Origin: Morinoia aosen
Taxonomy: Eukaryota > Arthropoda > Malacostraca > Amphipoda > Talitridae
Length of the DNA stretch: 64,000 bases
Assembly: GCA_030386875.1 (NCBI GenBank)
Contig: CM059576.1
Location: 20,186,558 to 20,250,557, forward strand
Direction of reading: 5' to 3'
This document shows, in pieces, positions 1-64,000 of this stretch (its first letter is position 1; every line of letters begins with the position of its first letter). A program made the position numbers and the translations under genes. The notes beneath the pieces were generated by a model. It searched no databases. It had not been told where the DNA came from and saw only the letters and a list, made by a program, of their open reading frames with translations.

Positions 1-218
1 TTAGAAATGTAAAATATAAGTTTTGCACCTCTATATCAATCCATCCAAGTTGTTCAAATTCATTGCTTCATTTGGTAATTTCCTCAACACTCATAAATAT
101 TAACGCCTTGAATTTATACCTCCTCTGGATGATTATTATTTTAGTGATTATTCAAAGCGTATAATGGTATGCGTCTCTCAGACATTCGGATTTCGGACAG
201 TCCGATCTCGAAAGTTGT
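1..218. other. AT-rich flank, no gene seen
   Basis: AT-rich sequence before the LINE insertion. No credible reading frame, RNA gene or repeat end is visible. The last bases form the start of the target duplication described for the LINE. Confidence 0.5.
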
Positions 219-233
219 GAGGTGCGAAGGCCG
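219..233. repeat. 5' target-site duplication of LINE (15 bp)
   Basis: The 15 bases gaggtgcgaaggccg at 219-233 recur exactly at 2884-2898. The first copy lies where the LINE reading frame begins and the second directly follows a GA-rich tail, as expected for a target duplication made by target-primed reverse transcription. Confidence 0.75.
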
Positions 234-2272
234 CTTATGACCGTGTTTGGCATACTGGCCTTCTCTTTAAGCTCTCTAAAGTTGGAATAGTTGGTAGGAC
301 ACTTAGTTGGATAAGGGAGTACTTGCGAAGCAGAGAATTCAAAGTATATCTTGATGGTAGTTATTCCTCTGTTCGGCATATGAGCTCAGGAGTCCCACAA
401 GGCTCAGTTCTTGCACCAACGCTTTTTAATGTTATGTTGTCTGACCTCCCTAGAGTTAATGGAGTCACTCTCTTAGAGTATGCAGATGATATAACTATTT
501 TATGTAGGGGTATAGATATACAGCAGGTAACTAGGAAGGTTCAGGAGCAAATTGACCAGATAAATAGCTGGGCAAAGTATTGGGGCTTGGAACTGAACCA
601 AACAAAAACAAAGGGAATGATGTTTACAAAAAAAGATACTGAACAACCCAACATAACTGTTGAAGGCATAACTATAGATTTTGTTCCCACCTATAAATAT
701 TTGGGAATTATACTGGATGCTCCAAACCTTTCTTGGAAGGCACACATACAGAGTGTGAGAGATAGCTGCATTCCCAGAGTAAATATTATGAAAGCAATAT
801 CTCATCACTACTGGGGAGCAGACAGATCATGCCTGCTCAACTATTACAAAATGGTGGTCCGTGCCAAGTTAGATTATGGCTCAATGTTTTATGAAGTAGC
901 TCCTGAGTCCTACCTGAATAAACTGGATATTATACAGAATACCTGCTTGAGGATTGCTACTGGGGTGCGGAGCACCACTCCAATATTATCACTTGAAGTA
1001 GAGAGTAACATCCCTCCTCTGAAATTCCGTAGGATGTTGACGCTAATGAAATTTTATTGCAGACTTAAGGAACTACCAAATAACTTGGCTACAACTAGAG
1101 AAATATTTCCCCAATTTGGATGCTTGCAGAACAAACCTTGGACTGGGCATATCATGTTGCCACCTCTAGTAGTTAGAGCTGAAAGGCTATTTAATATAAT
1201 GAAAATTCCCAAACCTACTACCTGTTGTACCTCTAATGTTTCCCCTGTTCCTCCCTGGAGGGATACCAGTAAAATGTTCCTCACTGAGTTCTTAGATGTG
1301 CCTGTAAGACATTTGCCCAGCGAAAGAGTTTACTCAACCCATCAATATCTACAAGATATGGTATACCCCCATTATTTGTCTGTGTACACTGATGGGTCTG
1401 TACTTGTTGACCCTGTTTGTTCCGCTACAGCAGCAGTAATAGTTCAAGATGTACAGAGCACCAAGATGATGAATTGGAGATTACCTCCAGAGACTTCCAT
1501 CTTTGCTTGTGAAATGTTTGCCTTGGTGCAGGCCACTAAATATGTACATGCTAATTATGACTCTCTTCCAGGAGCAGTTATTTATACAGATTCCCTCTCT
1601 AGTGTAAAGTCCCTGCAGTGTAGATCAAATGCAAACTACATTCATTTAGTGTATGAAGTGCACAAGTATATTGAACTAATAAGTATGAAGTTCCCAATCT
1701 GTATTCAGTATATTCCAGGACATAAGGGCCTTGAGGGAAACGAGTTGGCAGACCTAGCAGCCAAGGCCGCTCATCAGCAGGAGGTAACACCCAACATACA
1801 CATTGCAACAACTGATAAGGTGAGAGAAATTAAACTATCTATTAAGAAAGAGTGGAAGAAAAAGTGGCTGCATGATGTGAATGCCTTTAAAAAAGGAAAG
1901 TTTCTGCTCAAAATTAGGGATGACATTGGCTTTTGGCCCTGGTCTCATCACCGTTCTAGAGTGGTAGAAACCACAATGGCTCGTTTGAGAACTGGCCATG
2001 TAGGATTGAACCAACATCTGTACAGATTTGAACTTGCAACAACAGATAAATGCACCTGCGGAAATATAGATAGTGTTGAACACTTTCTACTCCAATGTCC
2101 ACTGTACTCACTGGCTAGAGATAATATGTATTCAGAACTAAGTGGTGCAAAGATCCCTTGCACTGTTAAAAATCTGTTAGGGGGAGGCAAACACGATGCC
2201 AAAATACAACAATTTATTGTTACTGTTGTAGCAACCTTTCTTGTATCGACAGGTAGAATGGGAATTCTATAA
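221..2272 (+). pseudogene. LINE ORF2 fragment: reverse transcriptase + RNase H + CCHC
   Basis: The frame is open from 221 (after TGA at 218-220) to TAA at 2270-2272, about 680 codons; no true start codon is needed because the copy is 5'-truncated. In order: an AYDRVW motif at the break, the RT motif GVPQGSVLAPTLFN (about 386-427), catalytic YADD (about 479-490), and an RNase H domain from YTDGS (about 1384) through the CEMFAL glutamate, the YTDSLSS aspartate and a GHKGLEGNELAD motif (about 1717-1752). A C-terminal zinc knuckle, CTC..EHFLLQC, lies near 2050-2100. The polymerase and RNase H active sites look intact, but without the endonuclease and 5' end this copy cannot be autonomous. Confidence 0.85.
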
Positions 2273-2883
2273 ATAGCTACTAACTACTAACATTAGATAA
2301 TGCATTAGAAGCTACTTCCCAAAAGGGAGAAAAAAACACTTTGTTGAATAGAGTTTTCTTATTTGCATAAGGTCTGTAAATGCAACTACTGTACAAGGGG
2401 CTCTATGAACAAAGAGTGAACATACTTTCAATAAGCAGCAGAGAACGTCACTAATTTTGCCTCTTGAAGACATGCACTCCAGTAGAAGTAGTTTTACGTA
2501 GAGAATAGGGAGTAAGCATGTCAAAACCCTTAAGCTGTAAAGTGCCCCAAATGCCTACCTGCTTGATGCTCCAGGCTGTGCTGCCCAGGCTGGACCATTG
2601 TTCTCCCTTGAAATTAATTCTATGCTGCTCAAGTGTCTTGATGCCTAGGTAGAAAATGCTAATCCTGCATGAAATAATTAACCTCTATGTATGGGAAAAA
2701 AAAAAAAACAATAAAATAAAAATGAAAATAATGAACAATTAAAAGTGAGTACAGATTAAGGCTCTGTTCATCTCTGTTGCAGAGCTATGTATACGGCAAC
2801 GCCAAGGACAACCCTAGAGACCTGAGGCGCATGGACCTATAAACTCCGGAGACCTCACAAAACCGAAGAGAGAGAGAGAGAGA
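234..2883 (+). mobile_element. 5'-truncated non-LTR retrotransposon (I-like, with RNase H)
   Basis: This is a 2.65-kb LINE copy between exact 15-bp direct repeats (219-233, 2884-2898). It starts inside the reverse transcriptase domain, so the 5' UTR, any ORF1, the endonuclease and the first RT motifs are missing. The reading frame is otherwise intact to a stop at 2270-2272. About 610 bp of 3' UTR follows, with an A-rich stretch near 2697-2709 and a terminal (GA)n run at 2867-2886. RT plus RNase H plus a C-terminal CCHC motif suggests the I superfamily; the exact clade is not resolved. Confidence 0.8.
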
Positions 2884-2886
2884 GAG
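2867..2886. repeat. (GA)n tail of LINE
   Basis: A run of ten AG dinucleotides immediately precedes or overlaps the 3' target duplication. It is probably the element's 3' tail rather than a pre-existing microsatellite, because there is none at the 5' copy of the duplication. Confidence 0.5.
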
Positions 2887-2898
2887 GTGCGAAGGCCG
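2884..2898. repeat. 3' target-site duplication of LINE
   Basis: Exact match to 219-233; see that entry. Confidence 0.75.
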
Positions 2899-2989
2899 AT
2901 ACAAAAGCTCTGACGCTGTCGCCACTCGACTTCAAGTTCAAGCGATTGAGCTTGCAAGGGTTTTTCAACATTTGTGTTGTGATTCACTA

Positions 2990-3300
2990 GGTTTGTCACT
3001 GCTTATATTTTATGTTCATATTTTTGAGGTATAGTTATATGATGCGATAATTTGAGAGAAGTGCTAGTATTAAACTCAGAGTGAGGACATTTAAATGCTC
3101 TTTCAATGATGAAGGGTGTGTTTTACTTCGAAGGTAACGCAATTGGGTTTATTCAAAGAATATCCTTAAAAGACAAGAATGTTGAATTTTACAGAGAGCA
3201 ATGGAAACTTGAAGTTGTTTAAGAACTCAAGCACTAACTAAACTGAATTCAATTTTTGAAAGTTTGAAATCCTTGATTATTTACTGATAAATAGTCTGAA
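2990..3300 (-). repeat. Inverted partial copy of an interspersed repeat (matches 28370-28690)
   Basis: Read on the - strand, this stretch matches about 28370-28690 inside repeat copy B with moderate divergence. Shared blocks include gcgttaccttcgaag and ataatcaaggatt. It is probably a fragment of the same family. The rest of 2899-3832 is AT-rich with no gene seen. Confidence 0.6.
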
Positions 3301-3832
3301 AATTCACCAAATGACAGTGAAAACATTGATCAAATCACAATAAAAAATTTAAAACATGCAAATGACTCTAAATATTATTGTTCATATTAACCATCCATCA
3401 TAAAATGGGGAAAAAAGTGAACTATTTTTACGGTCATTCAAAAAATTTTTTGAACTTTTTGCTAATTTGTGCCATCCAATCCTCAAATTACACCCTGTAT
3501 AACTATCCAGTGTTCATATTTTCATTTTTGAGTTATGTACAAGCTTTAAATCTAGGGTATTGCAAACTAATTGAGAATTTTTTGTATCATTTTCCTTCTA
3601 TATTTAATTTATGTAATGGCATGGCTAATATTGTATCTCTAATGATTTTATCAAAAAGTTAAGACATTTAAGTTCAGAATTATTCAATGACAAATGTTGT
3701 GACTAATTAGTTGCATCAAATTTTCTGAAGATTTACTGTTTTATGTTAACTTGAATATGCCATAAAATTGTTGTGGGGTTTAACCCATGTTTTCTGAGGA
3801 AGTTATGTTGCTATTTTGATATGTGTGCATGA

Positions 3833-3840
3833 AAAGTTAG
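3833..3840. repeat. 8-bp target duplication, left
   Basis: AAAGTTAG here and at 4516-4523, flush with the two ends of the palindromic MITE. Confidence 0.7.
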
Positions 3841-4515
3841 GATCAATGTGAAGTTTAATGCAATCACGGAAAATAAGAATTCCGATCTTAGGAATCACTA
3901 TTGGAACCCATTTAAGAATGTTTTACAAGAATGACATTCTGCTCGCTGATGCGTTATTTCCGAATAATTGAACTTTGAAGTTGGCCTTGGCGCCAAAGGA
4001 AGCGAGCGCGTGAAACGGAATTTAATTAATAACAGAAGCTATTACAAACGTAAAGAGGTTGGGTCGTGAGGGGGAGGCACAGTTCTTCTAGTGAAAATTA
4101 TAAATAAAGCTTCTAACCCACCCATTAGGGTGATGACCGCAATCTTGTTGACATCGGGTCCAAGATGGCGGTGCCCATGGTGGTCGCCATGTTAGACCCA
4201 ATGTAAACAAGATTGCGGTCGTCACCCTAATGGGTGGTTTAGAAGCTTTATTTATACTTTCCACTAAAAGAACTGTGGCTACCCCTCACGACCCAACCTC
4301 TTTACGTTTGTAATAGGGGGTTAGCTTCCGTTTTTAATTAAATTACGCTCGCTTCCTTGGGCGCGCGACGGCCAACTTCAAAGTTCAATAATTCGAAAAT
4401 AACGCATCAGCGAGCAGCATGTCGTTCTTGAAAAACGTTCTTAAATGGGTTCCTTTAGTGATTGTTTGGAATATAATTATCAATTTCCGTGATTGCATTA
4501 AACTTCACATTGACC
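3841..4515. mobile_element. Palindromic foldback MITE, 675 bp, 8-bp TSD
   Basis: Almost the entire 675 bp is one inverted repeat: the left half (from gatcaatgtgaagtttaatg) is the near-complement of the right half (ending cattaaacttcacattgacc). The centre is near 4178, around a palindromic gcccatggtggtcgccatg stretch. It is flanked by perfect AAAGTTAG duplications. An 8-bp duplication is the size typical of hAT elements, but the ends do not resemble a canonical hAT terminus, so the superfamily is open. There is no coding capacity. Confidence 0.8.
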
Positions 4516-4523
4516 AAAGTTAG
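4516..4523. repeat. 8-bp target duplication, right
   Basis: AAAGTTAG, matching 3833-3840. Confidence 0.7.
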
Positions 4524-5336
4524 GTGCAAATTTGTCATGTTGATATCATAGTTATGAGTACAGACTTATTTTCTATCACCCATTGTACCTCCAATGTTTC
4601 TCTAATAATTGCTGAAGCCAAAGCTCATATATCAATGTAAGTAGTGACTCACAATAGCAATTTTTACAAACATGTCCCTGCATTGATATTTTTATTATTG
4701 AGGTAATTTCAGCCATTATCAATCTTAGAATAACATGACCATAGGAAAACACTGTCATGTTTTTCTTATATTCTGTACAAATATTGGCATGGGCTGTAGC
4801 AGCATCCAAGTAAGTCTATCAACTGAAGATCTTTGTGTTCAAATTAATTAAAAGCCAAGGTTTCCTTTTTATCAGGCCAATTGAAAATAAACTTTTTGTA
4901 CCATTAGTATAAGAGCAACTCAGTCCCATCAGTCTACCATAATTAGGACTGAGATACATGCTCACCAAAGGTTGGTTTCAAGTATTTACTTCTGTAGAAT
5001 GTTTTGTTAGTATCATGTGATTATTTCTTGCTTCTGGTGCTTGAGTGTATTGTGACTGCATTATGTAGTTAGTCAATCTTGTGAATTGCTCCAGTTTTGT
5101 GGAGAAATATTTTTGTTAGCATTATGTAGCAATTTAGTTTGTACCTGACTTATTTATTCCTTTGTGTGGTAGTGAAAGCTTATAAATGAATGGTTTGGTA
5201 ATAATTTTTTCTAGATAGTTGCCTAGTCTGATAATTATTAATAAATAAGCATCTAAAAGACCGTTCCAAATGTTGACTTCTCGGTCTTCGTACAAAATTA
5301 TCTAGTACACCTATTTGTTTGCAACATAATCTCCTG
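4524..5336. other. No gene seen
   Basis: AT-rich, unassigned sequence between two mobile elements. Short open frames have no recognisable motif. Confidence 0.5.
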
Positions 5337-7045
5337 CAGGGTGTCTACTAGGTAGTAAAGTAGTAAAAAGTAATAAAAAGTATTAAAATTTGAAAAGTAG
5401 TAAAAGAAGTAGTTGAAAGTAGTAAAATTTGACTCAAGGTAGTAAAAAAATTGTTGAGTGGAATAATTCTCTGAAAATTTAAAGTAATGTTACTTATTTA
5501 TATAGAGTATGAAGTTTTTTTTAAATTTATTTTTCTCATAATCAAAAATTTGCCGCAATTTATGGGAAATGTTCCTCTAGAGTGGGGTGTAATTTTAGGA
5601 TTGGAGCACACAAAATAGAAAAAAGTTTCAAAACTTTTGCAAACAATAGTATAAACAGTTCACTTTTTCGTCTCATTCCGTTTGATCTGAAAGTTATCTA
5701 GTTGTTCTATGATGGAAGGTTCATTTGAGCCATTTTGTTATTAACAAACTATTGAGAGAAAACAATAAAATGGCTTTCGATTTGATACGATATTTGAGGC
5801 TTCATAAATCTTATAAATGTTTTAAAAAATGTAATACCAGTGGCGATGCATTGTTGGAAACACTTCTATTAGTGCGCGCTTACACTGAGTTACAAGCTTA
5901 GGAGCTTGTGATATCAGGGATTAGTATTGAAAATAAAATAAGGATTTAAAAATTGTGCATTTATGATTATGAGGTCGACATTTAACATCTTTTATTACGT
6001 ATCAAATATGCATTATACGATCTCAAGGAAAAATGAAATAGCATAGCTACATATTTTCTTGTGGAAGTATATCAAGTGGCTTTGATAGAAATAGGTTTGT
6101 CAAGTAAAATAATTTATATTTTATTAAGAATTACGATTCTTTTAAATGTAAAACATGTTGTGAACTTTGTTTTTAAATTTTATGAATAAACAACAACTAG
6201 CCAGAATTTTTATATAGGTAGTTGTACTTATCACTAAATAACTATTACATTTTATTGGATTTCACCTTTAGTGGATGCAGTTACCAGTAAGGTATTGAGC
6301 ATAGTTGGCATAATTGTTCTTTTGGTGCACTTGATACTCTTAAATTAAAGTATTTTATTCACAAACGTAAGCACAGAAATAAAATTATTCTCAATTAGCT
6401 TTTAGAGTCCTGCTTCAATTTCAGATGAGTAAGTCGTGAATCAAACTCAGTACATTTCAATTCCTCCTAACGAATAATGTTTAATTCAAAGTCATATATT
6501 TGACTAGTAAGGTCTTGATTATCAAAAACTTGATGTAGCCTTCCAATTCTTAGTCCAAGACAAATATTCTCACACTCAAAGTTGTTGCGGCAGGGTAGAA
6601 ACATTACACGTCAAAAGAACTTCTCCGCAGTTCATTTATGTCCAGTAAGTGTTTTTTTGGACCTGAGCTTGATTGTGAGCAGTATTATCTTCCTTCGAAA
6701 AGACGAGTTTATTCGGTCCACTTCGATTTGAGGAAACCATTTAATGAAACTATAAATGTTTTTTTTTTAAATAACCTCTTTGTAAAGCTGAACGTTTTTT
6801 TTTTCCAGTGACGTTAATTTAAGTCCAAATACAGAAAGAATTGTGCAATGAAATTATCTTTTAATACTATGTGTCATCATTTGAACAAGAGTTTAGTTCC
6901 TTTGAAGTTCCTTTTGGCAGTCATGGCGATTCAGTTTCCTCCAGAATGTCGTCATAGCATGGAGATGCTCCTTGTAATTAAAGTTCATTCTTCTACTAAA
7001 AGTATATAGGAAAGCTACATGAAATTTGCATTTTCGTGATTGGTT

Positions 7046-7049
7046 CCGT
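7046..7049. repeat. 4-bp target duplication of gypsy element, left
   Basis: CCGT here and at 15693-15696, flush with the LTR ends. The empty site is visible in repeat copy B near 30970-30985 (tgttccataatataat), confirming the junction. Confidence 0.75.
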
Positions 7050-7899
7050 TGTTGTGTCCCGAATACGAACCGTTAAGTTTTCGCCACAAAAAAGAGTAAA
7101 GGGCGGTTGGACGTGAGAGCTTACACCGAACTCTGCTATCAAGAAATCTCAATGCTCAGCAGTATACAACGCGCCAGATGTCGATGTGTACCCAGCGAGG
7201 GCTCGACCGTTACAAAAAAGAGGCAACACCGGCTCCCAGGGGCAGCGTGGCAGGACGGCAACAGCGGATGGCAACAGCGTGGCACCAGCATGGCACCAAC
7301 ATGGCATCAGCGTGGCACCAGTGTGGCAGCGGACGGCAACAGCAGATAGCAACGGCTGGCGCTGCTACCCGAAGGCGCGTCTGGGCCTAAGCGACGAGAC
7401 CGGGGGCGTCAACTTCAACGGCTATGATCAGCCGCGGTAACTCCTGCAGCACGACAGCTACTTAAAGGGTTCGACGAGGGTTAGGGCATCATCATTATAG
7501 AGCGTAACTCCGACGTTAGAAGGTCTCATCGTGCCACTTCATTAGATGTGTTGAATTTGCATACGGCGAGGCACTCCGTATTTGACCCCGATTCTGTGTT
7601 AACGTCACGTAATAATTTAACGTACAATTCGAGACCTTAATATTACCCTCCGTCATCGCTGCATATCCAAAGTTGCGTGAGACCCTCGTAACAATTGTTC
7701 CTATATATATTTGCTAGTCTCATCTACCCCATTGTCATATTTTGTGTACACCTTTCATCATAACAAGTAAAAATGACGTGGCCACGTTGAAAGAATCGTG
7801 TTTTCTTTCGGAAAATAACTCCTTTGATTTTTAGACTTGAAAAGATGAAAAAAATGTGAAAAACCTTGAACTTGGATTTGAAAAAAAAGTAGTATAACA
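7050..7899 (+). repeat. 5' LTR, 850 bp
   Basis: Starts TGTTGTGTCCCG and ends AGTATAACA. It matches 14843-15692 at a constant offset of 7793. It contains a short run of GCGTGGCACCA-like repeats (about 7255-7345) that keeps several frames open by chance. Confidence 0.93.
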
Positions 7900-7901
7900 A
7901 T

Positions 7902-7921
7902 TGGTGGCAGCGAACGTGGGA
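7902..7921 (+). promoter_or_regulatory. Primer-binding site (putative)
   Basis: TGGTGGCAGCGAACGTGGG lies two bases after the 5' LTR, the right place for a tRNA primer site, and begins with the TGG that pairs with a tRNA CCA end. I could not identify which tRNA. Confidence 0.6.
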
Positions 7922-8580
7922 TCATAACCCAATAACGCTCAACGTCTCCGCAAGGGACCTAAAGCCACGCTACCTATTCAAAAAAAATTTTTGTAACGTA
8001 AATTAAATGGCCCAAGTAATTATTTAAATTCATTCATCTCATTTATAATTTGTAATATTTCCCTAGAAATGTGTATGTCCTCATGTCACTTTATTTGCGT
8101 ATTGATTTATTTCTTTACTGTGTGTATTAATTCATTTAATTCGTTTTATTAACTTAGCCCTATTGATTTATTTCCTTATGACATGTATTAATCCATGCAA
8201 AACCGCTTCCGTAATAAGATTATTGTGCTCTTTATTTTGATGCCATTGTATCCATGTGTGTTGCTTTATTCATTGATTTAACCCGTTTTATTAACTGATT
8301 TAACCCGTTTTCCTATTGATTTGATCCGTTTTATAAGATTATTGCGTATTCTATTTTTGATATTTCGTGTCTATGTGCATTGCTTTTGTTGGATCTATCC
8401 AATTATTTCTGTGCATTTGGAAACTTATTGTGCGAAAGATTCAATTATGTCTGTGTATTTGGAAACATATTGTACGAGATATTGCATTTAAACTTCTAAT
8501 TTGAAACTCTAAATTGCTATCAGTGTTCATTGTGAACCTATTTTGCCTTTCCAATTTTGCCCTAAATAACTGTTGGAATC
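7922..8580 (+). other. Gypsy 5' leader, non-coding
   Basis: About 660 bp between the primer site and gag. It contains imperfect repeats of a ttgatttaacccgtttt motif (about 8150-8345) and a repeated tctgtg(c/t)atttggaaac block (about 8409-8467). No open frame of note. Confidence 0.6.
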
Positions 8581-9414
8581 ATGGCAGGGAACGATAATGA
8601 AGATAACCAAAATAACAACGGTGAGAATACTCAAAACAATTTTGTAACTTTAAATCATGCAATTGATCTGCCTAAATTTAACGGCGAAGGCTGTGTAACT
8701 TCATTTTTAAAACACTTTCAGACCAGAGTTGACATTTACACCAATGATAAAGATTTGCAATGTCGTTATTTGAAGAACGCCTTAACCGGCAAAGCTTGGG
8801 ATTCTTATGTTCTTAAATCGGACCGATTAGTCACTCTGGAAGATGTCAAGACTTGGCTTATTTCTGTTTACAAGGGGGCCGTGAATTATAGAAAAACCGT
8901 TCATAAGATCCTGTTTAGTCTGCGTCAAGAGAATGATGAGAGTGTCAATGCATTTGCAACTCGCGTTCTAGCTAGCTGGAAAGACGTGTTCGGCCAAGAA
9001 TGGCACTACGAGGATGCCAATGCACAAAAAATTCTAATCCCGACTATCATTAAAAATATGAATCCCAAGATCAGTGAAAAATTATCACATGATTTTGACC
9101 CTGAGAGTGTGACAAAATTCTTAGATAAAGCGAGATCTATTGAGGAATCTCTGATCGAAGAAAGATCTTTGTTGAGTCGCAAAAGACGAGCCCATGAGAG
9201 TGATGTAGTGGTGGAGAAATGTCAATACAATTCACCACAAAAGCGAACGTTCCAGCCTAAGAATCCATTCAAATGGCAAAGTGCTTCACACAAAAATGCC
9301 CGCCCATTTAATAATTATCAACGCAAATTCAATGGCCATCCGAGTCAGAATGGTGACATTGCCGCAGTAAAGTCAAAAAACTACTACAGCAACCGAAAAG
9401 CTTTTCCCCCGTGA
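8581..9414 (+). CDS. gag: Gypsy Gag polyprotein
   Basis: A 277-codon frame begins at ATG 8581 (a clean start after the leader) and stops at TGA 9412-9414. It has an Asn-rich N-terminus, then a retrotransposon Gag/capsid-like helical region (about residues 25-190, including LPKFNGEG and the FATRVLASWKDVF stretch). The C-terminus is basic, Asn/Gln-rich and probably binds nucleic acid (RKRRAHE, KRTFQPKNPFKW). The usual CCHC zinc knuckle is absent. The frame looks intact. It overlaps pol in the -1 frame, with a slippery heptamer near its end, so it probably makes both Gag and, by frameshifting, Gag-Pol. Gag forms the cytoplasmic virus-like particle. Confidence 0.85.
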   Translation: MAGNDNEDNQNNNGENTQNNFVTLNHAIDLPKFNGEGCVTSFLKHFQTRVDIYTNDKDLQCRYLKNALTGKAWDSYVLKSDRLVTLEDVKTWLISVYKGAVNYRKTVHKILFSLRQENDESVNAFATRVLASWKDVFGQEWHYEDANAQKILIPTIIKNMNPKISEKLSHDFDPESVTKFLDKARSIEESLIEERSLLSRKRRAHESDVVVEKCQYNSPQKRTFQPKNPFKWQSASHKNARPFNNYQRKFNGHPSQNGDIAAVKSKNYYSNRKAFPP

Positions 9415-12254
9415 TTTTGCTAAACATTGAACAGAAAAAATGCTCCACATTCGTTGATTCAGGCTCTTCCGTGACTCTTGTGAAATCTTGTGTAATTAAC
9501 AAATTATTCAAAACTCTTCCCCGAATTAAACGATGCACTAAAGTTCTTTGTTCTGTAAATGGAGATAATCTCCACACTCGAGGTACGATTGACCTGAAAT
9601 TTAAACTAGGTGATGTTGAGCATTGCCATTCTGCTATAATTGTGGAAGATTCTTACTTCCCTGGAGCTGTCTTGATAGGCCGAGATTTCCTTAAGAGATT
9701 CGGCGTTGAAATAAAATACAGTCAGAATGAGAAAGGTCACGTGAGAATTAACAATAAAGTTTACCCATTTCAATCAGTTGCTGCTTCTAATTCAGTAAAT
9801 TTTGTGAAACAATCTGAGGATGCATCATTCAGTGTCGCAAGAATGTCACATGATCTGACTGTTGAAGGAGGCACGTTATGTCATTCCTTTTTGAGAGTTC
9901 CCAAGCACATGAATGGAAAGACAGTCGTTCTAAAGCAGAGCGTTACATGCAAAGGAATAGCAGTGCCCCGCACGTTAGCCAAAGTCCGTGATGGTACCGT
10001 GCCTGTAGTTTTTGTAAATTATAATGATAAGAATGTTCTTGTGCCTAGGAATAAAATTTGTGCTAGTTTAGATGTTGCCATTGAGGACCCAGAGCCTGGC
10101 TCAGACGAAAGCGAAAGTGATGCTCGAGCTCAGGCACAGCGCAAGGCCTATGATGTCGTGGCGACAGTGCATGGCGCCAGACGAGAGCCCGCTCTGACTG
10201 AAAGCCCCTTGAGTCAGTGCAACCCTGAGTTACTGCCTAACAGTGAACTGTTGCCAGTCGCAGAGAAACGAAATGAACCTGAATTCAACCGGATGATTGA
10301 CGATGTTGACTTGTCACATTTGAACTTAGATCAGAGAACGACCCTTGTAAATTTGATTAACAATCATAGGAATGCGTTCGCGGTTGGAGACGAGATTGGT
10401 CATGCGCGAAATGCTGTACATAGATTAGACATTCAGGGTCATGAGCCAATCAATACGCCCCAATATCGAGTTCCTCACGCTACAAAACAATTAGTTGAAG
10501 AGCATGTCCAAGAGATGCTGAAACAGAAAGTTATAGAGCCAGCTTACTCCCCATGGTCGTCACCTATTTTGACAGTCAGAAAAAACGATGGAACTCATAG
10601 GATAGTTGTCGATTTTCGTCTTATCAACAAAATAGTTAAGAAAGACACTTTCCCTATTCCGCATATGACTGACACCCTCGAAAGTCTAAAGGACTCAAAT
10701 TTATTCACGACCCTTGATATGCGAAGCTCCTATCATCAGATCGAACTGTCCCCAGAGAGCAGAGACATTACCGCTTTCAGAACGCCTACAGGTAGTTACA
10801 GGTACTGCCGGTCACCCCAAGGTCTTATCACATCCGCAGCTGCACTTCAAAGAGCAGTCAATATGGCTTTTTCCCCATTCATTTCAAAATTTCTGTTCTG
10901 TTACGTTGACGACATCATCATCTATTCAAAAAATTTCGAGACTCATGTCGAACATTTGGATAAGGCGTTACTTCAAACAGCTGCTTCAGGTTTCAAATTA
11001 AGCCTTAAGAAATGCCAGTTTGCGGCCAGTAGCGTGACTTTCCTTGGTATCAAAGTCAGTTCAGAGGGACTAACTCCCAGACCTGACAAAGTGCGAGCTT
11101 TAGCGGATGCTTTGAGACCTAGGAGTGTTAAAGAGGTGAAGAGATTCTTAGGCTCTACCGGATTCTTTAGAAAGTTCATTAAAAATTATGCTCATATCGC
11201 GGCACCTCTAACCGAGCTTACAAAAAAGACGAACTTATTTAAATGGACGGACGTCCATCAGCGAGCTTTCGATGACTTGAAAGATAAACTTGTGTCTGCG
11301 CCTATACTTAAATTTCCTGACTTTCAGAGAGAGTTTGTGTTGCACACTGATGCCTCGGGCATTGCAATTGGAGGAGCATTACTTCAGATGCACGACGGCA
11401 TTGAGTTACCTGTAGCATACTATAGTCGAAAATTAAAAGGAAATGAACTTAAATATTCTGCAACAGAACTCGAAGCTCTCGCTATCCATGATTCAATCAA
11501 ACATTATGATGCGTACCTGTACTTAAATGAGTTCGTCGTGGTAACTGATCACCGTCCCTTAACGTTCATTTTTGCTAATAAAACAGGTAATCACCGTATT
11601 TCAAGATGGGCTCTGCTTCTTCAGGAATATAATTTCTCTGTTCGGTACAAGCCGGGAGCACAACACCATTTGCCCGACTATTTGTCTAGATCTGAAAGAA
11701 TCGTCAATGCTGTCGTAGACACTGCTGAGTCAAACTGTAGTAATAAGAATGATCCTAAAATTAATGCTGATGTTCCTTCTAGAATTAAGCCTTGTTCTAA
11801 TAATAATGCGACAGATGTTCCCGTCGACGATGTGTGCCCTCCACCCGTGTACAGTGAACGTGATAACAGTGTTGCCGTCGAGGCAAAGCAATTGAGCCTG
11901 GATGATGTTGTTTCAGAGCAAGAAAAGGACTCACTTTGGTCTGGTGTAAGAAACTTGTTAACTGGCAATGACTTGGGTGACACTAAGATTTCAAACATTG
12001 ACGAATATTTTATTGATGATAACAATGTCCTGTGTAGATTGTCGAGAAAGAAACGCAGAAACGGTAGAAGTAATGTACAAATAGTCATTCCTAAGTCTTT
12101 AGTTAAGGTAGCTTTAAAGCTGAGCCATGACAACGATTTGTCCGCTCATATGGGTTTCCTAAGAACTCTTGAACGTGCCAGAGATAAATTCTTCTGGATT
12201 AATCAAATTCGTGACGTCAAAGACTATGTAAAGAAATGTCTAGCTTGCCAATGA
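9357..12254 (+). CDS. pol: Gypsy Pol: protease, RT, RNase H, integrase zinc domain (ends at a premature stop)
   Basis: Open in the -1 frame relative to gag from 9357; the usable coding part begins at the frameshift site. Protease: FVDSGSS active site about 9450-9470. Reverse transcriptase: the VVDFR motif near 10609, TLDMRSSYHQIEL near 10711-10750, and catalytic YVDD near 10900-10913. RNase H: HTDAS near 11344, the TELEAL glutamate near 11464 and TDHRPL near 11544. The integrase HHCC zinc domain runs from the paired histidines near 12124-12150 to CLAC near 12238-12249. Translation stops at TGA 12252-12254, immediately after this zinc domain, where related elements continue into the integrase core. 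A CGA-to-TGA change is the simplest explanation (inference). Confidence 0.85.
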   Translation, partial: HCRSKVKKLLQQPKSFSPVILLNIEQKKCSTFVDSGSSVTLVKSCVINKLFKTLPRIKRCTKVLCSVNGDNLHTRGTIDLKFKLGDVEHCHSAIIVEDSYFPGAVLIGRDFLKRFGVEIKYSQNEKGHVRINNKVYPFQSVAASNSVNFVKQSEDASFSVARMSHDLTVEGGTLCHSFLRVPKHMNGKTVVLKQSVTCKGIAVPRTLAKVRDGTVPVVFVNYNDKNVLVPRNKICASLDVAIEDPEPGSDESESDARAQAQRKAYDVVATVHGARREPALTESPLSQCNPELLPNSELLPVAEKRNEPEFNRMIDDVDLSHLNLDQRTTLVNLINNHRNAFAVGDEIGHARNAVHRLDIQGHEPINTPQYRVPHATKQLVEEHVQEMLKQKVIEPAYSPWSSPILTVRKNDGTHRIVVDFRLINKIVKKDTFPIPHMTDTLESLKDSNLFTTLDMRSSYHQIELSPESRDITAFRTPTGSYRYCRSPQGLITSAAALQRAVNMAFSPFISKFLFCYVDDIIIYSKNFETHVEHLDKALLQTAASGFKLSLKKCQFAASSVTFLGIKVSSEGLTPRPDKVRALADALRPRSVKEVKRFLGSTGFFRKFIKNYAHIAAPLTELTKKTNLFKWTDVHQRAFDDLKDKLVSAPILKFPDFQREFVLHTDASGIAIGGALLQMHDGIELPVAYYSRKLKGNELKYSATELEALAIHDSIKHYDAYLYLNEFVVVTDHRPLTFIFANKTGNHRISRWALLLQEYNFSVRYKPGAQHHLPDYLSRSERIVNAVVDTAESNCSNKNDPKINADVPSRIKPCSNNNATDVPVDDVCPPPVYSERDNSVAVEAKQLSLDDVVSEQEKDSLWSGVRNLLTGNDLGDTKISNIDEYFIDDNNVLCRLSRKKRRNGRSNVQIVIPKSLVKVALKLSHDNDLSAHMGFLRTLERARDKFFWINQIRDVKDYVKKCLACQ
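9375..9381 (+). promoter_or_regulatory. -1 ribosomal frameshift site A AAA AAC
   Basis: In the gag frame the bases read TCA AAA AAC, giving the heptamer A AAA AAC (the X XXY YYZ pattern). Pol is in exactly the -1 frame and is open from 9357, so slipping here fuses Gag to Pol 33 nt before the gag stop. A 12-nt perfect palindrome, gaaaagcttttc (9395-9406), lies 13 nt downstream; it may be a weak stimulator, but the spacing is longer than usual. Confidence 0.7.
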
Positions 12255-13306
12255 ACAAAATGGCAGGGTCAATTTAAAGTTCCCTTGGGAAAATTCCCTG
12301 AAATTTCATATCCCCTTGAAAGAGTTGCAGTTGACCTTGTTGAGCTTCCTGTTAGTTACGCAGGCAACAAATACCTTCTAACGATAGTTGATCATTTACT
12401 AGGTATGTTGATGCTTATCCCCTTACAGATAAGTCTGCGGATACTGTCACCAGAGCTTTTGTCCAATACGTCGGAAAATTCTCTGCCCCGAATACGATCG
12501 TCAGTGACAGAGGCAGCGAATTTACCAATAGGTTATTCCAGGACGTCTGCAAAAATCTCAAAGCGAGATCACAAACGACGACTGCTTACCACGCGATGGC
12601 GAACGGTTGCTGCGAGAGAATGAACGGTATCTTAAAGACTGCAATCTCTCACTTAGCGGCTGAAGATAAGTTCACTTGGGACGAGAGCGTTCCCTTTGCG
12701 ACTCTCGCGGTGAATACTTCCTATCAGACTGCGATTAAGGACACGCCGTTCTTTCTGTTCTACGGCCGAGACGCAAACCTTCCCTTCCACGACATCTTCA
12801 AGGAGCAGCCTATAAACTACGCATGTGACAAAGAGTATTCAACTGAAGTCTCGCTCCGACTGTCCAAAGCATTTGCTGCTGTTAGGAAAAACTCTGAGGC
12901 GGCCAGGCAAGCTGCGGCGAAGATCTACAATCGAACGGCCAAAGAATGTGATGTCCAAGCTGGGGACCTTATTATGTTGAGGAATGAAGGAGGGTGTGTC
13001 GAGGACAGAGCCTTTCCATCGAGATTCCGAGGCCCTTATAGAATTACCTCCAGACGTGGAAATAACATCACTATCAGAGGTCTATATTCAGACCGAAAGG
13101 AGCAGACCGTACACCTGAACCGTGTGAAACGTGCTTATCTTGACGACGCCATGGCCTTCCCTTTCAACAACGACGAAGAAAAGGACGAACTGCAAGGGGC
13201 AGAGACGAACGACATTCCTGCAGTGCCGAGCACAAGCCAGAGAAATGAAGAAATGATTCCTAGATATTCTCTGAGAAATCGGACGAGACGTCCAAACTAT
13301 GTATGA
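12255..13306 (+). pseudogene. Gypsy integrase core and C-terminus, broken
   Basis: After the stop at 12252-12254, the same frame continues through the start of the integrase core (VDLVELP, LTIVDH) to about 12395. A one-base shift there moves the coding to the next frame, which stays open to the stop at 13304-13306. That frame carries the second catalytic aspartate (SDRGSEF, about 12500-12525) and the catalytic glutamate (CCERMN, about 12608-12625). The C-terminal domain follows (FRGPYRI near 13027) with a basic tail. Both breaks would stop this copy from making a full integrase. The segment from 12596 can be read as a 236-codon frame, but it is a fragment and not a separate gene. Confidence 0.8.
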
Positions 13307-14826
13307 TCATTTGTGTCTCGCAAGGACGTCCCAAAACTTCAATAATGATTATCTCATTTCACTCCCAAATGTTCTATGTTTAATATTCAGAATGTTTTCT
13401 AATCATTTCCCTTGTGTTTAACATTTCTTTTATATTTCAATTTTAGGATAAGTGCTTCGACTTAAATTTAAATGATTTCTCCAGCGAAATGCAGATAGGA
13501 TGTATTACATGATTAATGTCGATTTATGAATCAAATTTTGTATTTACCTTGATGATGCTCATTAACCAGTTAGAAATTTTACTCGATATCAAATTTGTAA
13601 CCCGTTCGTATGTCTTTTATAGCTCTTCTCCAGGAATGCGTGCTAATACGTAGGAACTTTCCTTTGCAGCCCACTAATTATCCGAGATATTGAATGTCAT
13701 ATTATGTATTTCTCATTAACTTCATTTACCGTGCATTTATTTCATTTGTGTTCTCTAACGGATTTCTTTGAGCTTATTGCGTTAGATTACTTTGATCTCT
13801 CATCAATTTAATTTACCTTTCATTTATTTCATTTGTGTTAGTTATAATGTTCTCTAAAGGATTTCTTTGAGCTTATTGCTTTAGATTACTTGATCTAGTT
13901 AAAACACTATCGAAGGGTGATACACCGGGCTGTAAATGGCATGGGGGAGATGTGATGAGTAGATGGACACAATTGATTACGATAAGTCAAAAGAAATCCG
14001 AGAGAAAAATCTTACCAAGCGCTGAAATTAATGTAGAACGGTTGTTACAGCACCTCAGTGTCAACTGAGGCAGGCAGACGAACGACCGACTACGGCACGC
14101 TGGGCAAGCGAGCGACAGGCGGAGGCCTGAACAGCACTCACACACCGCTCGCCAGTGCACCAGCGCAGCGGCCGAGAGGCAGAGTGTGAGAGCACTGTGT
14201 GCCATCGACGCCTGGGCTGCAGCACCGTGGTCTGCCAGTCGTCACAATACGCTTCTGCTGCGCGCCGACCACAAACGACCTTGCGAGTAAAGGGCCACTC
14301 AGCTGTCCGAGCCCGCCGCTACCACAGCTGCGCGTGACGCAATAGGCGGACCCAGCTTCCCATCTGCAGCAACAGTACACCCACTCGTACGAAGGACGGG
14401 ACTTTCCCCTGAACATCTATATTCTCGCCGGACACGGATTCAACAACGGCGAAGAAAAATAAAGAAGATACCGTTGGACAGCAATATGTCCATAGTAACT
14501 ACACGCAGGAGGTCGAGTATAGACTGATCGATTGCATATTCGATATTTTATTAGGATGGTTTTTACCCCTTTGAACGTCTTCAGAAGGCCTCTGATAGAA
14601 CGTCATTAGCCAAGAGAGAAGGTCTTCGGTAGTAAATTGGAATAGGACGTCCCGACGACCACAATAAGCTATCGCTTGTTCAAGATCTTCGATTCAGAAG
14701 TGCGTCAGAAGCACAAATCTCAAGGCTTGTCTAATTTCGCCCCTGCAATGAAGTACGAATCTCAGATGCGTGACTTCAGTAGACGGAAACTTCCATTTTT
14801 ACATCCGGGAGGATGTTGATTAATAT
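13307..14826 (+). other. Gypsy 3' non-coding region, no env
   Basis: 1.5 kb between pol and the polypurine tract. It contains a roughly 90-bp tandem duplication (about 13730-13815 and 13815-13900, sharing ggatttctttgagcttattg). It also contains a GC-richer patch (14030-14340) that opens frames on both strands, but none resembles an envelope protein. Confidence 0.6.
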
Positions 14827-14842
14827 AGGTTGGGGGGGATTC
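14827..14842 (+). promoter_or_regulatory. Polypurine tract (putative)
   Basis: aggttgggggggattc lies directly before the 3' LTR, the position from which plus-strand DNA synthesis is primed. Two internal T bases make it imperfect. Confidence 0.55.
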
Positions 14843-15692
14843 TGTTGTGTCCCGAATACGAACCGTTAAGTTTTCGCCACAAAAAAGAGTAAAGGGCGGT
14901 TGGACGTGAGAGCTTACACCGAACTCTGCTATCAAGAAATCTCAATGCTCAGCAGTATACAACGCGCCAGATGTCGATGTGTACCCAGCGAGGGCTCGAC
15001 CGTTACAAAAAAGAGGCAACACCGGCTCCCAGGGGCAGCGTGGCAGGACGGCAACAGCGGATGGCAACAGCGTGGCACCAGCATGGCACCAACATGGCAT
15101 CAGCGTGGCACCAGTGTGGCAGCGGACGGCAACAGCAGATAGCAACGGCTGGCGCTGCTACCCGAAGGCGCGTCTGGGCCTAAGCGACGAGACCGGGGCC
15201 GTCAACTTCAACGGCTATGATCAGCCGCGGTAACTCCTGCAGCACGACAGCTACTTAAAGGGTTCGACGAGGGTTAGGGCATCATCATTATAGAGCGTAA
15301 CTCCGACGTTAGAAGGTCTCATCGTGCCACTTCATTAGATGTGTTGAATTTGCATACGGCGAGGCACTCCGTATTTGACCCCGATTCTGTGTTAACGTCA
15401 CGTAATAATTTAACGTACAATTCGAGACCTTAATATTACCCTCCGTCATCGCTGCATATCCAAAGTTGCGTGAGACCCTCGTAACAATTGTTCCTATGTA
15501 TATTTGCTAGTCTCATCTACCCCATTGTCATATTTTGTGTACACCTTTCATCATAACAAGTAAAAATGACGTGGCCACGTTGAAAGAATCGTGTTTTCTT
15601 TCGGAAAATAACTCCTTTGATTTTTAGACTTGAAAAGATGAAAAAAATGTGAAAAACCTTGAACTTGGATTTGAAAAAAAAGTAGTATAACA
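14843..15692 (+). repeat. 3' LTR, 850 bp
   Basis: Matches the 5' LTR except at 15199 and 15498. It is followed by the CCGT target duplication at 15693-15696. Confidence 0.93.
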
Positions 15693-15721
15693 CCGTAATA
15701 TAACAGGTTCATAACCTATTT

Positions 15722-16262
15722 GGGTCAATATTGAATTTAATGTTGTCAACGAATTTAATAATTTCGTAGGTATAGATAGGTAATATAGTCGATTTTAAGA
15801 CGTTTTACAAAAATGACAATGTGCCCGGAAATGCTTAGTTTTGGAAATATAGGATAAATAACGCCAGGTAAGAATAGCATTAACGGCAGTTCCGATATGG
15901 CTCTTCCGGCGTTTCGCGGACGCGGACCACGCCAAGCTTTTGGCGGGAGTCATCGGCCTCTTTATGGTTGAGTTAAATTAAGATATTTTAGGCTTACTTA
16001 GGTTAGGATACTTGACTAAATTAACTTTACCAAACCTTACCTTACCTATCGTTACGTCAGAACCGGATTTCTGCTTATTTACCTCTCCGTTTGTTCAATT
16101 TTATAAACCACGTTCCTATAACTTCAAAGTTAAATATCTCCAAAAATAAGCATTTCCGGGCACATTGTCATTCATGTAAAACGTCTTAAAATTGACTATA
16201 TTACCTATCTATACTTACAAAATTATGAAATTCGTTGACAACATTAAATTCAATATTGACCC
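15722..16262. mobile_element. Foldback MITE, 541 bp, within copy A
   Basis: Ends GGGTCAATATTG and CAATATTGACCC. The inverted arms extend roughly 115 bp (15722-15840 against 16140-16262, sharing the gacaatgtgcccggaaatgc block). It is flanked by CTATTT at 15716-15721 and 16263-16268. The middle holds TTAGGTTAGG-like sequence and no frame. Copy B lacks the insertion at the matching place (about 31000). Confidence 0.75.
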
Positions 16263-16824
16263 CTATTTGTCATTATTGATCGCAATTAGGATGCCGATAT
16301 AGATTTTGAGGTACGATAGAAATAGTTTACAAACTCATATTTCCGAAGTGCCATAGTGTTTTGTCATATAATGAAATTCCTTGATATTCTACCCTGCTGT
16401 AAAGGGACCTGACAATCCCCTGGTGTCCACTAGTTTCCAGTCAGTTTATTTTTTCCATATGATGACCTGTTTTCATCATAGTTGAAAGATGTTAAGACAA
16501 GGTCTTTTGCCAAACTTTTCTTTGAGTCCATTTAGGATGGGGTACCTTAGAAATTTAGGTAACTTTTTTGACGTCAAGCTTTGGTTGCTCCATGTAGTAT
16601 TAAGTATTTCAAGTATTAAGAAACTTGGAGCCTTTTTTGAACTTTTGATATTGCGTATATTATTGACTCAAAATACTCATTATAGGCCGATTACTTACCT
16701 CTGGACATTTGGACAACATTCATTGTGTAAAAAAAAGGTAGTAATTTTTTGCCATTGAAGGTAGTAAAAAGTTGTAAAAAGTAGTAAAATTTTGAAATAA
16801 AATATCAGTAGTCTCCATGTCCTG

Positions 16825-17914
16825 ATATTGCAGATTTTGAGCTCATGTTTCAATGATTAATTGAGCACTAACATAAGTTTTTTTTATTATTGCAGCACTG
16901 GCATTATAATTCTTAGAATTTTTGCAGCTAGTATTTGCATGCATTATCAAACTTGGGATAACTTATGAAAGGGAATACATTTTCATATTTCTTGGTCGAA
17001 AATTTATTATAGAATTGACAGGTATTATGATACCCATATCTGTTTTTGAACCAAGTATCTCTAGATTTGGATATTTTATTTTCCAATGAAGTTCTTTGTA
17101 TGGTCTTTATTATGAATAAACTAGTTTTGTATTTCTTTTTATGGAAAAGATTAAGTATGCCAAATTTGAACATATCTGCCTTTTCTGAAGCTACTCGGTT
17201 TTTTGTTGATCTGTGATCATACCAAATGGAAATAATAACTACTAAAATTGGAATTTTGTGAGTTGATGCTAGTTACTCTGCACTTTTTGTAGTTCTATAT
17301 AAACTTGTATAATTCTAGACTGTGGGATGTTCATTGCATTATGAAAGAAGTTATTTCAAGCCATATTTGTCATCAGTTATTGTCAATTTCTATGAAGGAC
17401 TAGACTACAATTATTATAGTAATTCAAGAAGTTTTCAATTGATTGGTAGATTGTTTATATATAGAATCATTAGGTAGAGGTTTAGTTAAGAGAAATATTC
17501 TTAACTTTTGCATTGAGTTTAGCCAGTTCCTAATATATAATATTCCACTCTCTATAATATGGTTGAAAGATCACTAATGATCATTGAGTGCATAAATTAT
17601 TTGTCACTAAGGAGCTGTCAAGATGAACTGCCAGCACTGCTTTGTAGTAGCTAAACGGAAAGGTATTCTTGGTTTCATAATGCTAAGTTTGCTACATTGC
17701 TGAAGGTTTCAGAGCTAATTTATTACTTCATGAGAGTGAAAATGTTGAAGAATTATTGTCATGAGCTGAGAAAATCAGTTGGAACATTTTGATTTGCCAT
17801 TTATATGCTTGGTGCGTTTTGCATATCTTGCAAAAATTTCTGGAAACCTCTCATAAATCCATTCAAATAATTATATGTTGTCTCAGTTGTAACTCCCATT
17901 TGTAGTTAGGATTA
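16825..17914. other. No gene seen
   Basis: AT-rich, unassigned. Short open frames on either strand have no recognisable motif. Confidence 0.5.
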
Positions 17915-18508
17915 TCTATATATTAATACGCTAACCTGTGCGTCACGCCCTTCAACATCATTGCGGTATCTATGATACGGGTTGGCTCGTGTCGGGTCGC
18001 GCTCCATTAGAGGGAGCGAGGGAGAGAGAGAGTGAGGGTGAGAAGGAAGAGAGAGAGGGACAGGGGCAGCAGGAGATGAAAATTGTTCTATGTTTTTAAA
18101 AATTTTAAGATTTTATATTTTTATATCATTTTAATTTTTTTAGTTTGTTAGGATTGGATAGGTTAGTACATGTTATGTTAGGATGGGTAAGATTAGAATG
18201 TTATGATAGAATTTGTCAGGTAATGTTGACCGAATTTTTTAATGGGTCCACCTAGCTTGTTGATGACATTGGTTAAAGTTAGGATAAGATATGTTAGGTT
18301 GAGTTAGGATAGGTTAAGATATGTTAGGTTAGGATAGTTTTGGTTAGCTTAGGTCAAGAGAAGATAGGTTTGATTATGTTAAGGTATGATAAGTTAGTGT
18401 AGAATATGTTACTTCAAAATCTGGGAAGTAATGTTGACCAAATGCTTTTCACGGATCCACCCAGCTTATTGATAACATTCTCCGTGGAATTTCCACGGGC
18501 CCTGCTAG
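17915..18508 (+). mobile_element. Non-autonomous Helitron-like element, 594 bp
   Basis: Begins TCTATATATTAATACG after an A (17914) and ends CTAG before a T (18509), the A/T insertion preference of Helitrons, with no target duplication. A hairpin, ccgtggaa-t-ttccacgg (18482-18498), lies 6 bp before CTAG, as in Helitron 3' ends. The interior is a GA-rich stretch (18010-18070) and many aggttaggat motifs. There is no Rep/helicase coding sequence. Confidence 0.65.
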
Positions 18509-18526
18509 TTGGGCATAATTTTGCTT

Positions 18527-20897
18527 AAGGGGATCTACTACCCCTGAATGGACCTCATTGTTTAAAAGTCACTGTACACATTTCTATTGCACTTAGGGGA
18601 ATGAAAATGCATAGAGATATGTAAAATTGAATTCCAAACACATTTGCTTCTGTAAAATTTATTGATTTTCTTGAAAAAAGTTAATTTTTGAAAACAAAAA
18701 AAACTTTACGCCAAACATTTCTCACTATACAATTTTTAACGTAAAAGTGTGATTTTGGTCTCATTCAAAGCGAAGTGACTACAAAAACCGTAAAGAAAGA
18801 TTTTTTTGATTTTCTAATTAGAAAAAATTATGGTTAGATATGTCGACAAATTTTTTCCAAAAAAATCCTGACTACTTTTTCTAATCCCAGATTGTAACAT
18901 TCTATTGTAACTAGGTAAACGAAAATGAATACAGATATGTAAAATTGAATTCTGAACACATCTGATTCTATAAACATTTTCGATTTTTGCCATAGAAAAA
19001 ATTATTTTGCGATAAAAAATGATAACAAAAATCAAATTTTCTCACTACACTTTTCAACATAGAAGCGTGATTTTGGTCTCATTCGATACGGTTCAACGAT
19101 GGAAACAGCATAACGAAGCAAAACTATTTGAATTCCAAGTTTAATTTTTATTGGTAAATAACTCATTTTTAAAATTTTTTTACAGGTCGCATATATGTAA
19201 CCATAACTTTTTTATAATTCGGAAATCAAAAAGATCCTTCGTTACGGCCTTTGTACAGTCCTTCCGCTTCGAATGAGACCAAAATCACACTTTTATGTTG
19301 AAAATTGTAGAGTAAGAAATGTTTGGCTCCATCTTTTTTTTCTTGTTTTCAAAAATTAACTTTTTTGCAAAAATCGAAAAAATTTATAGTAGCTTATGTG
19401 TTTGGAATTCAATTTTACATATCTCTATGCATTTTCGTTCCCCTAGGTGCAATAGAAATGGGAAAAAGACATTTGTAAAATTGGGTGATTCAGGTAAAGC
19501 TAATGCCGCGGCCAGACAAACAGCAGTGGAGCAGGGCAGAGCAGAGCAGACTCGGCACGGTGTTTTATGTTAGTGGTATTCCTATTAGGGTGGCCAGACA
19601 AGTAGCACAGAGCAGAGCAGGGCAGCGCTGTCTGAAGCAAGCGCCAACAGCGTTTTATCTTGGATGATAAAACACCGCTCGGGAGCTAGCAGTCAGTTGC
19701 ACCCTAGCGTTCGTACGGGGAGGTTGTCGAACTTCACATCTCCTCGGTGCAAGCTATTCCTGCAATCGGGATGCATCTCATATTTCGATCATAACTATGT
19801 TAATGAACAATGGTCATTTGTAGAAGACGCCATAGAAGTTAGTGTTAAGAGGGCTAGTATTGTTATTTATACGTATATAGGTACTTTCCACCTCATAAAT
19901 TGAAAACTAAACGTATACCAAGTATTTTCTTTGTCAATACCTACACTTCAAAGCGTACCACTGCCTGACATTTTATTTTCGTGTTAGGTGCACGGCACTA
20001 AAATTGACTTCAATCATACTTTTTTATGTATCAACAAATAGTTTTTTATTAATAGTTTAGCCCGAAGCGCTGCACACGGCCGATAGAGAAATATTCAAGT
20101 TTACATTTTATCAGTATTACATTGGTAAAAATAACTTTGAAAGCATGCAAGTCAAAAACTACTAGTTACTCCAAAAAACGATTGTGATGTTCGAGTTCTG
20201 TGGGAAAATAAAAATTAAATTGAAACGTAGTGCCGCAAGCCAAATACAAAAGATCCTTTTACACTTTGAAATTGTTTATTAATTTATTAATTCAAAATTT
20301 GGGTTATGTCCATAAATGTATATCTTTATTATACGCTTGAACGAATAATTTCCTTGTTCTGTAATGTATCTACACGTAAAGCACTGCAAAATAATTCAGA
20401 TTCAAGTATCTTAAAGGCTTCAAGTCGTTCGTCAGTGAATTATTAGCATTATTATTCTCTAAGCAATCATAACTTGCTTGTCATGCAATTAATTTCTTGA
20501 GGAATTTTCTCGAGCATTTGTAAAACACTATTAAAGCCATTTAATTTGTTGAGTATAGCAATATTGTAGGGAGTTCAATAGTAAAATACAAATGTACTTG
20601 TAATGCTAACAGCATAATGCGTAGCATAGAAATATATATAAATAAACATAATTAGATGATTTATTTCCAGTTCTACAGCTATTTAATAAATTGAATTTGA
20701 GGAACTACAGTCACAAAGCACTGCTCTTCTTAGCGCCAAAGATTGCAACTGCTGCGGACTCAGGACTGCCACTGCTGTTTGTTTGGCCGCCTAACTTGCT
20801 AGCATAAGCTAGCAGCTACCAGCGAGCTGAAACTGCTCTGCTCAGCCCTGCTTCACTGCTGTTTGTCTGGCCGGGCCTAAGGGTAGTGAATCCCCTT
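18527..20897. mobile_element. Composite foldback element with nested insertion
   Basis: Short outer inverted ends (aaggggatctactacccct near 18527 and agggtagtgaatcccctt near 20880) enclose long inverted arms, about 18575-18865 against 19190-19480. These share cacttaggggaatg, acatatctctatgcattt and tgattttggtctcattc blocks. A third partial copy of the arm lies at about 18895-19085 in direct orientation. The element at 19505-20876 is inserted near its right end. There is no coding capacity. Confidence 0.6.
19505..20876. mobile_element. TIR element, 1.37 kb (nested, non-coding)
   Basis: Inverted ends of about 40 bp: gccgcggccagacaaacagc at the left and gctgtttgtctggccgggcc at the right, each followed inward by agcagggc/agagcag repeats. 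The interior is AT-rich and non-coding. It looks like a non-autonomous hAT-type element, but I could not find clean target duplications. Confidence 0.6.
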
Positions 20898-20994
20898 TTT
20901 GTACAATTTGTTTGGAAATTGGCCAGTATATGTATTTTTTGAAAGTAAACTTGTTTTACTCATGTCACTTTTTCGATTTAGGCCCTATTTTTTA

Positions 20995-21712
20995 TGCAAA
21001 AATTAGTTTTTTTGGTACATTTTATGGATATTTCAAAATGCTACTCCTCATTGAGTTTTGATGCTAGAACAAAACCAAAGGCAGTTTTAGAATCCTTGAA
21101 GCATTGTAAACAAAGTGACATTGAAAAATTTCCAAATTTGAAAAAAATATTATATAGCTCAAAACCCAATAATAATTTTGTTGTGATATAATGATAAAAT
21201 ATCGCTTCTCACAAAAATTTTTTTTCAAATGTTAAACTGTCTTTGGTTTTGTTCTAGCATTAAAACTCAATGAGATATGTTTTGAAGGTTGAAAGTTGAA
21301 GGTTTTGGGGTATAAGCCATACACAAACTTTTTTGTTAAAGTGTAATATAATGGAAAATTTATGTAATTGAATGCTGTTCCATTTTTATTTAAATAATCT
21401 CCATGCATAACTTCATATCCACACTGTGAACTGTAATTTCCATAGGTAAAAGAATTTTTTATTTCTTATAAAAATTATGAAGTTTTTTATTTTCAGTCTG
21501 ATTCTTATAATTTCACTATAACATGTAACTTTCAAAAAGAAACACAATTTATTCAATACATTTCTTTGATTCAGGCCTTAGTTTTTGAAAAAATTGGACA
21601 TATTGTTTTTTTTAGTTCATTCTTATGGATATTTCAAAACGCTACTCCTCATTGAGTTTTGATGTTAGAACAAAACCAAAGACAGTTTTAGAATCCCTGA
21701 AGCATTTCTAAT
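20995..21712. repeat. Three-copy local repeat (two direct, one inverted)
   Basis: A roughly 95-bp block at 21013-21105 (ggatatttcaaaatgctact ... ttttgatgctagaacaaaac) recurs at 21618-21712 in direct orientation. Part of it recurs inverted at 21232-21290. The first and inverted copies could form a long hairpin. There is no credible gene. Confidence 0.65.
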
Positions 21713-22986
21713 AAAATTAAATTGTAAAATTATCCATTTCCCGTTTAGTTTTTTATATGGGGTCGAAAATTCAAGATTTTTTGTCTCCTTACCCCTCCCC
21801 TCCTCCCCTGGGGGGATCTATTGTCCGTAGCCCCATAAAATTTTAGGACCGAATAGTTCACCACCAAAGGGTCCTTTTTCAACAAAAACATGAAAAATAC
21901 TCATTGGACCAACAGGGGCCTTGCAGGGCCTAGATGATCTCCTTAAAATGCTAGTGACTCATTAAAGACAAATACTAATATATTTACTTTCAAATGCTCA
22001 CTGAGTTGAAAAATTTCAATTCTTTTTGTTAGTATGTGATATTGAGTGCATTAACTTTCCCATTTAAGAAAATCATAATATATGAAGCTTACATCTATAA
22101 AGTAACCTGCAATTTTCACCTAACCAAGAAGTTCCTGCTACTTCTTGTGTACATTTTTAATCTGTGTATTGTTCATGAAAAATTTTGTCAATTGCACTTC
22201 TGTCCTTCTGCCCTGGAGCAAAGAACTCCATGAAATGTTGATTGAACTTAACATTTTTCATCTCACTGTTTTCAAATTTATTAAAATTTGCTAACTTTGA
22301 ATGTTGACAGTTAATGGTTAAACTGAAATTCAATATCAACTCAAATTTTAATTCATTTCTTGTAAGCAATTTTGAAAGTAGCAAACAATAACTGGATTGT
22401 ACCTTCATTTAGCTGTATTTAAGTATATATGAAAATTGAGTATGTGACAACTAGTTGGTCTGCAGCATTATGAAAGTCCCTTTCATGTTAGCTCCCTCCA
22501 TGGCTCGTATTCAGTCAACGTGTTGAGTTGTCATCCATGCTGCTGTATTCATTGCCTTTTTGGTTCTTCTGTGGTCGAGGGAACAGCTCCATTCTAACAT
22601 CTACATTCTAACATCAATATCAAGGGAGTCCTTTCACCACGGAGGAAACATAAATGTATACATGAAGGAATCTGTTGGTGGGAACGTCTGAGTCATGGTA
22701 GAGATGTAACTACTTTGAACACAACTGCATGTTGGATAGCTTGTGAGTTAACATTCAGCAGTGCAACAAATTAAGCTCATTACTTCATTTTTTTTCCTTT
22801 TTTATGTGTTAAAATACTTGTATTCATAATTTCGCAAATTGTAGCCTTTACAATTAAAAGTTACAAGTGTATACTTCAAATCTTTCTAGAATTGAATTAG
22901 CCATTACCTTGGATCATACCACAGGTTCTCATGTCTCAGACATTTGGCTTCTTAAGACTGATGTTGCATTTTACTCAAGTTATGAG
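21713..22986. other. No gene seen
   Basis: AT-rich, unassigned sequence up to the hAT-like element. Confidence 0.5.
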
Positions 22987-22992
22987 TATATG

Positions 22993-24430
22993 CAGGGTGC
23001 GTACAGGCATGGAGAAGCATGGAAAGTAGTTGAATTTCGAAAATAAAATTCAAGGCCTCGAAAGTAGTGGAATTTTAAAAATGGTCATTGAAAGTCATGA
23101 AATTTTGATCAAGATTTTGAAGGTTCTGTTGGAGAGGTGTGTGAAAGCAGAGGTGCTGGAAAAACTGACCACACCAGCTAAGTATGCTGCCCTTGACTTC
23201 AATGACAAGACCATCTACATGCAAAATAGCAAGATTGACCCTGGCTTTGTTGCTGCAAGTATTTTGAAAGATCAGATGGCTGCAAAGAAAGTGAATGAGA
23301 GGCTTGCTTTCTCCTTCAGGGATGATGTGAAGAATTTCCTTGTTGCTGTCATCAAGAAGATTGTTGAGAAGTCACCTTTGAAGTTCGGGTTGGCCCGAAA
23401 CATGGGCTGGCTGGTGCCAAGTGTCTTTGTGGATCGCACAAAGAGAGAGAAGACCAAGTCCATGCTGAAAAACTGTCTGCAGCTGCTCAGCGATGCTAAG
23501 AGGCTACCACAGGGTGACATCGATGAGGTGATGAGCCAGTTTTCAGAGTTCTTTGATGAGGCACAGAGGAAGATCAGCACTTTCAACAGTTTTCAGCAAG
23601 ACACTGATTGGCTAGATGTCTTCTGGAGCAGCCAGCTGGCCACATCCTCCCTCAAGAAACTGTGGCTGGTTGTGAAGATGCTACTGGTCCTGTCACATGG
23701 CCAGGCTTCAGTGGAAAGGGGCTTTTCTGTGAGCAAGCAGCTCATGGAAGTCAACATGGGTGAGAACACCATCGTGGCGCAGAGAGTGGTCATGGACCAC
23801 ATCAAACATTTAGGAGGTATCTCCAAGGTTGACATTTCCAAGAAACTCCTCTTTTCAGCTTCACATGGCAGACAGCGCTATCAACACTACCTGGATCAAA
23901 AGAAGGAAGAGGCAGAGAAGCAGAAGAAGGGAGAGAAGAGGAAGAGAGAACTGGATGAAGTGGAGAACCTGAAGACAAAACGGAAGAGGATGGAGGAGAG
24001 TCTGCAAGCGCTGGTGGAGGATGCTGACAGCTTTGCACGGAAGGCAGAGGACAAGAATGATTTGCGCCTACTGGCAAAGTCAAATGCATTGAGGAAATCA
24101 GCCAAAGACGAGCAAGAACAACTCAAGGGGCTGAATGCGGAAATTAATGACAAACTTAATGCACTGGCAAATGCATAGCAGATGCTATTGAACTGTCCAG
24201 CATGACTGTTTGGTGTTGTGATGATCATTTACACATTTATGAAAACAAGACCTGCAAGTAATGATGAATGTTCTGTGAAGTTTATGACTGAAATACATTT
24301 ATTGTGCTGCAATTTAACTTTGTGTGACATTATTTTGGGCAGAGAGAGGTAGTGAAAATGTGATTTGGTTGGCATAAAAAGTCATGAAAAAGTAGTGGAA
24401 TTTTGAACCTCAGAGCCTGTACGCACCCTG
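22993..24430 (+). mobile_element. hAT-like DNA transposon, internally deleted, 1438 bp
   Basis: Perfect 15-bp ends, CAGGGTGCGTACAGG at the left and its complement at the right (24416-24430), followed inward by catgga/agtagtgga motifs. The flanking 6 bp TATATG is present on both sides (22987-22992, 24431-24436), shorter than the 8 bp usual for hAT. The interior encodes only the C-terminal part of a transposase. Confidence 0.75.
23030..24178 (+). pseudogene. hAT-family transposase, C-terminal fragment
   Basis: Continuous frame of 382 codons ending TAG 24176-24178. The first 25-30 codons read through the terminal repeat; recognisable protein begins near 23110. The stretch WSSQLATSSLKKLWLVVKML, followed by LSHGQASVERGFSVSKQ (about residues 208-240), is the hAT C-terminal dimerisation region. 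After it comes a highly charged coiled coil (about residues 285-380, with KKEEAEKQKKGEKRKRE). A complete hAT transposase has 600 or more residues with an N-terminal BED finger and a split DDE domain, none of which is here, so the copy cannot transpose itself. The intact frame may reflect recent deletion, or use as a dimerising repressor-like protein (speculative). Confidence 0.7.
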
Positions 24431-24449
24431 TATATGTGTTCTCTAGATG

Positions 24450-24790
24450 TAATTTGTATATTGGCGCTCCCAGGGGGACTATGTGAAGGCCTGAGCTAAA
24501 GGTTAGGTAGGCTTCCTTTTTGTTGTAATAAAATAGGTTTTTGTTTTGTTACGGACCATCTTTTTTCGGTTCACTGCTGTCCTGTTTTTCAGCACCTACT
24601 ACTTTCTTCTTCAACTTTTTTCTTGTTTCATGAACTTCTTTCCTGGCTTACTATTTCTGTGCACCTTGTGCATAGATTCCGCGTTCCCTCAACTCCATAC
24701 TAAATGGTGCCTTCCTTTTTTCCTCTCTTGGAACATCTTTGTCGTGGTTAAGGGAGGCTAAAACTTTCTTATATAATATAATTATGTAAT
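24450..24790 (+). mobile_element. Short retroposon family, copy 1
   Basis: Contains the family blocks gcgctcccagggggactatg, ggttaggtaggcttcc, tcactgctgtcctgtttttc and gggaggctaaaac, and ends in an AT-rich tail (ttatataata). It lacks the first 90 or so bases of the full-length copies at 35459 and 45743. Confidence 0.7.
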
Positions 24791-24899
24791 TTGTATTTCT
24801 ATAAGCCACAGCTAACAATTTTCAGCAGGCATCTCAATATTTTTCTTCTAGGCTCATCAATTGGTCTATATTTTTTTAATTTATATTTTTTCTTTCCAG

Positions 24900-24933
24900 T
24901 ACAAAAATTGATATCAAGTTTCTAAAAACTACC
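24900..24933 (+). other. 5' UTR part of first seen exon (TRIM-like gene)
   Basis: A strong 3' splice site (tttttctttccag, AG at 24898-24899) precedes 34 nt of leader and then ATG at 24934 in good context (accATGg). This implies at least one upstream non-coding exon, which I could not locate. Confidence 0.6.
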
Positions 24934-25644
24934 ATGGCTGAAGTTTTTGACTGTGATATTTGTGATGATACATATAATGAGACTGGAAGAAAACCTCTCG
25001 TGTGGCTCTGTGGCCACACGTACTGCCAGCAGTGCCTTCATAACGTGGTGTCAGGAAGCAGCCCAGCGTGCCCCTCCTGCAGGAAGGAGATTGTGACTCC
25101 AGTGGATGAGTTGCCTGTTGTATTTGCATTAATTCCTCCCACCGGGTCCAGAAAAGCAGCCTCAAAAAGTGAGGTCAACAAAGAATTGTCTTGCCGAGCT
25201 CATCAAAACGAATTGGACTATTGGTGCATGCGATGCCAAATTTCAATTTGCAAACGATGTCTGGTTGAGTCTCATGCTGATCATAAGTTGACTCTAATTG
25301 AAGAAATGGTTACTGACAAAAAGCTACTATCTGATAAAAAAGATCAAATTGCTGCTGAATTGCAACAGACTAAAGCCTCTATTGAGACTTTACAGCTGTT
25401 AGAATCTGTGGGTAGTAAAATTGATGAGAGTAAGAGTGAAATTATAGGAAAGAAAAATTCTCTGCAAATGAAGCAATTAATCCTGAGAGAATGGGTTGAT
25501 GTGTTGGAGAAAATTTCATCAGAACCCTCACAAAAGCAAGTTAGTGTTGTGGTGAAGATTCTCAAATATCAAACTCCAGCACTGACTGAAGCCAGCATCC
25601 ATGGTGCACTGGAGGAAATCAATAACTGGGTCTTACAACTCCAG
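24934..25644 (+). CDS. TRIM-like RING/B-box protein, coding exon 1
   Basis: 237 codons from ATG 24934 to the donor CAG|GTGAGC at 25645. Residues 7-49 form a complete C3HC4 RING finger (C7, C10, C26, H28, C31, C34, C46, C49), the domain that recruits E2 enzymes in ubiquitin ligases. Residues 87-117 form a B-box type 2 zinc finger (C87, H90, C98, C101, C106, C109, H114, H117). A probable coiled coil follows (about 120-200), giving the RING/B-box/coiled-coil order of the TRIM family. The exon ends in phase 0, and the next exon joins without a frame break. Read past the donor it would stop at 25702-25704, which could give a short intron-retained form. It is the only host gene I can support in the window; function beyond likely E3 ubiquitin ligase is unknown. 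Confidence 0.88.
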
Positions 25645-25909
25645 GTGAGCTTGATGTATTCTGTTTGCGTGTGTGAGGCTAATATGTGTATTGCCAAAGT
25701 TTAGTGCATACAGTATAACTCATAAGTACAGTGAAGTAAACGCTTGAAAAATTTAGGGGAAAATTTAACAAGAGCCAAGTACATTAGAGGTGATGTTGAT
25801 AAGCCCCGCATGGGGATTGAACTATTTGTATATATGAGAATAGCACTTCTTGGGAAAATGTGAAGTTCTAAGCTGATTCTTGTGTCAGCCTTTTTTGTTA
25901 GGTGTAGAA

Positions 25910-26275
25910 AATAAGTGTTTCTTATTTTGCAAGGGACCATCTTTTTTTGTACTACTGCTGTCCTGTTTTTCAGCACCTCTGACTTTCTTCAATTTTTATC
26001 TTGTTTCATAGCCTTGCTTCTTATCTTACAGCCATTTCACGCTGAGCCAGCAAAGCAGCATCTTATTCTAGCAAGCTTTCATGAGCTATTTAGCAGGTGG
26101 TCTGTTAGCTCAGTGTGAAATGGGCCTGTTTTTCCATGTGCACGAGATCCTCTGCGGGAACACCCATTTTGCATAGATTCTATGTTGCTTTTACTTCATA
26201 CTAAATGGTGCTTTCATGCTTCCTCTCTTTGAACATCTTAGTTGTGGTTAAGAGAGGCTAAAACTAATTCCCAAT
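25910..26275 (+). mobile_element. Short retroposon family, copy 2
   Basis: Recognised by gggaccatcttttttt, actgctgtcctgtttttcag and agaggctaaaac. It is interrupted by a small MITE at about 26032-26124. Confidence 0.65.
26032..26124. mobile_element. Small MITE (about 93 bp) inside retroposon copy 2
   Basis: Inverted ends ccatttcacgctgagc and gctcagtgtgaaatgg. It interrupts the retroposon sequence, which continues on both sides. Target duplication not resolved. Confidence 0.55.
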
Positions 26276-29100
26276 CCATCAGTAGTTTCATGGTCAGCTA
26301 TTGGGTACAGCACAGGATTACACAAATGGACAGACTTGAAGGCCGGACAAGCACAGATGTTACGAGGCTTCTCGGTGAGGCAGCTATGACATGGCTTCAG
26401 CAACGCTGATGTGACTCATTAGAGTGAGGGCTGCGACTTGATTGCCAATGGGTCAACCCGCACAAAAAAGTCCCTAAGATTATGCCGCTGTGTTTTAGTA
26501 CCAACCATCAGTTACCCAGAGACAAAGATAGGACTTGCAGTTACATTAGTTTACCTGAATGAGCCTTCAGTGAATGACCCTGCTGTTCACAATATGGATG
26601 CAATACATGACTTACACTTAAGGACACCGTCTAGGTTAAAAAAAGTCCGTTATTTACAGATGGATTTCTCTGAAATTTTCACAGTAGGTGTGAAATGATG
26701 CAAATATCATTTGTCATTTTGACAAAATTTTTCTATCTGCACTGGATTTTTTTTATTTTCGAAAAATATGATAAAATAGGGTTTTTTAAAATCTATCTTC
26801 TTCCACAATTTTGAAGTTACAGACCCAGTACTTCGTTTTTAGATTGCTTAGATGTCTATATAACCGCTCGCAATAGGGAATTTCGATAACTTTTTTTTGT
26901 GGATTTTGGGAATTAAAAAAAAAATGAACTTTTTTCATTTTTTTTTCATGTCGTGTAATTTTCAAAATAATAAATTTATCAAAAAATGCTATTGCGGGAG
27001 GATACACCTTGCTGAGCCCTATTGGATGGTATATAAACCATTCTTGTAGCTCTAAAATTGCGGAAGAAGTTGCATTTGAGAAGCCAATTATCAAGTTTCC
27101 AGAAAAACGTGTTTTTTCACAAAAAAAATTTTCTTTTTATCTTATGAACTACAGGGTTTTCTATAATGAACTCTTGAGCGTTTGTAGCTTTTTTCAAGCC
27201 TATTTGATTGATACAATTTATATTGCTGTAGCTCTGTAACTCTTGGAAAAAATATACAACAAAAAAGAATAGGTGTCCTTTTTAAAAGCAACCAATTTTT
27301 TTAATTTTTCATTATTTTTTTACCAAAATACGTTTTTTTGTCAAGTCAACTCCTTTGTTTTGTAGCTATTTTCAAGCCCTTTGGATTGGTGTGCTCGCCA
27401 TAGCTGTAGCTATGATACTGCAGCTGTCATCGAGCTATGAATGAAAGCTGCGGTATCGTAGATACAGCAGAACAGCTAAATTCTGAAATTGTCAAAAATT
27501 ATAAAAAAATATTTACTCAGCATTAGAATGTTTCGTTTGAATAATGGAAGCACTTTGAGTAGCCCATTAACGAACTATAATGCCATTCCTGCAGAGAAAC
27601 ACGCTCAATTGACTCCCAATAATGAGGGGGGGAGGGTTCAAGGTCACTCCACCCCCATCGCTTTCCCCCCTCTGGTGTGCGCACTATTCGGAGTAGACGT
27701 AAACAAAAAGAACAAATGGAAGCGCAAGAAAATCCTCTATAAGATGCATATAAAAGCAGAAAATCAACACACATCCTGATTTCTACCTAGACGGTGTTCT
27801 TAACCCATTTGATGGTTGCTGAATAATGAATTGAAGTAGCACACTAAGACCCAAATTACTTTGCAATACAGACTACTGAGAAGCAAAAGTTGCAGCTGGA
27901 GTGGCTTTTTTTAATGTGCTCAATTGCTTATTCAGGGTGTCTACTAGGTAGTAAAGTAGTAAAGAGTAGTAAAATTTGAGAAGTAGTAAAAAAAGTAGTA
28001 AAAAGTAGTAAAATTTACCTCTGGGTAGTAAAAAATTGTGAAGTGGAATAATTCTTTGAAAATTGAAAGTAATGTACAGGGGTATAAAGTGTATTAAGAT
28101 TATTTAAAATTTATTTCTCCCAGCATTAGCAATTTGCCGCAGTTTATGTGAAATATTCCTGTATGGCGTGATGTAATTTCAGGATTGGGGGACCCAAAAT
28201 AGAGAAATGTTCCAAAATTTTTGGAGACGACTGTAAATAGTTCATTTTTTCTCATTCAGTTTTATCTGAAGGATATCGAATTGCTTTATGATGGAAGGTT
28301 AATTTGGGCCATTTCAATGTTTAAATTTTACTTCTCTTCAATGCCATTTCATAAATTTTTAGGCATTAAAATTTTAATAATCAGTGAATAATCAAGGATT
28401 GTAAACTTTTCTAAGATTGAATTCAGTTTCCTGCTCGAGTTTTTTAAACAATCCCCTCAAGTGGCAAATCTCTCTATAATATTCAACATTCATGTGTTAT
28501 GCTGATTTTCTTTGGATATATCCCATAGCGTTACCTTCGAAGAACAAACTTATCCTTCGTCATATGTTAGGCATTTAAACGTCCTTGCCCTAGGTTTAAT
28601 AATAGCACTTCACTCAAATTATTGCATCATTTAACTATACCTCACAAATGTGAATATAAAAGATAAGCAGTGAAGAACCAAGTGATATAACCTTCCAAAT
28701 CTTATTCAGAGATGAATATTCTCACACTACGCTCTTCAATGTAAACAAAAATGGGATTTTATGTGCAATTTAAGGGAAAAACTGGATTTATATATCAACT
28801 CTTTCACATCACGTTCCTTGGATCACAATTTTGAATGTATCATATTGCAATACATCATTACATCCTTAATTTAGCATCGGTACATTACAATCCTTCGGTG
28901 AAGATGTCAAAGGAACTTCTCTGCAGTTCATTTACATCCAGCAATATCTTCTTTTGAAAAGACTGGAGTTTATTCTGTCCGTTTTGGTGTGAGGGTAACA
29001 ATAACAATTTACTGAAACTATGAATGTTTTTTTTGTAGAAAAGCTTACCTCTTTGTAAAGCTGAAAGTTTTTCTCTTTCTCATGACATTACCCCTCAGAG

Positions 29101-29450
29101 AATACAATTATTGTATCTATAGGAATTAGCACTCCCAGGGGGGAATGTCAGGGCCTAAGCTGAAAGTTAGGTAGTATTTTTTTGTTGAAATATAATATTT
29201 TTTTCATGTTAAGGACCACCTTTTTTCGGTTCACTGCTGTCCTCTTTATCAGCACCTACTACTTTCTTCTTCAACTTTGGTCTTGTTTCATAATCTTCTT
29301 TCACAATTTACTGTTTCTATGCCCTGTCTGCGTAGATTCCGCATTTCATTCAACTCCATACTAAATGGTGCCTTCCTCCTTCCTCTCTTTGATCGCATTT
29401 GTTGCTGGGGAGGGAGGCTAAAACTAACAACTAATCTAATCTAATCCCAT
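29101..29450 (+). mobile_element. Short retroposon family, copy 3
   Basis: Carries ttgtatctataggaattagc, agcactcccaggggg and gggaggctaaaac, and ends in a (taatc)n-like tail (ctaatctaatctaatccc). Confidence 0.65.
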
Positions 29451-29640
29451 GACATTAATTTATGTCCAAATACTGAAAGAATTATGCTCTAAAATTGTCT
29501 TTTAGAACAAAATGTAATCTTTCAAATGAGAATTAAGTTCCTTTTGGCAGTCATGGCGACTCACGGTTCAGTTCAGTTACCTCCAGGATGTTGTCAGAGG
29601 AGCATGGTGATACTACATCTTATTAAAGTTCTGTCTTCTA

Positions 29641-30917
29641 TCAGGTTGTAGCAGAAGTTCTGTCCATTTTTTTAAATATGAAATGAAGTGAAAATCCTCT
29701 CAAAAATGCATTTATTTAGTCTTCAATATAGGCACCATTTTTATTAATTACGTCCTCCCATTTTCCGGTAAGCTTTTTGATTCCTTCTTCATAAAATTTA
29801 GATGGTTTGGACGCACAAAGAGAAACTAGTTTCATTTCGACCTCTTCTCTTGTAGTAAGCCTTTATTCCATTAAATGATTCTGTAAGCCCCTGAAAAAGG
29901 GAAAATCGGTTGGAACAAGATCTGGAGAATATGGTTGGTGATGCATGACTTCCCAGCAAAACACTTCAACAAGACTTTTGGTTGCGCTTGAAGGGGGGGG
30001 GGGGGGTCTGCCATTGTCATGGTGCAGAATCACTCCTTTTTGATTGATCAAAAATGGCCGTTTTTCCTGTAAAACTGCTTTTGAACGAGTTAGCTTCTGA
30101 CAGTAAACTTCAGATGTTATTTTTTGATTGTCACCCATTAATTCATAATAAACAATTCCCTTCAAATCCCAGTATCCACTCAAAAGAATTTTTTTAGGGT
30201 GCAGTCCACTTCTCGGCTGTGGAATTGGCTTTGAACAACAACTTAGACACTGTCTTTTGCGCTTAACATTATTGTAAAGGATTCACTTCTCATCACCAGT
30301 TATGATTCGGTCTAGAAAAGGGTCTGAAGTTCATGAGAACGCAGTGAAACACAACAGGTCGCCCGTATGTTGCCTGTTGATTTCTGACAAATCGTGCGGG
30401 ACCCTGTGTCTCAGCCTTTGAGATTTTGCCAAATCTTTTCATTACCCAATATATGGTCATATGGCTTACATTAAAGGTTTTGTTCATTTCTCTAGTGGTG
30501 CAGGTTTGATTTTCATCAATGGCAGCTAGCAATTGCTCAGAATTGAGTTTTTATTAGCATCTTGCTCATGGTAAGTCTTTTAGACTAGTCAATTTTTTTA
30601 AACAAAAAATGATCTTCTGCAAGTCTTTTCATTCACAACATCATTTCCATGTGTCTTTGAGTGTTTTTGCTGCTGAGCCTGCCATATTGCCTTTATGAAA
30701 TTCAAACAGTAAAATATGCGTGACATGCTCTTTACTTGGAGTGTACCTTTGGGCTAAAAATAGTTTTTAATTACAATAATTATCACAGAATATGAGAGAA
30801 GAAACAACATTTTATTAATTACCATAGATAAGCATACAACATTAACAAGCTAAATTGAAGTAATCTTGCCCTAAACATATAGCTCAACAATTGGACAGAA
30901 CTTATGTTACAACCTGA
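29641..30917 (-). mobile_element. mariner transposon, full length (1277 bp), inactive
   Basis: Inverted ends of about 29 bp (tcaggttgtagcagaagttc at the left; the right end is its near-complement) with TA on each side (29639-29640, 30918-30919). The size is typical of mariner. It sits in copy B, and copy A lacks it at about 6996. The transposase on the - strand is broken. Confidence 0.85.
29860..30560 (-). pseudogene. mariner transposase, frameshifted
   Basis: On the - strand, an N-terminal helix-turn-helix stretch (LLAAIDENQTCTTREM, about 30480-30535) is followed by all three catalytic-aspartate neighbourhoods of the mariner DDE/D domain: TGDEKW (about 30280-30305), HHDNG (about 30015-30030) and YSPDL (about 29910-29925). 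These lie in different frames with at least one stop. A 14-base G run at 29993-30006 sits just after HHDNGRP and makes a proline stretch. The copy cannot encode an active enzyme as it stands. Confidence 0.8.
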
Positions 30918-31265
30918 TACTATATGTATGTATATGAAAGTTACACGAAATTTGCATTTCCGTGATTTGTTCCATAATATAATGTTAATAACCAATTTGT
31001 TACCATTATTGATCGCAATTAGGGTGCCAATTTAAATTTTGAGGTACGTTAGATATAGTTTACAAAAATTTGTTCACATGTTCAATTCGTTCAATAGTTC
31101 ACAATCTCATATTTACGAAGTGTCAGTGTTTAGTCACAATAAAGTTCCCTGATATTCTACCCTGCAGTGTAAAGTGATATGACAATCACCTGGTGTCTAC
31201 CAGTTTCCAGTTGGTTTATTTTTTGGGTATCATGAATGGTTGTCCTCATCGTTGAAAGATGTTAA

Positions 31266-32089
31266 CCCGCGCACGGTCGCGCATCCCTCAGAAAAGTAGT
31301 CAATTTACCCGCGTTACTCTGCCGTTCCCTGTTCACTTACCGTAATAGGCAGAGATGTAAAAATATGAAGTAATGAGTAAAAAATGTTGCTTTACACTTT
31401 GATGTTGTCAGATTTTTGATAACTTGAACCGTTTCTTTGTAATATGGAGTCAAACTCCGTCGATTTTTGCACAACATTGCTTCAAAGAGATCAATGGCCA
31501 TTTTTGTGTTTTGGAAACAATGTAATGTTTTTCACTGCTATTTTATGCAGAAAATCCTTCCAAACCTGCTGATGTTTTTATTTTTCCTCTACAACAATTA
31601 GAAAAAAAGTTATGACCATTCATGTCTACTAGGTGTTATCCATTCTTCGTTTTAGTTCCTACATAAATGCATGTTTGCATGTCTGGTTATATTACTGTAA
31701 GTATAGTGTTTCGAAACTTGTAATTTTCACACAATATGAATAAAATACTGCTCTACACGCTACTGACTTCAGATTTGTCTTATTTGCCATTTTTACGAAA
31801 TAAGGCGAAATAAGGCCCTGAGTAGTTTCGCTGGTAACTGAGGCTGCCACTGACTGTTCGCACGCACACCCTCTCACGGTCGCCTCATTTACCACACTGA
31901 CTGTGCTTACCCCTCCCAACTTCCAAGTGGTTGGAGCTCTGCCTTAACCCCCACAATGTGGGGGTTTCTGGCTCCAGCTGTGTAGCACTCGCTGAGACGA
32001 TCATTTTGGTGTATAACAACTTGGGGTTATGCCTTACGTCTGGCAACCAGTGAGCCTGGTAAATGAGGCGACCAGTTACAGTGCGCGGG
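31266..32089. mobile_element. piggyBac-like MITE, 824 bp, TTAA target
   Basis: Ends CCCGCGCACGGTCGC and (inverted) CCCGCGCACTGTAAC, flanked by TTAA on both sides (31262-31265, 32090-32093). The TTAA duplication and CCC start fit piggyBac. Subterminal inverted blocks (tcgcctcatttacca near 31880, tggtaaatgaggcga near 32058) are present. There is no transposase. Copy A has the uninterrupted site (gttgaaagatgttaagaca, about 16480-16498). Confidence 0.8.
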
Positions 32090-32805
32090 TTAAGACATGG
32101 TTCTTTGTCTTAACATTCGATGGAGTCCATTAGGATGGGGTAACTTAGGAATTTAGGTAACTTTTTCTCAATGATGCTTTGATTGATGCATTGAGCATGA
32201 AGTATTTTAAGTATTAAGAAACTTGGACCCTTTTTGAACATTTGGTATTGCGTGTATCATTGACTCATACTACTCATTATAGGCTGATGACTTACATCTG
32301 GACATTTGGACAACATTCATTATGTAAAAAATAGGTAGTAATTCTTTTCTGGTGAAGGTAGTGAAAAGTAGTAAAAAGTAGTAAAATTTGGAAATGAAAT
32401 ATCAGTAGTCACCATGTTATTTGATGACCACTCCTAATTTCAAATGTAAGCATGCATAAACCTCTTCAAAGTTTCAGCGATTGGTTGACATTTTATTAAG
32501 CAGCGTGCATCTGCCGTTCACATTTTTGAAGTTCTTTATTGAAAGAATTGTTTTCATTGGGTCTTGCACAGCTCATCACAATATGTCTGCTGGTTGTGTA
32601 CCTTGATCTTTGCTGCAGTCTGTGCATAGCCTTCACATATTTGCTTGTCTGCCAGTGTACAATGAATTGACAGCATCAGAGTTTGTTTGGTTGCATATTT
32701 AGATCTTGGCTGCCCAGTTTGTGCATAGTCATCCACAAGATTAGAGATTCTTTGAATTTGTGGTTTCCAGATTCATTCTTTAACAGCATTATTGACTTAT
32801 CTCAG

Positions 32806-33311
32806 TGTAGTGAAAATACTTCACTACGTGTTTTTCACCGCGACTGTACCGCTGTTGTGTACATAGAGCTCCGTCCTGCTGCTGCCTGGCTGCAGCTAAC
32901 TTGGGCGGCTGCTCGACTGAAGCTAGTCAGTTGCGGTAGGACCTTCATAGAGTGCACTTGTCTAAGAGCAGGCCAATAAAGCTGTCTTGCCTGATGTCTG
33001 TAAGTGTCATGTGTCGTGCTTGCTCAAATACTATGCCTCTTTTATTTGTTTAAACTTAGGGTGTTTTGCCGGGGTGTTTAGTCGGCGGGAGTTACGATCT
33101 TGTGTAAGAGAGACGGCTACCGCAAGACATGCCCCGAGTCTGTTAACCATCATACCTCCCTTTTAAATATACCCTTGTTACTTGTCCGTGCCGTAATTTG
33201 ACCTAGTATCTGGGCCTAGCTATTTAGCCTGAGTAGCTAATTCATGCCTGGTCGGCATCTTGACGGGTCGGCTTCCAGTGGCGAAGCATATAGCAGGCTT
33301 GTTTCGTTACA
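32806..33311 (+). mobile_element. Solo LTR, 506 bp
   Basis: Starts TGTAGTGAAAATACTTC and ends GTTTCGTTACA, flanked by TCAG (32802-32805, 33312-33315). It has an AATAAA signal at 32975-32980. It aligns along its whole length with 47474-48009 in the opposite orientation. There is no internal retroelement sequence beside it. Confidence 0.75.
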
Positions 33312-33797
33312 TCAGCACTGAAGTTTAATACTCAACTGAGTTTTATTGCCCAACTCTTGAAGAGAAATGTTTTTAAAGAAAAATGCCTTATTTTGATTTA
33401 GATCAAGTATACATGAAAGTTAAGTTCATGGTGTCCAGTGCTAGAAAATTTCAGAGGTGACCAGAAATGGGGGAAACCAAAGTTGATGTGTTGAACAGGT
33501 CTCTGAAGAACTTCCCTTGAATTAACACCTAGCTTTTCCCTAGTTTCGATATTATGTTATTTTAATTCTTTTCTGATTTATCCTTCACATAAGTAGTTGC
33601 TTCAGTTTGAAGAATTAAAGATTTACTAAAAGTTGAATTATGAAAAATCCAGACAAAATCTACATTAATGAAATATTAATTAGTGAATTTTTCCATTAGT
33701 AATTCAACCTAAAGAAGTTGAATGAAATTTCTTGGTTGACATGTATTATAGAGAGTGTTTTATGAATAAATAAATTTTCCATCATGTCTGTGTGCAG

Positions 33798-34120
33798 GTG
33801 AGCACCAAGCCTGATGAAATGCCAGACAAACCATTTGAGACCCACATGACTGATGGTCACCCTTGGGTTATCATCTCCAATGAGCTGGCAGAAAAAGCTT
33901 TGTGCACCATGAAGGAGACTGACCACCAGACTCCTAAAGCCACTGTGATATCCACTGATGAGAGCCCAATACTGTGCCTCCCAGAGCTGCTACAGTATCT
34001 GGCTGCCTCAAGTGCTACCATGGAGCTGCAGCTTATGGATAGAGCTGTGAAAAATCCATATAAAAAAGACTGGCTTCCTCTGAAAGCAGGAGATGATGAG
34101 TCAACAAACTTCAATCATCG
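33798..34120 (+). CDS. TRIM-like RING/B-box protein, coding exon 2
   Basis: 323 nt from acceptor tgtgtgcag|GTGAGC (AG 33796-33797) to donor CG|GTAAGAA (34121). It enters in phase 0 and leaves two bases (CG) over. It encodes about 107 residues beginning VSTKPDEMPDKPFETH, moderately acidic, with no zinc ligands or motif I recognise. It joins exon 1 after LQLQ. Open frame and both splice signals support it; function is unknown. Confidence 0.8.
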
Positions 34121-34278
34121 GTAAGAATGATGAGCACAGAGCAAATATTGAAGTGCAAGTTGTAGATTATTATTTCTAGAAAAGTCTGAATGAATGTTAT
34201 TGCTAGAGTACCAGCAGCAGATTATATATGTATGCTAGAAAAGTACAGCTATTACCTAAATGCTAGGAACATGTATGT

Positions 34279-34286
34279 GTTGTGAG
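34279..34286. repeat. 8-bp target duplication, left
   Basis: GTTGTGAG here and at 40643-40650, flush with the ends of the 6.36-kb element. Confidence 0.8.
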
Positions 34287-34314
34287 CAGGGTTGCGGAGT
34301 CGGTGGAATAAATT

Positions 34315-34590
34315 TGCGACTCCGACTCCGACTCCACCTTTCCAGAATTTGGCGACTCCGACTCCGACTCCGACTCCACCTTTTCAGAATTCGGCGACTC
34401 CGACTCCGACTCCGACTCCACCTTTTCAGAATTGCGCGACTCCAACTCCGACTCCGACTCCACCTTTTCAGAATTTGGCGACTCCGACTCCGACTCCGAC
34501 TCCATTTCTCCAGAATTTGGCGACTCCAACACCGACTCCGCCTATTCACAATTTTGTGACTCCAACTTCACCTATTCATAATTTATAAGA
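34315..34590. repeat. GACTCC subterminal array, left
   Basis: Blocks of 2-4 GACTCC hexamers alternate with accttttcagaatttggc-type spacers (period about 54 bp). The regularity opens several frames (Ser-Glu, Arg-Ser or Thr-Pro repeats), which I do not consider genes. Confidence 0.85.
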
Positions 34591-35234
34591 TGAATAGTTT
34601 ATTTTTCAACTAGTGTACACAGACCGTCAAAAATGACAAGATTCAATACCTTTCTTCAACAAATTTTCGTTTGAGTGGAGTTTCCATGCTCTCAGCTTAT
34701 TCCAAAGGTAACTTAATTTTCTTATAAGAGTAATAAACACTCAGAACACAGCATTTTTGAGCCGCAAGAGAAGTAGTTATAGCTTGGATACGTGTCGTAT
34801 CCAAGATACAGAAATTCAGGATTACTGAAAGCAACTGCGAACTTGTGTATGTATATTTTAAAATGCAATACAGTACATTGCAATACAGTATATTGTAATA
34901 TACAATATAGCATATTGTAATATGCAATACCCCCGCCGAACTCGGTATTCACGATACAAACTCGAGTATATAAGGCTCTGGATCGCTCTAATTGTGATGA
35001 AAGTGACTTATTATAGAGCTATTGCACAACGAAAATGAGTGTATTAATTGACAGTGAACTGGAACCAAGACGGCCAGTGCTAATTTTTTCCTATCAATTA
35101 TTCTTAACAGGGTGAGACAAAACGTATAAATAAACACACGACAGTCATTCTCAGTAGTAAACGGTTGCTGGTGTTGAAACCTGTGCATATGTTCATTATA
35201 TTCTTTATTAGCGAACGAATTTTAAATTGACTAC

Positions 35235-36150
35235 AGATTGTTAATAATCAAGATACTAGTGTACATGATTGGTCAAAAATGACGGGATCTAATGGTATCA
35301 TTTTAAAAAAATCTCATGATAAAAATGGCAGACAAATTTATCCATTGTAATAGTACCCGCGATTAAAATACAGTATTCTCGTACTTGTGCACAGGTAAAA
35401 CTCGTATCACAGATACGGTCATTAAGCATTTTAAAAAACGTCACAAACGCACACAACATTATTATTATATTATATAAGAAAGTTTTAGCCTCCCTTAATT
35501 GCACGACAAAGACGTTCTATGAGAGGAAGGAGGAAGGCCCCATTTAGTTGAGGGAATGCGGAATCTATGTACAAGGTGCACAGAAACAGGAAGCTAAGAA
35601 AGAAGTTCATGAAACAAGAAAAAATTGAAGAAGAAAGTAGTAGGTGCTGGAAAACAGGACAGCAGTGAACCGAAAAAAGATGGTCCGTAACAAAACAAAA
35701 ACCTATTCTATTTCAACAAAAGGAAGCCTACCTATTTTTTAGCTCAGGCCCGCACATAGTACCCCTGGGAGCGCTAATTCCCATAGATACAATACCTGTA
35801 TCCCCCTGAGGGGACGCACACAACAACCAAGCAAATTGTATAACATAATACCTATCTGAATTGTAATTTAAATTATTGTTCGCAAGAGGTTTTAAAAAAT
35901 TTGCCATACCTTTTAAGCATTTAAATGCCTTTGAAATTTATATGCGATGAGCCGCATTTTCTTGACAGTTGATTCGATTTTCACGCAATGTTTTTTACTT
36001 ATAAATATAAGTGGGCAGATGCCTGGTTTTTCATATTTCGATGGTATTTATGATACTGTCCAAGCAAGCAGATTCCCATTGTAATGAGATAGGGGAAATT
36101 ACGCACGAGAACATATACTTATCATTGACGGACACCTGGCTTTTTATTAA
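35235..36150 (+). repeat. ACTAGTGTAC family repeat, copy 1
   Basis: Shares caaaaatgacggga, a gtatcacagatacggtcatta unit and downstream blocks (cccattgtaat, tgcctg) with 52415-53240. A third, inverted copy lies at 37965-38160. Related starts also lie near 34609. It is split by retroposon copy 4. Confidence 0.65.
35459..35813 (-). mobile_element. Short retroposon family, copy 4, complete with 12-bp TSD
   Basis: 355 bp on the - strand, between exact acgcacacaaca duplications (35447-35458, 35814-35825). Its 3' end is an AT-rich tail (next to 35459-35475) and its 5' end is the cccctgagg region near 35805. Target duplications plus a tail show movement through RNA. I see no clear tRNA-type A or B box, so it may be either a SINE or a 5'-truncated LINE tail. 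Confidence 0.8.
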
Positions 36151-36915
36151 ATCGGGTGTCCTGTAAAAATGTCCTCGATTTTTAATTAATTATATCTCAG
36201 CTTGAAATTAACACATCTGAATTGCCTTTTTTCACAATGTAGTAAATTTTGTTTCCTTTTCGAGGAATTCAATTTTTTGAAAATAGGTTGAATAACCACT
36301 TTACAATGTCCAATTTACTGAATGGAGTAGAAAAATTAACTGTTCAAAGGAAAAGTTTATAAAACAATATTGATATTCTTCGTTATTTTGTAGTTTCCAT
36401 AAAACTGAACACACAAAAATTTTAAATCGTTACCTTATATAACGTTTAAATAAATAAAATAATTTTAGTATCCAACGACATACCCTCCATTTCTCTCAAG
36501 GCAAGTATTACTTCTAGCCACCATTGAACGAAGAGTTTTACCCATTATTCCACCGTTTTCTATCAGTCCTTGAAACACTATTATTGAGAACACTTGAAAC
36601 TCGAAACCTCTCAGAGGGTTTAAATACTTAGTTGTATGTACGATACATCGTTATGAAATTATTCTTAACAGTAGGTATTGAAGAATGTAGAAGAACACCA
36701 GTTTTGTTTTTAAAACTTTTCCTTTTAACAATTTTTCTACCCCTTTCAGTAAATCGATCATCTTAAAGTTTATTCAACTGATTTTAAAAAACTTAAATTA
36801 TTTCGAAAGGAAACAAAATTGACTAAATTGTAAATAAAAGACCATTAAAATATGTTAATTTAAAGCTGAGATATTATCAATTAAAAAGTCCGTGATATTT
36901 TTGTGGGACACGCAG
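36151..36915. mobile_element. Foldback remnant of IS630/Tc1-type transposon
   Basis: Inverted arms of about 240 bp (gggtgtcctgtaaaaat at the left; atttttgtgggacacgcag at the right). The middle, read on the - strand near 36480-36570, gives a short fragment with RSMVARSNTCLERNGG, like the C-terminal end of IS630-type transposases. Decayed. Confidence 0.5.
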
Positions 36916-38160
36916 TATGGTATTGATTGTTCTTATACAATAAATAGTCAAGTGTCTCCTTTGAACAAATTAATAAATAGGTTGAGCTATTTCGTGAGCA
37001 AAATCTCTCCTATGTTAGTACAATTGAGTTTTAGGATTTAAAACTCAAGGGCAATATTAACTGCTCGAACATTCATTTCAAATACAGAAGAACTTCAAGG
37101 GAACAACAGCAAGTCGATTCCCGAGATGCGCAAAAAGAGAAACCGTACCCAAGTTAGGGGGATCTTGAGGATTCCAACAGTGCGCTCAGCAGCGTCCTCT
37201 GTAATATTTTTATTATTAAATTCCTTTAAAATGGAGACCGAAGATCGTCTTTAACGTAAGGTTAGTTTTTAAAACGATACTCGCTAAAAATGGAAGACAC
37301 CCAATGGACGCGGCCGGTCAGCAGCGCGTTACTCCGGTAAAAAAATTTAGAGGCGTTCTGAGTAGAGAGATACAGTGTTTCAAGATGTCTTGTCGCCGAC
37401 TAGGTGAACATCGTATCTTATTGTAAAATTGCATATAGCACTAAGATTTTAACAATTAATTGACAATTAATTACCTTGAATAATAAGTGCCTATTCAAGA
37501 GGCTGCAAAAGCCGGGTCGAGGAGTTCAAGTCGCAGAAAGAGACTGCTTTTTACGCAAGAGGAATAAGTTAGAGGTACCAGACCCACTTTTATTAAAATG
37601 ACGACATGCTGCCCAAGCAGAGCAAGCTCAAAGATAATTTAATGAGTGAACGCCAGTGCGTCACGAGTAATGTTAATTTAAGTGATTTTAGGTTAATGCA
37701 GGTCTGGTAGAAGCTCAAACATGCTTAATTATAGAAAGTTAAATTTAAACAAAAAACGAAATGAAAAGATGTAGCTTCAAAACAAAAAGACGAAGAGAAG
37801 AAAAACTACTTTCAACAGTTTCAAATTCTTTTCTGTCAACTATGACAGGCCATCTGAAGGAAACTTTTTCTTCCACAAAGCCGGCATCATAAATGCGGAA
37901 GGTTTTCAACAGGAAATTTCATTGAACAAACAAATTGGCTGTCCGTCTTTGTTGGTTGGTTTGTCTCCTTTTCACGCTCTTAAAGATGCTAAATGACTGT
38001 ATCTGTGATGCGAGTTTCATCAGTGCACTAGTACTAGAATATTTTAATCGCGGGTACTATTGGGTTGGATATATTTCTTGATGATCCACATCTGGAGAAT
38101 TCGTATAAAGACAATATTAAATCCCATCATTTATCACGGGTCGAGTACACAATTTTATAT
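36916..38160. other. No gene seen; inverted ACTAGTGTAC copy at the end
   Basis: AT-rich sequence. The last part (about 37965-38160) is an inverted copy of the repeat at 35235 and 52415, recognised by atctgtgatgcgagttt and cgcgggtactatt. Confidence 0.5.
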
Positions 38161-38161
38161 A

Positions 38162-38790
38162 CTGAGTGTTTCAGAACACGAGGTACAAAATTGCACACCA
38201 AGTAGACAATGGCGAAAAAAACACTTTTAATTCCATGAAATTTTCCCCCAAAAATCGGGGTCGAAAGATATTAGCTGTTTATTGTTTTCAATGATGAAAT
38301 TTAATGGCACAATTATTCGTAATTTTTATTTTGAATTCACTTTAAATAATTGTTTAAAATGTGTTAAACCTACATCAATGCACTTTTCGAATGTTACCCT
38401 TACCGACTGCCGGATATTAGGAAACACGTCTGGCATTTAGGTACCTCACCTGCAGCCACTGCAATTCTGGCCACAAGATCTTCCTCAGACTCAAGCATAA
38501 AGGGTGTAGCATAAACAAGGCTCTTCATGTGTCCCCAAAAATTGAAATCGAGTGGAGTCATGTCAGGAGATCTAGGAGGTCATGCAACTAGCACATTTCG
38601 CCCGATCAACGTAAATTCAAAATAAATATTGCGAGTAGTTTATTCAATAAATTTCACCCGTTAACAATAAACTGCTAATATCTCAATGTCTCTTTCTTTG
38701 GAAAATTATATAGAAGAAAAAGTTTTTATTTGGATATCTTCTACTTGGTGTGCAATTTTTTGCCTCTTATTCTGAATCTGAAACACCCTG
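38162..38790 (-). mobile_element. IS630/Tc1-mariner type transposon remnant, 629 bp
   Basis: Ends ctgagtgtttcaga and tctgaaacaccctg, with TA on each side. Inverted arms of about 130 bp. The middle on the - strand (about 38400-38600) encodes RSPDMTPLDFNFWGHMKSL, the region of the third catalytic residue in IS630-type DDE transposases, followed by stops. The N-terminal two thirds of the transposase are missing. Confidence 0.7.
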
Positions 38791-40389
38791 TATATTACTG
38801 ACAAGTGTTTTCTGAGTAGGTAATATTGGCATTGTCTACACTGAGAAGCATAGATATGTATCAACAGTTTTTTATTACTAAGTATACACTAATTCAGTGA
38901 AATTATAATAGTTAATTCAATGACTATGCTTCAAATCCCCAAAATTATGATATACGTGTAGATTAGGTAGGCCAAATTTGCACACTGCCTTTTCTTCTTT
39001 GTATCTACACTATGCAGGGTAACAATGCAGAAAAGGTGTCATATTATTGCTCAACACTATGTTACATTTCAGCTATAATAAGCAAAAGTTGTTCTGCTTT
39101 CATTGCAGGGGCAGGACGTTTTCGGAAAGTTCTTTTTACGAATAAAAGTCACTTCTAGCTTCTTTGCGTGTATTATGATACTATCTCTTATTTTCGTCTA
39201 ACTTTTTACTTTGTATTGGACACTTTGTTATTTTAATAAACGCCCAGGTTCTTCTCATTTCGTGTTTTTTGGAGCAATTTGAAACGTTTCCAGCAAGAGA
39301 ATTTGTGCTATCGCATAAATGCAAAAACCATTGCAGCTGAGATAGTGCATTGTTTTCAGTTACAATGTGTGTGTGACTGTAAGTGAAGTTTTTGCTGGTG
39401 TGTGTAATTATTTTCATTGCAGCTCGTTTACATAGTATTTTAATTTTTTCAAGTGTCTCAATGCCGATATAGATAACCTTACAACATTTCCAAATCTTCC
39501 TTTACCAGAATTAATTAATTACATAATGCTACAAAACGAATACTATTTCAGTTTTTAAAAATGTATCAACATAATTATAAAATTCTCCATTTCAGCGCAT
39601 ACTTGCTTAGAAACTGGGGAGTGATACGAAGATAAAAATTAAACATGATGATGATATAGTGATATTCAATATAACTCTGAAAGAACCAAATTACATTCAA
39701 GGAATAATTTGAGAAATGAGCAGAAATTTTCATTGTTAATACATGTTAACTTGACTTAAAAACACGGAAGCCATATCAATTTTGATAACATGACTTGAAA
39801 ACTAGAAGCCTTTGTGCACTAGACCATAGCTTCAGGTTTCAGCAAAGACTACTCATTGGCAATGAATCATAACCTAAAGACTAGAAATGTTTAAGATCAT
39901 TATCAATTAATGCAACATTTTGAGCATACAGAGTTACCACTCTTTATGTGAGTACAATGTATTGCATCAGCTGAAATGTTCTACAAGTAACTTGCAACAC
40001 ATTTACTACTATTTTCCAGTTCTTATGTATTAATTGAAGAAAAAATGAACAAAACAGAAATATACAGAATGAATTTGCGATGCTTTCAATTACTAATTCC
40101 TGCTTTTAACTACAAAATGTACATTAATGCTGGGAACAAAAATTATACTTAGCACTCGTAGGTTTCTCATATATATATATCTGTGCAAACCCTCAATGAC
40201 TAGATAACATGACCGTATTAGGTGATAGGAATAAATACGCTGTTTCATACTTAGAACAAAACAATCAACAAAAACATTGCGTATTTTTTAGATTTCTCAG
40301 CAAAGCATTCTAACTCTGTTGTGGTTTACTTTTAGTTTTAAAGAATTATAGATAATTTTTAGCAAAAATTAGAATCGAAGACACCAAAA

Positions 40390-40640
40390 AATAGCGACTC
40401 CAACCACGACTCTACCACATCCGAATGAACGACTCCGACTCCGACTCCGACTCCACCGCATTCGGAAAAGCGACTCCGACTCTGACTCCGACTCCATCAC
40501 ACTTCAGAGTAGCGACTCCGACTCCGACTCCGACTCCACCACACTTCAGAGAAGCGACTCCGACTCCGACTCCGACTCCACCCTAAAACATCCGACTCCG
40601 GCGACTCCGACTCCCGACTCCGACTCCGACTCCGCAACCC
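40390..40640. repeat. GACTCC subterminal array, right
   Basis: Hexamer blocks with spacers such as accacacttcagagaagc (period about 54-60 bp). The GACTCC hexamer is on the same strand as at the left end, so the two arrays are direct rather than inverted, unlike the short terminal repeats. Confidence 0.8.
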
Positions 40641-40777
40641 TGGTTGTGAGGTAAAAGGAGTGCTGTAACCTGGGTAGGGATTAGAGATCATGACTCAGAG
40701 CCTACAATGTATGATCTGTTAATGAGAGATGATTTAGTAGGTAAGAAATTTGTGGCTGAACTTGCACACAAGACTTG

Positions 40778-40861
40778 CTTCCTGCTTCTGCATTGGGCTG
40801 TTAGTTAAGGAAGTGTAAGCTTTCTGCTTCTGCATTGTGCTGTTAGTTAAGGAAGTGTTTG
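40778..40861. repeat. Tandem duplication, 42 bp x 2
   Basis: Two adjacent 42-bp copies sharing ctgcttctgcattg and gctgttagttaaggaagtgt. Confidence 0.8.
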
Positions 40862-41944
40862 GCTGAGGTAACAAAAAACAAAGAGTTTTTCTTTTCACAG
40901 AATATAATATTCTGCAGGAGCTTAGTGGCCTGTGACAGCTCATGCCTCAGCCTCTCTATAGTTGTTTAACTGCATGTGTCCTTGTGGACTGCATTGGTGC
41001 CTGCTGGGATGTAGGTGGGAAGTTGACTTTGTGGGATTAATTTTTTGCATCCTTCTTTTATTTCTGTCCTTTTTTTATGTTTACCTTTTTATTGTAAAAT
41101 TTTCTTCCATTGCTCTCTCCATTTTGGATGTGTTCATTCTTTTTTGGAGTGGGTACAACAGTGCAAATTAACCCACATGCTGGTCATATAGTGGAACTGT
41201 TGGTCATTGTTAGTTGAAGTGTCTCATGATGATGTTGGTAACCCAAGCCATGTGCAATAATAAAGCCTGCTTCATAATTTTAAATTTGTCATTTTAGAAT
41301 GCTGCAAATGCCAGAGAGGGACATTTTCTCTCTGATTGATGATAATTCAACAGCTACGACCTTGGCAGCACCATTCTTGGTGGCATTTCACTAGTCTGGA
41401 GTTGTTTTTGCCATGGAGTTCTTTTGGCATTTTTGGGGCTATGCTTGCATCCACCAAGCAAGCAAAAAATGTATAAGATGATTGATTACAAATTAGAACA
41501 CATCCAAACAAGTGCACTGTCAACTAAAATTTCTTGCTCTGGACTCCATGAATATTATTGAGATGAGCTTGTGAAGATCTTGCGTGACTCATTGCCCTTT
41601 CCTTCAACACTGACTACTCAGAGGTACAAGTTCCTTCAACTGTGGCCAATAGAATAGCAGAGGATCTTAAATCTTGTAGAATGAGTGCCGCATAAAGTGA
41701 AAGGCGTAATTCGAGCAAAATGCTGCTGAATTACTTACAAATAAAAATTTTGAACCTTGAGACTTTTTGAGACACATTGTGTGTATGTGTATTACAGATA
41801 GTAAAATTTGTAATGTTATAAAGTACTCGTTTTACAGATAATAATTCAAAAAAGTGTTCATGCTCAACTTCACAGAATGTATTATGACCTGATTACATAA
41901 AAATGTAAATACATCTACATTATATCAAAAATTTGTAGTGTAAT

Positions 41945-42212
41945 ATAGGTAGGCTTTTTTCTCTTGAAATAATATTTTTTGTTAAATTACCGATAATCTT
42001 TTCGGATTCACTGCCTACCTGTTTTTCAGTATTCCTGACTTCTTCATTTCTTATCTTGTTTCATAAACTTTTTTGTAACTTAATCTATCTCTGCAGAGAA
42101 GATATTATGTGAGTGCACACCTTGTGCATAGATTTATTTCCCTTGACCTCTTTCTTGTTCCTTCCACTCTTTTTAATAGCTTTATTGAAGTTAAGGAGGC
42201 TTGAATTATTTT
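41945..42212 (+). mobile_element. Short retroposon family, copy 5 (diverged)
   Basis: Recognised by ataggtaggcttttttctc, ccttgtgcatagatt and aaggaggcttgaatt. More diverged than the others. Confidence 0.55.
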
Positions 42213-42507
42213 ATCTTGCCTGGTCAGGCAGAATATTTTGCCATTTGATCTCACATTGTAAGTAGTTCATAGTTGATATCACAAACAATAATGCAGAATT
42301 ACAGTGTGCATGGAAAGAGTTGATACTCTGTCTGATTTTTGGGTAATTTAAATCAAAATTCATGTTTACATCTGAATTATATTCACAAAATTTTAACAAT
42401 TTAATATTTAGTCGTGTGCCCTCAAGCTGTAATTATACCTTTAGGAGAATTGGGCATGAATTGAGCAAGGTTTTTTAAGTAATAGGCATCCATATCCTTT
42501 GTCTAGA

Positions 42508-44430
42508 GTAGAGATGTGACTCAAAAAAACCATGCCGTTTTTAAAAAAAAAAAAAATTTTACAAAAAAACCATGGCCAAAAAAAACGTTGATATATTTTT
42601 TTTAATATTTTGTCTGAAAATAACTCAACAAGAAGAAAAACCACATTAAATTATTTGTTTTCATGTCAGATTACAAAATAAAACAGCATACTTCTTAATT
42701 GATGGTTTTCTATGGTATTATTAAATTTTTCATTTTCTGCAGTTTCATGTTTTGATATTTCATTTATTTTACAATACATGTGAATGACCCTCAACTTCCG
42801 AAATGGTGTGTTATAATAACATATCTTTACTTATGGTCATTGATAGAGATGTGACTAAAAAAACCATGTTTTTTTTTTAAAAGAAAACATTTTATTTAAA
42901 CAAAAATTATGACTAAAAAACATGGATATTGATACATTTTATGTGACCTAAAAAATCCAATGCTTTTTTTTACCAATGTTTTTTACAGCAAAATCATGAC
43001 TAGAAAACATGGCTATTATTATATTTTATGGGACAACAAAAATTGTTTTTCTTTTTAAAAACATTTTTAAAGAATCATGACTAAAAAAACATGGATGTAA
43101 ATTTCAGGAAAGTTATTTTTCTTTAATCGCATTGTCTTTAGAAACTTTTAAACAAAGAATGCTGTTAATATTGAAATCATATTTATTAGAGCTGTACTAG
43201 GTCTTAGAATAAAATATCTACAAAGAATCTAATCACTCCATAAAACCTTTTGGAGACCAGCTCCATCCTCAGTAAGTCATTCAGTAAAATTTGGTAAAAT
43301 GGACAATGAATTTTCACTGTTCCTTTAAAAAACATACAACTGAATGACTTACTGAGGATGGAGCTGGTCTCCGAAAGGTTTTATAGAGTGAATAGATTCT
43401 TTGTAGGTATTTTATTCTAAGACCTGGTATGGTTCTAATGGATATTAATATATCTTATGTGACCAAAAAATCCATGTTGTTTTTTGAATATGTTTATGTT
43501 ACAAAGTCATGACTAAAAAACACAGATATTAATATTCTTTATTTGACCATAAACAACCATGCTGTTTTTTGAAAAACATCTTATTATACAGGAAAATCAT
43601 GACTAAAAAAACATGGATGTTAATATATTCCATGTGCCAAAAAAACCATGGCGGTTTTTTAAAATCATGTTATCTTTACCAAAAAATCATGACTAAAAAA
43701 CATGGATACTAATATATTCTATGTGCCAAAAAACCATGGTGGTTTTTTAAAATCATGTTATCTTTACCAAAAATCATGACTAAAAAATATGGATATTAAT
43801 GACTTTTTGTGAAAAAAACATGGTTTTAAACATGTTATGTTTTTTTTGGTCAGATAAAATTTAATAACACATTTTTTTAGTCATGATTTTTTACAAAAAT
43901 TTTTTTTTTTCAAAAAGCATGGTTTTTGGTCACATAAAATAAATTAATATCCATGTTTTTTTTACAAAGAAGTCATGACCAAAAAATGAATAATAATAAA
44001 TTTTAGTAAAAAACATGTTTTTAAAAAACAATGATTTTTTTGGTGACAAAATATATTAATATCCATGATTTTAAGACACGATTCTTTATGAAAAACACGT
44101 AAAATAAAACCATGATTTTTTGTTCACATAAAGTATATTCATATCCAGGTTTTCTTACACACAATTGTTTGTAAAAAACATGTTTTTTTTTAAAAAACAG
44201 CATGGTTTATTAGGTCTCATGAAAATATTCGTTTTTTCAGTCATGATTTTTTAGTAAAAAACGTGTTTTTTAAAAAACTGCATTGGGTTTTTAGGTCACA
44301 AAATATATTATGTATTTTAGTCATGATTTTTTTTGTAAAAAAAACAGCATGGTTATATTTGGTACCAGAAAATGTATTAATATTCATTTTTGCTAGTCAG
44401 AATTTTTTGTAAAAAGAGCATGTTCTTAAA
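42508..44430. repeat. Foldback array of about 85-bp CATG-rich repeats
   Basis: Imperfect repeats built on tcatgactaaaaaacatgg and atattaatatattctatgtg run in one orientation to about 43830. The array then switches to the opposite orientation (ccatgttttttagtcatg) to about 44430. It is interrupted by unrelated sequence (42660-42840) and a MITE (43184-43438). Tandem repeats arranged as two inverted arms resemble Drosophila FB (foldback) elements in structure; homology is not claimed. Confidence 0.65.
43184..43438. mobile_element. Palindromic MITE (255 bp) inside the foldback array
   Basis: Arms of about 100 bp (aggtcttagaataaaat ... tcctcagtaagtcattcagt, and inverted) surround a 50-bp loop. Confidence 0.65.
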
Positions 44431-44519
44431 AAGCATTTTAGCAAATTCAATTTTTGTTTCTGCATCCTATCAGTTGAGATGCTTTTTGATTGGAGAACGT
44501 GAGAGTATTTTGAAATCAT

Positions 44520-44790
44520 TTTGGAGCCTTTCTTGATTGGTCCTCACTGAGACAGCTCCAAGAAGCACAGGATGAGTTTTTTCAGTTTAGTGGCTCTCAT
44601 CTGAGGGTTTTCAACACTTCTGTTAAAGAGATGGTCTGTAGCTTTTGAGATTTTTCTTGGCCTTCCATATTGAGGCTTGAAGGTAGGAATCTCTCCTGGT
44701 TGCAGGGAAGCAGCAACACTTTTCACAGTCGCAAATCCTTGTCTGATTAGGGTCGCTATTTCTCTAGGAGCATTTTTCACTCATCAGGGC
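44520..44790 (-). pseudogene. Tc1-like transposase N-terminal fragment
   Basis: A 78-codon frame on the - strand (44780-44544) has two helix-turn-helix-like segments and GRPRKISKATDHLFNRSVEN, the GRPR-centred bipartite DNA-binding region of Tc1-type transposases. There is no DDE domain downstream. It lies next to the foldback array; a mechanistic link is possible but not shown. Confidence 0.6.
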
Positions 44791-45742
44791 TAATACAGTA
44801 GCCGTTTTGTGCTCCTGTGAGTACTCTTCCAGGCAAAATAATGTAATCATTTAGAAATGCTAAAATATACAAAACTTGATAATTCTCGAAGTAACAGTGG
44901 AGCGTGATGCACATTTATCAGGAGCTCCAAAAGCAATGAGCTCTGATACTTCCCGATTGTCATGATAATTCTTTGCATACAATGCAACATAATGCTAACG
45001 AATGCAAAAACTTGATACCTCTACGTTTACAGAAATAAATCGATTAGGTATAATTTTTTTGCGCTTCGGCAAATACGCAGACGGGTATCATCAATTTTCA
45101 CTCACACTGGATCTCTTGTATGTTGACCAGTGAAATGTCACTTGCGTGAACTTTCTCACTCGGCCCTCTATACTGTAATAGGAGCCCGTCTGTCCGTCGC
45201 ACCCCCAGCAGAAAGTGTGTGATGAGCATACCTATAATAAAAGTTTCATCAACTGCGCAATTTTTGGTGTATTAATTCATCAGATTTGGAGTAGGAGAGA
45301 ATATCACGTGTATTGTTAGAAAATAGGACAATAGTGCACTCGGCCTCATCAAGTCGGGAGAAATTAATTTTTTCATTTTTTCCTTCTAGCATTTATTACA
45401 TTTTGTTTCCTTTAAATAAAATAGGGGGAAAAATTAAAAAATAAACTAAAATTTTCAGGGGGGTGGAGTAGTTATTTATTAAACTATATTTATCTGAATT
45501 CAGTCATTGGTGAATAAGGTTTTATTTAAAAAAAAGACATCTGAAACCAAAATATGTGATTTTTGGAATATGTAACCCTGGTTGTGCATTTAGAAGGTAG
45601 CTAACTAGATCTTCTGTCAACTTTAAAATAAATTGAATGACCCATTCTTCTTTGTATCATATGCAAAGTGCATGCATGCAGTTTTCGGTAAGATTTTGGA
45701 TAAGTTTATCAACTTGAACCTTTGAGTGTTCCCGGTGGCAGT

Positions 45743-46114
45743 CCCCTCAGGTTGATACAGGTATTGTATCTATAGGAATTAGCACTCCCAGGGGGACTAT
45801 GTGAGGGCCTGAGCTAAAGGTTAGGTAGGCTTCCTTTTGTTGAAATTGAATAGGTTTTTGTTTTGTTATGGACCATCTTTTTTTGGTTCACTGCTGTCCT
45901 GCTTTTCAGCACCTACTACTTTCTTCTTCAACTTTTTCTTGTTTCATGAACTTCTTTCTTAGCTTCCTGTTTCTGTGCACCTTGTGCATAGATTCCGCGT
46001 TCCCTCAACTCCATACTAAATTGTGCCTTCCTCCTTCCTCTCTTAGAACATATTTGTCGAGCAATTAAGGGAGGCTAAAACTTTCTTATATAATAATAAT
46101 TCTTTAATAATCCT
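45743..46114 (+). mobile_element. Short retroposon family, copy 6, complete with 9-bp TSD
   Basis: 372 bp between ggtggcagt duplications (45734-45742, 46115-46123). The 5' end is cccctcaggttgatacagg and the tail is ttatataataataat. It ends only 59 bp before coding exon 3, close to the intron's branch-point region. Confidence 0.75.
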
Positions 46115-46173
46115 GGTGGCAGTAGGCATTACCAAGACGGTTGCTGGTACAAATATATTTTCTAATTTTCCAG

Positions 46174-46319
46174 TTACAGGTTGAAAACTTTGTCAAAGTC
46201 GTTGGTTTACTTCCAAACCTTGACTGCTGCTCTGGCTGCCGTTGATTGTGTTGCTAATGATGCTGCCGAAAACAAGGTGATCGTCCTCTTATATCCTGCT
46301 ACTCGCACCTATGATGTCT
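46174..46319 (+). CDS. TRIM-like RING/B-box protein, coding exon 3
   Basis: 146 nt from acceptor tctaattttccag (AG 46172-46173) to donor T|GTGAGT (46320). The first base completes the split codon left by exon 2, and one base is left over for exon 4. It encodes about 49 residues, alpha-helical and Ala/Val-rich, ending PATRTYDV. A second AG at 46178-46179 (ttacag) is also in frame and would remove two residues, a tandem acceptor. No recognised domain. Confidence 0.8.
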
Positions 46320-49300
46320 GTGAGTGAAATCTGTTGACCATTTTACTAAGATTTTATTGAACTATTCTAAGGTCTAGTTTATATCAATGTATTTTTAAAA
46401 TAAAATCTTGAGATATATTAGCCTAATATATATTACCAACAAATCAACCTGCATGTAACAATTAATTCAAACTAACTTCTTGCCCTAATTTGAAGCATGT
46501 TTGAGATCAATTGAGTGGGTTGCGGTCACCATCACACATTTCTGGTAATTCTTTTCTTGATAACCTTCTCGACCAGTGATGTAAAATGATAACCCTGAAT
46601 GCCACGTGTGGTCTGATGTTGATGTTTGCAGATTAGAATAGATGATTCTTCTCCTTCCTTTCCAAAGCAATCAGGGATTGATGCCCTTGAGGTAGCTTCA
46701 ACGTTTTGCTACTGAAATTAGGTCGGAGGTGATCATATCAGTGAATGTTGCATTAAACAAATGAGATGAATGTAATTGAAATCAAACAAGGGAAATTTAC
46801 ATCACTCTGTAAATCTTTGTTTTGGGGAGACTAAAAGTATCTTATCAATCATTACAACAGTTGTGAGTAATCCATCTGATATTGAATTGATAAGATGTAG
46901 ACTACTGTGCTATTGCCTCCAGGATTATCATTGTTATGGCCCTAGTATGAATCAATTTAGGCTGCATTCAAAATTGAGTTGTTCAAGCTTGGCTTTCTTA
47001 ATTAGCATTTTTTCAGTGCTGTTAGGTTCTTGGAGTTAATGAAGGGGAACTGAAGTTCAGCATGCAAGAGTTTAATGGTGAAGAATCTAAGTAGGTGACA
47101 AAATGTTCTTTGTATGCTGATCATTTGAGTAACTGGAAAACTTCCTATTTTAATTTGTTCATTGAAAATTTACTCCAAGAAAAGCCCAATGTTATTTCCT
47201 AGCATTGCTAGTAGAGGCCATCACTTATCTCATTGCAGAGTTCATATTAATGTTGATTGTTTGCTGAATGTTATATAAATCAGGAGACATAAGTCATTAC
47301 ATTATTTTATGAATATGTACAAAATTTTGATAGTGTTTGTTTATATACCATCCAAATCATCAATTAGCACCATCTAGTACACCTAACATTGCAGCATTTG
47401 AAAGTTCTGGTAGTCATCAGCAGTGATTGAGAAAGTATTTTTAAAGGTTAGTTGTTGCTGTCCCTTTACATGGTGTAGCAAAACCAGCCTGCTATTGGTT
47501 TCGCCACTAGAAAGCCGACCCATCAGGATGCCGACGAGGCAGGGATTAGCTACTCAGGCTAAATAGCTAGGCCCAGATACTAGGTTAAGGTGCGGCACGG
47601 ACAGGCGAAGAATAAGTATATTTAAAAAGGGGAAAGTATGACATTGACACATACAGACTCAGGGCGTGTCTTGCGGTAGCCGTCTCTCTACTCGAGATTG
47701 TAACTCTCCCGCCGACTGAAACACCCCGGCAAAACAAGAGACCCCTATAGTTCAGTAATGAAAGAGGGCATAGGTTTCATCAAGCACGGCACAGGGGACT
47801 TACAAACGTCAGGCAAAAGCAGCTTTATTAGCCTGTTTGTAGACAAGTGCACTTTATGAAGGTCCTAACGCAACTAAACAGCTTCAGTCGAACAGCCGCG
47901 AACTTTGGCTTCAGAATAGCCCAAGCCAGGCAGCTGCAGGATGGAGCTCTACGTACATAATAGCGATGACCTCTAGGTACAAAACACGTAGTGAAACACT
48001 TTTAATACAGTGGTATAGCTCACTTAAAAAGACATGATATCTATTTGTATTGTTTGAAATATGAATTGAAAAACAAGTAATCAGTGTATGTTCAACATTG
48101 ATATCTAACATAACATTTTCATTGTAACAGCAGAATCTATAATAGCCATTTATACATAACCTAATAGATCACCTTATGAAATACAAACTCCCTCATCGAC
48201 CAACATACAAACATTACCTGCGAGCATAAGTTTACACAAAAGGACCTCAGGTTCACGATTACCAGAGATGACAGTTTGATTTGTACTGGCCGTCATAGTC
48301 CATAGTAAAGCTCGTCCTTCCTAATGTTGCCCTTGTGTTCAATATGTTTTCTATGTAGAACTCACGGTGGTTGTTGCACCCTCCTACCTCCCTGAGAGGG
48401 AGTTGAGAGTGTCTTAGTAGGCACAAATGAGGAAATGCTGTGCATAGATTTATTTATATATTAAAGTTGAGTTATTGATTTAGAAGCTTTTTAGGCAACC
48501 CATTCAAATTTTTTGCGATCAGTGCATTGCGTAACTCTGGGTAATTTTAAAAATGTCAAGTCTCAAGCTTAAGGTTGCAAACTTTAAAATATGGTACCCT
48601 CTAATTTTAAACTTATTCAAAAGAACTGTTGCATGTAGTGTCATTAGTGAAAAGTTGTAGTTACTGTTCCATTGCAATACCCTGAGATGATGCATAACTT
48701 CCAAGGGAGCATTTGTTGGAACAAGAATACCAAATGTAACATTCTTTTGTTGCAGCACATTCTATGATGTCCATTAAGACATTGCAAGCTCTTACATGAG
48801 GATCAAACAACAAACACTCAAGTTGGGACTTTTTCAAGATGGGGGACTTGAATGTATTCATAGTTTTCTGAGTGCTGCGAGTGTGAGGGAATGCGCGTAT
48901 GATATAAGGAATGCTTCTTGCATATTTGTTTCCTCCTTTTTGTGCATTTTTCCAAGGATGTGCGAGGTGATTGTGCTGGTTGTGTAGGCTACTTTTGGCA
49001 GTATTGGCTGCATATAAAGGTGTGTTGGTGAATATTGTTCTGTCCTAGTAATTCAAAACAAAGGTTTAGATAATCCTCGATTTCAAGATTCTTATAATAA
49101 ATGGGGACAGCTATTTTAAGTTGAATTTTTTGTGGCAGAAGCAGTGATACAATTTCAAATACTTCAATTTTGTCTTGATGGAACATGTGAGCAGATGTGG
49201 CATGAGTTGTCATGGTAGCTGGATATATCTTTGTTAGAAAACATGCATGCGTTGTCCAAGTCGTGTCATCGTGTCAAATGGTAAATGAAAATGTGTCAAA

Positions 49301-49706
49301 ACTCCATGCAACTCAGAAACTATCTACATTCATGTCTTGTTGCAAAATTAAATCTACCAATTTCTGTGAGGCATCATTTTACCAATTGCATTTTTTGTGT
49401 AAGTAAAAATATTACCCTTTTTTGTTAGGTTTGAGTGTTGAAGTGTGGATCTGTCTTCAGAAGATATCAGAGCCGTTGTGGACTAATGTAGGGCTTGTAG
49501 TTCCTTATTTACATTTGAAATAATTCGAACAAGGAACGTGAATCCAGCTAAGGAAGAATTGGAGGAAGTTTTAACTGTTTTGAACCTCTGAGCGTGTGGG
49601 TAGGTCAGATGAAATGATGAATTTCCCCCTTGCTGAGTGCTGCAGTAACTGAGAATCCTAGCCATCCTATTCAATTCACTGAAGCTTACTTATGCTACTT
49701 CATCAG
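46320..49706 (+). other. Intron 3 (3.39 kb)
   Basis: GTGAGT donor and acttcatcag acceptor. It contains the inverted solo LTR; the rest shows no gene that I can support. Between about 48519 and 49674, several - strand open frames of 63-79 codons lie close together, with no recognised motif. Confidence 0.65.
47474..48009 (-). mobile_element. Solo LTR, about 536 bp, inverted relative to 32806-33311
   Basis: Shares blocks such as ggctaaatagctaggccca, tgtcttgcggtagccgtctc and cacgtagtga with the other solo LTR, in opposite orientation. The flanks are ATGG and GTGG, so the target duplication is diverged or lost. Confidence 0.7.
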
Positions 49707-49860
49707 GTGTGTTGGCATTCGGAAAGATTGTTAAAGGCAACACGGGGTTCTGGCCCCTGCCTCTCGAGGTCCATGTCATGGGGATGGATAACTGGCTACA
49801 CATGGAGTGGGTGAAGTGCATCCTGCCGTCCCTGTACTACATTGCCCAGCCGGACATGGG
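49707..49860 (+). CDS. TRIM-like RING/B-box protein, coding exon 4
   Basis: 154 nt from acceptor acttcatcag (AG 49705-49706) to donor GGG|GTGAGT (49861). Joined in phase with exon 3 it gives CVLAFGKIVKGNTGFW and a Trp-rich stretch (MDNWLHMEWVKCILPSLYY). GC content is higher than in the introns, as expected for coding DNA. It leaves two bases (GG) over. I do not recognise the domain. Confidence 0.82.
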
Positions 49861-50117
49861 GTGAGTTGGGCTGTTCCAGGATTTTTATTTACTGAACATT
49901 ACAAATTTTACAGTGTTTTATAGCAGAAGATGTGCTGGAAAGCAATACAATTAATTTCCCTTAACTTTCATTGATGAAAAATAAATTGTGCTTCTCTAAT
50001 CAAGATTCTGAGGGCCAGGAATAGATACAGTTGGTGGTTAAAAAGACGCTGATGTGGGTTGTACATGTAATGACTTGAGTCATGATTATTTTCCCGTCAG
50101 TGGCAACGAAGTTATAC

Positions 50118-50275
50118 ACCTGCGGTACCTGTGGTATCATGGATACACGCCTGTGGTAGCTGTGGTATCATGAATACATGCCTGTGGTAGCTGTGGTATC
50201 ATGGATACACACCTGTGGTAGCTGTGGTATCATGGATACACACCTGAGATAGCTGTGGTATCACAGATACCGTTC
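50118..50275. repeat. 31-bp minisatellite, about 5 units
   Basis: Units of cctgtggtagctgtggtatc plus atggatacaca. Each includes the dyad GTATC-NNN-GATAC or a one-base variant. Confidence 0.8.
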
Positions 50276-51267
50276 AAATAGATAAGAATTATAAGGAATG
50301 TTCACACAAAGTATATAAATATATATTTATAGCATTTATGCAAATTATTACGGTAAAGGTTGTAGAAGTACAGGAATCATTAAAATAGAGGGAAATTAGC
50401 GATATAACTGCAGCACCGGTAGTCAGGACACAAAGAAGGCCCACGCGACGAGGGTCATCACACAAATACAGTTGTAACTTACACAAATGTAACTGCCAGC
50501 GCTGCAAGTGTTGCGTTCAGTTGTGGCAGGCGTCAGTTTGCCGTCACTCGTGCGGTCTTCCAATGACCATCAGCAAGTCACGAGGACAATCTTGTCGCGT
50601 GTTGGTGTCTACTTGCCAGCCCTGTGTTGGCTCACGGACAGCTGCGTCTTGCGTTTGGTGCCGCACAAAATCTATATGATCTCAAATTGGCGTTGAGAGA
50701 AAATACTATCACGGGAATCTTGAAGACTAATTAGGCATGAAAATATATCGTAAGATATACCTTGAGCTTGCGTAGTATCAGGGAGGAAGTGGGATGGCAG
50801 CAAAGCTGTGGTGCGGGAGTTTATGAGCACTGGAGGGTAACGCAGAATGTAGAGCGTGTATTGTGCATATAGGCTTGTGCTGCAGTTGTTGCTTAGCTCT
50901 AAACTTTATGTTGGGTTCCAGTACTCGAGGTTTATATCTTCTAATGATAGTGTCACTTTAGTTCCTGTATTTTTATTTCAGTCATTACTGAACAACAGCA
51001 GCACAAGTACTATTTCTATTTTGAATGTTTTAGTTAAATTTTGGGTATAGCTCAATAATGTGTCTATGTACCGTCCTATTTAATGGCCCGGTAATGTAAT
51101 TACTTGGTTATTTTAGTTAATATTTGTATGGCACCACTAGTGTTAGCTGTTGGCTTTTCTAGGATTGATGTTACAGGACCAAGCTCCTGCTCGAGTGCCA
51201 CTCATGCAATGCCTGTCTTCTGCATTTGCCCTTCTCAACACACCCACTCTCACCGCTGGCTGCGTCT

Positions 51268-51795
51268 CGAGTGACTCGTGGAGAGCAACTTTGTAATCCC
51301 ATTGTTTTGTTCCAGCGAGTGACTCGTGGAGAGCAACTTTGTAATCCCATTGTTTTGTTCCAGCGAGTGACTCGTGGAGAGCAACTTTGTAATCCCATTG
51401 TTTTGTTCCAGCGAGTGACTCGTGGAGAGCAACTTTCTAATCCCATTGTTTTGTTCCAGCGAGTGACTCGTGGAGAGCAACTTTGTAATCCCATTGTTTT
51501 GTTCCAGCGAGTGACTCGTGGAGAGCAACTTTGTAATCCCATTGTTTTGTTCCAGCGAGTGACTCGTGGAGAGCAACTTTGTAATCCCATTGTTTTGTTG
51601 CAGCGAGTGACTCTTGGAGAGCAACTTTGTAATCCCATTGTTTTGTTCCAGCGAGTGACTCGTGGAGAGCAACTTGGTAATTCCATTCTTTTGTTCCAGC
51701 GAGTGACTCGTGGAGAGCAACTTCGTAATCCCATTGTTTTGTTCCAGCGAGTGGCTCATGGAGAGCAACTTTGTGATCCCATTGTTTTGTTCCAG
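51268..51795 (+). repeat. 48-bp minisatellite, 11 units, carrying duplicated 3' splice sites
   Basis: Eleven exact-length 48-bp units begin at 51268, 51316, 51364, and so on to 51748, and end where the last coding exon starts (51796). Each begins cgagtg, like the exon itself, and ends with a pyrimidine-rich attgttttgttccag acceptor. The last intron therefore has eleven nearly identical 3' splice sites in a row. Units differ by few bases (one has gttgcag; the last begins cgagtggctcatgg). Confidence 0.92.
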
Positions 51796-51997
51796 CGAGT
51801 GCCGCGTGTACCTGCCGGAGAACAGCGATGAAGTCGAAGAAAGTGACCTGTTCCCCGTGTTGGCTGAGCTTGGCATGAAGTTCTCCACGCAACACCGCCT
51901 GTACTTTCTTGCTGGTTCATTTCCTGATGGTCGGAAGCCTGATTATCGCCGAGCGGCCGAGGAACACAAGCTCGCCCTGGAATTCAGGGACTGGTGA
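51796..51997 (+). CDS. TRIM-like RING/B-box protein, last coding exon
   Basis: 202 nt including TGA at 51995-51997. The first base completes the GG left by exon 4; the frame then encodes about 66 residues beginning ECRVYLPENSDEVEESD and ending ALEFRDW. It has an acidic patch, then a basic stretch (DGRKPDYRRAAEEHKL). The total for the five exons is 1536 nt, exactly 511 residues plus stop. The acceptor is the final copy in the 48-bp array. The one before it (51748) would also keep the frame and add 16 residues; the nine earlier acceptors would give a stop after one or two codons. Confidence 0.85.
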
Positions 51998-52414
51998 ATT
52001 CGGTCGCAGTTATGATCACGTGGCGACATGCTGGTCACCTACACGTGGTGCGGTGTTGTGTGCGCTGGTAAACCGCTCCAGCATTTCCCCACTTATTTAT
52101 TTTTAACTCATTCAATTATTCATTTTTATATTACTTAAAATCGTAATTTCGGTTCATTGCTGTTGTTTTTAGCTTCAAAACCCAATACCAAGTATTGGTA
52201 AATAATTGGTGATACTTGTTCTTCATTAATGGCCATTTTAATTATTTTAGAGCATGAAACCATGATTCATCAAATATTTGCTCAAAATTTCATTAACTGA
52301 TCACCAGTTCAATTATTTTTAATCCCAAAACCAAGATTTATTAAATAATTGCTCACCATTTCATGAATTAATTACAATTTTAATCATTGGTAATCCAGAA
52401 ATCATGAATTATTA
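51998..52414 (+). other. Probable 3' UTR / downstream, with diverged AT-rich tandem repeats
   Basis: No further coding. About 52180-52425 consists of diverged repeats of roughly 80 bp (caccagttcaattatttttaa, attaaataattgctcacc). ATTAAA at 52340-52345 and AATAAA at 52498-52503 are possible poly(A) signals, both inside repeats and unproven. Confidence 0.45.
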
Positions 52415-53240
52415 GATCACTAGTTTACACGACCCTTTAAAAATGACGGGATTCGAAAGTTTCTGTAGACAAATCCTCCAGATGTGGATGACAAACAAAT
52501 AAATCCATCCTAATATTCCCTGCTTGTACTTGTGTACTGGGGAAACTCTCATCACACATACGGTCATTAGTATCACAGATACCGTCATTAGTATCACAGA
52601 TACCGTCATTAGTATCACAGATACGGTCATTAGTATCACAGATACGATTAGTATCACAGATACGGCCATTAGTATCACAGATACGGTCATTAGTATCACA
52701 GATACGGTCATTAGTATCACAGATACGGTCATTAGTATCACAGATACGGTCATTAGTATCACAGATACGGTCATTAGTATCACAGATACGGTCATTAGTA
52801 TCACAGATTCGGTCATTAGTATCACAGATACGGCCATTAGTATCACAGATACTATCAATAGTATACTATCATACTATCAATAGATAGTATCAATAGTATC
52901 ACAAATACGGTCATTAAGCATCCTTTTAAGAACGTGATAGAGACACGTTCCAACCAACAACTGTGTATCCATACTTTTTATTTTTATTAGCCAAGAAGCT
53001 TATAAAAAAATATGCTATATCTTTTTTATTGCGATAAGCTGCACTTTATTTACAATCGATTCAATTTTCCCGCAATTTTTCTTACCTTAAAAGCACAAGT
53101 TAGCAAATGCCTGTTTTTTTGGTATCTATTCAAAACGATCGAGCAGGTCCCCATTGTAATTATGTAGGAGAAGATACGCAGTAAAAATTTATTTATTTAT
53201 TAATTTATGGAAACGCCTGGTGTTCTATTGCATGGTGCTA
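52415..53240 (+). repeat. ACTAGTGTAC family repeat, copy 2
   Basis: Aligns with 35235-36150 and, inverted, with 37965-38160. It differs in that the single gtatcacagatacggtcatta unit is expanded to about 14 copies here. Confidence 0.65.
52561..52855. repeat. 21-bp minisatellite, about 14 units
   Basis: Units of cggtcattagtatcacagata, with a few substitutions and one 3-bp-shorter unit near 52645. Each has the dyad GTATC-ACA-GATAC. Because 21 is a multiple of three, frames stay open on both strands without being genes. Confidence 0.9.

Positions 53241-64000
<10,760 letters not shown>

Follow-up and report, generated by a model that had tools for sequence, protein, structure and literature searches.

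Eleven tandem copies of a candidate 3′ splice site precede the predicted last exon of a TRIM-like gene in the amphipod Morinoia aosen

The predicted last exon of a TRIM-like gene of Morinoia aosen is preceded by a minisatellite of eleven 48-bp units, each of which ends in a candidate 3′ splice site for that exon. The array belongs to the known splice-junction minisatellites, and is set apart by its high copy number and by an unusual coding consequence: nine of its acceptors would lead to an early stop codon. In the reading that we prefer, with a probability of about 0.55, it is a junction minisatellite of the kind called 'mirage' in amphioxus that arose by slippage, and the gene is spliced mostly at 51796 (perhaps also at 51748) with some leakage to the acceptors upstream. 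The analysis covers a stretch of 64,000 nucleotides, here called the window (assembly GCA_030386875.1, contig CM059576.1, positions 20,186,558 to 20,250,557 of the forward strand). Coordinates are counted from its first base.

The predicted host gene

The gene model comprises five predicted coding exons on the + strand, with compatible phases and a product of 509 aa:

24934..25644, + strand, exon 1 (coding part), predicted; RING and B-box; taken from the RING/B-box ORF
33798..34120, + strand, exon 2, predicted; best of a second splice scan limited to the phase still required
46180..46319 (or from 46174), + strand, exon 3, predicted; best candidate of the splice scan
49707..49860, + strand, exon 4, predicted; ATCAG/GTG ... 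ATGGG/GTGAGT, with a 2-base overhang GG; best candidate of the splice scan
51796..51997, + strand, exon 5, predicted last exon with the stop codon; junction of the original prediction

The splice scans used hand-set thresholds, and their codon score was trained on exons 1 and 5, which had already been taken as given. Exon 3 has two alternative acceptors 6 bases apart (starts 46174 and 46180), the choice of which adds or drops two residues.

A RING and a B-box are found at the N-terminus of the product (PF00643, 33.8 bits with a cut-off of 24.1; PF13445, 30.3 bits with a cut-off of 25.2). Likeness to solved TRIM structures falls within residues 1–236, with matches to TIF1-beta over residues 6–236 and to TRIM3 over residues 6–173. 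In TRIM proteins the B-box is followed by a coiled coil, the element for which these two matches were considered. Beyond residue 121 there is no Pfam match at E ≤ 0.1 and hence no known TRIM C-terminal domain, which is why we call the product TRIM-like. A B30.2 or NHL-type domain occupies the C-terminus of many TRIM proteins, though not all.

Searches for protein relatives were negative, both with the product lacking exon 2 (E ≤ 0.001; 7149 candidates) and with residues 345–509 (E ≤ 10; 1072 candidates). The support for the gene model is thus its open frames, the splice consensus and the fit of the phases. A frame such as that of exon 2 (321 nt) is open in 1 of 3615 segments sampled between 25701 and 51000, exons included, and one such as that of exon 5 (198 nt) in 66 of 3615. 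The open frame of exon 5 suggests that this exon is still translated.

Organization of the array

Tandem Repeats Finder reports one tandem array at 51268–51808, with a period of 48, 11.3 copies, 96% match, 0% indels and a score of 998. The features used below are:

51268..51795, + strand, minisatellite of 11 × 48 bp (Tandem Repeats Finder and unit table)
51316, 51364, 51412, 51460, 51508, 51556, 51604, 51652 and 51700 (first exon bases), + strand, nine duplicate acceptors, giving Gly-Glu-TGA after exon 4
51748..51795, + strand, last unit, with TGG replacing TGA (unit table and frame reading)

The original prediction had described eleven 48-bp units, each with a polypyrimidine stretch and a CAG followed by CGAGTG, and both the repeat finder and the unit table bear this out. 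Each unit consists of a CGAGTGACTCGTG-like start, GAGAGCAAC, a branch-point candidate, a polypyrimidine tract and CAG, with CGAGTG at the start and CAG at the end in all eleven. Five units (1, 2, 3, 5 and 6) are identical to the consensus. The other six together contain 10 substitutions, none common to two units: one each in units 4, 7, 8 and 10, and three each in units 9 and 11. The five units on the exon side hold nine of the ten substitutions, three of them in the last unit (binomial 0.005, post hoc), and the edge unit on the intron side is equal to the consensus. Since the substitutions are gathered in this way, the intron-side units probably spread later than the exon-side units.

The left edge of the array is exactly the exon-like CGAGTG, and the right edge extends 13 bases into exon 5. 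These first 13 bases of the exon match the start of the unit at 11 positions (chance about 1.1e-5, for one fixed comparison). The proposed likeness between the junction within the units and that of the last exon is thus confirmed, and it is wider than the CGAGTG on which it had been based. The left flank of the array matches the end of the unit at 1 of 13 positions.

Outside the array, neither strand of the window contains any 14-mer of the unit. An exact search of a viral collection with 24 bases from the unit found nothing, as expected, and the window contains no Rfam family and no tRNA. A second + frame is open across the array, in an ORF at 51169–51831 that encodes RVTRGEQLCNPIVLFQ repeats. 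The consensus unit is also open in all three minus frames; we calculate that chance alone leaves any one frame of a 16-codon unit open with a probability of about 0.46.

Reading frames from each acceptor

The eleven array acceptors directly follow the eleven CAGs, from 51316 to 51796 in steps of 48 nt, and all are in a single phase because 48 is a multiple of three. Continued from the frame of exon 4, the acceptors from 51316 to 51700 give a predicted protein of 444 aa that lacks the 65 C-terminal residues. The acceptor at 51748 is predicted to add 16 in-frame residues (525 aa), and that at 51796 to give the product of 509 aa. The same three outcomes (Gly-Glu-stop from nine acceptors, an in-frame extension from the tenth and the standard protein from the last) had been claimed originally, and our frame reading agrees. 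When three random changes are placed in the unit, TGA is removed in 15.9% of trials and the unit becomes fully open in 15.0%. As some 15–16% of random triples of changes do likewise, the loss of the stop in unit 11 is no evidence of selection.

Origin of the array

The array consists of eleven whole units plus one extra 13-base direct repeat, which lies in exon 5. Slippage between direct repeats is favored by this arrangement because an interval that is simply duplicated should yield complete units only. We consider it likely, from the layout of the repeat, that the array originated by slippage or unequal exchange between direct repeats at the end of the intron and the start of the exon. The putative starting point is a pair of short direct repeats (CGAGTG, or a longer stretch in which 11 of 13 bases match) that would have stood 48 nt apart, one near the end of intron 4 and the other where exon 5 begins. 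Slippage at this pair, or unequal exchange, would then have produced eleven copies of the 48-bp interval and, in each, of the branch-point candidate, the polypyrimidine tract and the CAG. The unit had been proposed to arise by duplication across the intron/exon border; the place of origin stands, and the mechanism is refined to slippage between short direct repeats.

Tandem repeats are frequent in this region. They make up 2114 of the 26353 bases (8.0%) of 25645–51997 with the 541 bases of the array included, and 6.0% without the array. With a uniform model, the probability of one or more of the 8 splice sites lying in a repeat is 0.49 (0.39 without the array). At such a repeat density it is unremarkable that a repeat touches a splice site; what is remarkable is that the unit contains the site.

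Neighboring repeats and mobile elements

A tract of CTG repeats on the sense strand of the gene spans 53358–64000, at least 10.6 kb, and runs past the end of the window. It begins ~1.36 kb beyond the predicted stop codon, and its first 1702 repeats are unbroken. If real, it is an extremely long repeat just downstream of the gene; an assembly error is possible. Fifteen copies of a 21-bp repeat lie at 52551–52864, after the stop codon and before the CTG tract. Upstream of the gene, two 850-bp direct repeats (7050–7899 and 14843–15692) are 99.8% identical, with 2 mismatches, and flank ORFs for reverse transcriptase and integrase. The repeat pair and the ORFs probably represent a recently inserted LTR retrotransposon. 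An ORF at 23030–24178 has 148 protein matches, and fish, molluscs, a holothurian and Hydra are represented among the matches listed.

Acceptor strength and choice of site

Acceptors were scored with a generic weight matrix rather than one trained on this genome. On this matrix, all but two of the eleven array acceptors have a score of 8.73, which is in the top 2.1% of 1579 AG sites; the exceptions, at 51604 and 51700, score 8.39 and 10.11. The acceptors of the gene model score 7.53 (exon 2), 9.46 (exon 3, at 46180), 7.86 (exon 4) and 8.73 (exon 5). Five AGs in an unrelated array of intron 2 (34346, 34388, 34430, 34472 and 34514) score 9.63–10.58; since they outscore every acceptor of the model, the score alone is no proof of use. 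That array, at 34311–34567, has 42-bp units carrying TTTTCAG. Upstream of the minisatellite, the AG at 51163 scores 7.69 (rank 65 of 1579), near the acceptors of exons 2 and 4, and would give a protein of 479 aa with an early stop at the TGA of the first unit. The AG at 51177 scores 4.91 (rank 211) and would lead into the frame of the ORF at 51169–51831, open through all eleven units, for a product of 660 aa.

Every one of the eleven array acceptors comes with a 30-nt zone free of AG, in which there is a single branch-point candidate of the form nTNAY. The candidate is GTAAT at nine acceptors, CTAAT before 51460 and GTGAT before 51796, the last being the weakest of the array. With near-equal scores, and with an AG-free zone and a branch-point candidate of its own, each array acceptor could work alone.

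The predicted accessibility of the RNA was compared among the eleven acceptors under three settings. Both the tract (0.39–0.45 versus 0.47–0.67 for the other ten) and the branch region (0.43–0.53 versus 0.57–0.93) are predicted to be least accessible at 51796. The CAG at 51796 slightly exceeds all the others in predicted accessibility (0.38, 0.37 and 0.30 versus 0.27–0.37, 0.19–0.32 and 0.19–0.28). The predicted local accessibility gives no clear preference for any acceptor. The predicted fold of 51220–51900 is more stable than that of 20 of 20 shuffled sequences (z −3.84). Among arrays built from a shuffled unit, 3 of 40 fold at least as well as the real one, so the tandem form can explain much of this stability.

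Exon 5 carries purine-rich hexamers that resemble splicing enhancers:

51817..51842, + strand, purine-rich enhancer-like hexamers in exon 5 (motif list drawn up after exon 5 had been read)

Two further enhancer-like hexamers lie at 51876 and 51959, and the array contains none from the same list, which was compiled once exon 5 was known, includes words from that exon and is not a validated score. The purine-rich hexamers could favor the last acceptors, but with a list made in this way their absence from the array is weak support. Overall, local sequence hardly favors 51796 over the upstream acceptors. Splicing on a first-made, first-used basis would favor the upstream acceptors.

Splicing outcome and competing explanations

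In the preferred reading, the acceptors adjoining exon 5 (51796 and perhaps the in-frame 51748) would make most of the mRNA because they alone are closely followed by the full exon 5 with its own splicing signals. The acceptors farther upstream would be used to some extent and would then yield the 444-aa protein without the 65 C-terminal residues. Regular splicing is favored here because the precedents compared below show normal splicing or little use of duplicated sites. The features of the array itself are also compatible with a switch of the C-terminus, in which the upstream acceptors are much used, the 444-aa RING/B-box protein is the chief or a frequent product, its share is set by the number of units and its mRNA is stable. 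The ten upstream acceptors of the array score 8.39–10.11 as compared with 8.73 at 51796, every one of them has its branch-point candidate and AG-free zone, and it is 51796 that has the weakest branch candidate and the least accessible tract and branch region. The stop codon reached from the upstream sites is within the last exon of the model, and the truncated mRNA would therefore be stable. Against such a switch, splicing is reported as normal in the precedents, or the duplicate sites as little used whatever the length of the repeat, and exon 5 is still open, which suggests continued translation. We hold the switch to be unlikely. The idea can be carried further, to a hypermutable minisatellite that works as a heritable dial, perhaps one that also shifts in somatic cells: the count of near-equal acceptors would set the ratio of full-length to truncated RING/B-box protein without mRNA decay, and the stop-free unit on the exon side would keep the last two acceptors productive. 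To this we give little weight. An acceptor array serving as a copy-number dial was seen in none of the literature matches listed, which are mostly non-subscription papers.

The original proposal was a 'poison-acceptor' rheostat, by which the number of units could tune the amount of productive mRNA; taken as a mechanism of decay, the upstream junctions would cut that amount in proportion to the number of units. Nine of the eleven acceptors do lead to an early stop. In the model, however, this stop belongs to the last exon and has no junction downstream, and junction-based decay is not expected, although an intron in the 3′ UTR is possible. Use of the upstream sites would stretch the 3′ UTR from 500 nt to 791–1175 nt, provided that the transcript uses the AATAAA at 52498, and a longer 3′ UTR can trigger decay in some animals. 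An ATTAAA is also present at 52340. The human ABCA7 repeat offers arguments in both directions, since a longer VNTR went with lower expression but repeat length made no difference to the retention of a unit (PMC5954066). Given the position of the stop in the last exon, shortening of the protein, along with a longer 3′ UTR, is a more natural outcome than loss of mRNA, and we judge a rheostat acting through decay to be very improbable.

The gene might instead be silent or decaying, and the array a neutral by-product of a repeat-rich region. The 8.0% of tandem repeats in 25645–51997 and the 0.49 chance of a splice site in a repeat would fit this view, as would the LTR element, the pieces of transposase upstream of and inside the gene and the failure of the searches above to find a homologous protein. 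Decay is at odds with the state of the model: all five predicted exons are open, their splice sites are consensus-like, their phases fit, and an opening as long as the 321 nt of exon 2 was met in a single one of the 3615 samples. This alternative seems to us improbable. An artefact of assembly, in the number of units or in the array as a whole, is hardly credible. Assemblies often shorten or lengthen tandem arrays, and the window ends in the 10.6-kb CTG tract; one mis-assembled mirage is also mentioned in the amphioxus study (PMC3087553). Yet six of the eleven units have private substitutions, and an error would hardly set the start of the array in the phase of the exon. Mainly regular splicing with some leakage is the most likely outcome on these predictions, and the truncation switch is its main rival.

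Eleven near-identical acceptors within one intron and in one phase constitute a natural competition test of 3′ splice site choice by the spliceosome in a setting that gives it little local sequence to go by. If the number of units varies between individuals, the relation of isoform ratio to copy number could be read from long-read cDNA.

Comparison with known splice-junction repeats

The closest parallels are in amphioxus, where tandem copies of intron/exon boundaries, termed mirages, are described in Adh3 and in the globin genes BflGb6 and BflGb9, with TnC and PGBD5 also named (PMC3087553, PMC3902484). In BflGb6 the 3′ end of the intron and the start of the exon are copied, with 6 and 3 units in two haplotypes; the inner units are homogenized and the boundary unit is divergent, a case of edge exclusion (PMC3087553). 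The Adh3 mirage is reported to be somatically unstable, and RT-PCR and Adh3 data are taken to suggest that mirages leave regular splicing undisturbed (PMC3087553). The Adh and TnC mirages are described as generating no aberrant mRNAs (PMC3902484). The M. aosen array resembles these mirages in its minisatellite-like copies of a boundary (here a predicted one) and in the splice signals within its units. As in BflGb6, inner units are alike and an edge diverges, although here only on the exon side. The dimensions differ: 48 bp × 11 as compared with units of 150–160 bp in BflGb6 and 10–72 bp in Adh3. The present array is further distinguished from the mirages described in those reports by its position at a predicted last exon, by being in phase with the reading frame and by the stop codon in nine of its units. 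Duplicated boundaries in amphioxus have been proposed as a possible seed of new introns, a route that the array fits (PMC3087553).

Repeats at splice junctions, or tied to splicing, are also described in rainbow trout, humans and C. elegans. In intron 4 of rainbow trout irak3, the first 15–17 nt of exon 5 occur four times directly upstream of that exon (PMC6763605); the start of the exon is repeated just before it as in our array, in shorter and fewer copies. Human internal tandem repeats at exon–intron boundaries can alter splicing and, unlike the present array, are described as forming new introns in recent paralogues (PMC2812944). A minisatellite of C. elegans is tied to alternative splicing, and is described in terms other than copies of a splice site (PMC4039745). 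Intron 18 of human ABCA7 contains a VNTR of 25 bp whose start is an exon's splice site, and its copies add splice sites (PMC5954066). Retention of one unit is reported at 2 ± 1%, unaffected by VNTR size, whereas longer VNTRs go with more skipping of exon 19 and with lower expression (PMC5954066). Both repeats carry a splice site, at the donor side in ABCA7 and at the acceptor side in M. aosen. The length effect in ABCA7 indicates that a splice-site VNTR can act through its length, by a route different from the one proposed here.
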